The notes under the pieces were generated by a model. That model did not search any database. It was not told the DNA's origin and saw nothing but the letters and a program-made list of their open reading frames with translations. A DNA stretch of 64,000 nucleotides from a virus. The position numbers and the translations under genes were made by a program. Shown one piece after another: positions 1 through 64,000 of this stretch; within the stretch, counting starts at the first letter, position 1, and the number at the start of each line of letters is the position of its first letter. The stretch spans positions 1-64,000 of IMG/VR virus record IMGVR_UViG_3300019129_000002. One strand, given 5' to 3'.

Positions 1-2
1 AG

Positions 3-1586
3 AAAAATCCTGTTGGAACCCTTTTGGTGTTGGGTGCTGTTTTATTAGCTGTTAGCGGACCAATTGCAACGGTTGTGGGTGCGATACAGAGTGTTATGCC
101 CATTCTAGCGGTTGTGGGTAAATTTTTATTATTTGTCATGGGGAAGTTATTAGCAATTCTAGGGGTTGTGGGTAAATTTTTATTATTTGTCGGGGGGAAG
201 TTATTAGCAATTCTACCGGTTGTGGGTAAAGTTTTATTATTTCTCATGGGGAAGTTATTAGCAATATTAAGTCTCCCCGTTGCATTAATAGCCCTTATCG
301 TAGTAGCAGTGGCGGCCATAGGGGTAGCTATTTATGTCTTCCGTGACAAGATTTGGGGAGCTATTACAACCGTAGGTGAATTCCTACTCGGCATATTCAA
401 TTGGGTGAGAGATAAAGCTAGTGATTTGTGGTCTGCTGCTCAGGATGGGATAAATTCTATAAAAGACTTTTTCTCAAAAATCACTAGTATGATTGGAGGT
501 AAGATTTTTGATGCTGTAACAGGTTCTAAAAAGAAGAAAAAGTCCTCCCCAGGAGCTAAATCCTCAAAACTTGTTACCCCCTCCAAAGATAAGGGTGGAG
601 AGAAAGTAAAAGGCATGATAGGAAGGTTGTTCGACATCGAAACCTTGGTTAAGGATAATGTTGTTGCAACCCAGGAAACCAACAATAAAATAGATAAGGC
701 TTACTCTACAATAAAAAGACTTATGTTTAAACAAAATAGCATTCTGGGTGACCAAAGTGAAATATTAGATTTTGATAAAGGAGCCACGGAAACCGGTTTC
801 TCTTTCTTGGCTAAAGAAATGCACGACGATATAGACGGGCTTAGAACTAAGTTAGTAAGGTCTGATGAGTCTATGGAACGAACTTTCGTAAAAGTAGCAA
901 ACAAGATTGCGGCAGCGGGGGCTGTCGGTGATATGGGGCATGGTGGAATTTCAGGTAGTGGAATTTCAGGTAGTGGAATTTTAGGTAATCAGACTTTTGG
1001 TAATGATCCTATGAGCTACTTCGCAGAGTTAGCGGGAGAGTTTGGGTTGTCTAAAACATCAGGTTTGAGAAATAAACCTTGGCACAGCAAAACGTCCCTC
1101 CACTACACCGGTAACGCTATCGATATAAGTAACACTGCGGGGGGTCACCACCGTTCGTCCGCAACCCCTGAGATGATGAGAGCAGCCACATACATTGCTG
1201 AAACTTATGGATCAAGACTTCAAGAACTTATCTATACTCCTCTCGGTTACTCAATCAAACATGGGAAGAAGGTTCCCCCCATTGCTGCACAAACACACTA
1301 TAACCACATACATGTCGGCTGGCACAAAGGCAACACGAAACCTTTACTAGATGAAATGAGTAGTATGCCAAAGGGAGCTAAAATTGGATATGCAAACTCT
1401 TCAGAGTTTATAGCCAACAGTCAACAGACTAAGATGTTAGCCTCCGCTCTTCAAGGCTCTGGAGGTAGCGCAAATGTCACCGTCAACATCAACGGGTTCA
1501 ACGGTAACTCGGAAGAACTCGCTAAGAAGGTAGTCTATCATATCGAAACTGCCATGAATAGAGGTAGGCAAAACTCAATCGTATAG
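3..1586 (+). CDS. Tape-measure-like tail protein, C-terminal part, with M15 peptidase domain (5' end outside window)
   Basis: The frame is open from the left edge, so this is the end of a longer protein; the TTG at 24 is only an internal possible start. It begins with very hydrophobic segments built from an 18-residue tandem repeat, continues through a Lys-rich linker, and ends with a domain showing the M15 (VanY-type, zinc D,D-carboxypeptidase/endopeptidase) pattern: His codon 1101 and Asp codon 1122 in HYTGNAID, and the HxH pair at codons 1305 and 1311. Hydrophobic tape-measure proteins carrying a wall-cutting domain are common in phages and locally open peptidoglycan during DNA entry. Tape-measure is inferred from hydrophobicity and the peptidase; a separate tail lysin is the alternative. 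Confidence 0.7.
   Translation, partial: KNPVGTLLVLGAVLLAVSGPIATVVGAIQSVMPILAVVGKFLLFVMGKLLAILGVVGKFLLFVGGKLLAILPVVGKVLLFLMGKLLAILSLPVALIALIVVAVAAIGVAIYVFRDKIWGAITTVGEFLLGIFNWVRDKASDLWSAAQDGINSIKDFFSKITSMIGGKIFDAVTGSKKKKKSSPGAKSSKLVTPSKDKGGEKVKGMIGRLFDIETLVKDNVVATQETNNKIDKAYSTIKRLMFKQNSILGDQSEILDFDKGATETGFSFLAKEMHDDIDGLRTKLVRSDESMERTFVKVANKIAAAGAVGDMGHGGISGSGISGSGILGNQTFGNDPMSYFAELAGEFGLSKTSGLRNKPWHSKTSLHYTGNAIDISNTAGGHHRSSATPEMMRAATYIAETYGSRLQELIYTPLGYSIKHGKKVPPIAAQTHYNHIHVGWHKGNTKPLLDEMSSMPKGAKIGYANSSEFIANSQQTKMLASALQGSGGSANVTVNINGFNGNSEELAKKVVYHIETAMNRGRQNSIV
111..272 (+). repeat. Three tandem 54-bp repeats inside the tape-measure gene
   Basis: Units start at 111, 165 and 219, exactly 54 bp (18 codons) apart, each encoding a version of VVGKxLLFxxGKLLAIL. 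A decayed extra unit begins near 72. The copies differ by only a few bases, so duplication looks recent. The product is a run of hydrophobic helices. Confidence 0.9.
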
Positions 1587-1597
1587 TCATAAAAGAA

Positions 1598-1619
1598 ATG
1601 TAAACAAATGTTACAACCC
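1598..1619 (+). repeat. 22-bp direct repeat, left copy
   Basis: Identical to 2981-3002. It begins ATGTAAACAAATG and ends ACAACCC. It lies 12 bp after the tape-measure stop and upstream of an AT-rich stretch with TATAAATA. The two copies bracket the split methyltransferase. Confidence 0.9.
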
Positions 1620-1656
1620 TCTCCAATTCCCCGAAAGGTTTGTTAATATATATATA

Positions 1657-1664
1657 TATAAATA
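1657..1664 (+). promoter_or_regulatory. TATAAATA box, T4-late-like candidate
   Basis: TATAAATA sits at the end of a TA-dinucleotide run, 37 bp after the left 22-bp repeat. The same motif follows the right repeat at 3032-3039. It matches the T4 late promoter consensus; use as a promoter here is inference. The rest of 1587-1802 shows no gene. Confidence 0.35.
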
Positions 1665-1802
1665 TTGGTAGGGGAGACTTTCTCAGGGAAATAAAGAAAA
1701 GACTGTTAAGCTCCGGTCACAATTTAGAAAACATAAACTTTAGGGTATGAAGGGGTTGAAGAATACAAGGTCTTTATAAGGCCAGCAAGGAGAGAGAATG
1801 AT

Positions 1803-2645
1803 TTGAAAGCAGTAAACTTAATGAAATTTGATGTCGTCATAGGAAACCCCCCTTATCATGATGGGAAGAAGGGTAATACACGAGGTAAACTATGGATGAA
1901 GTTTGTTAAAGAAACTCCTAGGCTTCTTAAAGAAGGAGGTTTCTTCTCTATTCTTATCCCCGACTCATGGGTTAAGAATGAGAGTAAGTCATACCAAAAG
2001 ATTAGAGAAGTTTTTTCCGCATCCCTTGACACCCAAAGAGTAACAGATGTTTCGGGCTTTTTTAAAGTGGGAGTAGGTATCGTAGGGGTTTCTGGTTTAA
2101 AGCAACCTTATTCTGGGGAAACGGATTTTGATGGATTGGTTAGGGATGTAAATACTCCACCTCTACCTGAAAAAGTCTTACTTTCTGAAAAGTTAGCCTT
2201 ATCAGATTTTGCAAAACTCCATCTGATACGCTCAAATAGGGGCGGTGTGGAATACGAAGAAGGTGGAGCAAATGTTGTCTTGTACTCAGGGAAAAAGGAG
2301 AAACTTACAAATTGTAAAAACCTTGAAGGGAGTGGGGTGGACAAGATTGTTATCCCTGTTTCATGTTCCTATAAAAAAAGGTTTTTCACTAACCTTCCTA
2401 CAGGAGACCTTAATTTTTGGTTCCCTTGTGGAAGTGAGGAGGAGTATGGGATTTTGGATAACTTGTTTAACTTAAAAGTCGTCAGGTTTCTATGTGAAAA
2501 CTATAGGAAAAGCTCAGGTTTCACTAGTGCCGTTATAATGAATAAAATACCTGATCTAAGAGGAATGGATGATCAAGGTTCTTATAAGGCACTAGGGTTA
2601 ACACAAGAAGAAATTCAAATCATTGAGAAGGGCATAAAGTTATGA
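1803..2645 (+). CDS. DNA amino-methyltransferase, catalytic (motif IV) half of a split enzyme
   Basis: Carries motif IV NPPY at residues 15-18 in the context FDVVIGNPPYHDG, followed by the usual downstream motifs (LLKEGGFFSILIPDSW) and a region of target-recognition type. No SAM-binding motif I is present; that half is the next gene, 2642-2986, which overlaps by 4 bp (ATGA). N6-adenine methylation of DNA is the likely reaction. Start is probably TTG 1803, with AAGGAGAG just upstream; ATG 1821 is the alternative. In the usual enzyme with these sequence features the SAM half comes first, so this pair has permuted gene order. Confidence 0.75.
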   Translation: MKAVNLMKFDVVIGNPPYHDGKKGNTRGKLWMKFVKETPRLLKEGGFFSILIPDSWVKNESKSYQKIREVFSASLDTQRVTDVSGFFKVGVGIVGVSGLKQPYSGETDFDGLVRDVNTPPLPEKVLLSEKLALSDFAKLHLIRSNRGGVEYEEGGANVVLYSGKKEKLTNCKNLEGSGVDKIVIPVSCSYKKRFFTNLPTGDLNFWFPCGSEEEYGILDNLFNLKVVRFLCENYRKSSGFTSAVIMNKIPDLRGMDDQGSYKALGLTQEEIQIIEKGIKL

Positions 2646-2986
2646 TTGAAAGAAGTAAAGAACGAGTAAAGAAAACGGCTGAAGTATTCACCCCTTTAGA
2701 GTTATGTGAAAGAATGGTCATGGAAATCCCAAAAGAAAAGTTAAAAGACCCTTCCTCTCTATACCTTGATAACTCTTGTGGAGATGGTAACTTCTTGGTT
2801 ACCCTCTTGAAAGTCCTCACAGAAGAATACGGGCATGATAGAAACCATGTAGTTAATCATCAACTCTTTGGTGTGGACTTAATGGAGGACAATATCCGGG
2901 AAGTGCATAGAAGATTAGGTCTGGAATACCCTCACCCTCACTTCGTTTGTGCTGACTCTCTAAGGTACGATTTTTCTTTTATGTAA
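2642..2986 (+). CDS. DNA amino-methyltransferase, SAM-binding half of a split enzyme
   Basis: Holds motif X (TAEVFTP, residues 12-18), motif I (LDNSCGDGNFL, about residues 43-53), motif II (FGVDLMEDN) and motif III (ADSLRYDF), then stops at exactly the point where a one-piece enzyme would run into motif IV. Motif IV opens the preceding gene. The two products should dimerise to form one active site, as in split methyltransferases such as AquI. The stop codon lies inside the right copy of the 22-bp repeat. Confidence 0.75.
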   Translation: MIERSKERVKKTAEVFTPLELCERMVMEIPKEKLKDPSSLYLDNSCGDGNFLVTLLKVLTEEYGHDRNHVVNHQLFGVDLMEDNIREVHRRLGLEYPHPHFVCADSLRYDFSFM

Positions 2987-3002
2987 ACAAATGTTACAAC
3001 CC
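2981..3002 (+). repeat. 22-bp direct repeat, right copy
   Basis: Perfect copy of 1598-1619, overlapping the last codon and stop of the methyltransferase gene, and followed by TATAAATA at 3032. Copies are 1383 bp apart. Confidence 0.9.
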
Positions 3003-3031
3003 CTTGCCTTTCCTCTGGAAAGTTGCTACTA

Positions 3032-3039
3032 TATAAATA
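3032..3039 (+). promoter_or_regulatory. TATAAATA box after the right repeat
   Basis: Second TATAAATA, 29 bp after the right 22-bp repeat. The shared layout at both places (repeat, about 30-37 bp, TATAAATA) supports a common regulatory element. Confidence 0.35.
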
Positions 3040-3082
3040 CAGGTCAAAGGGGTTTAACCAAAAAAAAAGTTTTTCAAATCCC

Positions 3083-3111
3083 TTGTCAAAATCAAAAATA
3101 AGTGTTATACT
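3083..3111 (+). promoter_or_regulatory. Sigma70-like promoter
   Basis: TTGTCA 3083-3088, 17 bp, TATACT 3106-3111. Upstream of the small ORF at 3144. Confidence 0.7.
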
Positions 3112-3143
3112 TATTATATAGTCAAAAACAAAAGGTAAAACTA

Positions 3144-3281
3144 ATGCTTAACCAATATCAAAGAATACAGTACTGCAAAAAACAACTTAAAGCCGCTAAA
3201 GCTAAAGGTAATGAATTTCTCGCTATGCTCTATGAGCAAGAATTAGAATCTAGACTCTCTCATAATAATTATATAAAGTAA
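3144..3281 (+). CDS. Small hypothetical protein (45 aa)
   Basis: ATG start 33 bp after a promoter -10 box. Product is basic and helical (KKQLKAAKAKGNEF), with no recognised family. A similar phrase, KKKAKELGN, is readable without a start codon near 16155, so relatives or remnants may exist in this genome. Confidence 0.5.
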   Translation: MLNQYQRIQYCKKQLKAAKAKGNEFLAMLYEQELESRLSHNNYIK

Positions 3282-3301
3282 AAAACAAAAGGTCAAACTA
3301 A

Positions 3302-3580
3302 ATGTTTACAAACTACAAAACCGATCTTCGCAATCTCTACGCAGGGCTTAACCGTCAACACTATCTCATGACAGGTGAGATGCCCAAACAAATTAAAGTC
3401 ACCGATACCACCAAACTCTACAAAGGTCATTCCTACAAACAACTACAAAGAAGAAACTCAGTAATCTTTAACTCACTCTCTCAAGAAAAACAAAATGATC
3501 TTCGGGAAATGGGTTATAATAATAAAGGTTGGGAGAATGTTAAAGAGTCCTGGCGTATAATGTGGAAGTATTTTAACTAA
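3302..3580 (+). CDS. Hypothetical protein (92 aa)
   Basis: Basic protein rich in Asn, Lys and Tyr. It shares the transcript of the 45-aa ORF before it; the leader motif aaaaacaaaaggt(c/a)aaacta precedes both starts. Not recognised. Confidence 0.6.
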   Translation: MFTNYKTDLRNLYAGLNRQHYLMTGEMPKQIKVTDTTKLYKGHSYKQLQRRNSVIFNSLSQEKQNDLREMGYNNKGWENVKESWRIMWKYFN

Positions 3581-3584
3581 AACC

Positions 3585-3614
3585 TTGTCAAACTCCTAAC
3601 CCTTGTGTTATAAT
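3585..3614 (+). promoter_or_regulatory. Sigma70-like promoter
   Basis: TTGTCA 3585-3590, 18 bp, TATAAT 3609-3614 with TG one base upstream (extended -10). Drives the nucleotidyltransferase at 3658. Confidence 0.75.
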
Positions 3615-3657
3615 AAGTACATAAGCAAAAAACAAATGACATTTAACTACAGTTATA

Positions 3658-4137
3658 ATGAAACAAATCAACCTAACTTACGGACGCTTTAATCAGATTC
3701 ACAACGGACACCTTGAGGTTTTCAACACCGTGATGCACCACGGAAACCCCGATGAGGCTATCATCGCCTCCAATCGCATTGACTTCGGTATGTTGAGAGA
3801 CCTCCTCCCAGATGCCAGTTACACCTCTATTCGCACTAACAATGTCTTCTCACTGGTATCTGAGATTATAGAACTATACGGGGAAGATGTCCGGATAACT
3901 TTTATAGTAGGAGAAGACCAGGAAAAATTCGCTAACGCCCTACAAAATAGTTTCCCTCAAGTAGAAACCTTCTTAATCCCTCGGAGTCCTGAAGCTCCTT
4001 CTTCTACACGGGTGAGAGAACTTTTTGCTTCTACATCCAATAAAAGACAGTTCGTAACCCAAACCATTCAAAGTGGTTGCTTCTCCAATGAACACCACGC
4101 AAAAATGATTTTCAATCAACTTAGTCACTTGACGTGA
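3658..4137 (+). CDS. NMN adenylyltransferase-like nucleotidyltransferase
   Basis: N-terminal GRFNQIHNGH gives the HxGH-type nucleotide-binding motif, and SSTRVREL near residues 117-124 is the matching (I)SSTxxR motif of the nucleotidylyltransferase superfamily. At 159 residues it is the size of archaeal NadM-type enzymes, so the likely reaction is NMN + ATP to NAD+. It overlaps the cupin gene by 4 bp. A cytidylyltransferase with another substrate is possible. In phages such genes can belong to NAD+ salvage; no nicotinamide phosphoribosyltransferase is visible in this window. Confidence 0.65.
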   Translation: MKQINLTYGRFNQIHNGHLEVFNTVMHHGNPDEAIIASNRIDFGMLRDLLPDASYTSIRTNNVFSLVSEIIELYGEDVRITFIVGEDQEKFANALQNSFPQVETFLIPRSPEAPSSTRVRELFASTSNKRQFVTQTIQSGCFSNEHHAKMIFNQLSHLT

Positions 4138-4652
4138 CAAATCCTTATCTTATAACCAAAGTGCTAATCATGAAGACAAAAAATCTTAGCAAATATGAAC
4201 TAATGACCTTAGCTTATTATGTAGCAGCCAAGATGGAGAAAGATTCTTCTATTGCTACGGACAAGGTAACTTGGGAAAGTTATCATGGCTTTCCGGTGGG
4301 GGTTATTGACAGAGATGTCTATGCGGACTTCTGTGAGTTCATGAGGATTGACATGGATGACTTCACTCTACAACTTGCTGAGAGCTTCTCAGAATCAGAC
4401 GCAGGTATCCACTACCACCTAAAAGGGCACCAATTAGTAGTCGCTCTTGGTGAAGAATGTGGGCTTCCTAACCCTGAACCTAATGCAAAGGTCTATATTG
4501 AAGGAGAATACTTCGAAGCAGAAGCAGGAGAGTTCTACTACTTCAACAATTGTGTCAGCCATAACTTCCATGGTAAGTTTCACTTTATCAACCTACAGAA
4601 TCCTCCTCTAGTAGACTGTGAGGGTCATGACGACTTCGTTCTTTCAGAATAG
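4134..4652 (+). CDS. Cupin-like protein
   Basis: The central part reads like a cupin beta barrel: a HYHLKGHQ segment, then an acidic/Gly strand EGEYFEAEAGEFYYF and NNCVSHNFHG, giving several His residues suited to metal binding. Start is GTG 4134 (overlapping the previous stop) or ATG 4170. Substrate is unknown. It immediately precedes the modification cluster and could serve either that pathway or the nucleotidyltransferase. Confidence 0.45.
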   Translation: MTNPYLITKVLIMKTKNLSKYELMTLAYYVAAKMEKDSSIATDKVTWESYHGFPVGVIDRDVYADFCEFMRIDMDDFTLQLAESFSESDAGIHYHLKGHQLVVALGEECGLPNPEPNAKVYIEGEYFEAEAGEFYYFNNCVSHNFHGKFHFINLQNPPLVDCEGHDDFVLSE

Positions 4653-4676
4653 TTAGCGAAGCTAACGGGGGACAAC

Positions 4677-4705
4677 TTGTCAGAGAGGCTAAAATCTGTT
4701 ATAAT
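4677..4705 (+). promoter_or_regulatory. Sigma70-like promoter of the modification cluster
   Basis: TTGTCA 4677-4682, 17 bp, TATAAT 4700-4705. About 125 bp upstream of the glutamine amidotransferase ATG. No other clear promoter lies between it and the kinase gene end, so 4830-8420 may be one transcript. Confidence 0.7.
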
Positions 4706-4829
4706 AGGGTCAGCAACTCAAAACGGGTTATGACCCGTTGGGTCAAGGTTCTAACGGACACTTCAACAATAAAGTTTAGCCCTTCACACAAGATAGAATA
4801 AACTAACTTAGGAGGTTTTACGAAGTAAA

Positions 4830-5459
4830 ATGTGTGCAATATTTGGGTGTGCCTTAGACAAAGCCACCTCTTATCAAAAACAACTATTGGAAGCAATAGG
4901 CAGAGAGTCTCAGATCCGGGGGAAGCACTCTACAGGGATTTCTTACATCCGTTTTGGAGTAATACGGACAGTAATCAAAACCGTACCCTCTAACCTATTC
5001 TTCGACGAAGTTATTGAATGGAAGTCTCCCGATAATCTTCGATTAATAGGACATTGTCGTTATCCTACATCTGCTTTGCGTTTCAATCAACCCCTACACT
5101 CTCCTGAGTTATCTATGGTGCATAACGGGGTAATCAGTCAACTCCCTAAAGAAAGATGGTTCGATGAGTTTGGTCTCCAGACAGAGACATCCAATGATTC
5201 CGAACTTATCCTAAGAGCGGTTGAGCAAGGTCTTGATCCAATAAAGTATTTCCCTGATGCTTCCATCGCTATGGCTACCTTAACGAAGGAAGGGGATATC
5301 CATGTCCAGAGAAACGGGAAACGTCCCTGTCACTTTCACCCTGTAGAGAATGGTTTTTTCTTCTTCTCAACCAAGAGTATAGGTGTCAGAGCAGGGGTTC
5401 CAGAAGAAGACATCATCAAAGTAAAATCTTACGGAAAAGAACATATTGAATACAACTAA
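4830..5459 (+). CDS. Class-II glutamine amidotransferase
   Basis: The protein begins MCAIFGCA: Cys2, freed by Met removal, is the nucleophile of Ntn-type (class II) glutaminases. RESQIRGKHSTGISY, LIGHCRYPTSA, MVHNGVISQ and the SNDSELILRAVEQG segment follow the family order. It lacks any synthase domain (209 aa), so ammonia from glutamine must be passed to a partner; the overlapping amidoligase gene is the obvious one. An AGGAGG site precedes the start. Class-II glutaminases next to phage amidoligases were noted by Iyer, Aravind and colleagues. Confidence 0.85.
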   Translation: MCAIFGCALDKATSYQKQLLEAIGRESQIRGKHSTGISYIRFGVIRTVIKTVPSNLFFDEVIEWKSPDNLRLIGHCRYPTSALRFNQPLHSPELSMVHNGVISQLPKERWFDEFGLQTETSNDSELILRAVEQGLDPIKYFPDASIAMATLTKEGDIHVQRNGKRPCHFHPVENGFFFFSTKSIGVRAGVPEEDIIKVKSYGKEHIEYN

Positions 5460-6312
5460 GACCTGGGGCTACGAAATAGAATGGGGTGATATCCCTCGAT
5501 GTTTACCTATTCCCGAACATCTAGGCTCGTGGGAATATGCTGAGGTTGACATTTTAAATCTTCGAGAACCTTATGCACTAATGGGGGTTGACCCTTTAGG
5601 TTTAGAGCCCCCTGTGGGAGGAGAAATCAACACCACTCCTGACAAATCTATCAAGGAACAAGTGGATAAGATTATCCGTCTCAGAGACTTATTCATTGAT
5701 TCAGGTTATCCTCCTACTGCATCCCTTGTTAATCATGGGCATTTACACGCATTTGTAAAAGGTTTGAAGGAAGATGTTCAAAGTCTAAAGAAACTGACCC
5801 GTTACATCCTGGATAATCAAGAAGACCTTATTAGAGCTTGCTATCAGTTCAAACCTGACCTAGAAATGAAGAAGCTGAAAAATGCGACTAGCTATCTGAA
5901 ACTGGACGGAGGACGAATGATGCCTGAATGGATGGGCAATAACGTTATTAACATGGCAGAAAGCTTTGAGGACTTCATTCGGATCCAATGTTGTGGAAAG
6001 GATGGAGTAAGCAGAGGGAGACCCTTCCGTTATGCAGTGAATACTTATTGTATGAAACATACAGGGACTATAGAGTTCCGTTGCTTCCGTAGTTCCACCA
6101 AACGAAGAGAGATTGAAAGTTGCTTCCGTATAGCGGAGAGGTTTATTGATAGTGCGTTGGGTGATCAAAAGCCTATAAAGGAAATCCTCCAAGAAGAAGA
6201 GTTCACTTTCCCTCCTTTTGTTTGGAACGCCGAACATTACAAAGCGTGGATTGAAACCAAGTGGGACAAATCTCGTGGTAACAAAAAACGCCAGTTTATA
6301 GAACTCTTGTAA
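5446..6312 (+). CDS. Amidoligase (COOH-NH2 ligase, glutamine-synthetase fold)
   Basis: The N-terminal WGYEIEWGD and central GGEINTTP, NHGHLHAF and C-terminal TIEFRCFRSS match the phage amidoligase family (Amidoligase_2-like), which joins a carboxylate to an amine with ATP; the Glu and His residues in these motifs are the expected metal ligands. Start is TTG 5446, overlapping the glutaminase by 14 bp, which implies coupled translation. Inferred role: adding an amine, perhaps glutamine-derived ammonia, to an acidic group on modified DNA or on a small metabolite. Peptide or cell-wall modification is the alternative. Confidence 0.75.
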   Translation: MNTTKTWGYEIEWGDIPRCLPIPEHLGSWEYAEVDILNLREPYALMGVDPLGLEPPVGGEINTTPDKSIKEQVDKIIRLRDLFIDSGYPPTASLVNHGHLHAFVKGLKEDVQSLKKLTRYILDNQEDLIRACYQFKPDLEMKKLKNATSYLKLDGGRMMPEWMGNNVINMAESFEDFIRIQCCGKDGVSRGRPFRYAVNTYCMKHTGTIEFRCFRSSTKRREIESCFRIAERFIDSALGDQKPIKEILQEEEFTFPPFVWNAEHYKAWIETKWDKSRGNKKRQFIELL

Positions 6313-6357
6313 CCTAACGGGTAAAATCCTCTGATGAATTAAATTAGAGGAAACCCC

Positions 6358-6888
6358 TTGGAAATTAGAGAGTGCAATAAAGAGATATTTAAATTAGCTT
6401 ACGAACAGAGTAACCCAAAAAATAACAAGTTCGCTAAAACTTTTATGTCTAAAGCGAAGGTAATGGAGTTATGGGATAAATGCTTCGGCATATATGATCC
6501 TAATGGCTCTCTTTTGGGAGCAGTGGTGGTAACCCTTTCTAAAAGGAAACCCCTTGTCGCTAACTTACAACTTCTCCACGTCTTCCATGAGCATCGAAAA
6601 AACGGTTATGGTAGATGTCTGATGGAGTTTGCACTTTCTCACGCCGTGGATCAAGGGGCAGAATATTTCAGAGTATCTTCCGAACCGTCAGCAGTTAAGT
6701 TCTATGAGAGCTTAGGGTTGCGGATGATATGTGAACAGAAGAGTGGTTCTCAATTATCTTTTTCTAAGATAGGGGGCAAAACTTTTGATCTTTGTTATAA
6801 TGATAGTGAGGACACTCAGTTCCAAAAAGTAATCAACCATAAAGGTCGGGGTGGTTGCGTAAAGCTTCTTAGAGAGGGCAAACCCTAG
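6358..6888 (+). CDS. GNAT-family N-acetyltransferase
   Basis: LLGAVVVTLS, LQLLHVFHEHRKNGYGRCLMEFALSHA (an R/KxxGYG acetyl-CoA loop) and FYESLGLRM follow the GNAT order, with about 35 extra residues at the C-terminus. Start is probably TTG 6358 after AGAGG. It lies in the modification cluster; GNATs in phage DNA-hypermodification loci are thought to acylate the attached amino group. Substrate here is unknown. Confidence 0.8.
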   Translation: MEIRECNKEIFKLAYEQSNPKNNKFAKTFMSKAKVMELWDKCFGIYDPNGSLLGAVVVTLSKRKPLVANLQLLHVFHEHRKNGYGRCLMEFALSHAVDQGAEYFRVSSEPSAVKFYESLGLRMICEQKSGSQLSFSKIGGKTFDLCYNDSEDTQFQKVINHKGRGGCVKLLREGKP

Positions 6889-6928
6889 TCCCATCTTTTT
6901 TGGTGATCTACCTTGTGCCTCCGGGTGT

Positions 6929-7990
6929 GTGAGGAATGTTAATGAAACTAAGAAAGAAAGGATGTACCAAACTTCTAGGAAAGAACAGTTTATCGAATGG
7001 TTCCGATGGGGAGTAGCTAACGGAGATTGTGACTCAGCTCTCTGGATGATAAACTATCTTAACAAACGTTACGAACACAACACGGAAGAAAAAATTTGGC
7101 TGTGTTGGCTCTACGGTAACACCTACTACTTGCCAACATCTTGGCTTCTTAAGCAAGAGTTTCCTGATGAGGAGCTTGCCAGTTACGAAAGACTTGATAA
7201 ATGGAATACAGAAAACTACAAACGTCTAAGGTATCAAACCGATACCAAGTGGTCTAAGGGTCATCTACCTGAGATGTATCAGAGTTATCATGAATGGCTG
7301 GGTGGCAAGACTCAACTTGAACGAATAAACGAGTTTGTCACAGATGATGAACAAGAGACCTTTGACAACCTTTGGAAAGAAGTCAAGAAGAAATGGTTTA
7401 AGTTCGGTAGATATACCGCTTGGTTTTATCTGCAAACTTTGAAGCACACGGTGAGTATCTCTATGGAACCTGCCACCCTGATGCTAAATGACTACTCAGG
7501 GAGTAAAAGTCATCGGAATGGTTTAATCTACGCTTTAGGGTTGGAGGGCTCTGGATGGTTGAATAAAAAGCTAACCATTGATCAGTACCAGTTCTTAGAG
7601 GGGGAGGCTTCTGAAATCCTTGAGGAGTGTCACAGGCGTTTTCCTGAACTTAAGGGGCAGATGGATAGGTTCGCCATGGAAACATCCCTTTGTTCATTCA
7701 AGAAGCTCTTCAGGGAGTCCAGGGGCCGTTACATGGGTTATTACCTTGATCGGCAATCCGAAGAAATCATGAGGGTGGAAAAGGATGGTTGGTTCGGAGT
7801 GGATTGGGAAGTCCTCTGGGATGGCAGAGAAGAAGTTATCGGTGAACCTTTAGCTCCTCTTTATGGGCGGGTTGACAAAAGCAAAATGAAGTTATTTGTA
7901 GAAGAAGGGAGGTTCCATTATAAAAGTGATCGGATTCATAGGGTGTCCAGCGTCCGGAAAGTCAACTCTAATGAGACGGTTAATGTCTGA
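6929..7990 (+). CDS. Amino acid:DNA transferase (aGPT-Pplase2/ADDT family)
   Basis: Segments WLCWLYGNTYYLPTSW, RLRYQTDTKWSKGHLP, KFGRYTAWFYLQTLK and HRNGLIYALG are hallmarks of the alpha-glutamyl/putrescinyl-thymine pyrophosphorylase clade 2, later shown in other phages to displace the pyrophosphate of activated hydroxymethyl-dU in DNA with an amino acid. Start is GTG 6929 or ATG 6962. The 3' end overlaps the kinase gene by 65 bp; the last 20 residues may therefore be constrained by two frames. This gene is the strongest single marker that the phage DNA carries a hypermodified thymine. Confidence 0.8.
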   Translation: MRNVNETKKERMYQTSRKEQFIEWFRWGVANGDCDSALWMINYLNKRYEHNTEEKIWLCWLYGNTYYLPTSWLLKQEFPDEELASYERLDKWNTENYKRLRYQTDTKWSKGHLPEMYQSYHEWLGGKTQLERINEFVTDDEQETFDNLWKEVKKKWFKFGRYTAWFYLQTLKHTVSISMEPATLMLNDYSGSKSHRNGLIYALGLEGSGWLNKKLTIDQYQFLEGEASEILEECHRRFPELKGQMDRFAMETSLCSFKKLFRESRGRYMGYYLDRQSEEIMRVEKDGWFGVDWEVLWDGREEVIGEPLAPLYGRVDKSKMKLFVEEGRFHYKSDRIHRVSSVRKVNSNETVNV

Positions 7991-8420
7991 GATAGGAGAT
8001 GAATGGGAGTTAGTTCAGGAAGGAATGATCCGGTTTCATTTCAATGCTCAGAAGAACGTTATGGTGATGGGGATATATGATGATAAAGTTTTTAGTGGAA
8101 CTGACCGTCTAGCTAAGAACGTGGGGCCAAAGTTCCGAGAATGGATTTCTGCATTCCACGAACAAGACACCGTTACCATATTGTGGGAAGGAGAGAGATT
8201 CTCTAACAACCCTACTATCCAACATCTGTTAAAAACTGTAGATACTGAACTCTATCTAGTGGAAGCTCCAGAGGAAGTTCTAGAAGAACGTAATCGTAAT
8301 CGGAGCAACCAGAATGACAAGTGGCGTAAAGGTATGAAGACTCGGATTAACAATCTGGTTAAAAAATATCCTATCAAACCCTTGTCTGAGTTCGACAAAA
8401 ATGTTATAATGAAAAAGTAA
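7926..8420 (+). CDS. 5-hydroxymethyl-deoxyuridine DNA kinase (HMUDK-like P-loop kinase)
   Basis: Walker A GCPASGKST at residues 6-14. The phrase VMGIYDDKVFSGTDRLAKNV and the acidic WEGERF are typical of the P-loop kinases that phosphorylate hydroxymethyluracil in DNA for later replacement. LID-like Arg residues lie in EERNRNRSNQNDKWRKG. GTG start inside the end of the transferase gene, so the pair is translationally coupled. A general nucleotide kinase is the alternative, but the FSGTDRL segment and the neighbour argue for HMUDK. Confidence 0.75.
   Translation: MIGFIGCPASGKSTLMRRLMSEIGDEWELVQEGMIRFHFNAQKNVMVMGIYDDKVFSGTDRLAKNVGPKFREWISAFHEQDTVTILWEGERFSNNPTIQHLLKTVDTELYLVEAPEEVLEERNRNRSNQNDKWRKGMKTRINNLVKKYPIKPLSEFDKNVIMKK
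8382..8410 (+). promoter_or_regulatory. Sigma70-like promoter inside kinase 3' end
   Basis: TTGTCT 8382-8387, 17 bp, TATAAT 8405-8410. Positioned for 8438. Confidence 0.6.
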
Positions 8421-8437
8421 GGAGTAAGGAGTAAGTA

Positions 8438-8620
8438 ATGCCAACTTTAGAACCCCCTGATAGAAGACCCGACGGGAGAATAAAGAAGCCTGAACCCGTT
8501 GAAGTAAACCCTCTTGCTGGTTTGACTAGTGACCAGTTGCTTGATAAGAGAAATGTTTTTAAGAAACTGAAGCAACCCTTAAACGAAATTGATGCAGAAC
8601 TAAAAAGAAGACATGGTTAA
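8438..8620 (+). CDS. Small hypothetical protein (60 aa)
   Basis: Pro/Lys-rich N-terminus and a helical C-terminus. AAGGAGTAAGGAGT repeats give a strong ribosome site. Overlaps the methylase start by 8 bp. Not recognised. Confidence 0.6.
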   Translation: MPTLEPPDRRPDGRIKKPEPVEVNPLAGLTSDQLLDKRNVFKKLKQPLNEIDAELKRRHG

Positions 8621-9452
8621 AACACCTTTACGATACCCTGGGGGTAAATCCCGAGCAATCAAACATCTGAAAGGCTTTCTCCCTTATCTTGGGAATGAGG
8701 AGTTTGAAGAGTTCTGTGAACCCTTTGCAGGTGGGGCTTCGGTCTCCATCTATATTTCTCAACTTTACCCAGAACTAAAAATCTGGATCAATGACATCTA
8801 CACCCCTTTATACAACTTCTGGATTACTTTGCAGCAAGAGCCTATGGAGCTTATCCCCGAGTTGGAAAAGATAAGAGTAGAAACTGTCAATCTAGAGGAT
8901 GACCTCCGACACAGGAAGTGTAAAGAGAGGTTCCTGCAAGCCAAGGAAGAACTGGATTCAGAAGATCCTATAGTCAGTGCCATCAGTTTCTACATCGTTA
9001 ACAAGTGTGGATTCAGTGGTATGATTACAGGTTTTTCTAAGAGTTCATCCGATAAAACGTTTACTCTCAGAGGAATAGAAAAGCTCTGGTTAGTAAAACA
9101 CCTTATCCGAGATTGGTCTATTACCAATCTATCCTATGAGGACTTGCTAACTAATAGTCAAAAGACCTTTATTTATCACGACCCTCCCTATGAAATAAAC
9201 TCTAGTCTTTACGGGAAACAAGGAAGTGTCCATAAGGTTTTCGACCACGTTAACTTTGCTGAGAACTGCAACCTATTCACTTGTCCTCAACTAATCTCTT
9301 ACAATGATACTCAAAAAGTCACAGAGAGATTTTCGGGTTGGCATCAAGGCAGGTTTAAGCATCAGTATTCTATGCAGTCTGGTAAGAAGTACCGAGAAAA
9401 TCAAAAGAAACGTCACGAGTTAGTCCTATACAACTACGAACTGGAGGAATAA
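8613..9452 (+). CDS. Dam-like DNA adenine N6-methyltransferase
   Basis: Alpha-class order: RYPGGKSRAIKHL (motif X) at the N-terminus, EPFAGGASVS (motif I), then catalytic DPPY in FIYHDPPYE near residue 190. Length (279 aa) fits Dam/T4 Dam relatives, which methylate adenine in short sites such as GATC. No restriction enzyme is adjacent, so protection of phage DNA or regulation is likely. A second Dam-like gene lies at 31859. Confidence 0.85.
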   Translation: MVKTPLRYPGGKSRAIKHLKGFLPYLGNEEFEEFCEPFAGGASVSIYISQLYPELKIWINDIYTPLYNFWITLQQEPMELIPELEKIRVETVNLEDDLRHRKCKERFLQAKEELDSEDPIVSAISFYIVNKCGFSGMITGFSKSSSDKTFTLRGIEKLWLVKHLIRDWSITNLSYEDLLTNSQKTFIYHDPPYEINSSLYGKQGSVHKVFDHVNFAENCNLFTCPQLISYNDTQKVTERFSGWHQGRFKHQYSMQSGKKYRENQKKRHELVLYNYELEE

Positions 9453-9658
9453 TGCAAGGAATAGTAGCTGTTTGTGAAGATACTTTCGCTCCTGGCTATG
9501 GGGTGATGATGTGTAACGAGTTTGGTAAGGGTTTCCGTGTTGATACCCTTATTGACGGGAAAGTAGAAAATAGAGCAATGAATATGAGTCAGGAGGATGC
9601 CAAAAAAGTTTATGGTGACTTCCATCTTAAAATCTATTCCTTTATAAACAAATCTTAA
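9452..9658 (+). CDS. Small hypothetical protein (68 aa)
   Basis: Starts in a TAATG overlap with the methylase. Reads as a small beta-rich protein; no family recognised. Confidence 0.6.
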   Translation: MQGIVAVCEDTFAPGYGVMMCNEFGKGFRVDTLIDGKVENRAMNMSQEDAKKVYGDFHLKIYSFINKS

Positions 9659-9674
9659 TTTCCCTCTGAAAACA

Positions 9675-9703
9675 TGGTCAAACCACTACCAAGTTGTTAT
9701 AAT
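9675..9703 (+). promoter_or_regulatory. Sigma70-like promoter
   Basis: TGGTCA 9675-9680, 17 bp, TATAAT 9698-9703, with TG upstream. Drives the candidate SSB gene. Confidence 0.7.
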
Positions 9704-9768
9704 ATAAATGAACACTCCAAAGAAAAGCCTTTGGATTTCTGTGTTCCACTAAATAGGAGAAATACCGA

Positions 9769-10731
9769 ATGCGTACCGCCAAAATCAATGTTGCTTTAGA
9801 TGAAAGAAACCGCGCTATGTTGTCCTCTAGAACTTATGACAAGCGTTTCTACCCTATGAAAAACACTGCTCTCCCCTCAGTCTTAAGAGCAGACATTAGC
9901 CAAGTTTATAAAGGGTTAACAGGCAACGATCTTCCTGAACTCGATTACACCTTCATTATTGTTTCCGACTTCAACGGGTTCTTTAAACGGGTTTTATCTC
10001 CTTGTCTTTATGCCAATGAGGAGTCAGGTCTGTTCATCAAATGGGGTGAGGTTCAAATCCCTATCACCATTGAAGAAGGCACTATCAAGACTGCTAAATC
10101 TACCAAGAACGTTAAGTTTTCTTTTAAAGAAGAAAAAATCGGAAAGTATGATAACCTTTGCTTAACGGTTGCGGTGAGAAGTAAAGACTCCCTCATCTCA
10201 ATGCCCATTATGGTTCGGGTTAAGGACTTAAATAACGCCCCAACCTCTGATCTCTTAGAAGTCTTAGTCGAAGAAGGTGATATTGATAAAATCATCGCTG
10301 AAGTTTCTGCTCCACCTTCGGGTGACGGTAACAAGGATCAAATATTCCGTGCAGAGGGTCATCTAATCAAGCAAGCTCAACTGCCCGTTGATTCCTACGA
10401 AGTATATTCCTACTGGGATAAAGATTCTAAGTATGGTACTAAATACTACATGACCGTTAAGGTTAACGAACCTTTCTCAGCTATGGCACGGGTCAAAGAA
10501 AATGAAGAGTGGTTAGATAAAGAGGTTGTATGTGAGGAGTTTGCTATTGTGCAAGCTAACTCATGGGCTTCCAAGGTTTTAGCCGCTCACCCTATCATTG
10601 AACCTAAGGCACCTGCAACTCTTACTATCACTGATACTTACCTCACCAAGGATGGAAAGAATGCGAGTAAAGGAAGTCTTCAGGCAAATGCCTTTGAACA
10701 AGATGAAAACACCCTTGCTCTAGACTTCTAA
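9769..10731 (+). CDS. Candidate single-stranded DNA-binding protein
   Basis: 320 residues, mostly beta-type sequence, with an acidic C-terminus ending ENTLALDF. An acidic tail closing in a hydrophobic/Phe is the hallmark by which phage and bacterial SSBs recruit partners. It lies just before the helicase and ends in a hairpin, as expected for an abundant protein with its own transcription unit. No OB-fold signature was proven by eye, so the function is inferred. Confidence 0.45.
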   Translation: MRTAKINVALDERNRAMLSSRTYDKRFYPMKNTALPSVLRADISQVYKGLTGNDLPELDYTFIIVSDFNGFFKRVLSPCLYANEESGLFIKWGEVQIPITIEEGTIKTAKSTKNVKFSFKEEKIGKYDNLCLTVAVRSKDSLISMPIMVRVKDLNNAPTSDLLEVLVEEGDIDKIIAEVSAPPSGDGNKDQIFRAEGHLIKQAQLPVDSYEVYSYWDKDSKYGTKYYMTVKVNEPFSAMARVKENEEWLDKEVVCEEFAIVQANSWASKVLAAHPIIEPKAPATLTITDTYLTKDGKNASKGSLQANAFEQDENTLALDF

Positions 10732-10765
10732 AGCTAGAGAGTCAAAAAACTTTTGAACTGTTATG

Positions 10766-10781
10766 TGGGGGGAAACCCCCA
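10766..10781 (+). terminator. GC hairpin after the candidate SSB gene
   Basis: TGGGGG 10766-10771, GAAA loop, CCCCCA 10776-10781. No run of T follows, so it may act as an RNA stabiliser or a weak terminator. Confidence 0.45.
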
Positions 10782-11139
10782 TTCCCTTTAATGAACAACA
10801 ACATATTTACGTATTGATTAAAGTTTTATCACCCCCAATCCTTTACCCCTTGGTAGAGGAGCATGTAGGATCAACAAACCAAGGAAGTTCAAACCGGATA
10901 CCTGTGGTCCTTATGGTTAGTAACAACCACCCAATGAAAAACAAAGATAGTCAGGAGAGGACTAAAGAAACTAATAGAGAAGTGAGGGAGGGCTGACTAC
11001 CCTCTTCAGTCTGAGTAAATTAGGAAAAAGAGACTAGAAACTCTCCTAAAAAAAAAAATAGGGGAGTAAGTCAAAAAACCACACTGAAGTTATAATAATG
11101 TAGGGTAACACCCCCTACCTTTTCTTATGGAGGATATAA
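10782..11139. other. Intergenic region without a convincing gene
   Basis: An open frame 10763-10996 starts inside the GC hairpin, has no ribosome site and no recognisable content, so it is not called. The stretch holds a GAGGG/CCCTC inverted pair near 10984-11006, an A11 run near 11050, and the helicase promoter. A small structured RNA is possible. Confidence 0.4.
11068..11096 (+). promoter_or_regulatory. Sigma70-like promoter
   Basis: AAGTCA 11068-11073, 17 bp, TATAAT 11091-11096. Drives the helicase gene, whose start follows TGGAGGATATAA. Confidence 0.65.
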
Positions 11140-13113
11140 ATGACTGATCCCTCAAATGTAAGACCATTTGAAGACAACCAAGCCAAAAGGATTGTTAAAG
11201 AAAGAAGGTTCCAGAAGCAAGAGAAGAGTGGCAACCCCGATGTAAAGTCACCTACCCAACTCTACGAACAAGGTATCCGAAAGTTAGAGTCTAAGGGTTA
11301 TGAGGTAACTCTGGTAGATAAAAAGTCTATCTGTTTCCATCAGATCCTCAAACCTCAGTTCCCTCAGGAAATAAAAGGTATCTCTTACCCCCACTATTTC
11401 AAACCTTTGCAACCCATCAGAGAATTAGACACTCTGAAAGACATTGACATGGTTTTTGCAGAGTGTGGCCCAGAAGTCCTAAAGTTTTGGGAACCTTTTA
11501 TTAACCCTACCAGCAAAGAAACCCCCTTTGATGCTTATTGCAAACGCATCCTGGACTTACAACGGAACAAGGTGAAGTTTGAAGGAGAGGAAGTCTTAGA
11601 TTATAAGCAGACCTTTGACCCTGACGGGACAATGGAGAAACACGGGAAAGTTTATTTTCCTAAGATCTGGGTTCCTGCCACTGAATGGTTTGACCCTGCT
11701 ATCCGTAAGGTGAGGTTCAAGGACATCTTTACTATCTTCCCTAAAGCAGAACGGGAACTACTGATGTTAATCCTTGGAAGGATTGGGGTAGGACGTACAG
11801 ATCATCTCCCTCCCAACTTTAAAGAGCCTATATCCCATACTGCTAGGATGGCGGGTGTGATTGTAGGTAAGGACGCAGGGCTTGGTAAGAGCACCCTTTT
11901 CAACGGTGTGGTGAAAGCTATTGAGAAATGTGGTTTCACTTTCCATACGTTTAAAAACCTCTCTGATAAGTTTGGGGTAGAAGACGCAGCAATGGCTGAC
12001 CTTGCTTATAAAGATGACAGTGCAATGAAGCAACTTAAAAGTTTCCTTGCTTCTGAGGATACTAAGACCTTGGTTACTAATGGGTGGTTTCAGGTTGAGG
12101 AGAAGTTTGAACGTAAACGGGAGATTAAACCTCGTTGCATGATTATCATCAACTCTAACGATTGGGATGCAAATTTCGCCTACGATTTAGACCCTGGGAT
12201 CGTTGATCGTATCAAAATCTTATCCACTTATCGTAAATATGAAGTTGAAAACCTCAAGTCCACTATTGGTGGTGTCAGTGCGAATAGTCCTGATCTTCGT
12301 CCTCACGCTCATCTCTCTTGGTTATCTAAGGAACTTGGCGTTTCTGTGGACTCACTTTATCTCTGGGCTTTACGGTTAGCTACCAACCGCTTCTGGGAAG
12401 TAATCAATGACAAGAGCGACCCTTCTAAGAATGCACTGGAAGAAGAAGTAAGGAAGTGGACTACCCGTTGTCGTATCCGATTTAAGAATGATGTTAGTCT
12501 TGCACTGATAAACGCCATGAAGCAAGCTTCCGCTATCCGTAGAGGTGAGGACTATTACATGAAGGAACTAACCGTAGAGGTTCTTTTTGAGCATCTACAA
12601 GACCTTTATTTTGTGGGTGTTGATCCCTCTGGTTATAAGGTGATGGAAGCAATGAAGAAGCAGTGGGAAGACGAGGGTAGGACAGCTAGTCACTATTATC
12701 AAGGTTTCCGTGAAATCCGGTGGGAAACTCTTAAGGATGGAATACAAGCATGTAGAAACGCCATTAACAACGGGGAACTCTCCTGGTCTATAAAAATGAA
12801 AATGGTCTTCGACAAGATTACCATGAGGGACGGGTTCCGTATAGGTGGAGGGCAGTCCTATTTAACAGAGGATTGGAACACTGCTAAGATTACCTTTGAA
12901 GAAGCTAAAGAGAACGCTCAACTACTCTTATCAGACGAAGGGGTGTCTAGTTGGGACATCCATAGGTTAACTCATCCAGAAGATGACTCCTTAAAGGAAC
13001 CAAAGGATGGTTGGATCTTCGAAAGGGACTACACTCCTGAACTCGCAGAAAAGTTTAGAGAGGTTGCACGAGATAAGATGATGTCTCAAGAAGATAACAT
13101 TCCTTCGTTTTAA
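11140..13113 (+). CDS. Superfamily-3-type (D5-like) replicative helicase
   Basis: 657 aa. Walker A GKDAGLGKST lies near residues 244-253, an acidic motif B region follows (AMADLAYKDDSAMKQ), and motif C ends with Asn in CMIIINSND, as in SF3/D5 helicases. The Arg-rich PGIVDRIKILS segment supplies an arginine finger. The N-terminal 200 residues show no primase motifs; a separate AEP-like primase is at 33097. The likely role is a hexameric ATP-driven helicase for phage DNA replication. Confidence 0.75.
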   Translation: MTDPSNVRPFEDNQAKRIVKERRFQKQEKSGNPDVKSPTQLYEQGIRKLESKGYEVTLVDKKSICFHQILKPQFPQEIKGISYPHYFKPLQPIRELDTLKDIDMVFAECGPEVLKFWEPFINPTSKETPFDAYCKRILDLQRNKVKFEGEEVLDYKQTFDPDGTMEKHGKVYFPKIWVPATEWFDPAIRKVRFKDIFTIFPKAERELLMLILGRIGVGRTDHLPPNFKEPISHTARMAGVIVGKDAGLGKSTLFNGVVKAIEKCGFTFHTFKNLSDKFGVEDAAMADLAYKDDSAMKQLKSFLASEDTKTLVTNGWFQVEEKFERKREIKPRCMIIINSNDWDANFAYDLDPGIVDRIKILSTYRKYEVENLKSTIGGVSANSPDLRPHAHLSWLSKELGVSVDSLYLWALRLATNRFWEVINDKSDPSKNALEEEVRKWTTRCRIRFKNDVSLALINAMKQASAIRRGEDYYMKELTVEVLFEHLQDLYFVGVDPSGYKVMEAMKKQWEDEGRTASHYYQGFREIRWETLKDGIQACRNAINNGELSWSIKMKMVFDKITMRDGFRIGGGQSYLTEDWNTAKITFEEAKENAQLLLSDEGVSSWDIHRLTHPEDDSLKEPKDGWIFERDYTPELAEKFREVARDKMMSQEDNIPSF

Positions 13114-13139
13114 GATTGCTAGCCCAACCCTTCACTATC

Positions 13140-13168
13140 TTGTGGAGGGTGGTCTGACAAGTTATAAT
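13140..13168 (+). promoter_or_regulatory. Sigma70-like promoter
   Basis: TTGTGG 13140-13145, 17 bp, TATAAT 13163-13168. First of two promoters in the 222-bp gap after the helicase. Confidence 0.5.
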
Positions 13169-13246
13169 GTTTATGTGTTATAGTAGGAGAACAACTACAA
13201 CTATAGGCCCTTCAAACTCTCAGGTATCAAAAGTCTTGCTAAAATC

Positions 13247-13275
13247 TTGTCATCCTCTAAAGGGTTTGTTATAAT
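13247..13275 (+). promoter_or_regulatory. Sigma70-like promoter
   Basis: TTGTCA 13247-13252, 17 bp, TATAAT 13270-13275 with TG upstream. Drives 13336. Confidence 0.75.
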
Positions 13276-13335
13276 AGAAATGTAAGCAAAGTAAACCACT
13301 GAAGGGTTTACGTAGTAAAAACAAAGGAGAAACAA

Positions 13336-13773
13336 ATGACTACACTATTCACTCGTATAGGTGTTCCTGCACAGGGTAAAACTACTTTGAATCTAAATTT
13401 ACCAAAGGAAAATAACGAAATGAAGGCTATGCAAATTGAGTCCACTTTACAAAGGGACTTATACAATCAAGTCATTCAAGAAGGTTTAACTCTCGCTGAA
13501 GACCCTGGCAACTTAGGCCCTAACGTTGGTGAGATTATCGAAGTAGAAGTTTACTGTGAGGAGTTCACTGACAAACTATTAGCCAAACTTTACATTAAGG
13601 GGACGGAGGATCTAGAACATTCCTTCATGCTCGTTCCTGTCTGGCAGATTGTTAAATACGGACAGGTGGTTCCAGAGCCAGGGAAGTATTTCTTAGGGAA
13701 GTTTGTGGTAGGTGTTCGGAGAATCTTAAACTCCCGTCAATACCTCTACACCTTACGTCTCCCTCGTCATTAA
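13336..13773 (+). CDS. Hypothetical protein (145 aa)
   Basis: The N-terminus has a P-loop-like phrase, GVPAQGKTT, but the protein is too short and lacks a Walker B for an NTPase. The rest is mixed alpha/beta with an aromatic C-terminal part. Good ribosome site (AAAGGAGAAACAA). Not recognised. Confidence 0.6.
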   Translation: MTTLFTRIGVPAQGKTTLNLNLPKENNEMKAMQIESTLQRDLYNQVIQEGLTLAEDPGNLGPNVGEIIEVEVYCEEFTDKLLAKLYIKGTEDLEHSFMLVPVWQIVKYGQVVPEPGKYFLGKFVVGVRRILNSRQYLYTLRLPRH

Positions 13774-13795
13774 ACTAAGAGGGTTAACCCCTCAA

Positions 13796-14272
13796 ATGAA
13801 ACTTATGGATAAATGGGATCAAAGGTTTTACAACCTTGCCAAGAATGTATCGGAGTGGTCGAAAGACCCTTCAAAGAAAGTCGGAGCCGTGATAGTTGAT
13901 GGAAGAAGAATCATTGCAACTGGCTACAATGGACTACCTCACGGGATAGAAGACAATGAACGATTATTTGATAGAGAATGGAAGCTCAAAGTTGTTATTC
14001 ATGCTGAGGTCAATGCTATCCTCAACGCCGCTAAGAACGGAGCTTCTACCAGAGGATGCACTATCTACGTTAATATTCCCCCCTGTTCTAATTGTGGAGC
14101 ATCTATTATTCAAGCTGGCATCCGTCGAGTAGTGTGTCCAAGTTTTGAGGAGTATAACGGAAACTGGAAAGAAAGTTTTCAGCTTTCCAAAGATTTGTTA
14201 ACAGAAGCCGGAGTAGATTATGAAAACCCCGAAGAAATGTCCCACGTGCGGATTAGTAGTTATCCCTCTTGA
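13796..14272 (+). CDS. Deoxycytidylate (dCMP) deaminase
   Basis: Zinc site HAE with His69 and catalytic Glu71, and PPCSNC with Cys97 and Cys100, all in the spacing of dCMP deaminases; KKVGAVIVD and TGYNGLP are family motifs. 158 aa, typical for phage enzymes. Makes dUMP, feeding thymidylate synthesis, in line with the phage RNR and dUTPase. Overlaps the next ORF by 53 bp. Confidence 0.9.
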   Translation: MKLMDKWDQRFYNLAKNVSEWSKDPSKKVGAVIVDGRRIIATGYNGLPHGIEDNERLFDREWKLKVVIHAEVNAILNAAKNGASTRGCTIYVNIPPCSNCGASIIQAGIRRVVCPSFEEYNGNWKESFQLSKDLLTEAGVDYENPEEMSHVRISSYPS

Positions 14273-14534
14273 GGATGGCTCAGAACAACCCGTATGGTCA
14301 ACTCCATGTGGAGAACATCGTAAACCTGAAGAATGCACAGGAGGGAAACTTAATGCGAATTGGGTGGATGTAAAGTCCTTAGTCTGTAAACCGTACTGCA
14401 ATGGCCGAACTTGTATTAATCCTCTCATGGGTAGCAAGTTCGATCAACTTCCTGAGGGCGACACCTGGGAAAAACGTGGAGAGTTTGCTAAGGGTTTTGA
14501 AAGAAATAACATGGACGGGTTGTCATTTCAATAA
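14220..14534 (+). CDS. Cys-rich putative zinc protein (104 aa)
   Basis: Begins MKTPKKCPTCG and carries further Cys (PCGEH, PEEC, VCKPYC, RTC), enough for one or two zinc knuckles. Overlaps the dCMP deaminase gene. Role unknown; it precedes the first sigma-like gene. Confidence 0.5.
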   Translation: MKTPKKCPTCGLVVIPLEDGSEQPVWSTPCGEHRKPEECTGGKLNANWVDVKSLVCKPYCNGRTCINPLMGSKFDQLPEGDTWEKRGEFAKGFERNNMDGLSFQ

Positions 14535-14548
14535 ATCCGTGTTATAAT
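14520..14548 (+). promoter_or_regulatory. Sigma70-like promoter
   Basis: TTGTCA 14520-14525, 17 bp, TATAAT 14543-14548 with TG upstream. Drives the sigma-like gene 14585. Confidence 0.75.
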
Positions 14549-14584
14549 AAAAAAATAACAGTTCAACAGTTTTGAGGTACACAA

Positions 14585-15103
14585 ATGATTAGTAAGCAAA
14601 ACGCACTAAACCAGTATTCCAAAATGATTTGGAAGTTTGCCAACAAATACCAGTACCTTTATCTTCCTTCTACTTCCTTAGAAGACATCTACAACATCGG
14701 TGTTCTCGGTTTAATGAAAGCCGTTAGGGACTTCGACCCAGACAACGAGAAGAAAGCTCAATTCGGGACTTATGCCTGCATAAAAATCCAAGGTGAGATC
14801 CGTTATAAAGCTCGTTTAGAAGCTCGTTATCCTGCTTACCCTATAGGTCTTGAGGATCACCATTTGGTTTCACTTAGTGAACAAAAAACGGACTACTCAG
14901 ACCTTTATAGTGTTTTGAATGGAATGGGTGAACGCCCCCGTAAGATTGTAGAGTTAACCTATGGTCTGAACAACCAAAAAGTTATGAAACAGGGAGAGAT
15001 TGCTGAACTCATGGGTTGCTCTCGAACCACTGTTGTTAATAACCTTACCAAGTTCCGGAAAAAAGTCCGTGACGAACACCCTGAACTCGCTAGACTTTAC
15101 TAA
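14585..15103 (+). CDS. RNA polymerase sigma-factor-like protein
   Basis: Sigma70 region 2 is readable: LEDIYNIGVLGLMKAVRDFDP then FGTYACIKIQGEIRYKAR. A C-terminal helix-turn-helix of region-4 type reads MKQGEIAELMGCSRTTVVNNLTKFRKK. At 172 aa it is a short sigma with regions 2 and 4 only. Expected to redirect host RNA polymerase, plausibly to late genes, since the virion block lacks the TTGTCA/TATAAT promoters. Overlaps the next gene by one base. Confidence 0.75.
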   Translation: MISKQNALNQYSKMIWKFANKYQYLYLPSTSLEDIYNIGVLGLMKAVRDFDPDNEKKAQFGTYACIKIQGEIRYKARLEARYPAYPIGLEDHHLVSLSEQKTDYSDLYSVLNGMGERPRKIVELTYGLNNQKVMKQGEIAELMGCSRTTVVNNLTKFRKKVRDEHPELARLY

Positions 15104-15408
15104 TGATAGACATTAAGATTATTGATGAGAACTGTCCCATTTGCCATAGCTTTAAAAAGATTGATAGTTCTCTTTTCTTCAACTTGATTGAAGTCCCCTT
15201 TGACCAAATCAGTGAGAATGACCCTTTCTATGAACACATGGAAATCAAGTTCTCAGAACAAATGGTTCACCTTCCTTTATACATCTTTGAAATTTTAGAT
15301 GGAGAGTTCTTTTCATTCACACCGGAAAATCAAGCACAACTAAAAAAATATGCCACAACAATCTCAAGTATCCGTCAAGAAGTTAACCGCTATGGCCAAG
15401 CTACCTGA
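15103..15408 (+). CDS. Thioredoxin/glutaredoxin-fold protein
   Basis: CPIC near residues 11-14 and a later VHLPLYIF (cis-Pro position) have the spacing of a thioredoxin fold. 101 aa. Could reduce ribonucleotide reductase, although NrdA here has its own glutaredoxin domain. The C-terminus overlaps the dUTPase by 59 bp. Confidence 0.55.
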   Translation: MIDIKIIDENCPICHSFKKIDSSLFFNLIEVPFDQISENDPFYEHMEIKFSEQMVHLPLYIFEILDGEFFSFTPENQAQLKKYATTISSIRQEVNRYGQAT

Positions 15409-15793
15409 ATACGCCCACCCTGGCGACTCAGGAATGGATATCTATTCTGTAAAGGAGTTCACCCTTAGACCAGGGGAACGGAAGATTATCTCAACAGGAT
15501 TGCAACTCACCTATCTTCCTGTAGGATATGAAATCCAAGTCCGGAGTAAAAGCGGAATAGCTCTCAAGTATGGTGTTACTGTCCTCAATAGTCCTGGCAC
15601 GATTGACTCTGGATACAGAGGTGAAATCAAAGTAATCCTTATCAACCATAGCGACATATTGTACGTTGGTAAGAAGGGTCAAAAGATTGCTCAATTAGTA
15701 GTGCAAGCCGTTGAAAGGTTCACAGTTATTGAAGACCACGGAGTCGTTGAGAGTTCAAGAGGAGAAGGTGGGTTCGGTTCTACAGGAGTTTAA
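15350..15793 (+). CDS. dut: dUTPase
   Basis: All five trimeric dUTPase motifs are present in order: HPGDSGMDIYS, RSKSGIA, SPGTIDSGYRGE, KKGQKIAQLVV and RGEGGFGSTG. 147 aa. Hydrolyses dUTP to dUMP, keeping uracil out of DNA and supplying thymidylate synthesis. The long overlap with the previous gene means the first residues are uncertain; ATG 15392 is a possible later start. Confidence 0.92.
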   Translation: MPQQSQVSVKKLTAMAKLPEYAHPGDSGMDIYSVKEFTLRPGERKIISTGLQLTYLPVGYEIQVRSKSGIALKYGVTVLNSPGTIDSGYRGEIKVILINHSDILYVGKKGQKIAQLVVQAVERFTVIEDHGVVESSRGEGGFGSTGV

Positions 15794-15930
15794 GCACATT
15801 TCACAACGTTAAACGAGATCAAAGATGGTAAAGTAAACTTCCAACTAAAAGGTTTAACAAAATTTACCTTTATTGACTCTACTTAACGGAGGTCACTATC
15901 TACTACTGCTTAGTCTATTTTCGTGTTCTG

Positions 15931-15936
15931 TATAAT
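15931..15936 (+). promoter_or_regulatory. Possible -10 box
   Basis: TATAAT with no good -35 element at the right distance. 26 bp upstream of the first NblA-like ORF. Confidence 0.35.
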
Positions 15937-15962
15937 GATGATGTATTTTTTCGAAGGTTAAA

Positions 15963-16130
15963 ATGAACATAAAGCTAACACAGGAACAAGAGTTCCTACT
16001 CGTTAAGATACGATTAGGCTTAAAGAAGCTAACTCGGGCAGAACTAGAAGACAAGTTTATCGAACTCTACGATGCTTGGCTACGGACAAAAAACTTCTTA
16101 CGACAAGACACTTTAGGAGACAACGAATAA
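15963..16130 (+). CDS. NblA-like protein, copy 1 (55 aa)
   Basis: Reads IKLTQEQEFLLVKIRLGLKK then LTRAELEDKFIELYDAWL and RTKNFL. This is the length and pattern of NblA: L-x-x-Q-E-F-x-L opening helix, a turn, then a second amphipathic helix with Glu and a Lys near its end. NblA binds phycobiliproteins and recruits the Clp protease to dismantle phycobilisomes; freshwater cyanophages carry nblA. It aligns with copy 2 at 16730 through QEF, the mid Glu and KN. Assignment is by eye on a short protein. Confidence 0.5.
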   Translation: MNIKLTQEQEFLLVKIRLGLKKLTRAELEDKFIELYDAWLRTKNFLRQDTLGDNE

Positions 16131-16228
16131 GACAGTCCTCTAAGGTTTAGCTCATCGCAAGAAGAAAGCCAAGGAACTTGGTAATACTCTGTTGTTAATA
16201 GCTCTAGAAAAAGAAGAAAGAGAAATCT

Positions 16229-16555
16229 ATGAACGAACAAGAACTTGCCCTCCAACTACAATCTCTACTGGATTACCATTACGATAACAAGGTGATGGTG
16301 GAAATGATTGAGGGAGGGTTGCTCCCAGTGATCCAACTTGTATGTGGAGAGAACATAGTAAACCTTTTCCTCATCAAAGGTGCCAGGAACATGGAAAATG
16401 CTCTCTTGAACATCTCTCAACTCGCAACCGACTCCGGTTGGGTGGTCAACAAATGGGGAGGGTTCTATAACGAACTTTACTCCATACTTTATCAATATTA
16501 TATAGAAGGAACCAATGATCAAGACATTCAGGGTACGCTCCGCTTTAAGTCCTAA
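16229..16555 (+). CDS. Hypothetical protein (108 aa)
   Basis: Mixed alpha/beta protein with no known motif, between the two NblA-like ORFs and overlapping the next small ORF by 41 bp. Not recognised. Confidence 0.55.
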   Translation: MNEQELALQLQSLLDYHYDNKVMVEMIEGGLLPVIQLVCGENIVNLFLIKGARNMENALLNISQLATDSGWVVNKWGGFYNELYSILYQYYIEGTNDQDIQGTLRFKS

Positions 16556-16673
16556 AACTCTCTTTGAAGTCCAAGTCGATATTGACATTCAAGAGGACTC
16601 CGAGGTTATCAAGCAAAAAATCAACGAACAAGTATTTCGTCATTTAGTTATAGAGCTTAAAGAAGATGTCTAA
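16515..16673 (+). CDS. Small hypothetical protein (52 aa)
   Basis: ATG 16515. Beta-strand-like N-terminus (MIKTFRVRSALSPKTLF) followed by a charged helix. Its end overlaps another short frame at 16666. Not recognised; called because start, spacing and composition fit the local style. Confidence 0.4.
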   Translation: MIKTFRVRSALSPKTLFEVQVDIDIQEDSEVIKQKINEQVFRHLVIELKEDV

Positions 16674-16729
16674 CACCACTCACATCGAACGCGGTAACGA
16701 GAAAACCATCTTAGTAACGGATAGGAATT

Positions 16730-16933
16730 ATGAGCAAAAAGTTAAGTCTGTCTCTAACACAGGAGTTCGAGCTAAGAAGAATGATGGACGCCGCTCGGAC
16801 GGGTAACAAAGAACAAATCTTAGAACTGTTAGAAAGTTCTCTTCGTCACAACTTTGAATTAAAGAACCACTTTATCACTTCGGTTATGTCCCTTGAAAAA
16901 GAAATCCAAGAACTGACCTCTTCCAAGGTCTAA
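16730..16933 (+). CDS. NblA-like protein, copy 2 (67 aa)
   Basis: LSLTQEFELRRMMDAARTG then EQILELLESSLRHNFELKNH closely follow the NblA layout (LxLxQxFxLR, a loop, EQxxxLL, and Lys near the end of helix 2), with a charged C-terminal extension. Expected role: adaptor for phycobilisome degradation during infection. Stronger candidate than copy 1. NblA proteins form dimers, so the two copies might pair. Confidence 0.6.
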   Translation: MSKKLSLSLTQEFELRRMMDAARTGNKEQILELLESSLRHNFELKNHFITSVMSLEKEIQELTSSKV

Positions 16934-17127
16934 CAAACAGTCTGGGCAGAAAGTTCTCTTCGGTAGTCCTTTTGTCCACGAATCTTACATCTGTTTAAGG
17001 ATTAAACCGGGACTACCTTACTGGTAGTGTTAACCCCGAAGTAAAGGAACGAATGGGTAAGACATAAGTATATGCTTACTTTGAACTTATAGGACTATTC
17101 AACATTAATCTTCTTCCGGAGGCATAA

Positions 17128-17322
17128 ATGAGAAAGACAATCTTTTTAACCATGAAGGAAATCGAGGGACTTTACCCCCTAGTAGATGTTAACAAGTTTG
17201 AAGGGTTGTCTTACTTCCTAAAACTGATCTTAGATGATTCTGATAGAGAGATAGACGACGTTGTCCCGGTGGGGGTCAACTACATGGAAGAAATGTATAT
17301 TCAAAGTCTACTTGCAAGTTAA
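17128..17322 (+). CDS. Hypothetical protein (64 aa)
   Basis: Acidic small protein, ATG after CCGGAGG. The 195 bp before it hold no convincing gene. Not recognised. Confidence 0.55.
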   Translation: MRKTIFLTMKEIEGLYPLVDVNKFEGLSYFLKLILDDSDREIDDVVPVGVNYMEEMYIQSLLAS

Positions 17323-17340
17323 TCCTATCTGTGTTATAAT
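17312..17340 (+). promoter_or_regulatory. Sigma70-like promoter
   Basis: TTGCAA 17312-17317, 17 bp, TATAAT 17335-17340 with TG upstream. Drives 17366. Confidence 0.65.
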
Positions 17341-17365
17341 GGTAGTGTAGTAAACAAGAGGAACC

Positions 17366-17728
17366 ATGAAAGAAAAAAGTTTCCGGCTACCCCCCCAAGC
17401 CGCTAAAAGGATAGGACGCTCCGTTAGACGTAAAGCCAGAATCTATAATCCAGAAGATGTCAGATACAATCTGGAGAGTATGATGTCTGACTCAAGGTAC
17501 AACGGTGATATTAGAAGGGTGTGGGCTGACTTCCGCCATAAGCATACCAGCTATGAGTATATCCTAGATAGTACCCGGACGGATGATGAAAAAGAAAAAA
17601 ACTATATGGTTAGACGTGCTGGCAACATGATCATGGAACTAACCATCAAAGCTCTTATTGATCAGAGGGAACCTAGTAAAACTTGGAAGTTTCAGTTCTT
17701 AGGGTTTAAGGTAGAAATCAGGAGGTAA
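17366..17728 (+). CDS. Basic hypothetical protein (120 aa)
   Basis: Arg/Lys-rich N-terminus (RLPPQAAKRIGRSVRRKAR) suggests nucleic-acid contact; the remainder is helical. ATG follows GAGGAACC. Not recognised. Confidence 0.6.
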   Translation: MKEKSFRLPPQAAKRIGRSVRRKARIYNPEDVRYNLESMMSDSRYNGDIRRVWADFRHKHTSYEYILDSTRTDDEKEKNYMVRRAGNMIMELTIKALIDQREPSKTWKFQFLGFKVEIRR

Positions 17729-17771
17729 CAATGGTAGGCGTAAAACTAGAGTTCTTCATCGGTGAAAAAGT

Positions 17772-17801
17772 TTGGCACAAACTGAAAAAATGTGTTATAA
17801 T
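17772..17801 (+). promoter_or_regulatory. Sigma70-like promoter
   Basis: TTGGCA 17772-17777, 18 bp, TATAAT 17796-17801 with TG upstream. Drives 17816 and 17923. Confidence 0.6.
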
Positions 17802-17815
17802 GAAGGTACAGACAA

Positions 17816-17917
17816 ATGAAAACACTTTTTCTCTTTTCAATGGCTGTCACCATACTTCGCGGTTTAGCAATCTTTCTTAGTGACCCTCGGATACCTTATA
17901 CAAAATCTTGCAGGTAA
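17816..17917 (+). CDS. Small possible membrane peptide (33 aa)
   Basis: ATG 15 bp after the -10 box. Hydrophobic first half (TLFLFSMAVTILRGLAIFL) could span the membrane. It ends just before the next gene. It may simply be a leader. Confidence 0.3.
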   Translation: MKTLFLFSMAVTILRGLAIFLSDPRIPYTKSCR

Positions 17918-17922
17918 ACAAC

Positions 17923-18414
17923 ATGAACATCTTCGTCTTATCAACTAATCCCGTCGAGTCTGCTAAACTGCACCCCTCTAAAGTTCTTAACAAAATGGCT
18001 TTGGAAGGTTGTCAAATGTTAGCGACCGTTTTCTCTGAACATTATTTAGATTGGGGAACATTACCTAAAAAAGATGGAACGCCTTACAAACCCACCCATA
18101 AGAACCACCCCTGCGTTAAGTGGATCACCGAAAGCCATAGTAACATTGCCTGGACAATAGTTCACTCTATGGCTCTCGCTCTGGAACATCGTGACCGCTA
18201 TGGCAAGCTGCCTGCTACTTACCGCACTCTTCAAAAAGCTAAAGAGTTATTTGAGCGACACACTCGCTACAAGCTTCTTCATTACCAAGTTCTTTCTGAC
18301 GAACATTTCGTAAGAGCAATGATTGAGGATATCAAAACTGATTCCAAAATAACCACAGTGGAAGCATACCGAGCATACATCAAAACCAAACCTTATTTTG
18401 ACGGGAGATTTTAA
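17923..18414 (+). CDS. Phage conserved protein resembling pyrimidine-dimer DNA glycosylase annotations
   Basis: The protein opens MNIFVLSTNPVESAKLHPSK, then HKNHPCVKW and HRDRYGK. This matches a widespread phage family usually annotated as pyrimidine-dimer DNA glycosylase-like (N-terminal MNIFxLSxdP, central THxNHPxxxW, later YGK). ATG 17923 is preferred over the upstream in-frame TTG 17908. If the annotation is right it removes UV damage, which fits a light-exposed host, but the enzymatic activity of this family is not certain. Confidence 0.5.
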   Translation: MNIFVLSTNPVESAKLHPSKVLNKMALEGCQMLATVFSEHYLDWGTLPKKDGTPYKPTHKNHPCVKWITESHSNIAWTIVHSMALALEHRDRYGKLPATYRTLQKAKELFERHTRYKLLHYQVLSDEHFVRAMIEDIKTDSKITTVEAYRAYIKTKPYFDGRF

Positions 18415-18420
18415 ACTACT

Positions 18421-18681
18421 ATGAAAACCATAAACAGTCTCATCTCTAGAAGAAGAGAGATGATCCAAAAGGTCAGAGAAGAGGGACTTTGTGTCCCCTT
18501 TGCCTCCTACGAAGATTGGATGGAAATCCTAGACGACATGATTGATGGTTACTACCTCTACCTCTACTCCGACCTAAACCTTAAAAAAGAAGACCCCTTA
18601 CGAACTTTCAAAGTTCAACAAGCTTTCAGCTATTGGATGAAGTACGGGGAGTACATTACACAAATCACTAGGAATCAATAA
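18421..18681 (+). CDS. Hypothetical protein (86 aa), paralogue of 27248-27559
   Basis: The segment YEDWMEILDDMIDGYYLY followed by RTFKVQQAFSYW parallels REEWEEIVDQIIEGFLIL and DWKVARAFRLF in the product of 27248. This W-x-x-I(V/L)DxMIxGF pattern recurs in phage small proteins of unknown role. Confidence 0.6.
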   Translation: MKTINSLISRRREMIQKVREEGLCVPFASYEDWMEILDDMIDGYYLYLYSDLNLKKEDPLRTFKVQQAFSYWMKYGEYITQITRNQ

Positions 18682-18682
18682 T

Positions 18683-19054
18683 ATGGACTTACACAAACAA
18701 GCTATCGTAGATCAAATCATTGCAAAGGCTAATATCTCAGAGTTAATAGAACAAACAAAAGAGATCCAAAGACTCTTATTGGAAGTAGCTGTCACTACTA
18801 CGGATAAAGCCAAAGAGAAAATCCATTTGCTGGAAACCCTGTTAGAAGGTTATTATCCTATCCAGTACTACCTTTTAGAACGTGGCTTAGAACCTCTCCG
18901 AGATGAGCAAGAAATGATTAACTGTTTGGTTTACCTTATATGTGAGAGTGACGAGTTGGGTTATGACTTCATAGAAGTCACCAATAGCAATGGGGAGCAA
19001 GCTTTAGCTTTCCACAAAGATGTCTTAGATGATTGGTTAGATATGCCTTTTTAA
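18683..19054 (+). CDS. Hypothetical protein (123 aa)
   Basis: Mostly helical and acidic. Starts 1 bp after the previous stop. Not recognised. Confidence 0.6.
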   Translation: MDLHKQAIVDQIIAKANISELIEQTKEIQRLLLEVAVTTTDKAKEKIHLLETLLEGYYPIQYYLLERGLEPLRDEQEMINCLVYLICESDELGYDFIEVTNSNGEQALAFHKDVLDDWLDMPF

Positions 19055-19086
19055 TAAGGTCGCAGTAAACAACAAGGGTTAAAACT

Positions 19087-19365
19087 ATGAACATTTATGA
19101 CCTTTTCACTCCTCCTAATATTGCAGAAGAGATGAGAAGAGCTAGGGCTGACTACTGGAGGGTTAACAACTCTTCTCCCTCGGAAAGGGTTGCAAGAACC
19201 CTCCCTTGTCCAGAGGAAGTAGATCCCCGTACTTGGGAGTTCTGTATGGAGTTCCTGCAAAACAATAACCGTCTTCCAAGAGAAGAAGATGTAGTAAGGT
19301 TTTGCATCCGGAACCGTATTCCTGTCCAAGTCCGTCTGATTCGCAGTAGAAGAGGTTTATTATGA
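19087..19365 (+). CDS. Hypothetical protein (92 aa)
   Basis: Contains PREEDVVRFCIRNRIPVQVRLIRSRRG, a basic C-terminus that could contact nucleic acid. Not recognised. Confidence 0.55.
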   Translation: MNIYDLFTPPNIAEEMRRARADYWRVNNSSPSERVARTLPCPEEVDPRTWEFCMEFLQNNNRLPREEDVVRFCIRNRIPVQVRLIRSRRGLL

Positions 19366-19443
19366 ACAATGTATGATTTTAGTAGTCTCATTAGTAGGTT
19401 TGATTGACGTGACATCACCCCGAAAAACAAACAATACAAGCGA

Positions 19444-20493
19444 GTGCAGTTTAAGCAAAATAAATGGAAGTATAATAATGGAGTTATCAAATTGACGAGT
19501 ATAAAAGAAAAGAGGGAAGCGTATAAAACGGACGAAGGGTTTGAGTTCCCAGAATATTTTGAGAAGTATCAAAACGCTGTGGCTACCCTTTGGAGACCTC
19601 AAGAAGTTTCCATGTCCAGTGATGTGAGAGACTGGGGGAACGCCACCCCAGAAGAGAAAACCTTAATAGGAGGACTTCTAAAAGGTTTTACTCAGTTTGA
19701 ATGTATTGTAGGAGACTACTGGTCAGATGACGTGGCACAGATGTTTCCTAAGCCCGAAATCTTGTCTATGGTTAGAGCTTATTCTTTACAGGAATGTATC
19801 CATCAGGAAGCTTATAATCATCTTTCAGATACCCTTGGCATAAACGAGTTCCAGGCTTTCCTTGGTGACCCCGTGGCCCAGAAAAAACTCAAACAGTTTT
19901 ACAACTATTGCAATAGTGGTAAAGTTACCCTCGGGGTCTTCTCCGGCGCTGGAGAAGGTGTTAGTCTATTTAGTTCCTTTGCCATCTTACTAAGCTTCAG
20001 TCTTAGTGGAAGGTTTAAAGGGTTGGCACAGATTATCTCCTGGAGTCAGATAGATGAACAGACTCATAGTGATTCAGGTTGCTCCCTCTTCCGACAACTT
20101 GTTAGAGAAGAAGGAATAACCTTTGAAGAGAAAGTAGAAATCTTTAATGGTTTCAACGCTGTATTAGATAATGAGTTACACTTCCTTCAGAATGCCTTCC
20201 AGGGGAGGGATAAAACCATCAATGGGTTGAATATAGAAATTATGGAACACTACATGAGATCCCGAGCTAACAACCGATTGAGAGCATTAGGTATCTACGA
20301 TGAGAAGGACTTCTTCTATGAATACGAGCCGGCATTAGCTTTCAAGGTGAGCGAATGGTTTGACCCCTTATCTACGGGTTCTATTTCTCATGACTTCTTT
20401 GCATTAACAAAAGAAGGTAGCTCTTACGTAGCGAAACCGACCTACAACTGGGAACTAGTCAATATCGGAAAAATATCATTGGAGTATAGGTAA
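19444..20493 (+). CDS. nrdB: Ribonucleotide reductase class I beta subunit
   Basis: Diiron ligands are readable: Glu in TQFECIVGDYW, ExxH in QECIHQEAY with the radical Tyr four residues after the His, Glu in GAGEGVSLF, and DEQTH. The tyrosine makes it a Tyr-radical type rather than the Phe-bearing class Ic. Start is GTG 19444, or better TTG 19492 (MTSIKEKREAY), which has GGAG about 10 bp upstream. Works with NrdA at 21403 to make deoxynucleotides. Confidence 0.9.
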   Translation: MQFKQNKWKYNNGVIKLTSIKEKREAYKTDEGFEFPEYFEKYQNAVATLWRPQEVSMSSDVRDWGNATPEEKTLIGGLLKGFTQFECIVGDYWSDDVAQMFPKPEILSMVRAYSLQECIHQEAYNHLSDTLGINEFQAFLGDPVAQKKLKQFYNYCNSGKVTLGVFSGAGEGVSLFSSFAILLSFSLSGRFKGLAQIISWSQIDEQTHSDSGCSLFRQLVREEGITFEEKVEIFNGFNAVLDNELHFLQNAFQGRDKTINGLNIEIMEHYMRSRANNRLRALGIYDEKDFFYEYEPALAFKVSEWFDPLSTGSISHDFFALTKEGSSYVAKPTYNWELVNIGKISLEYR

Positions 20494-20801
20494 TGGACAT
20501 AGAAGAGTTTAAGCAAAAAATCATCGACTCTTCAAATGGATTTAAGATTCCATTAAGTGACGGAACTTATATCATCTATAATCATTCTTCCAAGATAGGT
20601 ATTATAGAGAGACTAAAGGTAATCAAAGAGGAAACCACGGCTTATTTCACCGAGGGTCTAGAAGTCACCTATTACCAAGATGGGGAAAATAGTATGGAAG
20701 TTACCTTTCGAAATATTACCTTTCTTGAGTTTGCTTGCAGTCAAGTAAAACTTTTATTTGGGTGTGCTTTCTATTGTCAAAATCCTACGGAAAGGTTATA
20801 A
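20493..20801 (+). CDS. Hypothetical protein (102 aa)
   Basis: Start overlaps the nrdB stop by one base (TAATG). Beta-rich, acidic. Its 3' end contains the next promoter. Not recognised. Confidence 0.6.
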   Translation: MDIEEFKQKIIDSSNGFKIPLSDGTYIIYNHSSKIGIIERLKVIKEETTAYFTEGLEVTYYQDGENSMEVTFRNITFLEFACSQVKLLFGCAFYCQNPTERL

Positions 20802-20802
20802 T
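20774..20802 (+). promoter_or_regulatory. Sigma70-like promoter
   Basis: TTGTCA 20774-20779, 17 bp, TATAAT 20797-20802. Only 4 bp before the ATG at 20807, so that ORF would be leaderless or nearly so. Confidence 0.6.
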
Positions 20803-20806
20803 ATAA

Positions 20807-21031
20807 ATGAACACAAGGAAACTAACCTACTTAGGAAACGGTATTGTCCTTATTTCTTACTGGTTAATGTTAAAGGTTAACCCTATCTATGCCGGAGGTA
20901 AGGTTATAGGTGGAAGTATCCTTATTTACTGCTTTATAAAAGAAAAGCGATGGGATATAGCAGCCATGTTAACCTTGTTCTCTTGCGTAGATATCTCAGT
21001 AGTTCTAAACGTATTATTTGGAGGAAACTAA
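20807..21031 (+). CDS. Small membrane protein (74 aa)
   Basis: Two to three hydrophobic stretches (NGIVLISYWLML; GGSILIYCFI; AAMLTLFSCVDISVVLNVLF). Not recognised; a holin-like or membrane-modulating role is only a guess. Confidence 0.5.
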   Translation: MNTRKLTYLGNGIVLISYWLMLKVNPIYAGGKVIGGSILIYCFIKEKRWDIAAMLTLFSCVDISVVLNVLFGGN

Positions 21032-21402
21032 AATGAGTCGGAGTCCTGTATTTACTATCCTTGTTGATTTTAAGTGTTTCATAAAAGATCTGACAAAGTT
21101 GCCTTCTAAATGGTTCTAAGATGAACCACCTGCCAGTTTTGATTCTAGATTTAACAATGGGAAGATCACAAAAACACCCATAAAGAGATGTTAATGCGCT
21201 CGCTGGCTCATATTTAATAAACAATAACAACGGGAGGGGGAACCCTCCTGATTTTGACTTTTTTATGATTTACCATAAACACCACCTATTGCCAAAACAC
21301 CCTAGAGGAACAGACGACTTTAAAGAAAAGGAAGGAGTCCGGAGAACTTTCCAAATATCAGAATAAATAAGGGATAGACAAAAAGAATAGAAAGAGGATT
21401 TT
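21032..21402. other. Region before nrdA without a convincing gene
   Basis: A 28-codon frame at 21032-21118 follows GGAGGAAACTAA and might be expressed. The rest shows only the GC hairpin at 21233 and an A/G-rich leader before nrdA. Confidence 0.4.
21233..21264 (+). terminator. Possible rho-independent terminator
   Basis: GGAGGG 21233-21238, loop GGAA, CCCTCC 21243-21248, then a T6 run at 21259-21264. The T run is 10 bp away, so efficiency is uncertain. Confidence 0.5.
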
Positions 21403-23328
21403 ATGAAGACAAGACCAGATTGGTTCACACCCGAGGCGGTTGAGACGGTAAATCAAGGTTACTTATTACCGGGGGAAACAGTAAGAGGGGCTTTTGAAAG
21501 GGTTAGCAAACAGGCATCCAAGGATTTAGGCATTCCAGAAATAGAAGAGGAGATTTTCCATTGTCTTTGGAATGGCTTCGTAGGTTTAGCTTCACCCGTT
21601 TTCTCAAATTATGGTGCTTCTAGAGGAATGCCCATTTCCTGTTACAGTGTGGATGTAGGAGATTCTGTTCAAAGCATTTTCTCTCATTTAAAAGAAGTTT
21701 CCTTACTTTCCAAAAATGGCGGGGGAGTGGGGATTTATTTAGGAAACCTGAGACCTGCTGGAGCCCCTATTATGGGGGGAGGTAAGTCCAATGGGAGTGT
21801 TAGTTTTGCTCAAGTGTTTGATACTACTTCTAGGGTGGTCTCACAAGGAGGAGTTCGCAGGGGAGCTTTCTCTTTCTTCTTACCTATTGACCACCCTGAT
21901 TTACCTGAACTATTGAGGAGTAAACGTCACGATCAGGGTGACCCTCGAACATTCATCGATTCTAATATAGCTTTGACTGTCCCAGACAAGTGGATGGAAG
22001 AACTTATGGCAGGTGACCCTGAGAAGTTTGAGTTGATGACAGAAATCATTGAAACCCGTATGGCTTCAGGTTCCCCCTATCTTATCTACATAGATAACGT
22101 AAACAATCAGAACCCTGAGTGTTACAAAGAAAGAGGTTTGAAGGTTAGTACGAGTAATATTTGTACTGAAATTGTCCTCCATACTGATGAGAACCACACC
22201 TTTGTCTGTTGTCTAAGTTCTCTTAACCTCGCACGGTTTGGAGAGTGGAAAGATTTAAGGTTTAAATCCGGTAGATCAGTCCCTCAAGTTTGCACCTATT
22301 TATTAGAAGGTGTCTTGACAAACTTTATTCAAAGAACAAAAAATCAACCTGGAATGGGTCGTGCAAGACGGTTTGCTGAGAAGTCCCGTGCGATTGCAGT
22401 AGGTGTCATGGGTTACCACCTCTATCTTCAGAAGAAGGGTATCCCTTTTAAAAGTGATGAGGCTCGTAGAGAGAACATTCTTATCCACTCCTTCATCCGA
22501 AATGAATGTGACATAGCAAGTAGAGAGTTAGCCACCCTATACGGCGAACCTGAGTGGTGTGAGGGGTCTGGTTTCCGACATACTCATCGTACAGCCATAG
22601 CACCCACCAGGACTAACTCTGTTATCTGTGGGGCATTTAGTCAGGGTATTGAACCCGTAGATAGAAACTACTTTGTCGTTAAACAGATGCAAGGTGTATT
22701 TGTCCGTAAGAACCCTGTTCTGGAGGGCATCCTGGAAGAGTACGGGAAGAACACGGAAGAAGTGTGGAGTTCCATCAATGATAATGATGGTAGTGTTTTA
22801 CATTTGAGTTTCCTTCCTTGGGAAGTGAAACAAGTCTTCTTAACTGCTAGAGAGATAGACCAGACAGAAATTATCCGACAAGCTGCTGAACGTCAACCCT
22901 ACATCTGCCAAGCTCAATCGGTTAACTTATTCGTTAACTCCAACGTTACTGAAGAAGAGTTAATGTATTATCACTTGTTGGCTTGGAAGAAGAAAATGAA
23001 GTCCCTTTATTATTTGAAAGCTAAATCACCCCAGAATGAGAAAACTCCTTTAACTATCATTACTAAGGAGGGTTGCCCGTTCTGTGAAAAGGCTAAGTTG
23101 TTGGCACGGGAGAGGAACTATTATGTAACTGTAATGGACAGAGATGAGTACCCGGCTAAGGAACTCTTGAAGGATGTTTTCTGGAATACATACCCTAAGA
23201 TATTTATTGATGGGAAGTTCATCGGAGGGTATCAAGAACTATTAGAGGTTCAGCATAAAGGATTAGGCAACGTTGTAAACTTAGAAACAGAGGAAACGGA
23301 GGCAGATTGTGTCAGTTGTGAAGGATAA
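21403..23328 (+). CDS. nrdA: Ribonucleotide reductase class I alpha subunit with internal glutaredoxin domain
   Basis: Catalytic residues of an alpha subunit: Cys80 (SCYSVD), the NxCxE triad Asn252/Cys254/Glu256 (SNICTE) and Cys269/270. There is no N-terminal ATP-cone, and the core is short (about 540 aa). After the core end (MKSLYYLKAKS) a glutaredoxin domain begins: CPFC at 558-561, later TYPKIFIDGKFIGG. The chain then closes with the CVSC pair (636-639) that in class I enzymes swings into the active site to re-reduce it. The glutaredoxin therefore sits between core and redox tail. Overlaps the next gene by 20 bp. Confidence 0.9.
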   Translation: MKTRPDWFTPEAVETVNQGYLLPGETVRGAFERVSKQASKDLGIPEIEEEIFHCLWNGFVGLASPVFSNYGASRGMPISCYSVDVGDSVQSIFSHLKEVSLLSKNGGGVGIYLGNLRPAGAPIMGGGKSNGSVSFAQVFDTTSRVVSQGGVRRGAFSFFLPIDHPDLPELLRSKRHDQGDPRTFIDSNIALTVPDKWMEELMAGDPEKFELMTEIIETRMASGSPYLIYIDNVNNQNPECYKERGLKVSTSNICTEIVLHTDENHTFVCCLSSLNLARFGEWKDLRFKSGRSVPQVCTYLLEGVLTNFIQRTKNQPGMGRARRFAEKSRAIAVGVMGYHLYLQKKGIPFKSDEARRENILIHSFIRNECDIASRELATLYGEPEWCEGSGFRHTHRTAIAPTRTNSVICGAFSQGIEPVDRNYFVVKQMQGVFVRKNPVLEGILEEYGKNTEEVWSSINDNDGSVLHLSFLPWEVKQVFLTAREIDQTEIIRQAAERQPYICQAQSVNLFVNSNVTEEELMYYHLLAWKKKMKSLYYLKAKSPQNEKTPLTIITKEGCPFCEKAKLLARERNYYVTVMDRDEYPAKELLKDVFWNTYPKIFIDGKFIGGYQELLEVQHKGLGNVVNLETEETEADCVSCEG

Positions 23329-23971
23329 GAAGAAGGGGTGGCAAGTGAAAAAGTGTACAAGTATTAAGAAGAGAAGACCCTTAACTTCCAATGAAAGAAA
23401 AATGGTAGTAGCTAATCTCCATCTCCCGAAAATCTTGGCATTCAAGGCTATCAGGAGTACAGGGGGTTGGACGGGTTCCTACACCCGTGAAGACTTAGAA
23501 TCTGTAGGAAACTTTGCTTTGTGTGCTGCTGCCCAAGATTACGATCCGGATAATAAGGCTGGTGCTTCTTTCGAGACTTACGCATGGTACAAGGTTCAGG
23601 GTTACATCAGACACGCCCTCAGAGATAAGAGTAGGGTTGTCAAAATGCCTCGTTGGATACCTAAGATGAGAATCAAGGTAAGAGAGCTTATTCAACAAGG
23701 TAAGACCAATGAGGAAGTTGCCAAGGAGCTTGATATCACGGTAGAAAAAGTGGAAATGTGTGAACGCAGTTGGCATGAAATCCCTTATCCTCTCGAACCC
23801 GAAAACAGAGATTGGATTCTATTTGAACATAATAGTTCTTCCAGAGATAACCCTGAAATGTTAAAATATATTAAAAGTTTAGGGGAAGACCAGATTCTTG
23901 AACTGGTGGGAAAGATAGAAAGTGGAGATCTAAGTGATGAAAGGTTGCAAACCATCCTTCTTTTTGGGTAA
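23309..23971 (+). CDS. Second sigma-factor-like protein
   Basis: Region 2 pattern: REDLESVGNFALCAAAQDYDP, then FETYAWYKVQGYIRHALRDKSR, followed by PRWIPK and a helix-turn-helix GKTNEEVAKELDITVEKVE. The C-terminal 55 residues do not look like region 4. GTG start within the nrdA end. Two phage sigma-like proteins suggest a staged transcription programme. Followed by a strong terminator. Confidence 0.7.
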   Translation: MSVVKDKKKGWQVKKCTSIKKRRPLTSNERKMVVANLHLPKILAFKAIRSTGGWTGSYTREDLESVGNFALCAAAQDYDPDNKAGASFETYAWYKVQGYIRHALRDKSRVVKMPRWIPKMRIKVRELIQQGKTNEEVAKELDITVEKVEMCERSWHEIPYPLEPENRDWILFEHNSSSRDNPEMLKYIKSLGEDQILELVGKIESGDLSDERLQTILLFG

Positions 23972-24044
23972 AACCTCTTAGGAAAAGGTCGCTTAAATAT
24001 GGGTATTCCTTTCCCTCTTCACCAAATAACAGGCAGATATTTAG

Positions 24045-24069
24045 AGATCCAGATTCTGGGTCTTTTTTT
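24045..24069 (+). terminator. Rho-independent terminator
   Basis: Stem AGATCCA 24045-24051 / TGGGTCT 24057-24063, 5-nt loop, then seven T (24063-24069). Ends the nrdA/sigma unit. Confidence 0.8.
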
Positions 24070-24150
24070 AGGTATAACGGGCAGGTAAACGTAGAAGTTA
24101 AAGAAGAACTTGATACCCCTCTGAACTACTAGCTATTTTAGAAGAATATT

Positions 24151-24336
24151 GTGACTAATATGGAACAAGAACTACTCACCAAAGAAGAAATCCAAAAACT
24201 TATCAACGGTACTTATACGGATAGAATAAGGTTGGCCTACGACCTCGTTCAACTCCACAACTGGGAGGAATCCGATGCCCTTGATATAATCGATGAAACA
24301 ATAGCGTTCTATAAAGAACAGGAAGAACAAGTATGA
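24151..24336 (+). CDS. Small acidic hypothetical protein (61 aa)
   Basis: LLTKEEIQKLINGTYTDR then an acidic helix. Size is like NblA but the spacing of hydrophobic and Gln/Phe positions does not fit. Start GTG 24151 or ATG 24160. Not recognised. Confidence 0.5.
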   Translation: MTNMEQELLTKEEIQKLINGTYTDRIRLAYDLVQLHNWEESDALDIIDETIAFYKEQEEQV

Positions 24337-24455
24337 TTTCCACTTTAGATTTGCTTCCCTAACCTCTACACTTATGACGATGACAACCCTCTCGTAGCTA
24401 GGAACCGTAATGCTTTCGATAACGTTGCCTACATTTCTATAGAATCGGCGGAGAA

Positions 24456-24680
24456 GTGTCTTATTTACTTTATTTAAAAATCTGGCGGATGGTTAAAATG
24501 AAATATCTTCTTACCTTGATTGAACAGAAAACGCTTTTAGCCGTTAACACCCTAGAAGTAGAAACTTGTAAAAAACCTTCTTCGGTTGCACTCTGGAAAG
24601 ATAGTGTTTCCAAAGGTCTCGTCCAGGAAAAAGATATTCAAAACTACAGATTTGTCTATAGAGCCTTGTCAAAAGGGTAA
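24456..24680 (+). CDS. Small hypothetical protein (about 60-74 aa)
   Basis: The internal ATG 24498 (MKYLLTLIEQKT) is likely the real start; the upstream part lacks a ribosome site. Its 3' end contains the tRNA promoter. Not recognised. Confidence 0.45.
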   Translation: MSYLLYLKIWRMVKMKYLLTLIEQKTLLAVNTLEVETCKKPSSVALWKDSVSKGLVQEKDIQNYRFVYRALSKG

Positions 24681-24694
24681 ATAAAGGTTATAAT
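24666..24694 (+). promoter_or_regulatory. Sigma70-like promoter of the tRNA gene
   Basis: TTGTCA 24666-24671, 17 bp, TATAAT 24689-24694, 21 bp before the tRNA. Confidence 0.75.
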
Positions 24695-24715
24695 AGTTGT
24701 GTGTAAGGAGTTCAT

Positions 24716-24786
24716 GCTCCCTTAGCTCAATGGTAGAGCAACTGTCTCGTAAACAGCCGACGTCGGATCGTTACCGACAGGGAGCT
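24716..24786 (+). tRNA. tRNA-Thr (anticodon CGT)
   Basis: Seven-pair acceptor stem GCTCCCT/AGGGAGC, D stem GCTC/GAGC, anticodon loop CTCGTAA on a CTGT/ACAG stem, T stem GTCGG/CCGAC. Anticodon CGT reads ACG (Thr). The 3' CCA is not encoded. The T loop is ATCGTTA, lacking the usual T54 and A58. It may offset an ACG shortage when translating late genes. Confidence 0.85.
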
Positions 24787-24808
24787 TCTGTCGTTTAGTA
24801 AATGTACT

Positions 24809-25039
24809 ATGGCTTCATCAACTCTTAGTCTACCCTATCAGAAAGAAAAGGTTATTCTAGAACCTCGCCCCGTTAACGGTAGGGGGAATCTTTACGTCAT
24901 AACTGATGAGGATTTTTTGGAAACTTCTACTATTAGAAAACTAGGGAGAAACAAATGGGTAAACACTCAATTTCCAAGTCGTATTTATCCGACAATGACA
25001 GACGCAAGCTTATTGAACAACAATTGGCAGAATATGTAG
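24809..25039 (+). CDS. Hypothetical protein (76 aa)
   Basis: ATG 22 bp after the tRNA, without a clear ribosome site. Its last third overlaps the better-supported ORF at 24955. The true 3' end may be shorter or frameshifted. Confidence 0.35.
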   Translation: MASSTLSLPYQKEKVILEPRPVNGRGNLYVITDEDFLETSTIRKLGRNKWVNTQFPSRIYPTMTDASLLNNNWQNM

Positions 25040-25098
25040 ATCTGTCAAAGTACGGACGCATAATGCCTGAAAACTGGCTAGACAATTTAAAACTATGA
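24955..25098 (+). CDS. Small hypothetical protein (47 aa)
   Basis: Strong ribosome site (GGGAGAAACAA) before ATG 24955. Charged, helical N-half (LSDNDRRKLIEQQLAEYVDL) and RIMPENWLDNL at the end. Not recognised. Confidence 0.5.
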   Translation: MGKHSISKSYLSDNDRRKLIEQQLAEYVDLSKYGRIMPENWLDNLKL

Positions 25099-25281
25099 TC
25101 GAAACATTTAAAAGAAACGGACGGATTATCTTTAGGGTTTATGTCCACTTCGGTGATGAAGCCTTTAACGGGTAACTAAAACTCAAATCATACTCTACGG
25201 TGGAATGAAGTTTCACAAAACCAATGGAACCAAGGTTACTAAAAACAAACTAGATAGGAGTGTAATAATCGAAAAGGTAAC

Positions 25282-26112
25282 ATGACAAAGTTAAGTTTTA
25301 AGAACGTCGCTAAATACTACGGGGGTAAGTATCATCAAGACCTCGCTCTGGAGTATCTGGACAAAGCTATTCCCCCAGAGATTCTGGAACAGTTTACCGA
25401 ACTCTGGCGAGGGAAATCTCCTGAAGAAGAGAAGAAGCCTATAGTAGTCGCACCCACCGGCCTTAGAGGTGCTGATCCCCTCGCTCAAAAGGTAGTCGAC
25501 TACTACGGTAACAAAGGCTGGAGGATTAAAAAACCTTCCCACGGTGGCTATGAGGTTCTACTAGTGGGTTTTGAAGGTGCAACACGGACAGGGAATAAAA
25601 CCTTTGTTACTAATAATGATAGCCCTACAGGTGATAATTTTAATGATCTTATCGGTGTTTTTTTGGTGGATAAGTTCGACCAAGTTTCTACGGCTAACCT
25701 ATACACCGCCACCACCGAGCCAGGACTTTTTTATACAAGAAATCGTCTCAATCCAGCAGGAGCAGCTCGCATTCAAATCGACGTTCTCCAACGTAATGTC
25801 TGGCAAGTCGGTTCCCATAAAGGTCGCGAAGAAGCTCTAGTCCAAACTGGTGGAGCTATTATGGTTACTCGTGATGGTAATCAGGACTTCATGCGAACTG
25901 GTGATCAGACAATGACTGGATACTACGGCATTAACTGCCATTCTGCTCGGAACTCTGGAAAAATAGGGCGCTGGTCGGCAGGTTGTCAAGTGGTACAAAT
26001 GACCAAAGACCTCGTCTCTATAATGAACTACGTTAAAGGTGGGGATGGATACAAATCAAACCGAGCTTTCAAATATGACTACTCCTGCCTTGATGCCGCT
26101 CTTTTTGTATGA
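25282..26112 (+). CDS. Putative cell-wall-active enzyme (L,D-transpeptidase-like His/Cys domain)
   Basis: 276 aa. The C-terminal part has GYYGINCHSARN followed after eight residues by WSAGCQVVQ. This His...S-x-GC arrangement resembles the catalytic H/SxGC motif of YkuD-type domains and of phage-encoded relatives linked to peptidoglycan. The start is ATG 25282. N-terminal 90 residues contain a segment that may bind cell wall (DPLAQKVVDYYGNKGWRI). Likely endolysin or virion-linked wall enzyme; no holin is clearly adjacent. Function is inferred from the motif only. Confidence 0.5.
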   Translation: MTKLSFKNVAKYYGGKYHQDLALEYLDKAIPPEILEQFTELWRGKSPEEEKKPIVVAPTGLRGADPLAQKVVDYYGNKGWRIKKPSHGGYEVLLVGFEGATRTGNKTFVTNNDSPTGDNFNDLIGVFLVDKFDQVSTANLYTATTEPGLFYTRNRLNPAGAARIQIDVLQRNVWQVGSHKGREEALVQTGGAIMVTRDGNQDFMRTGDQTMTGYYGINCHSARNSGKIGRWSAGCQVVQMTKDLVSIMNYVKGGDGYKSNRAFKYDYSCLDAALFV

Positions 26113-26201
26113 TAAGTTCATATCATGGGGAAACCTTCCAAAACTGGTTCAACTTGCAGACCTCATCTAAACTTTTCACTCTGAAAACTTTTCTCAAAGG
26201 G

Positions 26202-26231
26202 TTTCCAAATTAAACCAACCTGTGTTATAAT
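26202..26231 (+). promoter_or_regulatory. Sigma70-like promoter
   Basis: TTTCCA 26202-26207, 18 bp, TATAAT 26226-26231 with TG upstream. Drives 26238/26312. Confidence 0.55.
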
Positions 26232-26237
26232 AAAGTC

Positions 26238-26312
26238 ATGAACAAAGAACTACAAGACCGACTTTACTGCTCCATCTTGAAACAGATGCTCGTCGGTATG
26301 GAGGATAAATAA
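26238..26312 (+). CDS. Leader-type peptide (24 aa)
   Basis: ATG 6 bp after the -10 box; ends in a TAATG overlap with the next gene. Product MNKELQDRLYCSILKQMLVG... is charged and helical. May only couple translation into 26312. Confidence 0.4.
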   Translation: MNKELQDRLYCSILKQMLVGMEDK

Positions 26313-26668
26313 TGGCCCGTATTACCGAGATTCTAACACTAGACCAGATTTGTGAAAGACTTATTCTTGACCGCCTAACCTTAACAACGGCGTATTTTAG
26401 CTCTCTTCAAGAAGTCTACCAGCAAACCACCTTCCGAGGGGAAGTGACAAAGGAGGAGATGTTAGATTTCCTAGACAGAATAACCCTTAACAAAAAAGAA
26501 GCGGAGGACGGATTAACCCCTAACTCTAACTTCCAGCCTCAGTTAGTTCTAGATAGAAGACTCTTAGGTCGTTGGTTGAAGGTTGAGGGTCAAGATTGGC
26601 AGTTTATTCTCTGCATGGTGCTTAATAGTTCCTTTGAAAAGTACATTATGGAGGTTTTTGTCTCATGA
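26312..26668 (+). CDS. Hypothetical protein (118 aa)
   Basis: Helical, acidic. Start within the previous stop and stop overlapping the next start by 4 bp. Not recognised. Confidence 0.6.
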   Translation: MARITEILTLDQICERLILDRLTLTTAYFSSLQEVYQQTTFRGEVTKEEMLDFLDRITLNKKEAEDGLTPNSNFQPQLVLDRRLLGRWLKVEGQDWQFILCMVLNSSFEKYIMEVFVS

Positions 26669-26988
26669 GGTTAACTTATTTCCGAAACGTGGTAGAAGGA
26701 CAGTTCCTTTACAGAGTGGTAAAAAATAGAGGAATATATGGTCCGAGTGTCGTCTTCTATACGGTTCAAAGGGTGGGAAAGAACAGAGTAACCCTCCTGG
26801 AACATAAAGCCACGTTACCCGATTTCTTTGAGACACACATTGCCACCGTAGATATCCACGGCAATGAGTGGGTTCTATATAATAATGTTAAAGAGGCTCT
26901 GGAGATGAGGGACAAGGTAGAAAAAGCCTTACAACTAAGGGAGGAGTCATTTAAACTTTTAAGAGAAGCGGGTTTTTGGTCAGGTTAA
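26665..26988 (+). CDS. Hypothetical protein (107 aa)
   Basis: N-terminal beta-rich part (FRNVVEGQFLYRVVKNRGIYGP) and a helical C-terminus. Contains the next promoter at its end. Not recognised. Confidence 0.6.
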   Translation: MRLTYFRNVVEGQFLYRVVKNRGIYGPSVVFYTVQRVGKNRVTLLEHKATLPDFFETHIATVDIHGNEWVLYNNVKEALEMRDKVEKALQLREESFKLLREAGFWSG

Positions 26989-27005
26989 CTAACAAGTGTT
27001 ATAAT
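26977..27005 (+). promoter_or_regulatory. Sigma70-like promoter
   Basis: TGGTCA 26977-26982, 17 bp, TATAAT 27000-27005 with TG upstream. Drives 27021. Confidence 0.7.
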
Positions 27006-27020
27006 AAAGGTGTAAGAAAA

Positions 27021-27209
27021 ATGTGGAATGACTATCGTGTGGTTATAGAAAGCAGAGGTAAGTACCACGTAGAACATAAAATCTTCTGGTATTTCTGGGT
27101 TCCTATAACCTACTATAGTCCCGTGTTGCAAGAGGACTTTCCACTCAAGTTCCCAACCCGTAATGATGCTGAAGTCTGGGTTTTTGTAAGAGGGGGTAAC
27201 ATTGTTTAA
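27021..27209 (+). CDS. Small hypothetical protein (62 aa)
   Basis: ATG 27021, 15 bp after the -10 box, is preferred over an in-frame upstream start that would lie before the promoter. Aromatic-rich (FWYFWVPITYY). Not recognised. Confidence 0.5.
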   Translation: MWNDYRVVIESRGKYHVEHKIFWYFWVPITYYSPVLQEDFPLKFPTRNDAEVWVFVRGGNIV

Positions 27210-27247
27210 TTTTTTTTTCGTTGAAGCCAAGGAGGTAGTTAAAACCT

Positions 27248-27559
27248 GTGGATAAGTTAGAACTAATGAATAAAGATGTCTGGAACTTAGACTATGCAAC
27301 CGTTAACTTTTTAGTCCCTCGTTTATTGTATGCCAAGACCTTCTATGATTATTGGTTCTTTGGGGAACCCCCTGAAGAACATTCTAAACCTGGGACGTTT
27401 ATCACGAGAGAGGAGTGGGAGGAAATAGTTGACCAGATTATTGAAGGTTTCCTAATCCTTATGAACGATTCCTGGACTTTAGGAAAAAATGGCAATGATT
27501 GGAAGGTTGCACGGGCGTTTAGATTATTTGGAGAATTTGCTCAGTGGATGTGGGATTGA
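27248..27559 (+). CDS. Hypothetical protein (103 aa), paralogue of 18421-18681
   Basis: GTG start after AAGGAGG. The second half matches the 86-aa protein at 18421 (W-x-x-IVDQIIEGF and a Lys-Val...Ala-Phe helix). Stop overlaps the next TTG start. Not recognised beyond this. Confidence 0.6.
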   Translation: MDKLELMNKDVWNLDYATVNFLVPRLLYAKTFYDYWFFGEPPEEHSKPGTFITREEWEEIVDQIIEGFLILMNDSWTLGKNGNDWKVARAFRLFGEFAQWMWD

Positions 27560-27693
27560 TTGACAAGTTTATTTATGGTTTTACTTCTTGTAAGCACTCT
27601 TTCCGAGAGTGGAAAAGTTACGTGAAAGCAGAACCAGGACAAACATTAGTAAGGGAATTAATATTTTGGACTTTTTTAAACTACCCTCTATAA
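27556..27693 (+). CDS. Small hypothetical protein (45 aa)
   Basis: TTG start overlapping the preceding TGA by 4 bp. The product (MIDKFIYGFTSCKHSFREWK...) has the codon style of its neighbours. The 186 bp that follow hold no convincing gene. Confidence 0.45.
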   Translation: MIDKFIYGFTSCKHSFREWKSYVKAEPGQTLVRELIFWTFLNYPL

Positions 27694-27879
27694 TCGGTGG
27701 TTTTTACTACACTCGAATGTGTTTTGACACTCTCTGACATTTTTAACCGTTTATTTGGGATACGGTGATACCGAACTTTGAGATTGAATAAATAGAACTC
27801 AAAGAAAACTTGAAGATAGTCACTCGTTACGTTCAAGAGCCAAGATTCAACACTTACAAAATAACACAACCTAAGAACT

Positions 27880-28185
27880 ATGCAAGATTTCAATAAAGTA
27901 TCAACAATTCCCCTAGCTATTAGCGTCGTTTCCGGAGCCATCGGAATAGGGTTTATTTTGGAAAGAGTCCTGGGGGGGTTGATTGACTCACTCCCTTTTG
28001 TGGGGGTTTCGCTTATTTCCTACCTAGTGTTCTTTTCCCTTTCTTCCAAGGAAGGTCTTTCCGGACTCTTTAATAAAGGAAAGGGAGAACCATTGACCGG
28101 TAAAGAAGACTTTCAAACCACTGAGCAAACCCAGACTATTTTAGACCAACTCAAAAAGAAAAAACAAGGTATAGATTATGAGTAG
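27880..28185 (+). CDS. Small two-helix membrane protein (101 aa)
   Basis: Hydrophobic segments IPLAISVVSGAIGIGFIL and FVGVSLISYLVFFSL, with a charged, Lys-rich tail. The topology would suit a holin or a thylakoid/cytoplasmic membrane accessory protein. It is in a run leading to the light-harvesting genes. Confidence 0.5.
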   Translation: MQDFNKVSTIPLAISVVSGAIGIGFILERVLGGLIDSLPFVGVSLISYLVFFSLSSKEGLSGLFNKGKGEPLTGKEDFQTTEQTQTILDQLKKKKQGIDYE

Positions 28186-28303
28186 AGATTTTTTATTAAG
28201 GGTGGAAGCCTTGGTTTTATCGGGGACGGAATCAAAGGTGCTATTAGTGGGGATCCTGGGTTCTAAACTTACGAAGAGGTATAAACAGTGTCAAGCAAGC
28301 TAA
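28178..28303 (+). CDS. Small hypothetical protein (41 aa)
   Basis: ATG overlaps the end of the membrane-protein gene and the ORF runs into the next one. Hydrophobic middle (VLLVGILGSKL). Low support. Confidence 0.3.
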   Translation: MSRDFLLRVEALVLSGTESKVLLVGILGSKLTKRYKQCQAS

Positions 28304-28527
28304 CTGAAACACACAATAGAGTCCAGGTGTTGAAGGCTATAGCCAGGAGTAACCATCTTCCGGCTGAGGTCTTCACTACTTACGATGAACCTTCGGGAAC
28401 GTTCGTCACAATGGTTGTCGTCAACGATGTCAGAGACTATCAACTAGCAGTGGAGATGTTCAGCCGTGGCGGCGTGTTCCCTCATACTTACAAAATGAAA
28501 ATCAAGAGAAAAGAAAGGAGCTTATGA
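28288..28527 (+). CDS. Hypothetical protein (79 aa)
   Basis: GTG start. Compact alpha/beta protein (RVQVLKAIARSNHLPAEVF, then FVTMVVVNDVRDY). Not recognised. Confidence 0.55.
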   Translation: MSSKLTETHNRVQVLKAIARSNHLPAEVFTTYDEPSGTFVTMVVVNDVRDYQLAVEMFSRGGVFPHTYKMKIKRKERSL

Positions 28528-28623
28528 ACCAAAAAAGTTATATAAAGGAGAGTTATCAAATCTACGAGTCTCTTGGGATAGAGATTGGAAAGCTTTGAAA
28601 GTTCTCGAAGAAACCAGAACTGA

Positions 28624-28775
28624 GAAGGTAAAACCACCCAAAAATCTCCAAAGTTTGTAAATAAGCAAAAATGGAGATGTACAATAACAGGTAAAATCTC
28701 TACACCTGGGCCATTAACTATATGGCAAAAGCTAGAGGTATTGACACTAAAAATAAAGAAAAGTTAGAGGATTAA
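28624..28775 (+). pseudogene. Frameshifted small domain, copy A (related to 37561-37742)
   Basis: Frame 1 reads SPKFVNKQKWRCTITGKIST then PGPLTIWQK, and continues in the -1 frame as ARGIDTKNKEKLED before stopping. Joined, it aligns without gaps to copy B. The frame change falls at A AAG (28728-28731). No start codon exists in the first frame; an in-phase upstream reading in another frame (YEPKKLYKGELSNLRVSWD) suggests a second shift near 28645. Decayed gene, programmed frameshift or sequence error cannot be separated from one sequence. Confidence 0.4.
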
Positions 28776-28777
28776 CT

Positions 28778-28915
28778 ATGAATAAGTTTGGTTTAGGATT
28801 CACCCATGATGCAGAGTTGTTAAACGGAAGGGTAGCGATGGTTGCGTTTTTATTAGGGGTGGTTACAGAGGCATTGACTGGACACGGGATTCTTTCCCAG
28901 TTAGGTCTTATGTAA
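28778..28915 (+). CDS. hli: High-light-inducible protein (HLIP), 45 aa
   Basis: The motif AELLNGRVAMVAFLLG followed by E then TGHGILSQLG is the single chlorophyll-binding helix of cyanobacterial and cyanophage HLIPs (consensus ExxNGRxAMxxF...ExxTGxGxxxQ). The Glu, Asn and Arg are pigment-ligand and salt-bridge residues. At 45 residues it is complete. Expected to bind chlorophyll and carotenoid and protect photosystems during infection. This gene is decisive evidence for a cyanobacterial host. Confidence 0.92.
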   Translation: MNKFGLGFTHDAELLNGRVAMVAFLLGVVTEALTGHGILSQLGLM

Positions 28916-28933
28916 CTTTTTTTGAGAAGAGGG

Positions 28934-28963
28934 TTGTCACTCGGCAGCCCTTTATGTTATAAT
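28934..28963 (+). promoter_or_regulatory. Sigma70-like promoter of the lyase genes
   Basis: TTGTCA 28934-28939, 18 bp, TATAAT 28958-28963 with TG upstream. Confidence 0.75.
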
Positions 28964-28968
28964 GAAAC

Positions 28969-29005
28969 GGGGAGGAAGGTTACGAAACCACTCTTCCTCC
29001 ACCCC
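28969..29005 (+). promoter_or_regulatory. Stable hairpin in the mRNA leader
   Basis: GGAGGAAG 28971-28978 pairs with CTTCCTCC 28993-29000, extended by GG/CC around one bulged A. It begins about 6 bp after the -10 box, so it would cap the transcript's 5' end. Could stabilise the mRNA. Confidence 0.5.
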
Positions 29006-29062
29006 AGACCTAGACGGAAGAAACAATGGCCTACATCAAAATGATGGAGAGAAAAGCAAAAA

Positions 29063-29548
29063 ATGGATAAAAAGATTTTAAAATTTTTCAAAGGTTCCGA
29101 AGGCTTTTGGGATGAGTGCTTAAACGTTTCGGTAGAAGGTGACATCTTTGGAAAAGATACATCCTTTTTCCAGGAGTATATCACAGACCCTAACAGTATT
29201 CGTCTTAAGCTCCTTAACTATCACTTTGAAGAGTCATTTGATGATTGCTTTTTCCGCCTTTATAAAGACCGTTCCTCCGTGGTTACTGCTTTCAAGGGTG
29301 GTAAATACTACGAGTTGGGTTATGAAGTTTGCTATGAAGAGAGTGAATGGAGGTTAGCTAGAGGAGTCTATAACATAGCTAACGGAAACCAACTTATGAT
29401 AGAGGCGACAATGGGTGACTATGAAGTTTCTTCTTCTGTGTTTAAGATGAATGAAGAGTTTTACACTACTAGTGTAACTGTCTATGTAGAGGGAGAACTT
29501 AAAATAGTTGTTTCGGGGTTGGAGGCTAAGTTTAATGAAGGTACTTAG
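29063..29548 (+). CDS. Diverged CpcS/CpeS-like (lipocalin-fold) protein
   Basis: 161 aa. The N-terminus ILKFFKGSEGFW matches ILHFMKKCEGSW of the next protein, including the conserved Gly and Trp, and the rest is beta-strand rich at the same length. The residues typical of active S-type lyases are poorly kept. Perhaps an altered chromophore or bilin carrier working with the next gene product. Confidence 0.4.
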   Translation: MDKKILKFFKGSEGFWDECLNVSVEGDIFGKDTSFFQEYITDPNSIRLKLLNYHFEESFDDCFFRLYKDRSSVVTAFKGGKYYELGYEVCYEESEWRLARGVYNIANGNQLMIEATMGDYEVSSSVFKMNEEFYTTSVTVYVEGELKIVVSGLEAKFNEGT

Positions 29549-29581
29549 AGGCCACAGGCGCAACACAACACAAAGGAATAA

Positions 29582-30076
29582 ATGGAACAAATATTACACT
29601 TTATGAAAAAATGCGAGGGTAGTTGGATTTCACACCGTCGCTACATCTATTACCCTAAGCAAACCATAGTAAACTCTGTAAATGAGTTTACCTGTGAGTT
29701 CTTAGGATTAAAAGAAATAAAGCCATTACAAGAAGCCATAGGACATCCGGTTATTCTCGGGAATAAAATCACTTGGCATTCTTATCCTTTGGGGAACCCT
29801 TCTAAAACTATTTCCGAAGGAGAAATGGTAATTGCACCTGAAGGGGGTAAACTTTATCGGAGCAGAGGTTACTCCACTATGGAAAAAACTCATTCAAAGT
29901 TTACCTGTGACAGAGGTGGAACAAAGCTAAGAACCATCACTTCTTACGGTGGGGAGATTTATGAGGAGGAGATTTTATTCGTGGATGACGACCATCGCAT
30001 CCGGAAGAACATCGGCCGTGATTTAGAAACAGGTATTATTAAGTTAGTGGGGCAGTATTTTGAGCAAAGAGTTTGA
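29582..30076 (+). CDS. CpcS/CpeS-type phycobiliprotein lyase
   Basis: 164 aa. FMKKCEGSWISHRRYIY at the N-terminus, then GGKLYRSRGYSTMEKTHSKF, LRTITSYGGEIYEEEILF and DDHRIRKNIG follow the S-type bilin lyase layout: FFxxSxGxWxSxR, GxLxRxxGY, LxTxY...EE..., and xRxR. Lyases of this family attach phycobilins to Cys on phycobiliproteins through a ten-stranded lipocalin barrel. In a phage it may repair or re-chromophore antenna proteins, or bind bilins freed by NblA-driven breakdown. CpeT- and bilin-synthesis genes are known from cyanophages; an S-type lyase is less usual. Confidence 0.65.
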   Translation: MEQILHFMKKCEGSWISHRRYIYYPKQTIVNSVNEFTCEFLGLKEIKPLQEAIGHPVILGNKITWHSYPLGNPSKTISEGEMVIAPEGGKLYRSRGYSTMEKTHSKFTCDRGGTKLRTITSYGGEIYEEEILFVDDDHRIRKNIGRDLETGIIKLVGQYFEQRV

Positions 30077-30311
30077 ACTTGAACAGTTTATGGAACTGGT
30101 TTCCCAAGAAGTGGGTAGACAGAATGAAAAATGGGGATACCAGTTCCACTCTCCTGATACGTGGGTGACTATACTCACTGAAGAGGTGGGGAAGGTTGCT
30201 CACGATGCCTTAAACTTGAACCAGCAGGGTTTTCTCAATGAATTAGTGCAAGTTGCCGCCGTGGCCTATCAAGCGTATAAAACCAATCAGAGCGAAGAAT
30301 GCGATTTATGA
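30060..30311 (+). CDS. MazG-like nucleotide pyrophosphohydrolase
   Basis: The pattern E-x-x-RQNEKWGYQ, W-x-x-ILTEEVGKVAHDAL and ELVQVAAVAYQAY is that of small MazG-like all-alpha NTP pyrophosphatases; the EExxK..D residues bind Mg2+. 83 aa. Start TTG 30060 within the lyase end. Cyanophages often carry MazG, proposed to alter (p)ppGpp or the nucleotide pool. Confidence 0.7.
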   Translation: MSKEFELEQFMELVSQEVGRQNEKWGYQFHSPDTWVTILTEEVGKVAHDALNLNQQGFLNELVQVAAVAYQAYKTNQSEECDL

Positions 30312-30339
30312 TTTATTTTGAAAATAAATGTATTTAGGG

Positions 30340-30369
30340 TTGTCAAGTTATCTACATCTGTGCTATAAT
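30340..30369 (+). promoter_or_regulatory. Sigma70-like promoter
   Basis: TTGTCA 30340-30345, 18 bp, TATAAT 30364-30369. Upstream of 30494. Confidence 0.75.
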
Positions 30370-30493
30370 AAAGCAAAGGATAGATTGCAATGCACAACAT
30401 TAGTCAAGTCACTTAGTCTTCACCGACAACTTTTATCTTAGTTGTGTGGACAGGAAAATCTTTTTATCAAGTATTGACAGGAGGAGGTAAACC

Positions 30494-30745
30494 TTGGAAG
30501 ATAAAGAATGTTGTACTCGTCCATTCGGAGTAAAGAAGACGGGTCAAAATTTTATGAGGTCAATGGCCAACATTGTTAAGAGTGGAGGTAAGCACGTTAC
30601 TGAAGAGGTAAGACAGGAAAGGATAAGATTGTGTGAATCTTGTGAACACTTCCAAGGCAAAACTCGTCAGTGTGGGATCTGTAGGTGTTTTTTGGATTTA
30701 AAAACACGATTTTCGACCGAAGAGTGTCCTATAGGTCGTTGGTAG
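30494..30745 (+). CDS. Cys-rich zinc-binding protein (83 aa)
   Basis: RLCESCEHFQGKTRQCGICRCFLDLKTRF...CPIGRW: the CxxC...CGxCxCxLxxK...CPxGxW pattern of a widespread phage zinc-ribbon family of unknown role, frequently near structural genes. TTG start after a strong GGAGGAGG site. Confidence 0.7.
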   Translation: MEDKECCTRPFGVKKTGQNFMRSMANIVKSGGKHVTEEVRQERIRLCESCEHFQGKTRQCGICRCFLDLKTRFSTEECPIGRW

Positions 30746-30772
30746 TTTATTTTTTAGGAGGTAAAGAAAACT

Positions 30773-31156
30773 ATGTGGTTAGGTACTTTCTACAATGGTT
30801 CCTCAGATGTATCAGATATTGACAAAGCTATGCAAACCAAGTATGAAGAAATGGGAGGTGTAGGTGAGTACACTATGGAAAAGTTTGAGGGTGTACTTCC
30901 AGCATTTACTACTTTCACCACTGGCATCCATAAAGGGGGGGTTTTTCTAGGCATCTGGCCTGAGGCTGGTTTTGAAAAGCTTACTTGTCATGAGTATCAA
31001 ATCCCCTGGATTCACGACCTTATTTCGGAACTTGGGGAAAATTACGAGGGAGCTTTATTCTGTGAAGAGTTAGACCCTGACACGGGATACAAGATTCACA
31101 CCACCTTTTATCAAGTTTACCCTGGAAAAAAGTTAGAGATCATCTGGAGAGTCTAA
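30773..31156 (+). CDS. Hypothetical protein (127 aa)
   Basis: TAGGAGG ribosome site. Aromatic, acidic alpha/beta protein; not recognised. Confidence 0.6.
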   Translation: MWLGTFYNGSSDVSDIDKAMQTKYEEMGGVGEYTMEKFEGVLPAFTTFTTGIHKGGVFLGIWPEAGFEKLTCHEYQIPWIHDLISELGENYEGALFCEELDPDTGYKIHTTFYQVYPGKKLEIIWRV

Positions 31157-31157
31157 A

Positions 31158-31358
31158 ATGGAAATGGGAATCGAACAACTGTTGGAAGAATGGGACAATG
31201 TCCTTGAACTTAGTAAACGATTAAATGGTGAAGAGAAAGAAGCCGTCTTCTTACTGGGTGCTTCAGTTCTTGGAAAGCCAAAAGAAGAGACAATGAAAAA
31301 CCGTCAACGGTTGCAAGATATCACGGAAAAGTTGAACTTAGGTTGGGACTGGGTGTAA
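31158..31358 (+). CDS. Small hypothetical protein (66 aa)
   Basis: Acidic helical protein one base after the preceding stop; ends in a TAATG overlap. Not recognised. Confidence 0.6.
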   Translation: MEMGIEQLLEEWDNVLELSKRLNGEEKEAVFLLGASVLGKPKEETMKNRQRLQDITEKLNLGWDWV

Positions 31359-31651
31359 TGTATTTTCAGACCGCTTTTTCTGACGCCCAAGATGTAAAGA
31401 ACCTTAAAAATGGTACACAAATCTTTATATATAAAAACCCTGACAAAGAAATCACTATTTTCTATGAGTCTTGGGCTAAGAACTACTCCATCAGTGTAAA
31501 GAGGCTTGGAGGGAAGACCTATAAAATAAACTTTCCTCAAGGGTTAACCTCCACTTATGGCCCGGAAGAGTTCCGGCAGAAACTAGAAACGGCTCTTAAT
31601 GACCAGATTGTCAGGGAACTGGAAGGAACCCTTCGAAGATCTGGAAAGTAG
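31358..31651 (+). CDS. Hypothetical protein (97 aa)
   Basis: ATG 31358 in the TAATG overlap is preferred over TTG 31343. Beta-rich first half (GTQIFIYKNPDKEITIFYES) and a helical end. Not recognised. Confidence 0.55.
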   Translation: MYFQTAFSDAQDVKNLKNGTQIFIYKNPDKEITIFYESWAKNYSISVKRLGGKTYKINFPQGLTSTYGPEEFRQKLETALNDQIVRELEGTLRRSGK

Positions 31652-31749
31652 AGAAATGGCAACTGCTGAAGGATTTGTTATTATATAAGCGCAGTAAAAA
31701 GAGTGAGGAGGTTACGGAAAAATCTAGGATCACACTCCTAAGTAAATAA

Positions 31750-31866
31750 AGGGTCTCCCTCCCTTCAAAAACCCGAGTATGTTGTCCTTACTGTAAAAAG
31801 GAGACAAGTATTATCGGTATAACTAGAAATCATACATCAAAAACTGGAGAAAAAATCTATGACTAA
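31750..31866 (+). pseudogene. Startless zinc-finger fragment
   Basis: An open frame without any start codon reads TRVCCPYCKKETSIIGITRNHTSK, like the small C-x-x-C...H phage zinc fingers that often precede Dam genes. It runs into the start of the second Dam gene. Likely a remnant or frameshifted small gene. Confidence 0.35.
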
Positions 31867-32701
31867 ACCCCTTTTTATGTGGGCAGGTGGAAAGACCAAA
31901 AGGATCAAGCATTACCAACCTTTCCTTAAAAAAGTTACCTCTTATTGTGAACCTTTCTTTGGGGGAGGAGCTATGTTCATCCACATGAAAAAAGAGTTTG
32001 GTATAAGAGAGGCTTATATAAATGATATTCATCTTGAAGTCATGGATATTTACCGTACCATTAAATTTGATGTAGAAGGTTTTCTTAAAATCCTGGAAGA
32101 TTTAGAAAGAATCTATATGCCTCTGGACAAAGAGGGGAGGAAGGGTTACTATTACGACCTGAGGAACAAAAATGCCTGGGATTATAAAATGTGGGACTTA
32201 ACTCAACGTTCTGCTATCTTATACTTCCTGATGAGAACCTCCTTTAACGGTATCTACGAACTCAGAAAGAATACAAATGGAAGGTATGCAACCTCTTGTG
32301 GAAAAGTAGACCAGAAGAAGGAAGTCTTTTCTAGAGAAGTAGTCAGGTGGTGGCATAAGAACCTTCAAGATGTAACCATTACCCACGGGAACTGGAAGGA
32401 AAATCTACCAGAAGGTGACATCTTTTATTTCTTAGATCCTCCGTACAGAGGGACAAGAATGAAATACGGTACAGGATTTAGTGATCAAGATCTGGAAGAC
32501 CTCTTAGAGTTCGCCAAAGATAAAAAGTCTATGGTTTGCAACCAAGACTTAGGAGATGGATGGTTTGATAGCTACTCCGATGACTTCCATATACATAGAT
32601 TCCCCATAACCTACACAGTCGGAGTAAAGAAGAAAACGCCCGATGGTTACAAAGCCAAACCAGCTACAGAAGTTCTATTATTACCAAAAGGAGGAAAGTA
32701 A
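31859..32701 (+). CDS. Second Dam-like DNA adenine methyltransferase
   Basis: MWAGGKTKRIKHY (motif X), EPFFGGGAMF (motif I) and catalytic DPPY in FLDPPYRGTRMKYG are in alpha-class order. 280 aa. It is only distantly similar to the enzyme at 8613 (different target region), so two specificities are likely. CTGGAG ribosome site before ATG. Confidence 0.85.
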   Translation: MTKPLFMWAGGKTKRIKHYQPFLKKVTSYCEPFFGGGAMFIHMKKEFGIREAYINDIHLEVMDIYRTIKFDVEGFLKILEDLERIYMPLDKEGRKGYYYDLRNKNAWDYKMWDLTQRSAILYFLMRTSFNGIYELRKNTNGRYATSCGKVDQKKEVFSREVVRWWHKNLQDVTITHGNWKENLPEGDIFYFLDPPYRGTRMKYGTGFSDQDLEDLLEFAKDKKSMVCNQDLGDGWFDSYSDDFHIHRFPITYTVGVKKKTPDGYKAKPATEVLLLPKGGK

Positions 32702-32703
32702 AA

Positions 32704-33045
32704 ATGAAACTTATCTCTACATTATTAACCGTCCTTACGCTTTGTACACCCCCTTCCATTGCTCAAGCCAACGAACTCCGATTCCCCCTAGTTGAAGATA
32801 TTCATGCTACGGTTTCGGAACAAGAGGACCCATTAAGAATCCAGTATCGTGACACTATTTGTCGAACTCGCACAGGGATTACAGTTTCCCGCGACTCACG
32901 ACTTGACTTCCCTATTTTTATCACTTTGCAAGATGGAGATGGAATCATGACAAAAAGCAGTCACAATAACAACTCTCGGATCACTTTAAGAGCTTATGGA
33001 GATTTTTTCTCAGGGTGGGTTTCTTCTCACAATAATTGCCGATAA
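32704..33045 (+). CDS. Secreted protein with signal peptide (113 aa)
   Basis: MKLISTLLTVLTLCTPPSIAQA is a classical signal peptide with an AQA cleavage site, so the mature part (about 91 aa) would be exported to the periplasm. It contains two Cys (CRTRTG and the C-terminal NNCR) that could form a disulfide. It may act at the envelope, for example in superinfection exclusion or lysis, but no family is recognised. Confidence 0.65.
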   Translation: MKLISTLLTVLTLCTPPSIAQANELRFPLVEDIHATVSEQEDPLRIQYRDTICRTRTGITVSRDSRLDFPIFITLQDGDGIMTKSSHNNNSRITLRAYGDFFSGWVSSHNNCR

Positions 33046-33064
33046 TCTAAAGTTGTGTTATAAT
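33036..33064 (+). promoter_or_regulatory. Sigma70-like promoter
   Basis: TTGCCG 33036-33041, 17 bp, TATAAT 33059-33064 with TG upstream. Drives the primase-like gene. Confidence 0.6.
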
Positions 33065-33096
33065 AAGGTACAAACGTTACAAAGGTTTAAATCACT

Positions 33097-33654
33097 ATGA
33101 AGAAAATCACTGTTCAATTAGACCCCTCCATCCATTTAACCAGAAAACCCAAAGGCCAGGAGGAATACAGACCTTTGGCTGGAAGAGTAGCCTTCGGGTG
33201 TAACCCTGTTATCCTAACCCCTCAAGAGTTTACCAAGATGGTTTCGGAACAGGGTGTTCCCTTCTTCTCTTCCAGTTTCTACCGACCCGAAAAAGAAGAT
33301 TACTGGAGACTCCGTAACTACCCTGGAAAAGTTTATTACCGTTGTACCCACCTCTTTGCTCTAGATTTTGACGAACAGGATTTTAACTTCCGAGAAGCAG
33401 TAGAAATGGTAGCCCGTTCTATGGAAGAGTTTGATCCTATTTGTATTTATCATTCTTTCTCCTCTACTCCCCAACATAATCGTCTTCGGGTGGTTTATCA
33501 CTGCGATGAACCATTTACCCCTTACGATGAACATAAGGAGAGGGTGAAATACCTGAACGTTAAATACTTCAAAAGCCAGGCTGACAAGAGTTGCATCACT
33601 CCTGTAAAATTTTGGCAGGGAAGCACTAGGGGCGGTTTCTGCTTTGCTTTGTAG
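33097..33654 (+). CDS. Archaeo-eukaryotic primase-like protein (compact)
   Basis: Reads HLFALDFDEQDF (DxD metal motif), CIYHSFSSTPQHNRLRVVY and a later KSCITPVKFWQGSTRGG, the order seen in the catalytic domain of phage AEP/PrimPol proteins that are usually fused to SF3 helicases. Here it is only 185 aa and stands alone, 20 kb from the helicase. Probably primes phage DNA synthesis; the sxH-type motif is not clear, so activity is uncertain. Confidence 0.55.
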   Translation: MKKITVQLDPSIHLTRKPKGQEEYRPLAGRVAFGCNPVILTPQEFTKMVSEQGVPFFSSSFYRPEKEDYWRLRNYPGKVYYRCTHLFALDFDEQDFNFREAVEMVARSMEEFDPICIYHSFSSTPQHNRLRVVYHCDEPFTPYDEHKERVKYLNVKYFKSQADKSCITPVKFWQGSTRGGFCFAL

Positions 33655-33657
33655 GTT

Positions 33658-33686
33658 GTGTCAATCTGTCTAAAGTGTGTTATAAT
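33658..33686 (+). promoter_or_regulatory. Sigma70-like promoter
   Basis: GTGTCA 33658-33663, 17 bp, TATAAT 33681-33686 with TG upstream. Upstream of 33803. Confidence 0.6.
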
Positions 33687-33802
33687 AAAAGTGTAAACAC
33701 ACAAAAAAAGGACAGATGCTATAACGACTATGAGGCTCTTGTGGTAACCCTTAGCCTCGACCCTTACTACTGAGATTTCAAAAACTTCACACAGTAAAAG
33801 TC

Positions 33803-34012
33803 ATGCCCAAACCTAAGAAACAGTACAAGATTACTTCAACCTCCTGGAAAACCGCTCGTATAAATATGTACTTCACACTTATTGAGTGCTTCGGTGAAAA
33901 AGGAGGTAAAGAAATCCACAACATCATCAAAGAACAAATGCACGAAGAAGGTTTCAAAATGGAAAGTGACCCCGGCCGTCAACGTTACATAGAAATCGCT
34001 GTTCAGTTCTAA
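33803..34012 (+). CDS. Small basic hypothetical protein (69 aa)
   Basis: Lys-rich N-terminus (MPKPKKQYKITS), then a helical body. The 145-bp leader from the promoter is unusually long. Not recognised. Confidence 0.55.
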   Translation: MPKPKKQYKITSTSWKTARINMYFTLIECFGEKGGKEIHNIIKEQMHEEGFKMESDPGRQRYIEIAVQF

Positions 34013-34024
34013 TGTAACAAGGGG

Positions 34025-34054
34025 TTGTCAACTCCAATAAAAAGTTGTTATAAT
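34025..34054 (+). promoter_or_regulatory. Sigma70-like promoter of the dioxygenase unit
   Basis: TTGTCA 34025-34030, 18 bp, TATAAT 34049-34054 with TG upstream. Drives 34086 and probably the TET/JBP gene at 34508. Confidence 0.8.
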
Positions 34055-34085
34055 AAAACTACAAACAAACAAAGGAGCCCCAATC

Positions 34086-34469
34086 ATGACATCTACCAAT
34101 ACAACCGTTAAAACCATCGAACGTATCCCTTCTTCTCTCAAGGGTAATGCTCTTGTAAAATACCAAAGGTTATTAGTTGCGCGTAACGCAATGAAAGCAG
34201 CCGGCAAACGCTGTGATATGATTGAAGACATGATGAGAACTCTTGTAGCTCAATCTCGCACTAAAGGAACTGACCTCCATCTATCCGAACGTTGGGAAGA
34301 AAACTCTAAAGAACGTCTCACCCGTCCGGTCTATCGCGTAACCAAACAAACTAGATACTTCTGTTCTGAAAAACATGACAACCGTGAATATCCTAACGCT
34401 GACCGTGTAGGACTCGAAATCCAAAGTCGCTTTAATCAACTTCCCACAAAACCCGTTCTTCGTAAGTAA
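34086..34469 (+). CDS. Basic hypothetical protein (127 aa)
   Basis: Rich in Arg and Lys, with a helical centre (LLVARNAMKAAGKRCDMIEDMM). Directly upstream of the dioxygenase and under the same promoter, so it might serve DNA modification as a DNA-binding partner. Not recognised. Confidence 0.6.
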   Translation: MTSTNTTVKTIERIPSSLKGNALVKYQRLLVARNAMKAAGKRCDMIEDMMRTLVAQSRTKGTDLHLSERWEENSKERLTRPVYRVTKQTRYFCSEKHDNREYPNADRVGLEIQSRFNQLPTKPVLRK

Positions 34470-34507
34470 ACCTTATCCGCGATCTCTTCAGGTCGCCTAA
34501 CAAAAAC

Positions 34508-35767
34508 ATGGTATTGAGATTAGTAAAAACTCCCATCAGTTGCGAACACTTGTTAGGAACATTCCTTGATGAAAGCCATTTCGATAACTTATTCGATCAA
34601 GACGTGGACATCATCGATGCCAATACGGGGGAGGTTGCAGTATCCTTTCGGAAAGGTTGCTTAGATAGCTACCACTCCCTCTCCCCTAAAGCCTTAAAAC
34701 TGCTCAAAAGTGCCTCCAAGACAATCACATACTCTCGTAATCTTGCTGCTGGCAAAAAGCTTAACACCCGTACTGGTCCAGGTGGTAAATCTGGTCGCGA
34801 ACGTGCAACTCTCGGTGAGGTAGAACTACTCAACCAACTTATTAATAAACATCCAAGTGAAGTTAAGTTTGAAGTCCTCAACAAAACCGAACTCAGTGTC
34901 TTCCCCTGGTTGAAACCTAAGACTACCGACAACTTCGATCTCAAAGTGTGGGCTGAGGAACTCCGAGCAAATCTGGTTCCCGAACTATGGGCTACTGAAG
35001 CGAAAGCTATTAAGAAGAAATACCTCGCTTCCACTGGTAGAGGTAACGGAGCAGAGTCAGGTATAATAGGAGCCATTGAAAAAACCTCCCGTCAACCTTA
35101 CTGTCGTATGTCCTATATCGCCCGTAACAACTGGGAAACCTTCCAAGAGTGCTTCCCGCTGGTAGAACAAATCTCTGACATTTACCTTCAATGTTCTCCT
35201 AAACAACATGAACTCCAAAGATTAAAAGCTCAGAAAACTGACCCTCGTTATCTTATCGGTGACAGTGTGTTCTCTACCATTACCGTTAACCACAACTTCC
35301 GCACAGCAGCTCACCGTGACCCCGGCAACTATGGGAAATCCTTAGCACCTTTAGTAACCATTTCTGAAACTGGGTTCTCTGGTTCCTACTTGGTATTCCC
35401 TGAGTTCCGTGCTGCTGTAACACTACAACCTTCAGATTTCATCGTCTGTAACAATGCTCTTTATATTCATGGGAACACAGCCGCCGGCTCACTGGATGAT
35501 GAGCGTATCAGTTTAGTTCTTTATCTCCGCGAAGGTTTAGCGACTAAATGTTGCTCCTATGAAATTGAAGATGCCCGTCAGGAGTTTGTCTTCCACCTCC
35601 GTTCTCAGAAAGCGACTCACCCTTTGTCTACTGGAAACCGTTGGCAAGGGGTATACTCAGGTATGTGGGAAAAAGATGAGTGGTATAACTACTTAGAAGA
35701 AAAGCAAGGCAAAGAGGCCGTAGATTTTTGGAAAGAGTTCCGTATCCAACAAAAGAAAAATAAGTAA
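34508..35767 (+). CDS. TET/JBP-family 2-oxoglutarate/Fe(II) DNA dioxygenase
   Basis: The core reads NHNFRTAAHRDPGNYG, SGSYLVFPEF...AVTLQPSDF, YIHGNT and DDERISLVLYLRE. Iron ligands are His269, Asp271 and His321, with Arg333 for 2-oxoglutarate; the NFRTAxHxDxG and ERISxVxYxR strings are specific to TET/JBP. JBP enzymes oxidise thymine to 5-hydroxymethyluracil, TETs oxidise 5-methylcytosine. With a hydroxymethyl-dU kinase and amino-acid:DNA transferase at 6.9-8.4 kb, and no cytosine-C5 methylase seen, thymine is the likelier target. The N-terminal 220 residues form an extra domain; a GGKSGRERATLGE segment there is unexplained. Confidence 0.85.
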   Translation: MVLRLVKTPISCEHLLGTFLDESHFDNLFDQDVDIIDANTGEVAVSFRKGCLDSYHSLSPKALKLLKSASKTITYSRNLAAGKKLNTRTGPGGKSGRERATLGEVELLNQLINKHPSEVKFEVLNKTELSVFPWLKPKTTDNFDLKVWAEELRANLVPELWATEAKAIKKKYLASTGRGNGAESGIIGAIEKTSRQPYCRMSYIARNNWETFQECFPLVEQISDIYLQCSPKQHELQRLKAQKTDPRYLIGDSVFSTITVNHNFRTAAHRDPGNYGKSLAPLVTISETGFSGSYLVFPEFRAAVTLQPSDFIVCNNALYIHGNTAAGSLDDERISLVLYLREGLATKCCSYEIEDARQEFVFHLRSQKATHPLSTGNRWQGVYSGMWEKDEWYNYLEEKQGKEAVDFWKEFRIQQKKNK

Positions 35768-35772
35768 ACACC

Positions 35773-35800
35773 TTGTCAAACCCTATCAAGTTGTTATAAT
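35773..35800 (+). promoter_or_regulatory. Sigma70-like promoter
   Basis: TTGTCA 35773-35778, 16 bp, TATAAT 35795-35800 with TG upstream. Upstream of the exonuclease with a 140-bp leader. Confidence 0.7.
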
Positions 35801-35941
35801 AAGGGCAGGGGACTTATTAAAACCCTGAGACAAGTTTTAGGCTATGCACTTTTATGAGGGTGAAAAGAAACCTGGACTTATATTCCCTTTTTTCTATGTT
35901 AGTCCCCGGGTTAACACATCAAAGTTAAACACAAATAACTT

Positions 35942-36790
35942 ATGAGCTACTACGACACTATTATTATCGATGGGAATGCCTTCTTCTATCGCTCTCGGTA
36001 TGCAATTCTTAGAAGAAGCAAAAATGAACTCACTAACCAAGATGGGGTTATCACCACTGGAAGTTATGGCTTTTTGAATAACTTGTTTTACATTCTAAAA
36101 ACTTATGGTAAACCTAAGCATTTAGTCTCAACCTTTGATGCAGGGGGTGGAAACTTTAGGAAAGAACTTGACCCTAACTATAAAGCAGGGAGGGAGAAAG
36201 TTTCTCAGAACCATATCCAAGATTTCAGAAACCTCGTGGACTTTATTCTACCGAGTATGGGTTCTCAAATTTTTATGAGAAAAGGCATCGAGGCAGACGA
36301 TATTATCTTCACCCTATCCCTTGATGATAGGTTAGGCAAGACCTTAATCGTAACGGTGGACTTAGACCTTCTAGGCTGCCTATCGGAACGGGTAGATGTT
36401 CTGGTCTTCAACTCTGCCAAGAAAAAGAAAGTTTGGACACTACCTGCCTTTGAGGAGGAATACCGTATTCCAATCACCCACTACCCCGTCTATAAATCCA
36501 TTAAGGGGGATAGTAGTGACAACGTTAAGGGTATTAAAGGCTATGGTCATAAACGGGCTATCAAGGTCATTCAAGGTATCGTCTCAGGGTCTTCTTTAGA
36601 GGACTTCTTCTGCCAGAAAGATTTGTTCACCATCTATGGCAATATGAGACTGATGGCACTACAAAACTGCGACCCCCTTAACTTCCCGTTGCTTCCATTC
36701 AACTTGAATGAGGATGCCTTTACCATGATGTGTGAGGACTTCAGGTTCAATACATTTATCAAACGACTAGAAAAAGGAGGTTTATTCTAA
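35942..36790 (+). CDS. 5'-3' exonuclease / flap endonuclease (FEN)
   Basis: IIIDGNAFFYRSRYA opens the fold, followed by STFDAGGGNFRKELDPNYKAGR, GIEADDIIFTLSL, TVDLDLLGCL and GDSSDNVKGIKGYGHKRA, which supply the acidic metal sites and the helix-hairpin-helix of PolA-N-terminal/T4 RNaseH-type nucleases. 282 aa, no polymerase fused. Removes RNA primers, matching the polymerase pieces downstream that lack this domain. Confidence 0.88.
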   Translation: MSYYDTIIIDGNAFFYRSRYAILRRSKNELTNQDGVITTGSYGFLNNLFYILKTYGKPKHLVSTFDAGGGNFRKELDPNYKAGREKVSQNHIQDFRNLVDFILPSMGSQIFMRKGIEADDIIFTLSLDDRLGKTLIVTVDLDLLGCLSERVDVLVFNSAKKKKVWTLPAFEEEYRIPITHYPVYKSIKGDSSDNVKGIKGYGHKRAIKVIQGIVSGSSLEDFFCQKDLFTIYGNMRLMALQNCDPLNFPLLPFNLNEDAFTMMCEDFRFNTFIKRLEKGGLF

Positions 36791-37293
36791 TGAAAACACT
36801 TACGGTTAATCGTCAATCCACTAGTAACACCAAAAGCCTCCTCAAGTTTCTTGATGAAGTAAAGGTGGGGGAAACCTTAGAGATAATCTGTGAGGAAAGT
36901 TTCTTTAAGTTTGACCGTTTTATTAAAGATGAGAATGGGGACTTTATTTTAGAGGAAGATAACTTCATAGAAGGGGGAACAGTAACCATTTGTAAGTTGG
37001 GCATCATCACCATTATCGCTGACGAGTATTGGGAATACTTCTTGCATAATATCCAAGGTGCTTTGAACTGCTTATTCTTTGAGACAGAGTTTGATGTTAG
37101 CAGAGATGTTAAATGTTTAACCGTCTGTTACCCTCCCACGGGGGACTTTGTAGAGGTAGATGTTTGTGTGGATGAAGATGTAAAAATCAACATTTACTAC
37201 CACCATGAAATAATTGAGGGATTGGATATCAACTGGACGGGTACTTTCCCTTTACTAAAACGTATCATCATAGAAACTCTGAAGAAAAAGTAA
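36790..37293 (+). CDS. Acidic hypothetical protein (167 aa)
   Basis: TAATG overlap with the exonuclease. Strongly acidic, beta-rich (FVEVDVCVDEDVKINIYYH). Could be a DNA mimic or a replication accessory, but nothing is recognised. Confidence 0.6.
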   Translation: MKTLTVNRQSTSNTKSLLKFLDEVKVGETLEIICEESFFKFDRFIKDENGDFILEEDNFIEGGTVTICKLGIITIIADEYWEYFLHNIQGALNCLFFETEFDVSRDVKCLTVCYPPTGDFVEVDVCVDEDVKINIYYHHEIIEGLDINWTGTFPLLKRIIIETLKKK

Positions 37294-37433
37294 ACTTCCT
37301 TGTCAATGCGTATGCCTATCCACCTTGATAATATTCCTCTCGACGATATTGTTACCGACTACTCACTAGCTCCAGGGCAAAAACGTGAGGAGGTGTTATA
37401 CTGTATATATAAACAAGCAAAGGAGTTGGTCCT

Positions 37434-37535
37434 ATGTCTCGTAAGCCTCAATTCGCTAAATGGAGTCAGGATGTGAACCAACGCAACTTTTTCAACGTAT
37501 TTTCAGACAAGGAACTCAGACTATGTAGAAGCTAA
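37434..37535 (+). CDS. Short ORF (33 aa), possibly the 5' piece of a broken gene
   Basis: MSRKPQFAKWSQDVNQRNFF after a good site (AAAGGAGTTGG). Another frame, 37306-37476, overlaps it. The peptide may be the N-terminus of the frameshifted gene whose end is 37561-37742. Between 37294 and 37742 no intact gene longer than this was found. Confidence 0.35.
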   Translation: MSRKPQFAKWSQDVNQRNFFNVFSDKELRLCRS

Positions 37536-37560
37536 CATCATCACGGCTGAATAGGGTAGG

Positions 37561-37742
37561 AACTCTAATAGTTATGATTACTCTAACTCTGGTAAAGCCG
37601 CCACGGGGTCACCCAAAAGTGTAAATAAAGTTAAATACAAATGCACCGTGACCGGACACATTAGCACAGCAGTCCCGCTCTCTATCTATCAAAGAAAGGG
37701 GGAATAGACATTTCAAACCGAGTAAAAGTTGAGGAACAATAA
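37561..37742 (+). pseudogene. Frameshifted small domain, copy B (related to 28624-28775)
   Basis: Frame 1 reads SPKSVNKVKYKCTVTGHIST then AVPLSIYQRK, and in the -1 frame continues GGIDISNRVKVEEQ, with a stop directly before the topoisomerase ATG (TAAATG). The zero frame stops at TAG 37705. The frame change falls at A AAG (37695-37698), the same alignment column as in copy A. Confidence 0.4.
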
Positions 37743-39668
37743 ATGGAGATTACACAAGTAAACTTAGGGAAGCAACTGTCAGATGATTATCTCAAGTATT
37801 CCATGTCAGTTATTATTGGACGTGCAATTCCCGATCTTAGAGACGGATTGAAACCTGTCCAGAGAAGAGTCCTCACGGCTATGAAGTGGATGAACTTACA
37901 CCCTGATGCCAAGTATATGAAGTCTGCGAGGGTGGAAGGTGAGACAATGGGTAAACTCCACCCACACTCTTCTGCCTATGGTGTGTTGGTTAACATGGCT
38001 GCTTGGTGGAAAAACAGTGAACCCTTAGTAGATGGTCACGGAAACTTTGGTAGTCCTACGGATAACGCTGGAGCATCAAGGTACACAGAAGCAAGGTTAA
38101 CTAACTATGCTTGGAAATATTTGTTAGAAGACTTCTCATTCTGTCAGACTAAACCTAGTTATGATGGTAGTTTCCAGGAGCCGGTAGTTCTAGAGGCACA
38201 AATCCCTAACGTCCTTGTTAACGGATCTTCTGGTGTGGCTGTTGGCTTCAGTACTAACATCCCTACCCATAACTTTCATAACGTTGTTCTAGCGACCCAT
38301 AAAGTCCTAGAGGGTAAAGAGGAAGAAGCTCGAAAGTTATTAGTCCCACACTTCCCTACCCAATGTTATATCCACAAAACTCAAGGACTGGAGGACTATC
38401 TCAATACAGGTAAAGGTTCTATTACTATGCAGGCTCGTTTTTACTACGACATCGAAAAACGTGGTGGGAGGAAGAAAGACCGACCTATTATTAGTTTTTA
38501 CAATCTACCTTTTGGAACTGACCCTGAATCAATATGTCAGCAGATTGCTAAGGGGGTAGAGCAAGGTAATATCACTAATCTGGCAGACGTAAGGGATGAG
38601 ACAGATAGGGAAGGTATCAGGGTGACTGTAGTTGCCAAACCTAACACGGATTTGGAGGAGTTGAAGAATCAACTCTTTGCCTACACCAATCTGATGAAGA
38701 ACTTTCCTGCTCAGAACACGGTTATCCACAACATGAAGCCCGTAGTTCTACCACCCGTTCAGATTATCAAGGAGTGGTTGCAGTGGAAAGATGACAGATT
38801 GGTTAAGAAGTTTACTGTCGAACTCCAGCAAATTCAAGATAGGATCCATATTGTTACTGGTTATCTGATTGCTCTTGAGAAGTTGGATCAAGTAGTAACC
38901 ATCGTTAAGAAATCTAAAACCCGTGCTAGTGCTAAGAATGAACTGGTCTATGAAATGAAGTTCTCGCAGACACAAGCGGAAGCTATCCTCAACCTTCGAC
39001 TCTCCAGCCTAGTTTCTCTGGAAGGGGACAAACTTTCTATAGAGTTCCAGTCCTTGTTAAAAGAGGAGAAGAGCCGGAAGTTGCTTATTGAGTCCCAGAG
39101 TAAGCGAGAAAGTTTTTTGAAAAAAGAAGTGCAAAGGATTATCGAGAAAAACCCTTCCTCCAGCGATTCACCATTGATAGAGGTTAAGGTTGTAACCCCT
39201 AAGACCTCCAAAAAAGCTCCTCAAAAAGGTGTTAAGGCCGTTAAGTATATTCACAAGGAGGTTTCCTCTAGAGGGGTAATAAGCACTGTTAAGACCCCGT
39301 CCAGGAAAGGAATAAGCTTACGGAAAGATGATAAGTTAATAGCCATCAACTCTGAAGGATTGCTCCGGAAACTACCTTCTAACTTCAAAGGACCTGTATT
39401 CCAGTCAGGGAAAATTCTCATGGTGGGTAAAGCTTCTGACATAGAGCATTGTCATTATATGGTGGTCTTTTCCCTAGAGGATGGAAGAACCCGTGCTAAT
39501 GTGATTAAAGGGTCTGACCTTTTGAAATCTTCTTCGGTGGCTAAACAAGGTCTTCCTCCGTTTAAGAAGCTTATTTACTTTGGGGAAGGTAACTACAAGA
39601 ACCTAACTCAGAAGGAAGTAGGCATTAGAGGCCCAAGGAGTCAGGGGAAGCTTGTGAAGCTTCGATAA
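37743..39668 (+). CDS. Type IIA DNA topoisomerase subunit A (GyrA/ParC-like)
   Basis: RAIPDLRDGLKPVQRRVL at the N-terminus, catalytic Tyr114 in ASRYTEARL, then GFSTNIPTHN and a coiled-coil with LRLSSLVSLEG near residue 420. 641 aa with a reduced C-terminal domain (one or two beta-pinwheel blades), as in T4-like topoisomerase subunits rather than full GyrA. The ATPase subunit is not in this window. Relieves supercoils during replication. Confidence 0.88.
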   Translation: MEITQVNLGKQLSDDYLKYSMSVIIGRAIPDLRDGLKPVQRRVLTAMKWMNLHPDAKYMKSARVEGETMGKLHPHSSAYGVLVNMAAWWKNSEPLVDGHGNFGSPTDNAGASRYTEARLTNYAWKYLLEDFSFCQTKPSYDGSFQEPVVLEAQIPNVLVNGSSGVAVGFSTNIPTHNFHNVVLATHKVLEGKEEEARKLLVPHFPTQCYIHKTQGLEDYLNTGKGSITMQARFYYDIEKRGGRKKDRPIISFYNLPFGTDPESICQQIAKGVEQGNITNLADVRDETDREGIRVTVVAKPNTDLEELKNQLFAYTNLMKNFPAQNTVIHNMKPVVLPPVQIIKEWLQWKDDRLVKKFTVELQQIQDRIHIVTGYLIALEKLDQVVTIVKKSKTRASAKNELVYEMKFSQTQAEAILNLRLSSLVSLEGDKLSIEFQSLLKEEKSRKLLIESQSKRESFLKKEVQRIIEKNPSSSDSPLIEVKVVTPKTSKKAPQKGVKAVKYIHKEVSSRGVISTVKTPSRKGISLRKDDKLIAINSEGLLRKLPSNFKGPVFQSGKILMVGKASDIEHCHYMVVFSLEDGRTRANVIKGSDLLKSSSVAKQGLPPFKKLIYFGEGNYKNLTQKEVGIRGPRSQGKLVKLR

Positions 39669-39699
39669 GAGGGGGGAAGAATTTAAAGTTAAAAAAAGG

Positions 39700-39728
39700 T
39701 TGTCAATCTCAAGAATAAGTGCTATACT
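39700..39728 (+). promoter_or_regulatory. Sigma70-like promoter
   Basis: TTGTCA 39700-39705, 17 bp, TATACT 39723-39728. Upstream of 39809. Confidence 0.65.
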
Positions 39729-39808
39729 TGTTACATAAGCAAACAAACAGGGGGCCAACTTCGGCTCCCAGGGTAAAAACAAAAACTTCACTAAATAGAG
39801 TAAAGATT

Positions 39809-39931
39809 ATGTCTAGAGATCGAACCATGTGGTTAATAATCGCCGTCATGTTTATTGTGGCTGTCTCCATTCCATCTCCTGATCGAACTCCCCTTGGAGA
39901 TAACGTAATAAAAACTCAGCAGGTAAGATAA
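39809..39931 (+). CDS. Small single-helix membrane protein (40 aa)
   Basis: Hydrophobic MWLIIAVMFIVAVSI segment after MSRDRT. ATG 39809 preferred, since the open frame upstream overlaps the promoter. Not recognised. Confidence 0.45.
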   Translation: MSRDRTMWLIIAVMFIVAVSIPSPDRTPLGDNVIKTQQVR

Positions 39932-40016
39932 ACCAGCCATGTTACTTAAACTCCTACAGGGCATTGAAGACATCATGAAGGGTAAAATCAAAATGAGTTG
40001 ATAATGAACAGGTTTT

Positions 40017-40178
40017 ATGTTTGTAAAGTGCAAGACAACGGCTGGAATAGATGTTTTCTTCAATAAGCAGTTCATCTCGAAGATAATCGGTGGTAGAGGC
40101 AAGACGATCACGGTCTACACTGCGGATGGTAGTTCTGGGGTGAAGGTTCCAGTCGAAGAGCTTGCTAAGCTTTTGTAG
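40017..40178 (+). CDS. Small hypothetical protein (53 aa)
   Basis: MFVKCKTTAGIDVFFNKQFI... with a GGRGKTITVYTADG turn; reads as a compact beta protein with an amphipathic C-terminal helix. No clear ribosome site. Not recognised. Confidence 0.45.
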   Translation: MFVKCKTTAGIDVFFNKQFISKIIGGRGKTITVYTADGSSGVKVPVEELAKLL

Positions 40179-40182
40179 AAGG

Positions 40183-40211
40183 TGGTCATAAGGGTTCAAC
40201 CTCGTTATAAT
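40183..40211 (+). promoter_or_regulatory. Sigma70-like promoter
   Basis: TGGTCA 40183-40188, 17 bp, TATAAT 40206-40211. Drives 40216 and 40364. Confidence 0.6.
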
Positions 40212-40215
40212 AAGT

Positions 40216-40359
40216 ATGAGTAAGTCAAACTTTAGGAGATTAAAAATCTCTTGGTTATTCGACTGGACAAATGGCAGAAACAGGGCTAGCCCTCGAAGAC
40301 CTCAACCCGTTAAAGAAAATAAGGGTGTCCGGTTAGCTCCAAAAGAATTTAAGGAATAG
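40216..40359 (+). CDS. Small basic peptide (47 aa)
   Basis: ATG 5 bp after the -10 box (leaderless-like). Arg/Lys/Pro-rich (NRASPRRPQPVKENKG). Not recognised. Confidence 0.4.
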   Translation: MSKSNFRRLKISWLFDWTNGRNRASPRRPQPVKENKGVRLAPKEFKE

Positions 40360-40363
40360 CATT

Positions 40364-40990
40364 ATGGAAGAACTCCCTATCAGAATCATTTACCCTATCA
40401 ATAGAATATTATCCAATCCAAGAGTCCTCCTTTTAGTATGCAACAGAATGGGGGGATTAGAAATAGTCCACCCTGATCAACTAAGAGAGTTCTTTTACTC
40501 CCTAATGGAAATGGATATGCACACACGAGAGATGTATTACTTTGAGGAGTATGACGAAGTTATTTTTGACTTTTATGAAGAAAGTGATACTATCAAGATT
40601 ATGTTTACCACGGGGAGCTTCATGGAAGCCAAGGTTGTGTTAGAAGACCCCGAATCTAGTGAGAAGACCTGGGTGAAGAGTGAAGAAGACTTAGTAACCT
40701 CTATGGAAATTTCGGGAACCCTTATGTCCCAGATCAGAGAGGTTCTTCCAGAAGAAATGAAGCATGACTTTATTCTTACCAGTTTACCTAGTCCTAAAAA
40801 TAACTATCTGATGGATGATAAAGGTAACTACTTTGAAGGGGACTTCAACCTCATTTCTGACCCCTCTAAAGAATATCATTTCACTGCAAGCCTAGACATA
40901 TCTACTAACCAATGGGAGACCAACTATGAGCCAAAAGAAGGCACAGAAAGAAAAGAATTTGGGGAAGGAGATCAACAAGTTAGTAGCTAA
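40364..40990 (+). CDS. Acidic hypothetical protein (208 aa)
   Basis: Many Glu/Asp, N-terminal alpha/beta part, disordered acidic tail. Overlaps the next ORF by 65 bp. Not recognised. Confidence 0.6.
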   Translation: MEELPIRIIYPINRILSNPRVLLLVCNRMGGLEIVHPDQLREFFYSLMEMDMHTREMYYFEEYDEVIFDFYEESDTIKIMFTTGSFMEAKVVLEDPESSEKTWVKSEEDLVTSMEISGTLMSQIREVLPEEMKHDFILTSLPSPKNNYLMDDKGNYFEGDFNLISDPSKEYHFTASLDISTNQWETNYEPKEGTERKEFGEGDQQVSS

Positions 40991-41582
40991 CGGAGAAAAT
41001 TTCATCGAACAGTTGTATTCTCTACAAAAAGAGTTTCAGTCTTTTAAAAATGCTGACAATCCTGACTTTTTGGATGATACTAAATTTGGTGAAGTTTCCA
41101 CCATCTCAATCTTCGAGGCTTTGATTTACACATCATGTCACTTGGAAGAAGACTTTGAGTTGGTGGTTCGTTCTATCCTTTACCCTTGCGTTTATGAAAG
41201 AGTTTTTTCTCAAGACGAGCAATACTTTCTCCATAAGATGCCAGAGAATCCCCCAAAAACTTTGCAAAGACTCTTAGGAGAGGTTAGAAAGGATATTACT
41301 TCTAACCTTTTATCACCTGATAACTTTGATAAGGCACAACGCTTGATGGAATCCGCTATCAAAGAGGAGTTCCTGGTTGAAGTGTATGGGGCCGAAGACC
41401 CTAGATGGAGGGAGGATCAATGTTACGACTTCAAGACAATGAAAGTTTATTATCAGGAAGACCCTACGATTCTTCCTCTCATTTTTGACGGGTTGGATTC
41501 CTACCAACAAAGAAAACTAAAAGTTTCTTTGCAAAATGGTGTCATTTCTTATGTGTCCAGTTATAATAGAAGTGTAAAATAA
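40926..41582 (+). CDS. Hypothetical protein (218 aa)
   Basis: Helical, acidic. Immediately precedes the first polymerase piece, so a polymerase accessory role is conceivable, but no motif supports it. Contains the next promoter at its 3' end. Confidence 0.6.
   Translation: MSQKKAQKEKNLGKEINKLVANGENFIEQLYSLQKEFQSFKNADNPDFLDDTKFGEVSTISIFEALIYTSCHLEEDFELVVRSILYPCVYERVFSQDEQYFLHKMPENPPKTLQRLLGEVRKDITSNLLSPDNFDKAQRLMESAIKEEFLVEVYGAEDPRWREDQCYDFKTMKVYYQEDPTILPLIFDGLDSYQQRKLKVSLQNGVISYVSSYNRSVK
41540..41568 (+). promoter_or_regulatory. Sigma70-like promoter of polymerase piece 1
   Basis: GTGTCA 41540-41545, 17 bp, TATAAT 41563-41568. Confidence 0.5.
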
Positions 41583-41592
41583 GGTCAACAGT

Positions 41593-43368
41593 ATGGAAAC
41601 TAATCCTCTAGGTTATCCTGTCCTAAACAAAAAGAACGCAAAAAAGATTTTCGGTAACTTGAAACCGAAGAACTTTGATCCCTGGGGTATAGAAAATGCT
41701 AAGAGAAACCTTAAAAAATTTGGTATTCCTGTCCCAGTTTATTCAGAAGAAGTTTGGGAGGGTGACTTACCCGTCCCACCACTAAAGGGAGAGGATATTT
41801 TCTCTCATTTTGATAATGTAGCTAATGAACAAGTAGGGAGGTTTATAAAATATGGTGACGAACTGAAAAGTAACCGTGTACAAGTTGACTTTAATCTCTT
41901 ATATCATAATAACATTTCTCCTTCTTTCAAGACTTTCGTAGATACCTTACTGGACCATGTTAAGGGTGGAGTGTGGTTGAGAGCGGAACCCGTAGTAATA
42001 GAGGACGGTGAGGTATTTCTCTTCTTGGACCATGTTGATACTCCCACGGAACCTGGGTTTATCTTTGACACAGAAACATTCGTAAAGTACAAGAACTACC
42101 CAATCATCGGGACAGCTTGCTCCCACAAAGCTATCTATCTATGGATTGCTTCTGAACTGTTGGATCCGAGTCTTCCGAAGGAACAATGGGATCAGTTCAA
42201 CTTTATCAATGTAGGGACTGACAACTTTATTGTTGCCCATAACGCAGCGTTCGATAGAACTAGAACTCAGGCGGCTTACCAGTTAAACAAGCTTGGCCCT
42301 GATAACTTCTGGTTTGATACTCAGTCTGCTCACATTGCTGTCAGCGGGTTAGCTTCTGGTCAACGTTGGCTCTACGCTCTAAATGGGAAAGACCCTAGCT
42401 TACTGTCGGCTGCTGAGAAACGTAAGCTCCGTTACAAACCTGAATGGTTAGGAGAAGGTTCTACCAACTCCTTAGTCGAAGTTTATAACTTTCATGTTGC
42501 ACAACCAAAGTTTCTACTTAACCCTGACACTAAGTTCCTGGGTGATGAAGACAAGGAAACTCGGGATATATTTGTTCTGTCAGAAACCTTGCAGGAGATT
42601 AAGGATCAACTTTACGTAGCCGTTGAGTACGCTATAAAGGACTCCCTCTACACCCATGAACTCTTCCAGGTGTTATGGGGGAAATATAAAGAAACGACTC
42701 CTTCTAAGATCGCTTTTGTAGGTCATTACCACCTTGGAGCATCTAAGGTTCCCTTAGTCCCTGATTGGGAAGAGTGGAAGGAAGAAGCCGAAAAGGTGTG
42801 GGAGTCTCGTAACCAGCAAATGGAAGACAACGTCAAAGCTATTGCTAAGAAAGAGTTCGAGAAGTGGCAAAAGTCTGTCCTTGACGAGAAAGCAGGAGTA
42901 GTTAAGTATATTCACAGTAACTACCCTAAGTTCATGCCTCTACTCTTCGGTTTCAAGACGATGGAGGAACAAATAGAATTTGTTGAGGAGTATGCCCACA
43001 TTGATAAGTTTATTCGCAACTTCTGTAATAAGAAGGGTGAATGGACTTTCAAATGGGTAAAGGGTAGCAACAAGTTTAAACGCCCCGACCTTGACAAGCA
43101 TATTCTAAAGTGGTTAGAACTGCTAGGGTTTGACTGGCATCCTAAGACTACTAAGATGATAGATGACGACTCTTGGATGCGTCAGCTTGACTGGAAGTTT
43201 ACGACTACAGGTACCTATGCCTATAAACCTAACTGGTATCGTAAGTTCCAAGAGAAAACTGTTTCAACTAAGAACAGAACTGCACACTTATTATTGAGGC
43301 TTAAGTGGGATGGAAAGCCTATTTTATTTACCAAAGACAAAGGATGGTGTTTTGATGACGGAAACTAA
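41593..43368 (+). CDS. Pol-gamma-like DNA polymerase, piece 1: 3'-5' exonuclease and spacer
   Basis: 591 aa. Exo I DTE (Asp159-Glu161), Exo II AHNAAFD (Asp221) and Exo III YAIKD (Tyr346, Asp350). Between them the phrases ISxHMAxSGLxS-like HIAVSGLASGQRW and NSLVEVYNFHV match animal mitochondrial DNA polymerase gamma closely. The end, PNWYRKFQEK...LKWDGKPILFTKDKGW, corresponds to the Pol gamma segment ending near HGWGY, where the spacer meets the palm. No polymerase motifs follow. Proofreading subunit of a multi-part enzyme. Confidence 0.85.
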   Translation: METNPLGYPVLNKKNAKKIFGNLKPKNFDPWGIENAKRNLKKFGIPVPVYSEEVWEGDLPVPPLKGEDIFSHFDNVANEQVGRFIKYGDELKSNRVQVDFNLLYHNNISPSFKTFVDTLLDHVKGGVWLRAEPVVIEDGEVFLFLDHVDTPTEPGFIFDTETFVKYKNYPIIGTACSHKAIYLWIASELLDPSLPKEQWDQFNFINVGTDNFIVAHNAAFDRTRTQAAYQLNKLGPDNFWFDTQSAHIAVSGLASGQRWLYALNGKDPSLLSAAEKRKLRYKPEWLGEGSTNSLVEVYNFHVAQPKFLLNPDTKFLGDEDKETRDIFVLSETLQEIKDQLYVAVEYAIKDSLYTHELFQVLWGKYKETTPSKIAFVGHYHLGASKVPLVPDWEEWKEEAEKVWESRNQQMEDNVKAIAKKEFEKWQKSVLDEKAGVVKYIHSNYPKFMPLLFGFKTMEEQIEFVEEYAHIDKFIRNFCNKKGEWTFKWVKGSNKFKRPDLDKHILKWLELLGFDWHPKTTKMIDDDSWMRQLDWKFTTTGTYAYKPNWYRKFQEKTVSTKNRTAHLLLRLKWDGKPILFTKDKGWCFDDGN

Positions 43369-43933
43369 AAAGGAATGTATCCTCCAGATATGTGAGGATT
43401 TCGGTTCCAAGTACCCATTCAAAGTCCCTAGAACTGCAAACGAAGAGTCTTTTGATCGAAGTAGAATACACAATCTTAATCGTGATCCTAATCAGTATAG
43501 TTTTTATCACTGGACCGGGAACGACACAATAAAACTCCCTTACTACTCACTATCTCAACTCTATGTCATCGCCTATAATGAAGCCTTTCAAAAAGAAAAT
43601 AGTTTGCATGATGTCAGGTTGGGAGACGTGGTTCTTAGGGTTATTAAGTACGGGAAGAAAGAACCTTTTGGTCAACACTTGGATATCGACTATGTTAGCT
43701 ATACCGTCGCTTCAGTTAAGGATAATGAAGTAAAACTAAAAGGTAACATCCATTATGGACTTCAAGCTGAGAAGGTAGGGTTAGTGAAAGAGGCAACTCC
43801 TCACTATTTTAATCCTGATGGTGCGGACTTCTCTTTCGTCATGTTCTTTAACCTGCACTTTTCTACTAAACTTACAGACTATCAAAACGTGGGAGAATAT
43901 TTAAATGCTTGCATCTACAAACACAGAGACTAA
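43355..43933 (+). CDS. Hypothetical protein (192 aa) between polymerase pieces
   Basis: ATG 43355 overlaps the end of piece 1 by 14 bp; an in-frame upstream start at 43310 is less likely. Contains VASVKDNEVKLKGN and HYFNPDG; not polymerase-like and not recognised as an endonuclease. Confidence 0.6.
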   Translation: MTETKKECILQICEDFGSKYPFKVPRTANEESFDRSRIHNLNRDPNQYSFYHWTGNDTIKLPYYSLSQLYVIAYNEAFQKENSLHDVRLGDVVLRVIKYGKKEPFGQHLDIDYVSYTVASVKDNEVKLKGNIHYGLQAEKVGLVKEATPHYFNPDGADFSFVMFFNLHFSTKLTDYQNVGEYLNACIYKHRD

Positions 43934-44249
43934 ACGTCTCGAGTTCATTAAACCTTATTTCTCCTTTAGGGGCGGATTTAATACAACTTGTCGTCTAGGG
44001 AAGAAGTGGTTCGACGCACTTAAGGGGGAGAAAGAAGTTCTTCTCACAGGTTATGAAGACCATCATGTTATCCGTGCTGAAGTGGTAACTATTTCCTACA
44101 AACCTTTCTATCGACTCAGTACTATGGACGTAGCTAGTCACCAATATACTCGGGATTTAAGGAGTTTGGAACGGTTAATGAGGGAATGCTATAGTTTGAA
44201 GTTCGACCCTGAAACTGCTTTCGTAACACTTGTAGGATTTGATATATGA
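43905..44249 (+). CDS. Hypothetical protein (114 aa)
   Basis: Overlaps the previous ORF by 29 bp. RGGFNTTCRLGKKWFDALKG and an alpha/beta body; no known motif. Confidence 0.6.
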   Translation: MLASTNTETKRLEFIKPYFSFRGGFNTTCRLGKKWFDALKGEKEVLLTGYEDHHVIRAEVVTISYKPFYRLSTMDVASHQYTRDLRSLERLMRECYSLKFDPETAFVTLVGFDI

Positions 44250-44347
44250 ACCAATTTGGAATATTGTTGTTTTCCGGAGTTAGCGTCTTTTTAATGTGTG
44301 TAGTTTTGTTAACTTTTTTCAATAGTTTTACACAAGGGGGTGATTAG
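44246..44347 (+). CDS. Single-helix membrane peptide (33 aa)
   Basis: ATG in an ATGA overlap. One long hydrophobic helix (FGILLFSGVSVFLMCVVLL) and a short polar tail, the size of photosystem or cytochrome-complex small subunits, but no specific one is recognised. Confidence 0.45.
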   Translation: MNQFGILLFSGVSVFLMCVVLLTFFNSFTQGGD

Positions 44348-44357
44348 ATGTTATAAT
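44327..44357 (+). promoter_or_regulatory. Sigma70-like promoter (weak -35)
   Basis: TTTACA/TTACAC near 44327-44333 and TATAAT 44352-44357 with TG upstream. Drives 44392. Confidence 0.5.
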
Positions 44358-44391
44358 GGTATCATAAGCTTTACGGAGGTAAAGAGCCATT

Positions 44392-44628
44392 ATGTCCGAC
44401 ACACATCGTAATGTTCGCTTCGCTAACCTTAACGCTCGTCGGGTTAGCCGTCATTCTCAGTTGAAAAATGTAACCAACGCTATTGAGCAGATTACCGAAG
44501 AATTCGGAACCGAGATGCTCTATAGTCGGTTACTCAACATAGGTCGTATCCCTAACAACTATGATGACTACCGTGTTAGCGGAGCAAGTGAAATTTTTGT
44601 AGAAGATTGGGAGGAATATTTATCCTAG
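44392..44628 (+). CDS. Small hypothetical protein (78 aa)
   Basis: ACGGAGG ribosome site. Arg-rich N-terminus (HRNVRFANLNARRVSRHS), acidic C-terminus. Not recognised. Confidence 0.55.
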   Translation: MSDTHRNVRFANLNARRVSRHSQLKNVTNAIEQITEEFGTEMLYSRLLNIGRIPNNYDDYRVSGASEIFVEDWEEYLS

Positions 44629-44739
44629 TTAGTAGTTTCAAAAGCACTTCTTTATCCATACTGGGTATCTTTATCCTATGGGCTTTTGTTTGGGGAGTTG
44701 TGTCCTTGTCACAATCCCTAGATATCTCTTCGGAGAGGG

Positions 44740-44768
44740 TGGTCAGTATGGAATAGAACCGTTATAAT
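44740..44768 (+). promoter_or_regulatory. Sigma70-like promoter
   Basis: TGGTCA 44740-44745, 17 bp, TATAAT 44763-44768. Confidence 0.6.
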
Positions 44769-44796
44769 GTTGGTGTCAAAGTCTTTAGTTGTCATG

Positions 44797-45048
44797 ACAC
44801 TTTACAAGAGTAAGGAAACGAAGGCTAAGCTCCTTAACTCCACCCGTGTCTATCTTCTGAAGGTTTACTACCTTGCTCAATCTGAAGACGCTCCTGAAAA
44901 GGAGGCAAAAATAGGTCGGGTCTTGTCAAACTACCCTATAACCAGTTATAATGACTTTGGTTACACCGAAATGTTTGAACTAAACCAACACACAATGGAG
45001 TTTATAGAAAACTATGGTATTGCGTCAAATTCCTCACCCATCGGGTAA
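44797..45048 (+). CDS. Hypothetical protein (about 83 aa) before polymerase piece 2
   Basis: ATG 44797 is preferred, as an upstream in-frame ATG 44767 overlaps the -10 box. Helical (KETKAKLLNSTRVYLLKVYYL). It overlaps piece 2 by 35 bp and contains that gene's promoter. Confidence 0.45.
   Translation, partial: TLYKSKETKAKLLNSTRVYLLKVYYLAQSEDAPEKEAKIGRVLSNYPITSYNDFGYTEMFELNQHTMEFIENYGIASNSSPIG
44923..44952 (+). promoter_or_regulatory. Sigma70-like promoter of polymerase piece 2
   Basis: TTGTCA 44923-44928, 18 bp, TATAAT 44947-44952; 61 bp before the ATG of piece 2. Confidence 0.7.
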
Positions 45049-45625
45049 GAAGGGGCAGAATGTTGGGGTTTTACTCTCAAAGGACTTCGTAAAGGCCCTG
45101 GAAAGTGGTCTGTTGAGTTCTGACTACCCTGAAGCTGAGGAAGCTCTTCAAATAGCAAGGGAGACAAGCTACTGGACATCTGTTAGGAAGAGGGTGTTTG
45201 ACCGTATCTTCCGTGAGGTTAAAAACCCTTATGGTGAGAATGCTAACATCACTCTCCCTGACATTCTTCCACATGGAACCGTAACACGCCGAACCGTAGA
45301 AAACCTTATGGTTACGATGTGTAGCACCAAAAACTATAAAATAGGGTCTGAGCTAAAAACCCGTATCCAAGCTCCAGATGGTTGGAAGGTAGTGGGTGCG
45401 GACTTTGACTCTCAAGAGTTGAGTATCGCTGGTATCTATGCCGATAGTTGGGAGGGAGGGATAAATGGTTGCACAGCACTAGGTTTCCAAGTTCTATCTG
45501 GTTCCAAGGCAAAGGGTTCTGATGGACACACAGTCTTTGCACGTAACATGATGGAAGAGGAGTACAAAGATCTTTACTTTGATCCAGAACTCGGCATCTT
45601 AGAAAAGGTTACTATTGATGAGTAA
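45014..45625 (+). CDS. Pol-gamma-like DNA polymerase, piece 2: palm with motif A
   Basis: 203 aa. Motif A VVGADFDSQELSIAG with metal-binding Asp130; upstream HGTVTRRTVENL and GSELKTRIQAPDGW, downstream GCTALGFQVLSG and KGSDGHTVFA. These run parallel to human Pol gamma (GTITRRAVE, GSELKAMVQAPPGY, GADVDSQELW, GCTAFGW, GTDLHS). It begins at the LPH...NVG point and ends just before the fingers helix. It cannot be an active polymerase alone because motifs B and C are in piece 3. Confidence 0.88.
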   Translation: MVLRQIPHPSGKKGQNVGVLLSKDFVKALESGLLSSDYPEAEEALQIARETSYWTSVRKRVFDRIFREVKNPYGENANITLPDILPHGTVTRRTVENLMVTMCSTKNYKIGSELKTRIQAPDGWKVVGADFDSQELSIAGIYADSWEGGINGCTALGFQVLSGSKAKGSDGHTVFARNMMEEEYKDLYFDPELGILEKVTIDE

Positions 45626-45630
45626 AAGAC

Positions 45631-45660
45631 TTGACCAAAACAACCTTTATCAAATATGCT
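45631..45660 (+). promoter_or_regulatory. Possible promoter
   Basis: TTGACC 45631-45636, 18 bp, TATGCT 45655-45660. Upstream of 45677. Confidence 0.4.
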
Positions 45661-45676
45661 ATCATTATCTTAGAAA

Positions 45677-46040
45677 ATGAATGATAATGACCAGGAATAT
45701 ATCTTACTGTCAAATAATACAGGTGAAGACACTATTTCTGCTACTCTTCATATCAAAGGGGCTTGTGATTTAGGTGAAAACGGGGGGGGAACCTAAAAAG
45801 GATTTTAGACAGATGCGGACTATTGTGAGGATTCTAAAAAAGCAAAGGAGTTCTCAATTGAGAAAGTTAGCCAGAATCGAGAAGATTGATGACATCCTTC
45901 CCATTGAAAAAGCAAATCGGATTAAGGTTACCACTATTGGGGGGTGGGATGTCGTTGTAAAGGAACGGGAACACCGTGTCAGGGAAAGTAAAGTTTCCTT
46001 CAAGGTTACCTCCAATCTCCACCTCTTAAATGAGGGCTAA
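45677..46040 (+). CDS. Hypothetical protein interrupted at a G8 run, between polymerase pieces 2 and 3
   Basis: Frame 1 from ATG 45677 reads MNDNDQEYILLSNNTGEDTI... to DLGENGG and stops at 45796. A second frame from 45774 (possible GTG start) reads EPKKDFRQMRTIVRILKKQRSS... to 46040. The frames join cleanly if the run at 45782-45789 had seven G instead of eight, giving about 120 aa. Either two overlapping genes, slippage on the homopolymer, or a sequence error. Confidence 0.45.
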
Positions 46041-46042
46041 AC

Positions 46043-46072
46043 TTGTCAGATCCCTTACACAAGGGTTATAAT
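46043..46072 (+). promoter_or_regulatory. Sigma70-like promoter of polymerase piece 3
   Basis: TTGTCA 46043-46048, 18 bp, TATAAT 46067-46072; 24 bp before ATG. Confidence 0.75.
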
Positions 46073-46095
46073 GTTTATGTAAACCAGGAGACAAA

Positions 46096-46911
46096 ATGGA
46101 TTACCCTACAAAGACCTTAAAAGACGGGACAGAAGTTTATCAAATCAACGGTGAGTGGTATAAAAAGATTGACAAGGAAAGGAAAGCTCTCCTAAAAGAA
46201 TATAGAGAGTGTGCCAAAGTCTCTAATTATAGCATTCTTTACGGGGGAGGGGCTTATGCTTCCTCTATACCTTGGAAACAATCTTTCCCTATGATGGATC
46301 AGGAAGTTCTTTTTAGCAAGCTTAAAAAAGCCATGGTTAAAAAGAAGGGAGTAAGAGATAAGGAAACTGGACATCTCAGAGGAGGTACAGATTCCGAAGC
46401 TTTTTGTAAGATGGAACAGATTGCTCTGAAAAGTAGGGTTCCCACGTTGCCCGCACTGGGGACTCAAATCACCACGGCTCTAAGACCCAAGGCAGTAAAC
46501 AGTGACTTCGTAACGGGTAGGTTGAATTGGGGAATCCAATGTTCCGGATCTGAGTTCTTAGCTATCTTCCTAACTGCCATCCATTGGTTAGCAGAGGAAA
46601 AAGAAATCCCTTGTCAGTTCATCATCTCCATCCACGATGAAATCTGGTTTATGGTTCCCGAAGAGTATGCTTCGGCATTCGTGGTCTTATTTCAGATTGC
46701 TCACGTTTTTACATGGGCTTACTTCCAAGCTGCTTGTGGGATCTACGAGTTACCTTTGGCAAGAGCTTTCTTCTCAGGTGTGTCATTAGATGACAGAGTG
46801 AGGAAGTCTCCTTACGAATGTACCAAAACTCTAAGCAACCAGAAAGACGAGTCTGATGGGGAAGAAATCACCATGTGGGACTTAGAAAAACGCGGTTGGT
46901 TACATGACTAA
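46096..46911 (+). CDS. Pol-gamma-like DNA polymerase, piece 3: fingers and palm with motifs B and C
   Basis: 271 aa. Motif B RECAKVSNYSILYGGG (Arg37, Lys41), motif C ISIHDEIWFMV (Asp181, Glu182). GGTDSEAFCKMEQIAL, LRPKAVNSDFVTGRLNW and ARAFFSGVSLDDRVRK parallel human Pol gamma GGTESEMFNKLESIA, LEPSAV, TSRVNW and VAFFSAVDIDRCLRK. The tail PYECTKTLSNQ also matches. Own ribosome site (CCAGGAGACAAA). Together with pieces 1 and 2 all catalytic motifs of a proofreading family-A polymerase are accounted for. Confidence 0.88.
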   Translation: MDYPTKTLKDGTEVYQINGEWYKKIDKERKALLKEYRECAKVSNYSILYGGGAYASSIPWKQSFPMMDQEVLFSKLKKAMVKKKGVRDKETGHLRGGTDSEAFCKMEQIALKSRVPTLPALGTQITTALRPKAVNSDFVTGRLNWGIQCSGSEFLAIFLTAIHWLAEEKEIPCQFIISIHDEIWFMVPEEYASAFVVLFQIAHVFTWAYFQAACGIYELPLARAFFSGVSLDDRVRKSPYECTKTLSNQKDESDGEEITMWDLEKRGWLHD

Positions 46912-46937
46912 AAAAACAAACAGATAAAAAGATTACT

Positions 46938-47159
46938 ATGGTTGTTGAAGTAGGTTCTGAAGTTTTCGTTACTAGTATTAAAGACTATGACATCCTTACT
47001 ATTGAAGACGATACCTTTCGTTTCCAATGGGGTTGTGTTATCAGAAAAATCACCGCCTCAAGTCCAGATAAGTTGGGTAATGTAGATTACGAAGTTAAGT
47101 ATTACGCAAGAATAGGAGAAGCAAGTGCAGAAAAAGATTCTAACGTTCAACGCACCTGA
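46938..47159 (+). CDS. Small hypothetical protein (73 aa)
   Basis: Beta-rich, possibly SH3-like (VVEVGSEVFVTSIKDYDIL). Overlaps the kinase gene by 35 bp. Not recognised. Confidence 0.5.
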   Translation: MVVEVGSEVFVTSIKDYDILTIEDDTFRFQWGCVIRKITASSPDKLGNVDYEVKYYARIGEASAEKDSNVQRT

Positions 47160-47700
47160 TAGAGCAGGTAAATCCACCCTAATCAAAGAAATAGAAAGTC
47201 TTGGAAAGGGGGTTAAGGTTATCCACCTTGGGCCACCTCAATGGGACTGGAATAACCCTTTAGAAGACATTGAGGGACACATTAAAGAGTTGCTTGAACA
47301 AACTGAGTATAACACCTTGGTCTATGATAGAGGTTGGATATGCCGTCATGTCTATTCTCAGATCCGGGATAAAGGTTTTGATATGCTAAACGCTATCAAG
47401 TATTTAGAACTCCAGATCCTCCGAAAGAAAGTAGAATGTTATCATGTGATTCTCTACCGTCCTTGGTACTTCTCTGGACCAAAAAACTTTGAGGAGGTTG
47501 ACACGACTTCTACCAATCACTGGGAGACTCTCTATAAAATGGAGAGCCGAAGAAAGGAACACCTTGCTTACTATGATTTTGCTTACGAGTTCTTGACGGA
47601 ACATTCCTTATTCCCTACAATTGAACTTAGGGGACACCAAAGATTTAATGTGGACGATGTCTTAAAAGGAATGTGGACTTATAAGGAGGAAATGGCTTAA
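47125..47700 (+). CDS. Thymidylate-kinase-like P-loop kinase
   Basis: N-terminal NAPDRAGKST (P-loop, residues 9-18; DxxGKST as in dTMP kinases), VYDRGWICRHVY (the DR motif that binds the substrate phosphate) and SRRKEH as LID-type region. 191 aa. GTG start. Phosphorylates a deoxynucleoside monophosphate, probably dTMP, completing the phage dNTP set. A T4 gp1-type broad kinase is an alternative. Confidence 0.7.
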   Translation: MQKKILTFNAPDRAGKSTLIKEIESLGKGVKVIHLGPPQWDWNNPLEDIEGHIKELLEQTEYNTLVYDRGWICRHVYSQIRDKGFDMLNAIKYLELQILRKKVECYHVILYRPWYFSGPKNFEEVDTTSTNHWETLYKMESRRKEHLAYYDFAYEFLTEHSLFPTIELRGHQRFNVDDVLKGMWTYKEEMA

Positions 47701-47916
47701 ATGGCTTTTCCTCCACCCAGGAACTACTCACTACAGATCCAAACTATTTGTCAATGGTTGGACTCTGCACAGTGGGCTCTGGAAGAACTAAATAATGTTG
47801 AACGGGCTAATGAAGACTACTTCTTAGCTTGTCAACTTTCCCGTACTCTCCCCTCCATACCGGAGGAGCTTTTTCGTTGTCTTAAAGAAGTGGGTAAAAA
47901 TCTAGAGGATAGATAA
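47701..47916 (+). CDS. Small hypothetical protein (71 aa)
   Basis: Starts directly after the kinase stop. Helical (WLDSAQWALEELNNVERANE). Not recognised. Confidence 0.55.
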   Translation: MAFPPPRNYSLQIQTICQWLDSAQWALEELNNVERANEDYFLACQLSRTLPSIPEELFRCLKEVGKNLEDR

Positions 47917-47930
47917 AGTAAATAAAGAAT

Positions 47931-48320
47931 ATGAAAACTCTAAAGTCCGAACAAATGGTATCCAATAGCGGTAAAACTGTCGTTATGCCTGAGACAGATG
48001 ATATCGAATGCACTGTCATTTCCTCTGGGAAACAAGTTTGCTTTCGTCCTATGGTAGCTAAAGACCTTCTCGTTATGGAAAGGTTATCAGCACGTCCTAA
48101 ACCAGGGAAGAAAGGACAAGAACAGGCTGGGATGGGTGAAATCGAGATGAGCATCCGTCTTATGGAAAGATTATCAGTTTCACCAGGAAAAATCACCGTG
48201 GTTGAACTTGAAAAGTTAGGAATGAAAGACTTCCAAGCGATCTCTTCTCTTTTAAGTCTAGTGAGTGGTACAGATGACAAAGAAGATGATTACCTAGAGG
48301 ATGGCCTGGGAAACGAATAG
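47931..48320 (+). CDS. Tail assembly chaperone, short form
   Basis: 129 aa: a beta-strand opening (ECTVISSGKQVCFRPMVAKDLL) followed by charged helical sequence, the usual look of gpG-type chaperones, which coat the tape-measure protein. Its 3' end contains the slippery heptamer G GGA AAC at 48308-48314, six bases before the TAG. Assignment rests on the frameshift arrangement and on the neighbouring tail genes. Confidence 0.65.
   Translation: MKTLKSEQMVSNSGKTVVMPETDDIECTVISSGKQVCFRPMVAKDLLVMERLSARPKPGKKGQEQAGMGEIEMSIRLMERLSVSPGKITVVELEKLGMKDFQAISSLLSLVSGTDDKEDDYLEDGLGNE
48308..48314 (+). promoter_or_regulatory. Programmed -1 frameshift site
   Basis: G GGA AAC matches X XXY YYZ and differs only in the last base from the lambda G-GT site GGGAAAG. 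A -1 slip leaves the 47931 frame before its TAG and enters the open frame that runs to 48757. Confidence 0.7.
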
Positions 48321-48757
48321 AGGTTAGGGATTTACCTGATTTCTCTTATAGAATAACTCTTCCTTCTAAAAAGAAACTAAGAATAAGAGAAATCTGCCCG
48401 AAGGACTACTATCAAATCCAGATCTGGATGGGAGAACTAGAAGAAACAGAAACTCTTCTGGTTTATAACATTTTTAAACTTCTGATTAAAGAACCTACCA
48501 AGAAAGGAAGTTTCCTAGAGAACCTCGATGTAAGAGATTGGGGATGTTTGGTTAGTTGGGCTTCCGATAACCTCCTAGAAGATAAGATAATGCCCGTGGA
48601 GGATTGGTTAGAAGTTTGCTTTTACCTTATGAAAGAAAGATGGGGAAGTGACATGGACTGGTTAGAGAAGCAACCCTTAAGCAAGATTATGACTATGATA
48701 AACATCGTTAAACGACATGGAGAGAGGGTAAAAAAGTCATACGACACTAAGAAATAG
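48315..48757 (+). CDS. Tail assembly chaperone, -1 frameshift extension
   Basis: The -1 frame is open from 48287 to 48757 with no start before ATG 48428. After the slip it reads RIEVRDLPDFSYRITLPSKK, then helical sequence to KKSYDTKK, adding about 147 residues to the first 128. The coding content upstream of ATG 48428 supports the fusion. In lambda, the fused GT form links the tape-measure protein to the tail tube. Confidence 0.65.
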
Positions 48758-48761
48758 TAAT

Positions 48762-49166
48762 ATGATTGAGTGGGAAGTAGAAATCCCTGTCCTTAATGTA
48801 GATGACTGGTGGCAAAAAACTCAAAAAGAATATACCAGACACTGGAGAGACGACATCCGACCTTACTGGAAAGCAGAAGTAGACCCTGTTGATCAAAGTG
48901 CATGGTCTTTAAGAAAAAAAGATTATTCTTGGAAGACTCTTAGGAAGACGGGTCGTATGCAAGACACTGCCCAATTACGAGTAGGTAGCAACGATTTATT
49001 CAGGGTAAAAATAAATAGATACGGAATTTACCATCAACAGGGAACCCGTCGCATGGCTCAAAGGCGGTGGCTAGGTATTCCTAGAGAAGGGATGCAAAAA
49101 CTCAGTAAATTTAGTGCAAAGCATATTTTGAACAATGGAAGAACAAAAACTTACCGATTCGGTTGA
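48762..49166 (+). CDS. Mu gpG-like virion morphogenesis / tail completion protein
   Basis: 134 aa. RYGIYHQQGTRRMAQRRWLGIPREG resembles the IHQxGTxxxPxRxFLGI signature of the phage virion morphogenesis family (tail completion). Basic N-half. Position between the chaperone and the sheath fits. Confidence 0.6.
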   Translation: MIEWEVEIPVLNVDDWWQKTQKEYTRHWRDDIRPYWKAEVDPVDQSAWSLRKKDYSWKTLRKTGRMQDTAQLRVGSNDLFRVKINRYGIYHQQGTRRMAQRRWLGIPREGMQKLSKFSAKHILNNGRTKTYRFG

Positions 49167-49413
49167 AGAAGTAAAAAAGATGAACCCAAACCCACTGTTA
49201 AAAGTCGAAAAAGAACTACAAGAAGAAAAACCAAAGAGCCGACGGACAACAAGGTCAAGAAAGAAGAAACCAGAATCACCCCCTGCCCAAGAGCATCCAA
49301 GCGAAAAAACTCCAAAATCGCAGCCGCAATCCGAAGAAAAAAATAAAGGGTTGACAAGGGGTCAGATCATTGCTGAACGTTTGATTCAAAGAGCAAGAGC
49401 AAGGGGTTATTAA
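49135..49413 (+). CDS. Low-complexity charged protein (92 aa)
   Basis: Lys/Glu/Pro/Ser-rich and disordered (RRTTRSRKKKPESPPAQEH), ending in an Arg-rich helix RGQIIAERLIQRARARGY. Overlaps the previous gene by 32 bp. Perhaps a small virion or DNA-associated protein. Confidence 0.5.
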   Translation: MEEQKLTDSVEEVKKMNPNPLLKVEKELQEEKPKSRRTTRSRKKKPESPPAQEHPSEKTPKSQPQSEEKNKGLTRGQIIAERLIQRARARGY

Positions 49414-49416
49414 TCC

Positions 49417-49755
49417 ATGGCTGTCAATACCAGAGTTTTTCGAAGTGAAGATACCTGGAGAAGACTGGGTTATATAGTTCATCAAGACTCCCGAGAGTTC
49501 CGAAGAGTGTTAGACGAGAACCCCGCCTGGGATATCGGATTCTTACCTGCCGAGGGTGACATAGTTTTTGTTAACTCTAGTCAGTTTGGGGAACCCGTAG
49601 GACAGTTAAAAAGTATCCCTCTGACAGATTTTGCAGGTGCAAATAACGGAACTCAAAACAACTTCTACCCGTGGAATGATTTGAAAAAGCTTTATAAAAG
49701 ACTTTCAAAATACACTCAATATGGTTTAGATAACCCAAATGAACTAAACGGATAA
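49417..49755 (+). CDS. Tail protein X-like (LysM-like) candidate
   Basis: 112 aa. TWRRLGYIVHQDSREFRRVLDENPAWD followed by LPAEGDIVFV resembles the phage tail X/LysM arrangement (W..I....Y.....ll..NP...l..G..I..P). Lies directly before the sheath. Confidence 0.5.
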   Translation: MAVNTRVFRSEDTWRRLGYIVHQDSREFRRVLDENPAWDIGFLPAEGDIVFVNSSQFGEPVGQLKSIPLTDFAGANNGTQNNFYPWNDLKKLYKRLSKYTQYGLDNPNELNG

Positions 49756-49757
49756 GC

Positions 49758-49806
49758 CCTAAGCTCTTCGGAGACCAGCATCTAGTAAATCCTGCTAGAA
49801 CTTAGG
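49758..49806 (+). promoter_or_regulatory. Structured leader before the sheath gene
   Basis: CCTAAG 49758-49763 pairs with CTTAGG 49801-49806; inside, AGCA 49777-49780 pairs with TGCT 49793-49796. The fold lies 30 bp before the sheath ATG, in a gap of 81 bp. May stabilise the sheath mRNA or end the chaperone transcript. Confidence 0.45.
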
Positions 49807-49836
49807 CGATTATTATCAGGATAAGGAAAAGGAAAA

Positions 49837-52800
49837 ATGTCAACAATTTCATTAGCATCGTTTAGTACAGGGGCTGCCGGAACCTTTATTACAGAAGGTG
49901 TCTCGGCTTCCAGTGGTCAGCCTACTATCGCTACCCACAACTCCGTTTATATGTTGGTAGAGGTTCCTAATAGTGTTCCCGTAACATTATTCCCAGAGAA
50001 CGAGCCAACCTTAATATTCTCTCTTAACGACTATCTTAATCTTATCGGGGGAACCGTTCCCGTTGAAGGTTCAGAACTTTTAAGTTACAACAACGTTAAC
50101 TCCTTCTTCCTCAATGCACAAGGTGGAGCTTTATACGTAGTTCGTGTCGGTACTCCTGCTCAAGTACAACGTTTAACCTTCCGTGCAAACGGTAACAAAG
50201 ATAATGGGACTTCTATTCCTTCTAGTTTAAAGAAAGGAGATGCAGTTTATGCTCAAATCTCATTAAACGGTCAGGAACTAGGTGATAAAAACCCTCTCGG
50301 ACAATATCGTGGTGTCCGGGTAGTAATCCCTGTCGATTACGATGCGGGAAACTTAACAAGCCAACTACAGATCAGTCAAGCTATTCGAGATGCAGTTAAA
50401 GACGCCATTGAAGAAGACTCTCTAATCTCTTCTTCTGCTTATGTTCGGGATTCTTCCAGTAATCCTTTAACAGGAGACTCCTTCTTAGATCTTACAGGCC
50501 GAGTCTTAGGTCAACCTGTGGTAGTAGTTCCTACAGTTCAACCTGTAGATAACTTATTCGTATTTAGCCTCAGCACCTACGATGTATCTAACTTAAACGT
50601 TGAAGACCTTCCTGATCAAGGCCCTAACGATTATCTTCAAACCATTCGTACAGGTTTTACAGGACAACTACCTCAAGGTTTCTTGTTGGCTCCTACCGCT
50701 TTCCAAAAATTCCGAGCAACTGATCGCGCAGCTATCGGGGCGGCTATGGAGGCATTGGCTTCTAATGAGAACTATAAATGGATGGCTCTTGTCGATCCTG
50801 GCCCATACTTAGTAACCGATCTGCAACCTTATGCTGACTTTGAGCAACATAGTCCTGCTGACGGATTCTTCGAGAATGAACTCTATCTTATCGGAAATAC
50901 TATCTATCGTTGGACTGACTCTGACTTTCGCTTCCGTCAAGTAAACGTTGGCTTAACTGCTGATGAAGGTATTAACAAGAACATTGACCCTGGTTTTGAT
51001 CAACGGGTTTCAATCAAGGATGACCGTATCATTGATGTAAATTCTGCCAATAGTGTTACTGATGTATTAACTCTTGCAGAAGATTGGCCTATTGATAGTG
51101 ACGGGTTCTCTACAGGGTCTCAGGTAGAACTAACTGACTCCACTATTAGTGGTCTGGACGATGGAACTTACTTTGTTATTGCTAGTGATGTAGAAATCAC
51201 CCTCAACGGTAATGAAATCAAGTTAGCATCCACTATCGCTAATGCTCTTAACAATGTTGCCATTGATGTAACCGATGGTGGTTCAGGTGTTATTAGTTAT
51301 CTAAATCCTGCTTTCGACTTAAAAGTTACTATTAACGACAAGACTTCCCACTTACTTGAAGCTCTTACTAACGATCAAGCTTTCAACGCAGCTTATCTTC
51401 CTGCTTCCTTGCAGAAGCCAACTGAACGTTATACTTTCCGCAACGTAGTTCGCCGATTTGTTGACCTTCAAGGTTCTCTAGCTTCCGAAGCACCTAACTT
51501 TGTAGTTTCTAGTAACGTAAGTACAGCCGGAGACACAATCAGCTTTAGCAACTCTTATACTGACAAAGATTTCGTCTTTGTTAATAAAGTTTCTGGAGCA
51601 ACCGCCGCACAATATGAGACAGGTGGTTTAGTGACCTTAGGAACCATCGTAGGTGGTACTGGCTACACTGATGGGACTTATGTTAATATCCCCTTCTCAG
51701 GTGGTACAGGTGGTGGAGCCGTTGCTGATATCGTAGTTTCTGGTGGAGCCGTAACAGGTGTAACCATTAAAGATGGTGGAATCAGCTATGTTGCTACCGA
51801 CGTTCTTACTGTAGACGATTCTCTTATTGGTGGAGGATCTAGTTTTACTTATACTGTAACAGGCGCTTCTCCTTTAGTAAATGCTGACTTAATCGGTTAT
51901 TTCTATGTAGCTAACCGCACAGGAACAAATTTCCAACTAGCGTTAGACCCTGCCTTAACCAAAGTTATCAATATTACCGGAGCCGGTGTTGATTCAACAA
52001 CATTCCGGATACCTAGCGTATTATCTGTATCTAATATAGGTGCGGACACTAACTCCTTATTCTTATTGGAAGACCACGGTTTAACCGATGGACAAGCTGT
52101 ATTATTCTCTGGCGACGTAGTTGATGGGAATAGTAAGAACTTCTTAAGTGGAACAAATGCTAATAACTTAGTGCGTTACTACGTCTCTAAAGTTGATGAT
52201 GACACCTTCTACTTAGCAGTAAGTTTAGCAGCCGTCGCTGACTCTCAGTTCCTAAACCTTCCTGAGAATCCAGTTCTGACGACTTCTACGGTAGAAATCT
52301 TTACCGATTATGAATATGAAAGTAATGAAAATCCTTTCAATGCTTATAACGAAGCAAGATACATCCGGGGACGTAAATATCAACTCGACACCACTTTAGC
52401 AGAATATGATCTTGAAGATGAAAATGCTGATGTGATTGCAGACCGTCGAGTAGTCATTCGAGTGGCACAAGCTCAAAACGCTGTTGACGAAACTGGGTTC
52501 TACTACACTTATCAGACTCAAGCGGACGCAACTCCCATCAGTTCTTCCAACTTACCTAGTGGTGACGATATCTTCTTCAACACACCTACTGAAGAACAAG
52601 ATACTCAACAAGTTCTTTACTTCGTATGTGGTATTGAAGATACCAGTGGAACCTCACCTCCACCCACTTCTGTTATCCAAGGTTCTGCTTTAACGTTGAA
52701 CTTTGTTCCTGAGATTACTCCTCCTTCCAGCGTATGGAACTTCAAGACAGTTACTTCTTTGGACTTAATCGACGAATTCTTACGCGGTATTAACAACGAA

Positions 52801-53589
52801 GGTGTTGCTCAAGTAGTCGTCGTGGATCAAGGTCTGGATTCCCATTCCAAGTTAATCGCTGACGGTTTAAACTATAGCACTGTGTTCGGGTTCTTAGCTT
52901 ACTACGGGCCTTATATTCTTAACGAACAAAGACTCTGGGTGTCTCCTACTCCATTCGCAGCCGGCGTGGCAGTAAGACGTTATCGGGCAGAAGGGTTCCA
53001 ATATCCACCTGCTGGTGTTAAATACCGTCTGAGAGGAGCGTTAGAGTCTCAAATCAAGATCTCCAGTGCAGAACAAGATGTTTCTAACCCTCTGGGTATT
53101 AACGTTCTGAGAACCCTCCCTGGTTACCCTACTGCAGATATTTATATCTGGGGTGGTAGAACTCGTGTTGACCGTCAAGACGTTGCTCAAAAACTCTATC
53201 AGTTCGTTAACACTCGTGTTATTCTGAACGTGATTTACGGTTCTTTGAAATTTGCCTTTGATTGTGAAATCTTCTCAGTTGGTGATGGTCAAAACGTCTT
53301 ATTTACAAGGTTAAGAGCTCTTGCGGAAGCTTTACTCTATAGTTTATGGGTAGGGGGTGCATTATTCGGGTCTAAGCCTGGAGATGCTTATTCCGTTATC
53401 TGTGACAGACGCAACAATCCTTCTAACACCTTAGAGGAGGGTATTGTTCAAATCTCAGTGTTCGTGGTTCCTGTTCCTACTTTGGAACGTATCCAACTCG
53501 AACTCGTCCGTGTTTCCATTGATGGCGGCATTCCTGCGGCTCTTGGTGGTGCTGGATTCGATTATGCAACCAGTAATAGCTTTATCTAA
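49837..53589 (+). CDS. Tail sheath protein (very large, 1250 aa)
   Basis: The N-terminus (TAGTFITEGVSASSG, VYMLVEVPNSVP) and C-terminus (VAQKLYQFVNTRVILNVIYGSLKF, LYSLWVGGALFGSKPGDAY, GIVQISVFVVPVPTLERIQLEL) match contractile sheath proteins, whose ends link neighbouring subunits. Sheaths are usually 400-700 aa; about 500 residues in the middle are extra. Around residues 605-680 lies a Gly-rich beta domain (GGTGYTDGTYVNIPFSGGTG, later VSGGAVTGVTIKDGG) of a type seen in cyanophage fibres and surface proteins. These inserts probably decorate the outer tail surface. Followed by a strong terminator. Confidence 0.88.
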   Translation: MSTISLASFSTGAAGTFITEGVSASSGQPTIATHNSVYMLVEVPNSVPVTLFPENEPTLIFSLNDYLNLIGGTVPVEGSELLSYNNVNSFFLNAQGGALYVVRVGTPAQVQRLTFRANGNKDNGTSIPSSLKKGDAVYAQISLNGQELGDKNPLGQYRGVRVVIPVDYDAGNLTSQLQISQAIRDAVKDAIEEDSLISSSAYVRDSSSNPLTGDSFLDLTGRVLGQPVVVVPTVQPVDNLFVFSLSTYDVSNLNVEDLPDQGPNDYLQTIRTGFTGQLPQGFLLAPTAFQKFRATDRAAIGAAMEALASNENYKWMALVDPGPYLVTDLQPYADFEQHSPADGFFENELYLIGNTIYRWTDSDFRFRQVNVGLTADEGINKNIDPGFDQRVSIKDDRIIDVNSANSVTDVLTLAEDWPIDSDGFSTGSQVELTDSTISGLDDGTYFVIASDVEITLNGNEIKLASTIANALNNVAIDVTDGGSGVISYLNPAFDLKVTINDKTSHLLEALTNDQAFNAAYLPASLQKPTERYTFRNVVRRFVDLQGSLASEAPNFVVSSNVSTAGDTISFSNSYTDKDFVFVNKVSGATAAQYETGGLVTLGTIVGGTGYTDGTYVNIPFSGGTGGGAVADIVVSGGAVTGVTIKDGGISYVATDVLTVDDSLIGGGSSFTYTVTGASPLVNADLIGYFYVANRTGTNFQLALDPALTKVINITGAGVDSTTFRIPSVLSVSNIGADTNSLFLLEDHGLTDGQAVLFSGDVVDGNSKNFLSGTNANNLVRYYVSKVDDDTFYLAVSLAAVADSQFLNLPENPVLTTSTVEIFTDYEYESNENPFNAYNEARYIRGRKYQLDTTLAEYDLEDENADVIADRRVVIRVAQAQNAVDETGFYYTYQTQADATPISSSNLPSGDDIFFNTPTEEQDTQQVLYFVCGIEDTSGTSPPPTSVIQGSALTLNFVPEITPPSSVWNFKTVTSLDLIDEFLRGINNEGVAQVVVVDQGLDSHSKLIADGLNYSTVFGFLAYYGPYILNEQRLWVSPTPFAAGVAVRRYRAEGFQYPPAGVKYRLRGALESQIKISSAEQDVSNPLGINVLRTLPGYPTADIYIWGGRTRVDRQDVAQKLYQFVNTRVILNVIYGSLKFAFDCEIFSVGDGQNVLFTRLRALAEALLYSLWVGGALFGSKPGDAYSVICDRRNNPSNTLEEGIVQISVFVVPVPTLERIQLELVRVSIDGGIPAALGGAGFDYATSNSFI

Positions 53590-53599
53590 TCCCTAGGGG

Positions 53600-53630
53600 C
53601 CTAGGGGGTAAAACCTCTTAGGTCTTTTTT
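53600..53630 (+). terminator. Rho-independent terminator after the sheath gene
   Basis: CCTAGGGGGT 53600-53609, AAA loop, ACCTCTTAGG 53613-53622 (10 pairs with two G-T), then TCTTTTTT. Confidence 0.85.
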
Positions 53631-53644
53631 CTTATTTAATCTAA

Positions 53645-53788
53645 ATGAAAGATACAAAAACTTACAGATACTTAGGATTAGGAGAACTAAGAGAGGAAAG
53701 GTCGAAGTTAATAAAGGCTAGTCCTCCCGACTTAGATTCTAGATTAAGAAGGATAGATGCCATTATTAGGGGGTTTTATAAGGTCTAA
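53645..53788 (+). CDS. Small hypothetical protein (47 aa)
   Basis: Charged, helical (GLGELREERSKLIKAS, LDSRLRRIDAIIRGFY). Its stop overlaps the gp25-like start (TAATG), so it is part of the baseplate/head transcript. Confidence 0.5.
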   Translation: MKDTKTYRYLGLGELREERSKLIKASPPDLDSRLRRIDAIIRGFYKV

Positions 53789-54153
53789 TGAGCTTAGCAG
53801 CAAAGAGGGGGTTGACTTATCCTTTAGAAGTGGATATAAATGGTCAGTTAAAAACTTCTACGGACTACAATCTTGTTAGAGAACACATTTTGTCAGTTCT
53901 TGATACACGCCCCTATGAAAGGGTTTTAAGAGCGGATTATGGTTTACCCGATTTAATCTTTGAAGTCATAAACCCTATATTGATAAACTCTAGGATATCA
54001 AAAGCCATTTTAGACGAAGTAACCGAACTATCAGATTTAGAGGTCGACGGGGAATGGAGAAATACAGGGGAAGAAGGTATATATCAAGTTAAGATTACTT
54101 ACTTTGTAAATGGGGTTCCCCAACCACCTATATCATTCGCACTTCAACGATAA
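53788..54153 (+). CDS. gp25-like baseplate wedge protein
   Basis: 121 aa. REHILSVLDTRPYERVLRADYGLP is the gp25/GpW signature: an ILxTxPGER-like stretch, here DTRPYERVL, then DYG. This lysozyme-like family links the sheath to the baseplate in contractile tails. Overlap with the next ORF is removed by its GTG start. Confidence 0.8.
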   Translation: MSLAAKRGLTYPLEVDINGQLKTSTDYNLVREHILSVLDTRPYERVLRADYGLPDLIFEVINPILINSRISKAILDEVTELSDLEVDGEWRNTGEEGIYQVKITYFVNGVPQPPISFALQR

Positions 54154-54172
54154 TAAACTTGGGGAAAGATTA

Positions 54173-55537
54173 GTGTCTAAAAGATTTCAAACAGCACCCC
54201 TCTCAGGGGCTAAAGGTGAAGCAGCAGCCTATACAGATAACCCTTTTCAGCCATATTGGTATGGAGAAAAAGGTAGAGATTCTTCAGAAGGAGCCGTCCT
54301 GCAACCCAGTGACGAACTTCTTCTGGATAAAGGGGGGGTTCGCGCCCTCAATATGTACACTCGGTTGTTATTGGATGCTACTGTTCAATCAGCTATTTCT
54401 AGATTAGTTCAAGATATTACCTCAAAAGATATTGTGGTAGAACCTTTTTCTGAACTTCCTGGAGACAAAGTAGTAGCAGAATACGTGGAAAACCAAATAA
54501 ACAACTTGCCAATGGATGAGATTTACAGAGGTTTTTCTGAAGCCATTATAACAGGATGCTCCTATGGGGAGATTATTTGGAACCGAACAAGAGCTGGTAT
54601 TATTGCAGAAGAAGTTAGAATGAAAGACCCTCGGAGGTTCTTATGGCAAGAAAATCCAGAAGCTAAAAGAGGGTTTAACCTGAGGGTTGTCACAAGAGGA
54701 AACCAGTTTACTGGTGAGAAAGTACCTGAAAGAAAAATCATACCCTTCCGTTACTATATCAGTAACAATGGAGACCCTTATGGTCAAGGAGTGGGTAGGA
54801 TACTTTACCCTTTATTGAAGTTTAGACGCAGGGCTCAAGAATCTCAAGTCTTATATTCTGACAGGTTTGCTAACCCAACCGTAGTTGTAACCGCCCCCTT
54901 GTCTGCAACAGTTAATGAGATTAACACCTTATATGGGCAGATTACAAACTTGTCTCAAGAAACTGCTATAATCCTTCCAGAAGGTTATAACTATGACTTT
55001 GCCAATCCTCAAGGGAATGGGGAAGTCTTTGAACAGATTTTGAAAAACCTTGCTAAAGAGATTCATATTCTTATAACAGGGGAAGCCGAAACGGGTAATC
55101 CTGATGCTGGGAGTAGAGCTTCCTCAGAAGTTGCTCAAACGGTTAGAACAGTTCGTGCAAGCGAACTTTCTCAACTAATAAGCAAACAGCTTCGTGACAC
55201 TTTAGTTAGATGGATAGTAGATTTTAACTTTGGTGTTAACGTAATGACTCCTAATATCCGGAGAGACTTCCGCCTGGAAGAGAGTAGTTCTTTAACTGTT
55301 CCAGATATTGTTCTCCTTAACGAAGGGACTGGTCTCTCACCTACCCAGGATTGGATAGCCAACCACTTCAAAGTGGAACTGCATGAAGAGAGCAAAAAAG
55401 TTGCTTCAGAAGAAGATAAGGAGTTAGGAAGATTGGAAACTAAATCTGATGAGGATATCTTAGAATCTCTCTTCGAGACTAAGGAAGAAGAAAATCAAAT
55501 GAATGCCCTGGAAGGGGTCTTAACAAGAGAGGAATAA
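54173..55537 (+). CDS. Portal protein, Mu gp29-like (DUF935 type)
   Basis: Sequence DATVQSAISRLVQDITSKD, ISGxSYGEI-like ITGCSYGEIIWNR, DPRRFLW, FRYYISNNGDPYGQGVGRIL and RAQESQVLYSDRFANPTVV follow the Mu-type portal layout. The ATG at 54110 overlaps the gp25 gene; GTG 54173, after GGGGAAAG, is the likely start (454 aa). The dodecameric portal forms the DNA entry vertex. Confidence 0.82.
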   Translation: MSKRFQTAPLSGAKGEAAAYTDNPFQPYWYGEKGRDSSEGAVLQPSDELLLDKGGVRALNMYTRLLLDATVQSAISRLVQDITSKDIVVEPFSELPGDKVVAEYVENQINNLPMDEIYRGFSEAIITGCSYGEIIWNRTRAGIIAEEVRMKDPRRFLWQENPEAKRGFNLRVVTRGNQFTGEKVPERKIIPFRYYISNNGDPYGQGVGRILYPLLKFRRRAQESQVLYSDRFANPTVVVTAPLSATVNEINTLYGQITNLSQETAIILPEGYNYDFANPQGNGEVFEQILKNLAKEIHILITGEAETGNPDAGSRASSEVAQTVRTVRASELSQLISKQLRDTLVRWIVDFNFGVNVMTPNIRRDFRLEESSSLTVPDIVLLNEGTGLSPTQDWIANHFKVELHEESKKVASEEDKELGRLETKSDEDILESLFETKEEENQMNALEGVLTREE

Positions 55538-55539
55538 AA

Positions 55540-57693
55540 ATGACACTAAGAAAGATTCACGTCTTTCGAGCAGGGCCACAAATTTCATCAAACGGTATGG
55601 AAAAAACCTTCACCCAGAAGGATTTACAAGAAGTGGTCGAGTCTTACGAACCAGATGTCCATGAGGCTCCTATAGTTATCGGTCATTCTGGGGATAATGA
55701 TTCGGCTCCTGCCTATGGTTGGGTTAAAGGTTTTGAAAGGGAAGGGGATGACCTTTATGCCAAGGTTGACACCACCGCCCCTATGGATAATCTACTTAAA
55801 AATAAACATTATAAAAAAGTATCTATTTCTCTATACTCTCCTAAATCCAAGGTAAACCCTCATAAAGGGAAATGGAGTGCAAGACATCTTGCTATGTTGG
55901 GGGCAAGTCCTCCAGCTATCAAAGGGTTATCCGATTTCGGATACTCAGAGGCTGAGATTTTGGACTTTTCAATGGATTTAGAAGATGAAGATGATTCTAT
56001 GAAAAATTTTGGTCCAAGTTTTCTTGATGAACTATCTCCAGGAGATCTTATGAAAGAAGCTTACCAAGAACACACGGGAGAAAAGGTTACCATAAAGGTT
56101 TCTAAATCAATGAAAGGGGAAGAAGAAATGGCTGACGACAACACTATGAAATCTAAGGAAATTGACATGGCTGAATGTAAAGATAAGCATAACCCTGCTT
56201 CTAGTAAGGAACATCATCTCACCTCTGAGAAGAAAGGTGATGGGAAGGTATGGTATGCAGGTGAAGATGGTTATATGTACACTTCTGAAGGCGACTACCC
56301 TCTCTATGTTAAAGGGGAAGAAGAAAAACGTTACACCAAAATGGAAGAAGGTGTGGACTTCAGAGATAAGAAATATTACTATAAAAGAGGTGGACGTTAT
56401 AGAAACTTCTCTGAACTCCCAGAATCCGTATCTCATGAGTATGGGGAACAAATGACCCATACAGTGGAAGGTGTGGACTACCCTGCTTACTATAAAGAAG
56501 GTAAGAAATACTACCCTATGGTGAAAGAAGGCAAAGCCGATTATTCTGATCGATGCCATTATTATAAAAAGAAAGGCAAGTATGTTATGTTTAGCTGTCC
56601 AGAAAATTATGCTGAAAAGCCCGGTCTGAATAATATCATGCCTTCCAATGACCCTAAAGCAGAAGAAAAGCGTTCTCAAGTTGCCAATGACAATGGGGAT
56701 GCAGAAGAAGCTCGTTACGAAACCGTTGGACAAGGTGATAGTCATCACGAAGAAGCAGAAGGTGACAACGAAACCGCTATTCAAGGGAAAGCTCCTGAAA
56801 TCGCAGGTTTCCAAGGGGAAACGGGTTCTGACGGAGGGGACATGGAAGAGGCTCGTCACCGCTCCACCGCCACTAAAGCAAAAGATCACCGAAGAATGTT
56901 GGAAAACTCCAAAGGTATTGTCCAACCCATGGAAACAGACCTTGGAATGAGTGCTAAGTTAACTGCTTACTCAGAAGATGAGATGGAGAGACCCGAAGAA
57001 AAAGGTTATCCCGCCAACCCTGAAGAAGGTCGTACCCCTGCTCCTGTAGCAGATAGAGGTGTTGAATCTGACTCCGTCACCCATGCCACTATGGAAGGTA
57101 CTAAAACTCATTTCTCCGAAGAAGATAAGCCTTCTGAAGAAGTTGCTAAAGAGGACTTTTATGAGCAACCTGTTTCTTCTGAAATGACTGGGGCCTCTCG
57201 TCATGAGAACGTGGTAGAAAACATTACTAAGGAAGACCATATCAAAGCTTTAATGGAAGAACTTTCTTCTATGAAGTCTGATATGTTGTCCATCAAAGAA
57301 GAAAATCAAAGATTACGTTCAGCAGCTAATCACGCAATGAAAGAACGTCGTCATTCCAACGTAGAAAAGTTCATTAATGGACTATACGAATCAGGTAAGA
57401 TGTACGACGCTATTGCCACCCCTGAAGCCATTTCTGGGTACTGCGAAAAACTCATTGCTTTTGATGAAGGAGAAGAAGTAGAGTTCTCTGAAGATGAACC
57501 TAAACTCTTTGACACCTTTAAAAAGATTATGGAGAACCTCCCTGTACAAGTTCCTTATGGAGAAATGAAGGAAGAAAAAGTTGACTTCCAAGAAGAAGAC
57601 TTAGATCCCCATGAACGTGCTTTGAAGCGTTCCAAAGAGGAAGGAATTGAATACACTGAGGCTTTGAAACAAGAGTTATTTAGCAATAAATAA
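55540..57693 (+). CDS. Prohead protease-scaffold fusion (Mu gpI-like)
   Basis: 717 aa. The first 150 residues (FRAGPQISSNGMEKTFTQKD, APIVIGHSGDNDSAPAYGWV, VSISLYSP, LAMLGASPPAIKGL) match Mu I-type protease domains. A long central acidic, Tyr/Lys-rich low-complexity region (residues 180-550) and a coiled-coil near 565-600 follow, as expected for an internal scaffold. It starts 2 bp after the portal stop. Cleaves itself and leaves the head during maturation. The size is well above Mu I (about 360 aa). Confidence 0.75.
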   Translation: MTLRKIHVFRAGPQISSNGMEKTFTQKDLQEVVESYEPDVHEAPIVIGHSGDNDSAPAYGWVKGFEREGDDLYAKVDTTAPMDNLLKNKHYKKVSISLYSPKSKVNPHKGKWSARHLAMLGASPPAIKGLSDFGYSEAEILDFSMDLEDEDDSMKNFGPSFLDELSPGDLMKEAYQEHTGEKVTIKVSKSMKGEEEMADDNTMKSKEIDMAECKDKHNPASSKEHHLTSEKKGDGKVWYAGEDGYMYTSEGDYPLYVKGEEEKRYTKMEEGVDFRDKKYYYKRGGRYRNFSELPESVSHEYGEQMTHTVEGVDYPAYYKEGKKYYPMVKEGKADYSDRCHYYKKKGKYVMFSCPENYAEKPGLNNIMPSNDPKAEEKRSQVANDNGDAEEARYETVGQGDSHHEEAEGDNETAIQGKAPEIAGFQGETGSDGGDMEEARHRSTATKAKDHRRMLENSKGIVQPMETDLGMSAKLTAYSEDEMERPEEKGYPANPEEGRTPAPVADRGVESDSVTHATMEGTKTHFSEEDKPSEEVAKEDFYEQPVSSEMTGASRHENVVENITKEDHIKALMEELSSMKSDMLSIKEENQRLRSAANHAMKERRHSNVEKFINGLYESGKMYDAIATPEAISGYCEKLIAFDEGEEVEFSEDEPKLFDTFKKIMENLPVQVPYGEMKEEKVDFQEEDLDPHERALKRSKEEGIEYTEALKQELFSNK

Positions 57694-57933
57694 TAGGGGT
57701 TACTTGACTTATGTGGGATAGGTCTTCAAGAGTCAAAGTAAAAAGGAATATATAGAAAAGGCTCTGAAACGAAGTAAAAAGTACCTGAGCCTAACCAAAC
57801 TAGAAAACTACTTCTATAGATTTCTTCCTCTTGATGACTGATCCCTCTATATATATCTCAAGGGGTTACACCGTGACTCCTCTATTTCAGAGGGGAATAT
57901 CGGGTTAAAAGAGATGAGAAGGGTTTCCCCCCA
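57694..57933. other. Gap before the capsid genes
   Basis: Holds a startless open frame (VFKSQSKKEYIEKALKRSKK..., about 57732-57840) and a CTATATATAT stretch near 57850. No intact gene seen. Confidence 0.4.
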
Positions 57934-58023
57934 ATGGATCATGAGACTTGTAAAGATTGTTGGAACTTCCATCAACGAGGTTGCAGATGTCTAGATCGTT
58001 GGCGTTGTGAAATGGAATTTTGA
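57934..58023 (+). CDS. Tiny Cys-rich zinc-knuckle-like peptide (29 aa)
   Basis: ATG 57934. Contains CKDC, an intervening His, CRC and a final Cys (ETCKDCWNFHQRGCRC). The spacing could hold one zinc. Ribosome site is weak (GAGAAGGG). Short but ordered in the way of phage zinc peptides. Confidence 0.4.
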   Translation: MDHETCKDCWNFHQRGCRCLDRWRCEMEF

Positions 58024-58124
58024 TATAAAGTTGGGTAAAACCACTACAGGGACAGTCTTAAAAATACTACTAGAAAATACAAGAAACAGGTGAATATCAA
58101 CAATCATACCTGGAGGTATTTCCT

Positions 58125-58544
58125 ATGGCCTCAAACGTAGGGCCACAGTATGGCAAGCAGGTTATCCGCTTTGCCGAGACACACGAGTTTTCTTCTGACG
58201 AAGTTTTCGAGTTTCGTTTAGTTTGGAACAATGCTGGTACTAAAGAAGTCCAAGACGGTGCAAGTGCAGCCGGCTCTGTAACTCTCGGGGTTAACCAGTA
58301 TTACATCCCTTCCGCAACCGAAGCTCCAGCAGCATCCCGTTTAGGATCTGTTGCCTTCTCTGGAACTCTTCTTGTAGAAGCCGATGCAGCCAACTTACAG
58401 GCTGTCGGAGATGCTCTTTTAGTAGATGGAGTAGGTCGAAGCGCATCTACTGGAGCAGCCGTTACCGTTAACAACACTACACCTATCATCCGTGAGCAAG
58501 TTCTCATCGGTGGCCGGTCAATGGTTTTAGTAAGCTTTAGCTAA
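58125..58544 (+). CDS. Head decoration-like protein
   Basis: 139 aa, beta-rich, Ala/Val/Gly-rich, almost no Lys. It lies directly upstream of the capsid gene with a CTGGAGG ribosome site, the usual place of a decoration protein. The TGAAVTVNNTTP part recalls small beta-sandwich capsid proteins. Specific family not proven. Confidence 0.55.
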   Translation: MASNVGPQYGKQVIRFAETHEFSSDEVFEFRLVWNNAGTKEVQDGASAAGSVTLGVNQYYIPSATEAPAASRLGSVAFSGTLLVEADAANLQAVGDALLVDGVGRSASTGAAVTVNNTTPIIREQVLIGGRSMVLVSFS

Positions 58545-58562
58545 TATTTAGGAGGATTTAAA

Positions 58563-59585
58563 ATGCTGAATCTTAGAGATAGCTATGGTGGTACTGACCC
58601 GATCTTAACCACCTTGGCTCAAGGATATGCCTTACCCGAGACAAACATTGCAAACTTCATTGCTCCCGTTGTAGATACTCCCACCCGTGCTGGTCGGATT
58701 CTACGTTTCGGTAAAGAGCAATTTGCTATCAATGATTACCGTCGGGCTTACGGGACTAACATTCCCGCCGTTCAAAGCCGATTCGACAGTGAACCTTACA
58801 CTGTAGAACAAGAGGTTATTGCATGGGAGATTCCTGAAGAAGTAATCGAAAACGCAGGTGAAGGCCCTGCACAAGTTGACTTACGAGCCATTGAAACTCG
58901 TAACGCCATGAAACGCTTGATGAACAGCTATGAGAAGACTGTTGCTGATGGTGTGGCTGTTTCTGCTGCTTATGAGACAAACTTGGCATTCGCAACCTGG
59001 ACTCTCTTCCAAGCTGCTTACCCTGGTGCTGGTAATGAAAACTGGACAGACCCTACTAACACTTCCGATCCCATCAAAGACGTATTGATTATCAAGCGTC
59101 AAGTAGCTAACCAAATTGGTATCCGTCCTAACTCAATGGTGTTAGGTTCTGCTGTTTACGATAACCTATTAGTTAACAGTAAGATTGAAGAAAGAATCAA
59201 GTATACAACCGTTGCATCTATCGACATCGATGTAATCGCTCGTTACTTCGGCCTTTCCCGCGGTATCCGTGTAGCAGAAGGTCGCTTCTTAGAAACCGAT
59301 GGACGTTTACTCCCCGTGTTCCCTGAGAATGCAATCTTAGTCTTCTATAGTCCATTAGGACCTAGTGATAGTGTTATGCCAGCCGGCGGTGCTTCTATGA
59401 GTACACCTGCTTATGCTTACACCTATCAGTTAACCGGAACCCCTGCTGTACGCCCTGAATACTTTGTTCGGGAACGCCGGGTTGTACGCGCTGAAATCAC
59501 GGTCGAACGTATTGTAAACTTAGTTGGATTAGGAGCTACTGGATTAATCGGTTCGGGTTTCTACATTGCAGATATCTTAGCATAA
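58563..59585 (+). CDS. Major capsid protein
   Basis: 340 aa. Reads LRDSYGGTDPILTTLAQGY, later NAMKRLMNSYEKTVADGV, RPNSMVLGSAVYDNLLVNSKI, IDVIARYFGL and YVRERRVVRAEITVE-like EYFVRERRVVRAE. These are features of the Mu/E-type HK97-fold capsid family. Follows the protease-scaffold and decoration-like genes, with GGAGGATTTAAA before ATG. Confidence 0.8.
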   Translation: MLNLRDSYGGTDPILTTLAQGYALPETNIANFIAPVVDTPTRAGRILRFGKEQFAINDYRRAYGTNIPAVQSRFDSEPYTVEQEVIAWEIPEEVIENAGEGPAQVDLRAIETRNAMKRLMNSYEKTVADGVAVSAAYETNLAFATWTLFQAAYPGAGNENWTDPTNTSDPIKDVLIIKRQVANQIGIRPNSMVLGSAVYDNLLVNSKIEERIKYTTVASIDIDVIARYFGLSRGIRVAEGRFLETDGRLLPVFPENAILVFYSPLGPSDSVMPAGGASMSTPAYAYTYQLTGTPAVRPEYFVRERRVVRAEITVERIVNLVGLGATGLIGSGFYIADILA

Positions 59586-59603
59586 TCTTGAGGAGGTGCA
59601 ACT

Positions 59604-60026
59604 ATGGCAATTCTCAAGCCTATAACCAAAGCTGGTTTTATTGTTTACGCCGAAGGAGTCGACCTCTTCTGGACAACTTTCTCAGGTATCAATGACACAG
59701 CCGAGACTGGGACGTACGCTAACCAAACTGGAAACAGAATTTTCAAGGTAGTCGGACCAAGAACATTGGAAGATATGGAGCTAAGTTCTCCTTATGACCC
59801 CGTTCTTGCTCAACAGGCAGAAGAGTTCTGGCTTAACTATCAATGTCAATTCTTAACAATCACTATCCAACCCGTGCTTTGCGACGGTGAAGAAGAAAAT
59901 GGGCCACCCTACATTATCGAAGGGGCTCAACTCAGTTCACTAAGTGTAGCCGAAGTAGATAGAGAATCTGGTGACGTTGCGATGATTACTTTATCCTTTA
60001 CAGCCAACTCTTGGCGGCGAGGTTAA
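59604..60026 (+). CDS. Tail tube protein candidate
   Basis: 140 aa, beta-rich, with RIFKVVGPRTLEDMELSSPYDPVLAQQAEEFW typical of tube proteins, which stack as hexamers inside the sheath. GAGGAGG ribosome site. It lies directly after the capsid gene rather than the sheath, a slightly unusual position; another head-tail protein is the alternative. Confidence 0.65.
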   Translation: MAILKPITKAGFIVYAEGVDLFWTTFSGINDTAETGTYANQTGNRIFKVVGPRTLEDMELSSPYDPVLAQQAEEFWLNYQCQFLTITIQPVLCDGEEENGPPYIIEGAQLSSLSVAEVDRESGDVAMITLSFTANSWRRG

Positions 60027-60036
60027 ACTTTATCTT

Positions 60037-60076
60037 GGGAAGGGGGTTAAACCTCTTCCTATCACAATTTTTATCA
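60037..60076 (+). terminator. Possible terminator after the tube gene
   Basis: GGAAGGGGG 60038-60046 pairs with CCTCTTCC 60052-60059 around TTAAA, with ATTTTT some 7 bp later. The motif resembles the sheath terminator. Confidence 0.5.
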
Positions 60077-60083
60077 TAGGACT

Positions 60084-60257
60084 ATGACTAAAAAAGTATT
60101 ATGTGGAAAGACTATTATCAAGGAAGGTTCGTCCTGTAATAGTCATTTTTCTGAGTCAATATCTAAAAAAGTGGAGAAGGCTTCTTCTAAACTTGCCAAC
60201 AAGAAGGATTTATATTATACTGAAGAAGTAGATAAGGAAAAGGAAGAGACTCAATGA
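60084..60257 (+). CDS. Small charged protein (57 aa)
   Basis: Lys/Glu/Ser-rich with two Cys. Stop overlaps the next start (ATGA). Not recognised. Confidence 0.5.
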   Translation: MTKKVLCGKTIIKEGSSCNSHFSESISKKVEKASSKLANKKDLYYTEEVDKEKEETQ

Positions 60258-60655
60258 GGACAGCTCACGTTTACCGAATAACCTTCATGGATCCAGGACA
60301 CTATTATTCAGGTAGCAGACTTTGTCCAAAAGGAGTTAGCATCCAAGAAGATTCTAAAATTACCGTAGAAGAAAACATTTCTAAAAGAAAGTTCGATAAG
60401 GATAGGTACGAGATTATAACTGAACCTACCATTTGGATAAAGAGAAAGTGGGACAGAAACGGGAGAAAACCCTCTTATCCAGATCTCGAAATAATAAACA
60501 CTATCTCAGTCCCAGGTTTTAATAGTCTTAAGAAACTGGAGGATTTTATGGAAAGAGAAACGGGGGAACCTGTGGGTAACTTAAGGAAATATTTAAAAGG
60601 CTATGCCAACCATGTTAAAGGGTGGACTATAATCCCAGGGGGTGATAATGGCTAA
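60254..60655 (+). CDS. Hypothetical protein (133 aa)
   Basis: AHVYRITFMDPGHYYSGSR at the N-terminus faintly recalls a GIY-YIG opening, but the catalytic Arg/Glu pattern is not clear, so no nuclease is called. Basic body. Position suggests a small virion or baseplate protein. Confidence 0.45.
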   Translation: MRTAHVYRITFMDPGHYYSGSRLCPKGVSIQEDSKITVEENISKRKFDKDRYEIITEPTIWIKRKWDRNGRKPSYPDLEIINTISVPGFNSLKKLEDFMERETGEPVGNLRKYLKGYANHVKGWTIIPGGDNG

Positions 60656-61154
60656 AACACAATTTTCGCCGGGCGTTGTAGTAACTTCTAAGTTCCTGAA
60701 TGGTTTACAACAGATATTCTTTGACGGTAAGGACGCAGATTTTCACTACGACCCTCTCGATTTAAACGACATTCAAAAAGATGGGGATATAGGTTTTGAT
60801 TCCCGGTATATCACCTTAACAACCCAACAAACTATCACCGGTGATAAGTCGGTATTAGGGAAATGGGAGTTCGGAGAAGATGGTTGTCCCGGATCTACCC
60901 TACCCTCAAATGCTCCTCTATCCCATGTGAGTAACTGTAAATGGTATGGTGGAACCAATATAGGGAGCCTAGATCGGTTGGAAGATGCGGACCTCATTAC
61001 TAAGTTAATGTTGATCCAAGCCCTTCGAGATTTATCCCTAAATGACCTTGGAGACGTGGAATGTGCCTCACCAGGTGACGAGTTTATTCTAAGTTTCAAT
61101 GCTTCCCAAGGGGAATGGACTTGCGGAGATGTAGTTAACGGAGGATTCTTTTAA
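60648..61154 (+). CDS. Baseplate or tail structural protein (168 aa)
   Basis: ATG 60648 preferred. KTQFSPGVVVTSKFLNGLQQIFFDG and SRYITLTTQQTITGDKSVLG are typical of tail-fibre/baseplate hub-associated proteins. A Cys-containing C-terminus (ECASPGDEFILSFNASQGEWTCGD) resembles the sampling of short fibre domains. Confidence 0.5.
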   Translation: MAKTQFSPGVVVTSKFLNGLQQIFFDGKDADFHYDPLDLNDIQKDGDIGFDSRYITLTTQQTITGDKSVLGKWEFGEDGCPGSTLPSNAPLSHVSNCKWYGGTNIGSLDRLEDADLITKLMLIQALRDLSLNDLGDVECASPGDEFILSFNASQGEWTCGDVVNGGFF

Positions 61155-61157
61155 GAT

Positions 61158-63866
61158 ATGGTTCGTTATGCACCCCTCCCAGACATTAGAGTAGATCCGA
61201 GAACAGAGAGACAGTTAGTTAGCGACGCTTCCCAAAGAGTTTATCAAGCAAGTGGTGGAACACTTAACGACTTCTCCTCTGGATCTCCAGTAGTGGCCCT
61301 ATTAGAGGGTCAAGCTTTCGCGCAATCAGAATTTTTATATTGGGCGAGTAAGCTACCAGAAGCTATATTAATAGATTGGATTGGCCCCTTTTTAGGAGCC
61401 CAAAGAAAACTTGGAAACCCGAGTCTAGTTACTTTACAATTTGACATTTCTCCTCAAGATACTCCTTTTGTTATTACAGAAGGGTTCTTCACTTCAACAG
61501 ACCCTAACCTTAACAACGGGGTGACGGTTCAATTTGTAACTACACAGACTTTAATCATCCCTCCAGGGAGTTTTACAGGGACTGTTACAGCCGTCTCCAC
61601 TACTACGGGGAACTTGACAAACGTTCCACCTAATACCATCGTAAGATTTAATGAAATACTGCAAGGTTTAAATTCAGTAACTAACCCTGAATCTTCTACT
61701 GGTGGTGAAGATTTTGAAACGGTAGATCAGGTTAAGGAAAGATTTTTCTCCCTTATCAGAAGACGAAACCCTGTTTCAGCCGAAGATTGGCAAGGTTTGA
61801 TGGAAGATTTATTAGGGGTTGGCACAATAACCTGTGCTCTTCCGAGACGTTCCAACTTTGGTTCCTTTGACAGATTTGAAGATTACTTAACAACCCCTGG
61901 ACACTTCAGTCTGTTTAGCCTGAATGCAGATGGTTCTGAGCTATCAGAAGCTCAAATCGCAGGGGCTCAAAACATAATAAATAATAAGACCCCCGTGGGG
62001 TTGGACGTTCATTTATACCCTAAGAAACTCTTTGAAGTGGATGTGAAAACGGTTATCCAGTATAATCCTGGTTTACCTTATTCTCAAAACTTGCAGAACC
62101 TAAGTTTACAACTAAGAGAGCTTACTCGGAACATACTGAGACCTAACCGGGAATTCCCCTCTGACTATGCCCCATCAGTTACAGATATTGAGTCAGCACT
62201 GAACAGCACTTTCCCTGGAACTTTTGGTTCAACTAACCAGTATGTTGACCCTGACATACTGTCTATCTTAACATATACTTCTCCCAGAACTTTAGTTTCT
62301 TCTAACATTCAAGGTGCTGAGTTAGTGCCGTTAGAAACAGGATTCCGAGTAAAAGAGGGTGACTTGGTTTCCCGAAATGAAAACTTGTTTTTAGCGTTGC
62401 AATCGTTTAACCCTGTTCCATTTAACAAAGGATATTATACTAACACTGATACTCTGGTGTTCAGAAGAATATTAAACTTCCAACCTGGAGATTATAAGAG
62501 AAGCGACGTTATTGCTATCTTTGACTCAGGGACAGGATTATATGACATTCGTGTAGTTCTGAAGGACTTCTTCTACCGTGAAAGAAATACTATTTCTGAA
62601 CTAGAGGCTAATAAACTTATTTCTCCTGTAAAAACCTTTTCTGACTGGGTTATCGGAGATGACTACATTGCGATTGATAATTTCAATGCCTATAACCCTG
62701 ACATAATCACTTTGGAAGAAACGGATTTAGAAGATATTTTTAAGCCCGAACAAATAGCTAACGAACCTTTAGAATCTCGTCCAGGGTGGTATGTCTTCTT
62801 GGTTAATGAAAACTTTACTAGGGAAGCACCAACCTCTGACTTTTCTACAGTGCAGACTCAAGGGTTAGTTTCTTCTAGCATTATTATCACTAAAAACCTT
62901 GTTCCAGGAACTACGTATCAGGAAGGAGACTATATTCAAACAAAACTCCCAGAAGATTCTTTATGTCCTGCCGACCCTTTCCAGTTTGTTGTTGACACCA
63001 TGGAAGGAGTGGTTTCTATCACCGCCAGGGTTTTAAGAGAGTTCCGTTTTGAACCAAACTCTACAGAAACTTTAGAAGAATCTATAGAGAGATTAGTAGC
63101 TAACAACATTATCCGAATGGTAAATGTTCTACCCTTTGAAGATGAAGATGGAAGCTTCTACGAAAATACCCCCTTCCGTTATTCTACAAGGTTTTCTTTA
63201 GGAGAATACCTCAGAGGAAGAGTACCTCAAGCTGATGATACTTATTACCTCTGCTTAGCGGATTTCACCCCTGATACTTCTGACCTGAGTAAGCTCATAG
63301 AAAATAGAACTATTCTAGAAGTCAGTGTAAATGAAGTTCCTTCAACGGTTAGAGATATATTCAGGTTTATCCCAGGTGACACCGCTCTATTCCGGCAAGA
63401 TACCAGTAGGTTTAGAAGCTTTACCGCCACAGATTTTGTAACTCCCGTTGCTTTGCTCGAAGTTTACGAAGATAATGATCTGTTTGTGCCAACTTCTATG
63501 AGTGAAACCCAGAAATACTTTGATAGGAACTATAAGTATGAACAGATTATCCAAGATGATGAAGCTTTTTACCGAGTGATAAAACCTTTCACCCCTCTTA
63601 CAGAAGGGACTGCAAGAACCTTTGAGCTTCAGAAACTTGTCTTGAAGTTGGTAGTTAAAAAGGAATGTAGCGAAAGAATCCAGAATGCCATTTCGGCTGC
63701 TACAAGTGCTAATCAATTGGGATTCTTTGATATTCAGTTGGTTGATCAGTCCGCTTCTAAGTTTGCTACAAGGTTTATTTGGGAGCAAGATGCCAGTTTA
63801 TCTTTCGTAACCCCCGGTAACGAAGAAGATTTAGTTGATTATGGGGATGGAACGTTAGCATTATGA
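61158..63866 (+). CDS. Baseplate J-like wedge protein (902 aa)
   Basis: The N-terminus LVSDASQRVYQASGGTLNDFSSGSPVVALLEGQAFAQSE, then ITEGFFTSTDPN, GSFTGTVTAVSTTTGNLTNVP and GGEDFETVDQVKERFFSLIRRRNPVSAEDW match the baseplate J/gp6 family. The latter phrases are its core: integer strand repeats then the RR-NPVSAxDW stretch. The extra 500 C-terminal residues are beta-rich. Forms the ring of the contractile baseplate. Confidence 0.8.
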   Translation: MVRYAPLPDIRVDPRTERQLVSDASQRVYQASGGTLNDFSSGSPVVALLEGQAFAQSEFLYWASKLPEAILIDWIGPFLGAQRKLGNPSLVTLQFDISPQDTPFVITEGFFTSTDPNLNNGVTVQFVTTQTLIIPPGSFTGTVTAVSTTTGNLTNVPPNTIVRFNEILQGLNSVTNPESSTGGEDFETVDQVKERFFSLIRRRNPVSAEDWQGLMEDLLGVGTITCALPRRSNFGSFDRFEDYLTTPGHFSLFSLNADGSELSEAQIAGAQNIINNKTPVGLDVHLYPKKLFEVDVKTVIQYNPGLPYSQNLQNLSLQLRELTRNILRPNREFPSDYAPSVTDIESALNSTFPGTFGSTNQYVDPDILSILTYTSPRTLVSSNIQGAELVPLETGFRVKEGDLVSRNENLFLALQSFNPVPFNKGYYTNTDTLVFRRILNFQPGDYKRSDVIAIFDSGTGLYDIRVVLKDFFYRERNTISELEANKLISPVKTFSDWVIGDDYIAIDNFNAYNPDIITLEETDLEDIFKPEQIANEPLESRPGWYVFLVNENFTREAPTSDFSTVQTQGLVSSSIIITKNLVPGTTYQEGDYIQTKLPEDSLCPADPFQFVVDTMEGVVSITARVLREFRFEPNSTETLEESIERLVANNIIRMVNVLPFEDEDGSFYENTPFRYSTRFSLGEYLRGRVPQADDTYYLCLADFTPDTSDLSKLIENRTILEVSVNEVPSTVRDIFRFIPGDTALFRQDTSRFRSFTATDFVTPVALLEVYEDNDLFVPTSMSETQKYFDRNYKYEQIIQDDEAFYRVIKPFTPLTEGTARTFELQKLVLKLVVKKECSERIQNAISAATSANQLGFFDIQLVDQSASKFATRFIWEQDASLSFVTPGNEEDLVDYGDGTLAL

Positions 63867-64000
63867 TAAACCCTTTAGATGGGGGTCGGAGATCCATACA
63901 GGTTCCTGACCCTCCGTTAACAAATAACATTCAAGTAACCTCTGAGATTCTTAGAAGACTCTTTGGGCTGGAGGCTAGACCAACAGTTTGGGAAGAAGAA
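63863..64000 (+). CDS. N-terminus of a further tail protein (cut by window end)
   Basis: ATG in an ATGA overlap with the baseplate gene; 46 codons are open to the window end (INPLDGGRRSIQVPDPPLT...). Likely the next baseplate or fibre protein. Confidence 0.6.
   Translation, partial: MINPLDGGRRSIQVPDPPLTNNIQVTSEILRRLFGLEARPTVWEEE

What the first reader, a model, noticed from the sequence alone, without database searches (positions are those of the whole stretch)
1803..2986. Amino-methyltransferase split and permuted: motif IV gene precedes the SAM-binding gene
The first gene starts almost at NPPY and lacks motif I; the second carries motifs X, I, II, III and stops exactly where NPPY should follow. 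Fusing gene 2 to gene 1 recreates a standard FTP...NPPYH enzyme. The pair therefore shows both a split and a circular permutation, giving a beta-class-like order from a sequence type that normally has X-I before IV. The genes overlap by 4 bp, favouring equal dosage.
Basis: partly seen in the sequence, partly recalled or inferred. Interest (0 to 1): 0.75.

Follow-up and report, generated by a model that had tools for sequence, protein, structure and literature searches.

The report
Phage adenine methylase split between genes
A cyanophage-like virus carries one DNA-methylating enzyme in two overlapping genes, one for the half that holds the methyl donor and one for the half that catalyses and reads DNA; it is a stripped-down, order-reversed relative of a known bacterial split methylase (DrdVI type), and its relatives seem to preserve steps by which an enzyme can become circularly permuted.

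Summary
Gene 1 (1803 or 1821 to 2645) starts at motif IV (FDVVIGNPPYH), with no motif I and no upstream partner. Gene 2 (2642-2986) carries motifs X, I, II and III and stops where IV should follow. They overlap as ATGA.

Gene 2 homologues occur in many phages. In 77 of 78 non-redundant viral loci with enough flanking sequence, a motif-IV-type gene lies in the same locus, usually overlapping.

Aeromonas phages carry both parts in one ~385-415 aa protein, in the same order. An AlphaFold2 model of one aligns in sequence to beta-class methylases, but only half by half to gamma-class enzymes.

Bacterial relatives are the DrdVI/MaeIV "split methylases". Their M1 keeps motif I but lacks NPPY; their M2 keeps NPPY but has a degenerate motif I. 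Published cloning of the M1-M2 loci gave m6A activity.

Best reading: an orphan two-chain N6-adenine methyltransferase. It is a reduced DrdVI-like pair in reversed order, probably produced by complementary loss of halves from two paralogues rather than by simple splitting. It is a new variant of a known kind. Assembly and activity of this pair are untested.

The parts
1787..1792 (+). Shine-Dalgarno-like AAGGAG, 10 nt before TTG 1803 and 5 nt before a 2-codon ATG ATT TGA at 1798-1806
   Evidence: read from the sequence
1803..2645 (+). gene 1: catalytic half (motif IV to VIII) plus target-recognition region; M2/B-type subunit without its N-terminal SAM half. Start TTG 1803 or ATG 1821
   Evidence: Pfam Eco57I 4e-12, phrog_3689 2.6e-17; profile match to M2.DrdVI residues 201-530, E 6.9e-19, 99.1%; AF2 model residues 1-111 match CamA 157-314, Z 8.5, 3.2 A over 107
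1845..1856 (+). catalytic motif IV, NPPY
   Evidence: sequence; invariant N-P-P columns in alignment A5
2642..2645 (+). ATGA overlap of gene 1 stop and gene 2 start
2642..2986 (+). gene 2: SAM-binding half (X, I, II, III) ending right after motif III; M1/A-type subunit
   Evidence: phrog_4376 1.5e-41; profile match to M1.DrdVI E 1.7e-22, 99.5%; BLASTP 36% identity to M1.DrdVI
2687..2695 (+). motif X-type FTP
   Evidence: invariant in 24 homologues
2768..2794 (+). motif I, DNSCGDGNF (SAM binding)
   Evidence: both Gly invariant in 24 homologues and intact in the viral set
2870..2893 (+). motif II, GVDLMEDN
2948..2971 (+). motif III, CADSLRYD, followed by FSFM and stop

Best explanation
The two genes encode the two chains of one N6-adenine DNA methyltransferase. 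Gene 2 supplies the SAM-binding half of the Rossmann fold (strands 1-3, motifs X-III). Gene 1 supplies strands 4-7 with the NPPY catalytic loop and the target-recognition domain. They are probably translated together from overlapping reading frames and assemble so that the gene 2 SAM pocket faces the gene 1 NPPY motif, rebuilding one complete fold. The pair is a reduced relative of the bacterial DrdVI-type split methylases (M1+M2), with gene order reversed (M2-M1). M2 has lost its already degenerate SAM half, and M1 has lost everything after motif III. No nuclease gene was recognised beside it, so it most likely acts as an orphan methylase that modifies phage (and host) DNA, for example against host restriction. 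Shown here: motif partition, homology to both subunits, linkage, existence of natural fusions, and a predicted fold for a fused relative. Inferred: chain assembly, m6A product in this phage, target site, and protective role.
For: (1) Complementary motifs. (2) Of 82 non-redundant viral gene 2 ORFs, 4 lack upstream sequence. Of the other 78, 66 have a motif-IV ORF abutting or overlapping, 11 have one elsewhere in the locus, and 1 has none. The loci were found with gene 2 alone, so partner presence was not selected for. (3) Single-chain fusions in the same order in Aeromonas phages CC2, 65, Aeh1, PX29 (NPPY at residue 9-13, motif I at 315-322). (4) AF2 model of the CC2 fusion (pTM 0.65, mean pLDDT 69.7): residues 1-364 align in sequence with beta-class M.MboIIA (Z 10.5, 3.2 A, 147 residues), and similarly M.BceJIV, CcrM and M.RsrI. 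Gamma-class CamA and M.TaqI match only one half at a time at low rmsd (282-383 to CamA 20-152, Z 11.5; 1-120 to M.TaqI 96-244, Z 9.1). (5) Bacterial homologues: M1 has FLEPACG[DSN]GNF and no NPPY, while M2 has DP..K[ST]G in place of motif I plus NPPY; such a pair was found in 70 of 80 loci. The annotated DrdVI locus is the same arrangement. (6) Published: M1-2.DrdVI (GCAGCC, m6A) and M1-M2.MaeIV (GCACY, m6A), cloned as loci, methylate in E. coli; the latter paper calls the family split methylases (PMC6430315, PMC10113651). (7) The tree of X-III halves puts phage gene 2, the fusions and bacterial M1 on one side of a branch from bacterial M2 halves (SH-aLRT 90).
Against: No two-chain structure prediction or experiment was possible. 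Many phage partners and the bacterial partners of gene 2 homologues keep a (degenerate) SAM half, so in those relatives gene 2 cannot simply fill an empty place, and the real subunit geometry may differ. The published clones carried both M genes together; the papers do not show that each is needed. Support in the tree is moderate (115 columns), and two phage partner halves (L006, L007) fall on the gene 2 side. The recognition region of both models is poorly predicted. The only close relative of the window locus is the same virus, so selection on the pair could not be measured.
Confidence: 0.83

Rival explanations
1. Gene 2 is an accessory SAM-binding or docking subunit that sits beside a partner with its own (degenerate) Rossmann fold, as in heterodimeric methylases with one inactive paralogue, rather than filling the missing half of the fold.
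For: Bacterial M2 and many phage partners keep an N-terminal pseudo-SAM half.
Against: The half is absent in the window and in at least 25 of the 62 pairs scored automatically, and presence and absence occur within one close family (L030/L036/L094/L095 against L071/L074). In the Aeromonas fusions only one set of strands exists, and it models as one fold.
Confidence: 0.2
2. The pair is a decaying remnant of a methylase or restriction system, broken into two pieces and non-functional.
For: No nuclease recognised nearby; M2 lost its SAM half; possible TTG start.
Against: All motif residues are intact; the overlap arrangement recurs in distant phages; gene 2 motif I is intact in the whole viral set; gene 2 is about 50-57% identical to cyanophage homologues over its full length.
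Confidence: 0.06
3. The pair is part of an active phage-borne restriction-modification module rather than an orphan methylase.
For: Bacterial relatives have a T5orf172 (GIY-YIG type) gene, mostly with a ResIII helicase domain, downstream. Phage relatives carry GIY-YIG, ResIII or nuclease-like partners fused or adjacent.
Against: Neighbours in the window are a tail tape-measure-like gene and small genes without such domains; the 92-aa ORF downstream matches nothing.
Confidence: 0.08
4. A gamma-class methylase gene was cut once between motifs III and IV and the pieces swapped, without any duplication.
For: Gene 2 plus gene 1 concatenated gives a standard X-I-II-III-IV order.
Against: Bacterial and several phage pairs carry two X-III halves, one intact and one degenerate, which points to two paralogues with complementary losses.
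Confidence: 0.15

Closest known systems
DrdVI-type split methylases (M1-2.DrdVI, M1-M2.MaeIV)
   Same: Two adjacent genes; M1 with X, I, II, III and no NPPY; M2 with NPPY and recognition region; profile matches to both subunits; m6A product published for the cloned loci.
   Different: Gene order reversed (M2-M1); window M2 lacks the N-terminal degenerate SAM half; M1 ends at motif III (114 against 212 aa); no GIY-YIG/helicase gene adjacent.
Single-chain Aeromonas phage proteins (CC2 gp189, Aeh1 ORF084c, phage 65 p65301, PX29 gp083; phrog_11371-like)
   Same: Same parts in the same order, starting at motif IV and ending at or soon after motif III.
   Different: One polypeptide, annotated hypothetical; methylase activity not known.
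Cyanophage pairs of a phrog_3689-like gene and a phrog_4376 gene (S-CAM7, P-SSM2, Bellamy, MA01, S-SKS1)
   Same: Same pair, same order, overlapping genes in most; mostly annotated hypothetical.
   Different: Partner often fused to a ResIII helicase or a degenerate SAM half; in Bellamy another gene lies between.
Beta-class N6 methylases (M.MboIIA, M.RsrI, CcrM, M.BceJIV)
   Same: Order IV..TRD..X-I-III; the fused relative's model aligns along the chain.
   Different: Single chains; the window pair matches Eco57I/N6_Mtase profiles instead, and its nearest solved relatives by sequence are CamA and M.BseCI.
Gamma-class single-chain methylases (M.TaqI, M.BseCI, CamA, Eco57I family)
   Same: Sequence similarity of each half; CamA and M.TaqI match half by half in structure.
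   Different: One chain with X-I-III before IV.
[quoted passage not shown]
   Same: Two chains rebuild one enzyme.
   Different: Cytosine-C5 enzymes; the cut lies at a different place.

Membership tests
DrdVI-type split m6A methylase | Small M1 with intact X, I, II, III and no NPPY | tested here: met
DrdVI-type split m6A methylase | M2 with NPPY and C-terminal recognition region | tested here: met
DrdVI-type split m6A methylase | M2 keeps an N-terminal half with degenerate motif I (DP..K[ST]G) | tested here: not met
   absent; stop at 1734-1736 and no remnant upstream. Hence called a reduced relative, not a strict member
DrdVI-type split m6A methylase | Gene order M1 then M2, then GIY-YIG/helicase subunit | tested here: not met
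   order is M2-M1 and no such gene was recognised adjacent
DrdVI-type split m6A methylase | m6A at a specific site when both genes are expressed | not testable with these tools
   published for DrdVI and MaeIV only
Eco57I methylase domain (PF07669) | Score above the gathering cut-off | tested here: met
   gene 1, 47 bits against 25.3, profile positions 73-165 of 171
Gamma-class amino-methyltransferase | One chain with X-I-II-III before IV | tested here: not met
   two genes, IV part first
Beta-class amino-methyltransferase | IV to VIII, TRD, X, I to III along one chain | tested here: not met
   order met across two genes but not in one chain; met in the fused Aeromonas phage relative
Beta-class amino-methyltransferase | Match to the N6_N4_Mtase profile (PF01555) | tested here: inconclusive
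   not among the Pfam hits of either gene at E up to 1; not compared directly

The most novel reading that the evidence does not exclude
Living phages preserve steps of the proposed route from a tandem duplicate to a circularly permuted enzyme: two paralogues with complementary defects (bacterial M1/M2), a partner with a decaying SAM half (many phages), fully complementary two-gene halves (the window), and re-fusion in the new order to a single beta-like chain (Aeromonas phages). In addition, one SAM subunit may serve several exchangeable catalytic and recognition subunits (L012).
Probability: 0.5. Interest if true: 0.72.

Novelty: new variant of a known kind. Interest (0 to 1): 0.55.

Why it matters
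Permuted motif orders in DNA methylases have been explained by duplication followed by loss of halves (background knowledge), and intermediates would be valuable. This family offers candidate intermediates in extant genomes, including minimal two-chain and re-fused forms. It also suggests a function for phage families annotated as unknown (phrog_4376, phrog_11371), and gives natural split adenine-methylase halves that could be useful as tools.

Tried and rejected
A search with gene 1 alone found no relatives in viral contigs apart from the same virus, so gene 2 and profiles were used. A first alignment for structure prediction misaligned partner C-termini and was replaced. Foldseek alone gave no match at E below 0.001 (best 2.2e-3, CamA); the VIA alignment was used for chain order. 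A missing N-terminal half of gene 1 or an upstream partner was looked for and not found. Loci without a partner in the automatic linkage count were mostly pattern misses and were read by eye. No paper describing the phage pair was found in the open library; subscription literature and REBASE were not searchable. A search of the window's own record for gene 2 showed no second copy.

Full report
Observation. The two ORFs are as described. Gene 1 runs from TTG 1803 (or ATG 1821) to 2645, has MKFDVVIGNPPYH at its start, and matches only the motif IV part of Pfam Eco57I (47 bits, cut-off 25.3, profile 73-165 of 171). Gene 2 runs 2642-2986, with FTP, DNSCGDGNF, GVDLMEDN and CADSLRYD, then FSFM and stop; it matches N6_Mtase (23.1 bits) and phrog_4376 at 1.5e-41, a family of unknown function. 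The genes overlap as ATGA. The stop at 1734-1736 limits any gene 1 extension to 22 residues, and the preceding 216 bp hold no partner gene or remnant detectable with a gene 2 profile. A second contig shows the same locus at 99.96% identity.

Setting. The window is most of a 64,890-base virus record. Its portal protein is 51% identical to that of Synechococcus phage S-CBWM1, and a 24-kb stretch has no close match in the phage collection. Upstream of the pair is a tail tape-measure-like gene; no nuclease or helicase domain was recognised next to the pair.

Relatives in phages. Gene 2 alone finds homologues in 84 phage records and at least 370 viral stretches, of which 80 were kept. After removing near-copies, 82 gene 2 ORFs remain, and 78 have enough upstream sequence. 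Of these, 66 have a motif-IV ORF abutting or overlapping (62 by pattern, 4 by eye), 11 have one elsewhere in the locus (L013, L016, L017, L018, L023, L041, L049, L054, L066, L078, L099) and only L025 has none. Motif I of gene 2 is intact in the whole viral set. Partner genes have NPPY in 53 of the 62 scored, with NPPF, NYPY, NFPF, NFPY and NSPF in the rest.

State of the partner's SAM half. Some partners keep a nearly complete half (L005 IDPCMGKGVF, L008 CDLSMGTGSF), others a clearly degenerate one (L030, L036, L094, L095: LLI.GDPSG), and at least 25 of 62 have none, including the window, S-CAM7 and P-SSM2. Presence and absence occur inside one close cyanophage family, so the half is probably dispensable when gene 2 is present (inference).

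Fusions. In Aeromonas phages CC2, 65, Aeh1 and PX29 one protein has NPPY at residue 9-13 and motif I at 315-322, ending at or soon after motif III. This is the window's order as one chain. An AlphaFold2 model of the CC2 protein (mean pLDDT 69.7, pTM 0.65; the last 80 or so residues about 90 or above, the recognition region poor) aligns along the chain with beta-class enzymes: M.MboIIA residues 21-256 with model 1-364, Z 10.5, 3.2 A, 147 residues; also M.BceJIV, CcrM and M.RsrI. CamA and M.TaqI match half by half (Z 11.5 and 9.1). The two parts are therefore predicted to form one methylase fold in permuted order. A model of window gene 1 alone (pTM 0.52) has residues 1-111 matching CamA 157-314 (Z 8.5, 3.2 A); this Z is near the level common for unrelated models and is backed mainly by 26% identity and the sequence matches.

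Bacterial homologues. A genome search by the gene 2 profile found pairs in many phyla. The first gene (about 220 aa) has FLEPACG[DSN]GNF and no NPPY. The next gene (about 510-550 aa) has a degenerate motif I, DP..K[ST]G, and an NPPY; it was found in 70 of 80 loci, some of them cut before NPPY by contig ends. In five loci examined, a T5orf172 gene follows, with a ResIII helicase domain recognised in four of them. A plasmid hit led to pDrdVI of Deinococcus wulumuqiensis 479 with the same three-gene arrangement. Window gene 2 matches its first gene (profile 99.5%, E 1.7e-22; BLASTP 36%) and window gene 1 matches residues 201-530 of its second (99.1%, E 6.9e-19). The published methylome lists M1-2.DrdVI, m6A at GCAGCC, cloned and expressed in E. 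coli (PMC6430315). [quoted passage not shown] A third paper describes DrdVI as a fused translocase and nuclease with M1 and M2, and a gene similar to M1 at its N-terminus and M2 at its C-terminus (PMC4996451). The assignment of the two pDrdVI genes as M1 and M2 follows from the locus and was not checked in REBASE.

Origin. In a tree of the X-III halves (115 columns, SH-aLRT only) bacterial M2 halves are one side of a branch (91), bacterial M1 another (83), and phage gene 2, the fusions and bacterial M1 fall together (90), with the L006 and L007 partner halves inside on long branches. This fits an old duplication with complementary loss: M1 lost catalysis, M2 lost SAM binding, and the phage forms shed the dead parts. 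The direction and number of losses are inferred.

Mechanism. Gene 2 most likely binds SAM, and gene 1 binds DNA and catalyses methyl transfer to a flipped-out adenine with NPPY (mechanism from knowledge of the family); the complex would be needed for activity. The overlap suggests coupled translation. The role is most likely DNA modification for protection, since no nuclease was recognised nearby; the phage also carries two D12-class Dam-type methylases. None of this was tested by experiment.

Verdict. The finding is real. It is a new variant of a known kind: a minimal, order-reversed, phage-borne relative of DrdVI-type split adenine methylases. The permutation story is the more interesting part, and the series of forms makes it testable.

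Noticed in passing
L012:1-5393: Three tandem motif-IV genes share 73-100 bp direct repeats at 93-99% DNA identity around variable middles, followed by a single gene 2 homologue; this looks like exchangeable recognition cassettes sharing one SAM subunit.
   Followed up: partly
L017:3403-3966 and L016:4446-5048: In phages Bellamy and ACG-2014f a small gene that by eye looks like a PD-(D/E)XK nuclease (no Pfam match for the Bellamy copy) lies between the two methylase genes.
   Followed up: partly
L024:2307-3965: Vibrio phage phi-ST2 partner gene has an N-terminal GIY-YIG domain (LEM-3-like, 6e-16) before the motif-IV half, and gene 2 follows with a 4-bp overlap.
   Followed up: partly
L191:3986-5143: In the phage 65 fusion the linker between the halves differs from CC2 as if read in another frame over about 40 residues, suggesting a compensated double frameshift in an unconstrained linker.
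   Followed up: no
window 1798-1806: A two-codon ATG ATT TGA with good Shine-Dalgarno spacing overlaps the TTG start of gene 1; possible leader minicistron.
   Followed up: no
window 41593-46911: By eye, a DNA polymerase seems to be spread over several ORFs (41593-43368, 45014-45625, 46096-46911) with gaps, perhaps split by introns or insertions.
   Followed up: no
window 8613-9452 and 31859-32701: Two separate D12-class adenine methylase genes in the same phage.
   Followed up: no
window 102-265: 54-bp tandem repeats (about 92% identical) coding a repeated hydrophobic stretch in the tape-measure-like gene.
   Followed up: no

Follow-up and report, generated by a model that had tools for sequence, protein, structure and literature searches.

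Predicted thymine hypermodification genes in a cyanophage: a TET/JBP oxygenase, a DNA kinase and an amino acid:DNA transferase with glutaminase and amidoligase

In the phages ViI, M6/PaMx11 and PhiW-14, thymine hypermodification follows the TS route, which involves 5-hydroxymethyl-dU, the kinase 5-HMUDK and transferases of the aGPT-Pplase/ADDT type (PMC6449724). Rhodococcus phage Tonitrus combines a TET oxygenase with an ADDT and a kinase (PMC11955845). Pairs of a glutamine amidotransferase (GAT) and an amidoligase were reported from phiEco32, Marvin and MEP401, and a cell-wall or metabolite role was proposed for them (PMC10580990). The window analyzed here, 64,000 nucleotides of IMG/VR record IMGVR_UViG_3300019129_000002, harbors genes for a TET oxygenase, an ADDT, a P-loop kinase, a GAT and a putative amidoligase. 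The preliminary description assigned it to a cyanophage, in agreement with the portal and polymerase proteins, which are 51% and 42% identical to those of Synechococcus phage S-CBWM1. The record is linear and incomplete, with a length of 64.9 kb; its nearest named relative has 139 kb. A post-replicative hypermodification of thymine by TET, kinase, ADDT and tailoring enzymes is probable as a whole.

Gene run and assignment of the enzymes

The genes and promoter-like sites are located as follows.

4677..4705, + strand: promoter-like site, exact match to TTGTCA-N14-TGTTATAAT, preceding the five genes (motif search)
4830..5459, + strand: GAT, stand-alone class II (Ntn) glutamine amidotransferase/glutaminase, 209 aa (PF13522, catalytic residues, PurF-type PDB matches)
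5446..6312, + strand: AMID, putative glutamine-synthetase-like COOH-NH2 ligase (amidoligase), 288 aa (weak PF12224, invariant ExE/HxH/EFR, predicted fold)
6358..6888, + strand: GNAT N-acyltransferase, 176 aa (PF13673, family alignment)
6929..7990, + strand: ADDT (aGPT-Pplase2), amino acid:DNA transferase, 353 aa (PF18724, phrog_3271, fold)
7926..8420, + strand: KIN, P-loop kinase of 164 aa from the Ploopntkinase3/phrog_800 family, predicted to act on hydroxymethyl-pyrimidines in DNA (profiles)
8382..8410, + strand: next promoter-like site, one mismatch, within the end of the kinase gene, marking the unit end (motif search)
34025..34054, + strand: promoter-like site with the same phage-wide motif, ahead of ORF 34086-34469 and TET (motif search)
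34508..35767, + strand: TET/JBP 2OG-Fe(II) oxygenase of 419 aa, predicted to hydroxylate the 5-methyl group of thymine within DNA (PF12851, phrog_24024, tree)
35773..35800, + strand: following promoter-like site, bounding the TET unit (motif search)

All six reading frames (the five-gene run and TET) are intact and free of internal stops. The genes of the run had been described as mostly overlapping. They are adjacent, but overlaps are limited to two junctions out of four, GAT/AMID with 14 nt and ADDT/KIN with 65 nt, whereas gaps of 45 and 40 nt occur at AMID/GNAT and GNAT/ADDT. Ribosome-binding (SD) sequences AGGAGG and AGGGAGG were found for the GAT and KIN genes, respectively. The phage-wide motif TTGTCA-N13-15-TGNTATAAT has eight exact sites in the window versus none expected from shuffles. 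With one copy at 4677-4705 and the next not before 8382-8410, in the last part of the kinase gene, its distribution agrees with the proposed transcription of the run behind one promoter. The content of the run, five enzyme genes accompanied by a Tet_JBP gene at 34508-35767, was borne out overall by Pfam profiles, alignment and fold.

Placement of the product of 6929-7990 in the ADDT family was confirmed by PF18724 (5.6e-22, 79 bits versus a cutoff of 26.2), which recovered it again in a whole-record search, and by phrog_3271 (7e-52). Amino-acid transfer to phosphorylated hydroxymethyl-dU in DNA is predicted for it, and in fold it resembles the thymine-side transferases. The nearest solved fold to its model (AF2 pTM 0.85) is PUGT, the 5-phosphomethyl-dU glycinyltransferase of phage PaMx11 (8z2m/8z2n), found by Foldseek with probability 0.99 and TM 0.45/0.53, but with an E-value of 0.13. 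Since a sequence profile comparison with the M6-like PUGT-type transferase found no relation (0.4%), this link is one of fold.

The kinase had been designated HMUDK. It matches AAA_33 (8e-8), but not the Pfam HMUDK profile PF18748 at E<=1, which itself recognizes five of six kinases from TS-route phages. Its score for Ploopntkinase3 (PF18751; 7.6e-6) is 26.0 bits versus a cutoff of 27, and 30 of 31 members of its family match that profile at E<=0.01 (best 2.4e-20). Membership in the Pfam HMUDK family is therefore not upheld. A relationship nevertheless exists: phrog_800 is common to KIN, PhiW-14 gp37 and the M6-like kinases, and hhalign related the KIN profile to TS-route kinases at 96.9% (E 1.9e-10, 122 columns), whereas two other P-loop proteins used as controls reached 3.9% and 30.9% (P-loop only). 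KIN thus probably belongs to Ploopntkinase3, a sister of the HMUDK family within the same PHROG, and is a remote homolog of the kinases of hydroxymethyl-dU phages beyond the P-loop.

The class II glutaminase proposed at 4830-5459 scores just above the cutoff of GATase_6 (PF13522; 3.7e-6, 27.4 versus 27 bits). The residues expected at a glutaminase site, here C2 near the N-terminus, R77, N99-G100 and D123, are invariant across 23 relatives, and PurF-type proteins are among the PDB matches. The GNAT assignment was likewise correct (PF13673; 2.6e-10, 40.8 bits versus 23.6). The amidoligase, by comparison, remained below the cutoff of Amidoligase_2 (PF12224; E 0.064, 13.5 versus 22 bits), as did its relatives with up to 18.1 bits. 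This assignment was rescued by alignment and fold. E10-x-E12, H99-x-H101 and E210-F-R212 are invariant, and the predicted structure (AF2 pLDDT 92.7) has glutamine synthetase as its best PDB match (probability 0.96, E 3e-3) in Foldseek, with GshA and PafA also among the matches. AMID is thus modeled as a glutamine-synthetase-like COOH-NH2 ligase, whose invariant residues would fit the acids of a metal/ATP site and basic residues.

Gene linkage and proposed pathway

Single-protein scans of viral contigs yielded only one 42 kb record, 100% identical and from the same sample. Candidate loci confirmed in IMG/VR numbered 236 by ADDT and 182 by amidoligase, and combined ADDT and amidoligase scans retrieved 160 relatives with the order TET-GAT-(AMID-GNAT or second GNAT)-ADDT-KIN. 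TET is usually the first gene of the operon, directly upstream of GAT, with a median distance of about 0 nt (overlap of ~1 base; 126-132 loci). Among 31 non-redundant viral loci, GAT and ADDT occur in 31, KIN and TET in 30 and AMID in 25. Non-redundant amidoligase loci contain ADDT in all 17 cases with enough downstream flank and TET in all 10 with both flanks. Genome contigs scanned with ADDT gave no relative; with the amidoligase they gave one locus, on a viral-looking contig (3.6 kb) of a MAG assigned to Actinomycetota. As the gene set recurs, in order, across dozens of divergent viral contigs, the clustering exceeds chance. The position of TET directly ahead of GAT in relatives supports the grouping of TET with the five genes.

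In the proposed pathway, TET would hydroxylate the thymine methyl group in phage DNA to give 5-hydroxymethyl-dU, as suggested by its family, its linkage and the absence of alternatives. The P-loop kinase would phosphorylate this base to 5-phosphomethyl-dU, and ADDT, going by its family and nearest fold, would exchange the phosphate for an amine nucleophile, either an amino acid or ammonia. GAT, amidoligase and GNAT may then tailor the adduct. For the latter steps, the preferred chemistry, itself rather uncertain, is that ammonia from GAT feeds the ADDT step, giving an amine of the 5-aminomethyl-dU type, to which the ATP-dependent amidoligase would join an amino acid before GNAT adds an acyl cap. 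It is preferred because GAT is kept wherever this ADDT subfamily occurs, whereas the amidoligase is optional; that GAT feeds ADDT we infer from this co-occurrence. The product, tentatively, would be a peptide-like acylated thymine that is not yet described and is made wholly on DNA. The modification presumably shields phage DNA against host nucleases.

The preliminary description envisaged instead that ADDT attaches an amino acid via its amine, GAT and amidoligase together amidate the carboxylate, and GNAT acylates the amine. This is only slightly less likely than the preferred chemistry. The two genes are adjacent and usually overlap in the relatives (median -20 nt), glutamine synthetase, whose fold AMID shares, makes amides from ammonia, and glycine is what PUGT, the nearest relative of ADDT with a solved structure, attaches. 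Joint action is, however, weakened by nine contigs with the glutaminase and without the amidoligase and by phage Simon, in which the amidoligase occurs without the glutaminase. As each occurs alone, neither requires the other; the two are separable, and amidation by the pair is only one option among others.

A reading in which GAT, amidoligase and GNAT are a module of their own for peptide or cell-wall modification, beside a minimal TET-kinase-ADDT system for DNA, is rather improbable. Such pairs do occur in other phages with a proposed cell-wall role (PMC10580990), and Cr30 and Bane1 possess the minimal set without GAT and amidoligase. However, nearly all loci have these genes between TET and ADDT (GAT in 31/31), this amidoligase subfamily accompanies ADDT in 17/17 loci where the flank allowed, and the Simon amidoligase lies within a TS-kinase-ADDT cluster.

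Source of the hydroxymethyl group

The TET/JBP oxygenase announced at 34.5 kb was verified by PF12851 (7.1e-21, 74.6 bits versus 34.9) and phrog_24024 (5.6e-75). Its HxD...H...R active site is intact; H269/D271 and H321 are present in 117/117 sequences and R333 in 115/117. The window TET is detached from the operon and sits on a long branch of the tree; it shares about 32% identity with Cr30 TET, so its substrate could have drifted.

A profile search of the 64.9 kb record found neither a TS-type hydroxymethylase (PF00303) nor a C5-cytosine methylase (PF00145). Because the record is a fragment, this absence alone is a weak argument, but both were also missing from 14 relatives with records of 50-201 kb, all with Tet_JBP, and from mycobacteriophage Bane1, which has Tet_JBP as well. 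Conversely, Simon, Cygsa01 and Vibrio 1.244.A encode ADDT and a divergent TS (42-80 bits) without TET, so that TET and divergent TS are mutually exclusive in the ADDT records tested. Cr30, a complete phage with TET, ADDT and kinase, also encodes a TS, which looks like an ordinary ThyA at 373 bits; PF00145 was not found in it. Phage TETs linked to C5-methylases (adjacent in 62/62 eligible loci) form one separate clade in the tree (99/99). Together, these patterns support oxidation of thymine, not 5mC, by TET. As no source enzyme of either type was found in the record or the 14 relatives, and TET adjoins the cluster in relatives, hydroxymethyl-dU is most likely made within DNA by TET, as originally suggested.

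A cytosine route, in which TET oxidizes 5mC provided by a C5-methylase and kinase and ADDT decorate 5hmC, is very unlikely. C5-methylases do accompany related phage TETs, and phages of the Melnitz type combine both with the same kinase family; the kinase alone is therefore no proof of thymine. However, PF00145 is absent from the window record, the 14 relatives of up to 201 kb and Cr30, the C5-methylase-linked TETs are a separate clade, and ADDT co-occurs with TS-type enzymes and has a nearest solved relative that uses 5-phosphomethyl-dU. A TS-type hydroxymethylase in the missing genome part that makes hydroxymethyl-dU as a nucleotide, with a different role for TET, would suit an incomplete linear record and the route of ViI/M6-type phages, but is scarcely credible given that PF00303 is lacking in the 14 relatives including the 150-201 kb records, that no tested record with ADDT combines TET and a divergent TS, and that TET overlaps GAT in relatives.

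Significance and comparison with known systems

Judging by their genes, a cyanobacterial virus and hundreds of aquatic relatives very probably turn thymine in DNA into an elaborate new base. If so, thymine hypermodification would require no special nucleotide pool, and as TET would make the hydroxymethyl handle in DNA, modification could be decoupled from replication and be site-selective. Glutaminase and amidoligase would put amide chemistry on DNA and widen the range of known thymine derivatives. The cluster is a source of candidate enzymes for labeling thymine in DNA. Since it is common, and Bane1-type mycobacteriophages and Caulobacter Cr30, which are in culture, have a minimal set, whether phage TETs act on thymine or 5mC is directly testable.

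The TS-route phages ViI, M6/PaMx11 and PhiW-14 have a kinase and an ADDT-type transferase for 5-hydroxymethyl-dU in DNA, as is predicted for the window, and GNAT adjoins the kinase in M6-like clusters. In contrast, their hydroxymethyl group comes from a TS-type enzyme acting on dUMP, whereas TET in DNA is the predicted source in the window, which also harbors GAT and amidoligase in place of an FAD oxidase and a kinase from the sister family Ploopntkinase3. Phage Simon, which follows the TS route, shares the amidoligase family (193 bits), ADDT and kinase, but differs by a divergent TS, an FAD oxidase, a low-MW phosphatase and the lack of TET and GAT. Melnitz-type phages (C5-methylase and phage TET, cytosine hypermodification) share TET/JBP and have a kinase related to that of the window, with 36.9% identity, but their TET belongs to a separate clade and lies adjacent to a C5-methylase, and Melnitz lacks ADDT. 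A 427-aa Melnitz protein between TET and kinase was rejected as a candidate, as it is not recognizable as ADDT. The phiEco32, Marvin and MEP401 pairs belong to the same enzyme classes as GAT and AMID, with no TET/ADDT context reported. Caulobacter phage Cr30 and mycobacteriophage Bane1 share TET/JBP, aGPT-Pplase2/ADDT and a P-loop kinase with the window, but not GAT and amidoligase of the window families; in Cr30 a TAGT-like glycosyltransferase adjoins ADDT. The claim of a thymine derivative beyond the described ones, in a cyanophage, holds in a narrower form. The TET, ADDT and kinase core is known from Cr30, Bane1 and Tonitrus, and a TS-type thymine-hypermodification cluster is already annotated in cyanophage Pam3, whereas, as far as could be checked, the extension by GAT, amidoligase and GNAT is an undescribed variant.

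Predicted hypermodification genes and their transcription units

The source record, a linear viral sequence of 64,890 bases in IMG/VR of which the window covers 1-64000, harbors five intact ORFs at 4830-8420 and an intact TET/JBP ORF further downstream:

4830-5459, class II glutaminase (GAT)
5446-6312, amidoligase
6358-6888, GNAT
6929-7990, aGPT-Pplase2 amino acid:DNA transferase (ADDT)
7926-8420, P-loop kinase
34508-35767, TET/JBP oxygenase (TET)

Together they form a predicted hypermodification system, with activities and a modified base that are likewise predictions from the genes. Profile matches across the set were obtained for GATase_6, GNAT, ADDT (79 bits against a cutoff of 26.2), P-loop kinase and Tet_JBP (74.6 bits against a cutoff of 34.9). 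GAT retains all class II catalytic residues, and the TET active site HxD...H...R is preserved. The amidoligase scores far under the Pfam cutoff. In the alignment of its family (29 members) ExE, HxH and EFR are invariant, as expected for GS-like ligases, and the best structural matches of its AlphaFold model (pLDDT 92.7) are glutamine synthetases, GshA and PafA.

A promoter-like motif, TTGTCA-N13-15-TGNTATAAT, occurs in eight exact copies in the window, all on the + strand, where none is expected. Examples are:

3585-3614, + strand, exact match
4677-4705, + strand, exact match
13247-13275, + strand, exact match
34025-34054, + strand, exact match

The copy at 4677-4705 precedes GAT and the next one, at 8382-8410 with one mismatch, closes the five-gene unit; TET and the preceding ORF are bracketed by the copies at 34025-34054 and 35773-35800. 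This bracketing suggests one transcription unit for the five genes and another for TET, both with the same promoter type. The preliminary description of mostly overlapping genes behind one promoter thus agrees with the motif bounds as to a single unit, but overlaps occur at only two of the four junctions. The motif is predicted to be a phage-wide extended -10 promoter type that defines the transcription units of this cyanophage. The window also contains three adenine-methylase loci (1803-2986, 8613-9452 and 31859-32701), one of a two-ORF N6 type and two of D12 types.

Gene order in relatives

IMG/VR was scanned with ADDT and amidoligase alignments as queries, yielding 80 loci each, of 236 and 182 confirmed candidates, respectively. 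Gene order, determined by tblastn and ORF clustering, fell into three variants:

Variant A, TET-GAT-amidoligase-GNAT-ADDT-kinase
Variant B, TET-GAT-second GNAT-ADDT-kinase, without amidoligase
Variant C, TET-GAT-amidoligase-low-molecular-weight phosphatase-ADDT-kinase

Among 31 loci with enough flank, non-redundant at 95% ADDT identity, GAT and ADDT were found in all 31, the kinase and TET in 30 each, the amidoligase in 25, GNAT in 20, the second GNAT in six and the phosphatase in five. TET and GAT overlap by a median of 1 nt in the relatives. Because TET is joined to GAT there, the window phage with its detached TET is the exception, and the long-range link proposed earlier between TET at 34.5 kb and the five-gene run is borne out. 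Many relatives have the cluster next to replication genes of T4-like kind, for a DnaB-type helicase, UvsX and a family B polymerase; the module therefore passes from one phage group to another.

An ORF of 433 aa that combines homing-endonuclease-like with ParB-like parts recurs between GNAT and ADDT (L151:9422-10720 and 38 relatives) and is probably an inserted homing element. The phosphatase gene adjoins the amidoligase in variant C (L091-L097) and in phage Simon (L009:6857-7378). One record of jumbo-phage size (L115, 201,260 bases) carries two Tet_JBP genes and two amidoligases; in a 2021 survey, jumbo phages were reported without TET/JBP (PMC7824862).

Predicted modified base, kinase and tailoring steps

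The substrate of TET could be 5mC or T. Melnitz-type phages serve as the comparison for 5mC: a C5-methylase gene (PF00145) is followed by TET in 62 of 62 eligible loci, and the C5-methylase-linked TETs group as a single clade (99/99), separately from those linked to ADDT. In this tree the window TET and Bane1 gp2 sit on long branches, and their exact placement is unsure. Profile searches found no PF00145 match in the source record, 14 relatives of 50-201 kb, Cr30 or Bane1, and no match to PF00303, the thymidylate synthase (TS) profile expected for a TS-type dUMP hydroxymethylase, in the source record, the same 14 relatives or Bane1. Cr30 carries one PF00303 match of 373 bits, unlike the divergent enzymes (42-80 bits) that accompany ADDT, without TET, in Simon, Cygsa01 and Vibrio 1.244.A. 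From this distribution, TET and the TS-type hydroxymethylase appear to be alternative routes to the same intermediate. Among solved structures, the ADDT model comes closest to the 5-phosphomethyl-dU glycinyltransferase PUGT from phage PaMx11 (probability 0.99, TM 0.45/0.53, E 0.13), and this likeness argues for thymine as the base. The order C5-methylase, TET, 427-aa protein, kinase is conserved in the Melnitz type (L004:4010-8090, L179-L249) and represents a candidate cytosine hypermodification system.

The kinase, previously named HMUDK, does not match the Pfam HMUDK model, which five of six TS-route kinases do. It scores 26.0 bits on Ploopntkinase3 (cutoff 27), a model matched by 30 of the 31 members of its alignment. 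Its relation to the TS-route kinases holds nevertheless: both belong to phrog_800 and align over 122 columns with a probability of 96.9%, compared to 3.9% and 30.9%, over the P-loop only, for two control P-loop proteins (single sequences). The enzyme would thus work like HMUDK but belongs to a sister family. Predicted hydroxymethyl-pyrimidine DNA kinase is the better name, since Melnitz has the same family alongside C5-methylase and TET. For phrog_800, the label 'terminase small subunit' misleads. Phage proteins that carry this label, or that of 'adenylate kinase', fall in this kinase superfamily (L008:2884-3483 in Bane1, L005:11989-12534, L252:4956-5741), and these labels are likely an annotation error across many records.

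In profile searches, nine variant B contigs, all fragments, harbor GAT without the amidoligase and phage Simon the amidoligase without GAT; neither profile matched in Cr30 or Bane1. This shows that the two genes are separable in gene content; the presence of GAT follows this ADDT subfamily and not the amidoligase. For this reason we prefer a route in which GAT would deliver ammonia for the ADDT step, and amidoligase and GNAT would act on the amine made there. Joint amidation of the attached amino acid by GAT and amidoligase, as originally suggested, ranks below ammonia delivery because these contigs and Simon uncouple the pair, and is a possible second route. Calculated neutral monoisotopic masses are 258.085 for hmdU, 338.052 for 5-phosphomethyl-dU, 257.101 for 5-aminomethyl-dU and 299.112 for its N-acetyl form, 315.107 for glycinyl-T, 314.123 for the isomeric glycinamide adduct and glycyl-aminomethyl-dU, and 356.133 for their acetylated form. 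Phage PaMx11 adds glycine on its way to acetylated 5-aminomethyl-dU and also uses an FAD oxidase and a GNAT for it. The gene content of the M6-like cluster (FAD oxidase, GNAT, kinase, transferase and TS) fits this pathway.

Comparison with known systems

The portal and polymerase of the window virus are 51% and 42% identical, respectively, to those of Synechococcus phage S-CBWM1, with S-TIM5 next, and its assignment to the cyanophages is therefore supported. S-CBWM1 possesses a related TET but lacks ADDT. Behind the TET of this sister cyanophage lie genes for a phosphoheptose isomerase and a nucleotidyltransferase (L007:3729-7139), and S-CBWM1 may decorate the same handle with a sugar. The cyanophage Pam3 harbors an annotated TS-route cluster.

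TET, ADDT and kinase have already been predicted as a thymine hypermodification set in Tonitrus (PMC11955845), and Cr30 and Bane1 have them in common with the window phage. Mycobacteriophage Bane1, which has a laboratory host, carries a minimal set of these three genes (gp2-gp4, L008:806-3483), with 27.8 bits for Tet_JBP, under the cutoff, and 37.2 bits for ADDT. The searched literature, which did not include the key 2013 prediction paper, yielded no description of all six genes as a set, glutaminase and amidoligase among them. Thus the TET-ADDT-kinase core is known, and its glutaminase/amidoligase extension is, so far as the searched literature goes, a new variant.

Follow-up and report, generated by a model that had tools for sequence, protein, structure and literature searches.

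Among the described systems closest to the locus reported here are the kinetoplastid enzymes JBP1 and JBP2 of base J synthesis, which have the TET/JBP fold and catalytic residues in common with the present protein and share its predicted reaction, the conversion of thymine in DNA to 5-hydroxymethyluracil (hmU). Unlike JBP1 and JBP2, this protein is encoded by a phage, and its hmU would pass first to a kinase and then to a transferase for amino acids; in some of its phage relatives a glycosyltransferase follows the TET gene, as in base J synthesis. Phage TET/JBP proteins are said to have been predicted as sources of hydroxymethyl-pyrimidines for further modification (Iyer 2013), and the phage TETs tested reportedly act on 5-methylcytosine (5mC) and occur with C5 methylases (Burke 2021). 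To our knowledge, the only phage TETs assayed are 5mC-oxidising. Burke 2021 is cited for phage TETs in the available part of PMC12730594. Searches of a literature that included few subscription papers turned up no phage TET assayed as a thymine oxidase.

Details of the kinase and transfer steps in thymidine hypermodification are reportedly given by Lee 2018 and 2022. In the excerpts available of PMC6449724, these steps are described for phages M6, ViI and phiW-14, whose hmU arises at the nucleotide level and enters the DNA at replication. Like these phages, the present virus has an amino acid:DNA transferase (ADDT), and its P-loop kinase is a candidate hmU DNA kinase, but it has a TET instead of a gene matching PF00303 (thymidylate synthase / dUMP hydroxymethylase), and an added set comprising a glutamine amidotransferase (GAT), an amidoligase-like protein and a GNAT acetyltransferase. 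A further parallel is found in phages that amidate carboxymethylcytosine, where glutamine is proposed to supply the ammonia for a glutaminase-coupled ligase, as here; in contrast, their modified base is cytosine, their ligases are AMP-forming and TET is unmentioned in the available text of the paper (PMC12783734).

A TET-like protein, aGPT-Pplase2 and a 5-hmU kinase have already been named together, as part of a five-gene set in Rhodococcus phage Tonitrus (PMC11955845, available in part), and the annotation of Gordonia phage Wooper lists a 'Tet-like J-binding protein', aGPT-Pplase2 and 5-hmU DNA kinase in a row. The present system has counterparts of all three, its kinase being a predicted one, but the TETs of Tonitrus and Wooper are very distant, a ParB-like gene heads their set, and no GAT, amidoligase or GNAT is named in the stretches shown. 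The link from TET to kinase and transferase made in the original prediction is thus not new in itself, the trio being in print and in annotation; what seems to be added here is a variant with two TET classes distinguished by their neighbours, an exchange between TET and PF00303, the GAT/amidoligase/GNAT set and a swap to glycosyltransferases. Such annotation extends to another actinophage, Prince, with a gene labelled 'thymidine hydroxylase'.

The window, the whole stretch of 64,000 nucleotides analysed here, comes from a virus of bacteria and represents all but the end of a record of 64,890 bases that is possibly incomplete. Its TET gene (Table 1) runs from ATG to stop over 419 codons (419 aa), and the opposite strand contains many stops throughout. 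Assignment of the product to the TET/JBP dioxygenases, first made from the sequence alone, is borne out by Pfam Tet_JBP PF12851, which matches residues 192-342 (E = 7.1e-21, its 74.6 bits exceeding the 34.9-bit cut-off), and by phrog_24024, a phage family of unknown function that spans the whole protein (E = 5.6e-75). Both strings picked out at that stage, NFRTA and ERIS, are present, as are the residues H269, D271, H321 and R333, and these four residues are invariant in 50/50 non-redundant relatives of the same clade, 14/14 members of the C5-methylase-linked clade described below and 9/9 other isolate phages. The 2-oxoglutarate-binding role of R333 is established for the TET/JBP family.

Table 1. 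Coordinates of the TET gene, its catalytic residues and the partner block in the window.
Feature	Position	Strand	Evidence
TET/JBP-family Fe(II)/2-oxoglutarate dioxygenase, predicted thymine to 5-hydroxymethyluracil in DNA	34508..35767	+	PF12851, phrog_24024, model
Fe-binding HxD motif (H269, D271)	35312..35320	+	Sequence; conserved in 73/73 aligned TETs
H321, third Fe ligand	35468..35470	+	Alignment of relatives
R333, 2-oxoglutarate-binding arginine	35504..35506	+	Alignment; role from family knowledge
Class-II glutamine amidotransferase (GAT), predicted to donate ammonia	4830..5459	+	PF13522 E = 3.7e-6; orthologue directly 3' of TET in relatives
Carboxylate-amine ligase-like protein (GCS/glutamine-synthetase fold), predicted GAT-partner amidoligase	5446..6312, start codon uncertain	+	Model, Foldseek
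GNAT acetyltransferase, predicted to cap an amine with an acyl group	6358..6888	+	PF13673 E = 2.6e-10
ADDT, amino acid:DNA transferase (aGPT-Pplase clade 2)	6929..7990	+	PF18724 E = 5.6e-22
P-loop DNA-base kinase, predicted 5-hmU DNA kinase	7926..8420	+	AAA_33 E = 8.2e-8

No relative exceeds 37% identity to the protein, which lies on a long branch in the TET tree, and a sequence search of the PDB returned CcTet as its sole match (E = 1.5). A whole-protein model built from 44 sequences (pLDDT 86) has its closest structures in CMD1, TET2, CcTet and NgTET1 (Z 17-20). CMD1 ranks first (Z 20.3), about 1-2 units from TET2, CcTet and NgTET1, which would suit an enzyme with another oxidation target, such as a CMD1-like transfer, RNA or protein; this is highly improbable given that the neighbours of the TET gene are all DNA-base enzymes and that AlkB-type structures score well below the four (best Z 14.0). 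The N-terminal 220 residues had been suggested to form a separate domain choosing target sites, an idea that finds no support: this part is conserved throughout the clade and, because the structural alignments to CMD1, TET2, CcTet and NgTET1 start at residue 1, much of it resembles, in the model, a leading portion of the catalytic body that carries inserts.

Relatives were collected by scanning IMG/VR with a five-sequence TET alignment, which gave at least 562, and the best 80 of these were kept, a selection that favours TETs resembling P0001. Used singly as queries against IMG/VR, P0001 and P0002 matched nothing beyond the same virus. The resulting 88 TET loci comprise these 80 contigs, seven isolates and the window, with Melnitz as the outgroup, leaving a clade of 87. 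Many of the contigs are (T4-like) relatives, so locus counts do not represent independent events.

Across the 88 loci, the window counted, orthologue clusters 3' of TET include GAT at 44, the amidoligase-like protein at 30, GNAT at 40, ADDT at 42 and the kinase at 41, at the relatives' loci always on the same strand as TET. The order TET, GAT, amidoligase-like protein (where present), GNAT, ADDT, kinase is unbroken at all loci: 23 have the complete series, 10 the same without the amidoligase-like gene, five have TET, ADDT and kinase, and 12 have shorter sets, the run from GAT to kinase being seen at 33. The distance from TET to ADDT (41 loci) has a median of 2,010 and a maximum of 3,722 bases. 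The kinase/transferase cluster of the original prediction is a real one, formed by ADDT and the P-loop kinase within the window's block at 4830-8420. As TET heads the block in relatives, the window, where 26 kb lie between the two, has this conserved unit in split form, and the split recurs in a second contig from this virus. Whole records were also searched (n = 50: the 42 longest of the 80 contigs, seven isolates and the window record), and ADDT was found in 20/50 of them against 378/50,697 phage records by tblastn, a rough base rate as the two methods differ. Further block members are a PLP-fold enzyme in contig L065 (11457-12446) and a radical SAM/B12-binding protein in L089 (12009-13502); both are of kinds that belong to known thymidine pathways, which counts in favour of thymine.

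Within the block, the GAT gene and the next overlap by 14 bases and ADDT and kinase by 65, with gaps of 40-45 bases elsewhere. The ADDT is about 30% identical to those of ViI-group phages. The kinase scores 26.0 bits with PF18751 (cut-off 27), has its best tblastn matches in the TET phages Cr30 and Melnitz, and can be aligned to the Wooper kinase annotated '5-hmU DNA kinase'; PDB sequence searches with the window ADDT and kinase returned chance matches alone. For the protein encoded from 5446 (model pLDDT 85), the top Foldseek matches, all of them carboxylate-amine ligases with a GCS/glutamine-synthetase fold, are YbdK, glutamine synthetase and PafA (E about 4e-3 to 7e-3, probability at most 0.99, TM about 0.4), and Pfam Amidoligase_2 (PF12224) matches all three members of this type that were tried, below its cut-off (E 0.005-0.064). 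We read it, from the model, as a candidate amidoligase using GAT-derived ammonia, a step made plausible by the glutaminase-coupled ligase proposed, in the part of PMC12783734 available, for the carboxymethylcytosine phages.

Whether a C5 methylase accompanies the TET bears on its substrate. None had been noticed in the sequence, and PF00145 has no match in the whole, possibly incomplete, 64,890-base record; the remaining methylases of the window are, as proposed, amino-methylases, of the D12 type at 8613 and 31859 and of the Eco57I/N6_Mtase type at 1803/2642. The last of these is split and permuted, its first ORF (1803-2645) matching a later section of Eco57I-type methylases and its second (2642-2986) an early section of N6_Mtase.

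PF00145 was likewise absent from all 49 whole records of the window's TET clade, complete genomes among them, and from nine further isolates with TETs of the Mudslide type (see below). The Melnitz-type clade of phage TETs, collected as a contrast and taken as the 5mC type, belongs to the same superfamily and has the same catalytic residues, but carries an adjacent C5 methylase at 67 of 72 loci; the other five begin at or within TET, so that the methylase is present at every locus with upstream DNA. In a tree of 64 of 159 TETs (sequences more than 85% identical and those shorter than 250 aa removed), a long branch with an SH-aLRT support of 100 divides the two clades and places the window TET outside the C5-methylase-linked one. 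An alignment of both clades and the nine other isolates yielded no residue separating thymine from 5mC enzymes: 21 columns split the two clades (at least 90% in each), but the nine isolates, which have no C5 methylase and in four cases have ADDT, side with either clade by column (V at 323, for example, being that of the 5mC-type clade), and no marker residue is claimed for this reason.

It is unlikely, in our estimation, that the TET instead oxidises 5mC made by the host or by an unseen phage methylase, with kinase and ADDT acting on 5-hydroxymethylcytosine (hmC). The distribution of PF00145, in none of the 49 records and nine isolates against all 5mC-type loci with upstream DNA, argues against it, although the phage TETs tested so far reportedly act on 5mC (Burke 2021), and the possible incompleteness of the window record means that a C5 methylase or a hydroxymethylase could be missing from it. 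The 5mC alternative also draws on the P-loop kinase, a relative of which is present at 28 of the 72 C5-methylase-linked loci (L009, L111-L181), so that the kinase alone is not a pointer to thymine. Its presence beside these TETs hints at a phosphorylated 5-hydroxymethylcytosine.

Phages with ADDT provide a second line of comparison. Ten were drawn from ranked lists before being checked for PF00303 or TET, and in nine of them PF00303 matches (35-86 bits) whereas PF12851 does not, these nine being mostly ViI-like and so not independent events. The tenth, Mycobacterium phage Mudslide, has no PF00303; a TET adjoins its ADDT, and a kinase follows ADDT. The Mudslide TET match is under the Pfam cut-off (27.8 bits; E = 5.1e-8). 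Nine isolates with TETs of this type, Mudslide counted, have PF00303 in 0/9 and ADDT in 4/9, and the cultured phages Mudslide, Kozie and Wooper all combine TET and ADDT without PF00303. The Mudslide-type TETs are a second, very distant TET group with the same gene partnership. That TET-less ADDT phages have a PF00303 gene instead is a further argument against 5mC as the substrate.

In the possibly incomplete window record, both PF00303 and ThyX (PF02511) are absent. Cr30 encodes TET, ADDT and a canonical thymidylate synthase (373 bits), and the difference between this score and the weak, divergent PF00303 matches (35-86 bits) of the nine TET-less ADDT phages fits an ordinary thymidylate synthase in Cr30 and hydroxymethylases in the nine. 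ThyX has been proposed as the hydroxymethyl-dUMP synthase of phage SP-15 (PMC5977210, available in part), and among 25 records searched it was found in eight, including all six contigs longer than 45 kb. These observations, and the 26 kb between TET and block in the window, could be taken to suggest that the block uses nucleotide-level hmU from ThyX or from a missing hydroxymethylase while TET serves another end. This is somewhat less probable still than oxidation of 5mC, as the block opens with TET in relatives, and ThyX is absent from the window record and, in the 25-record search, from Cr30 and Mudslide. ThyX is also present in contigs where a glycosyltransferase replaces ADDT; it does not track ADDT, and is accordingly read as probably an ordinary dTMP supply.

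Thymine is favoured as the substrate because the clade has no C5 methylase, because TET and PF00303 exchange in ADDT phages and because the Mudslide-type isolates have the same partnership. The window TET is probably a JBP-like thymine hydroxylase that would convert thymine of already synthesised DNA to hmU by hydroxylating its 5-methyl group, taking the place of dUMP hydroxymethylase, the starting enzyme of known thymidine-hypermodifying phages. The phage kinase would then convert hmU to phospho-hmU, and ADDT would exchange the phosphate for the amine of an amino acid. GAT and the amidoligase-like protein may amidate the carboxylate thus attached, or join a second amine, and GNAT may acetylate an amine, the outcome being bulky thymine derivatives that could shield phage DNA from nucleases. 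The chemistry is deduced throughout from gene families, and the protective role is likewise a deduction; the presence, synteny and order of these families were observed, as were the absence of C5 methylases across the clade and the PF00303 exchange. The thymine-type oxygenase feeding a kinase/transferase cluster that the original prediction put forward thus gains good support from synteny, from a clade without C5 methylases and from replacement of PF00303, while the substrate itself is something that we infer.

The genes that follow TET vary between relatives. Of the 87 loci, 50 extend 5 kb or more past TET, and among these 25 have ADDT, 21 a glycosyltransferase (13 of the Glycos_transf_1 type and eight of the TAGT type) and five neither, and Cr30 alone has both. 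These labels interleave on the TET tree, where 15 changes are needed for ADDT, five for Glycos_transf_1 and six for TAGT, suggesting that a single hydroxymethyl-pyrimidine made by TET serves decorators that can be exchanged. The 'TAGT' family (PF20691), which adjoins some TETs of the window's clade, has been described as a cytosine-glucosylation enzyme of T2/T6, acting on glucosylated hmC (PMC13216743 and PMC13390438, both available in part), and its position counts in favour of the 5mC alternative. In Mycobacterium phage Indlovu (L204) and Arthrobacter phage Altadena (L209), the genes after TET encode a glycosyltransferase and a 'glucosaminyl deacetylase', a set that may correspond to a base-J-like amino sugar on hmU.

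Returning to thymine as the preferred substrate, we give about even chances to a broader proposal: a widespread phage system in which a JBP-like TET oxidises thymine in finished DNA and hmU serves as a universal handle, with one locus swapping between sugars and an amino acid that a glutaminase/amidoligase pair amidates and that is then acetylated. In its sugar form the modification would be a phage relative of base J, and two substrate classes of phage TET, for thymine and for 5mC, could be distinguished by their neighbours.

A thymine-oxidising phage enzyme, if confirmed, would be a prokaryotic counterpart of JBP, bearing on the origin of base J synthesis, and a tool for writing hmU into existing DNA. 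It would also make thymidine hypermodification possible without an altered nucleotide pool and gainable by one small gene block, and the glycosyltransferase loci predict phage DNA resembling that with base J. The availability of Mudslide, Kozie, Wooper, LilMcDreamy and Cr30 as cultured carriers of the genes makes the idea directly testable.

Several TET genes carry other labels in public records, those of the Mycobacterium phages BrownCNA, Heath and JAMaL and of Cr30 and DLP6 being named 'queuine tRNA-ribosyltransferase' or 'SNF2 DNA repair protein', and both labels look wrong. DLP6 has TET and no ADDT; 18 restriction enzymes were tried on its DNA, according to a sentence in the available part of PMC5349666 (section 13) that does not give the outcome.

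Elsewhere in the window, DNA polymerase is divided over at least three ORFs (41593-43368, 45014-45625 and 46096-46911), which correspond in turn to consecutive stretches of phrog_22619 and have other ORFs lying between them, and the large subunit of ribonucleotide reductase (21403-23328) has a C-terminal thioredoxin-like match (phrog_22, residues 533-615).
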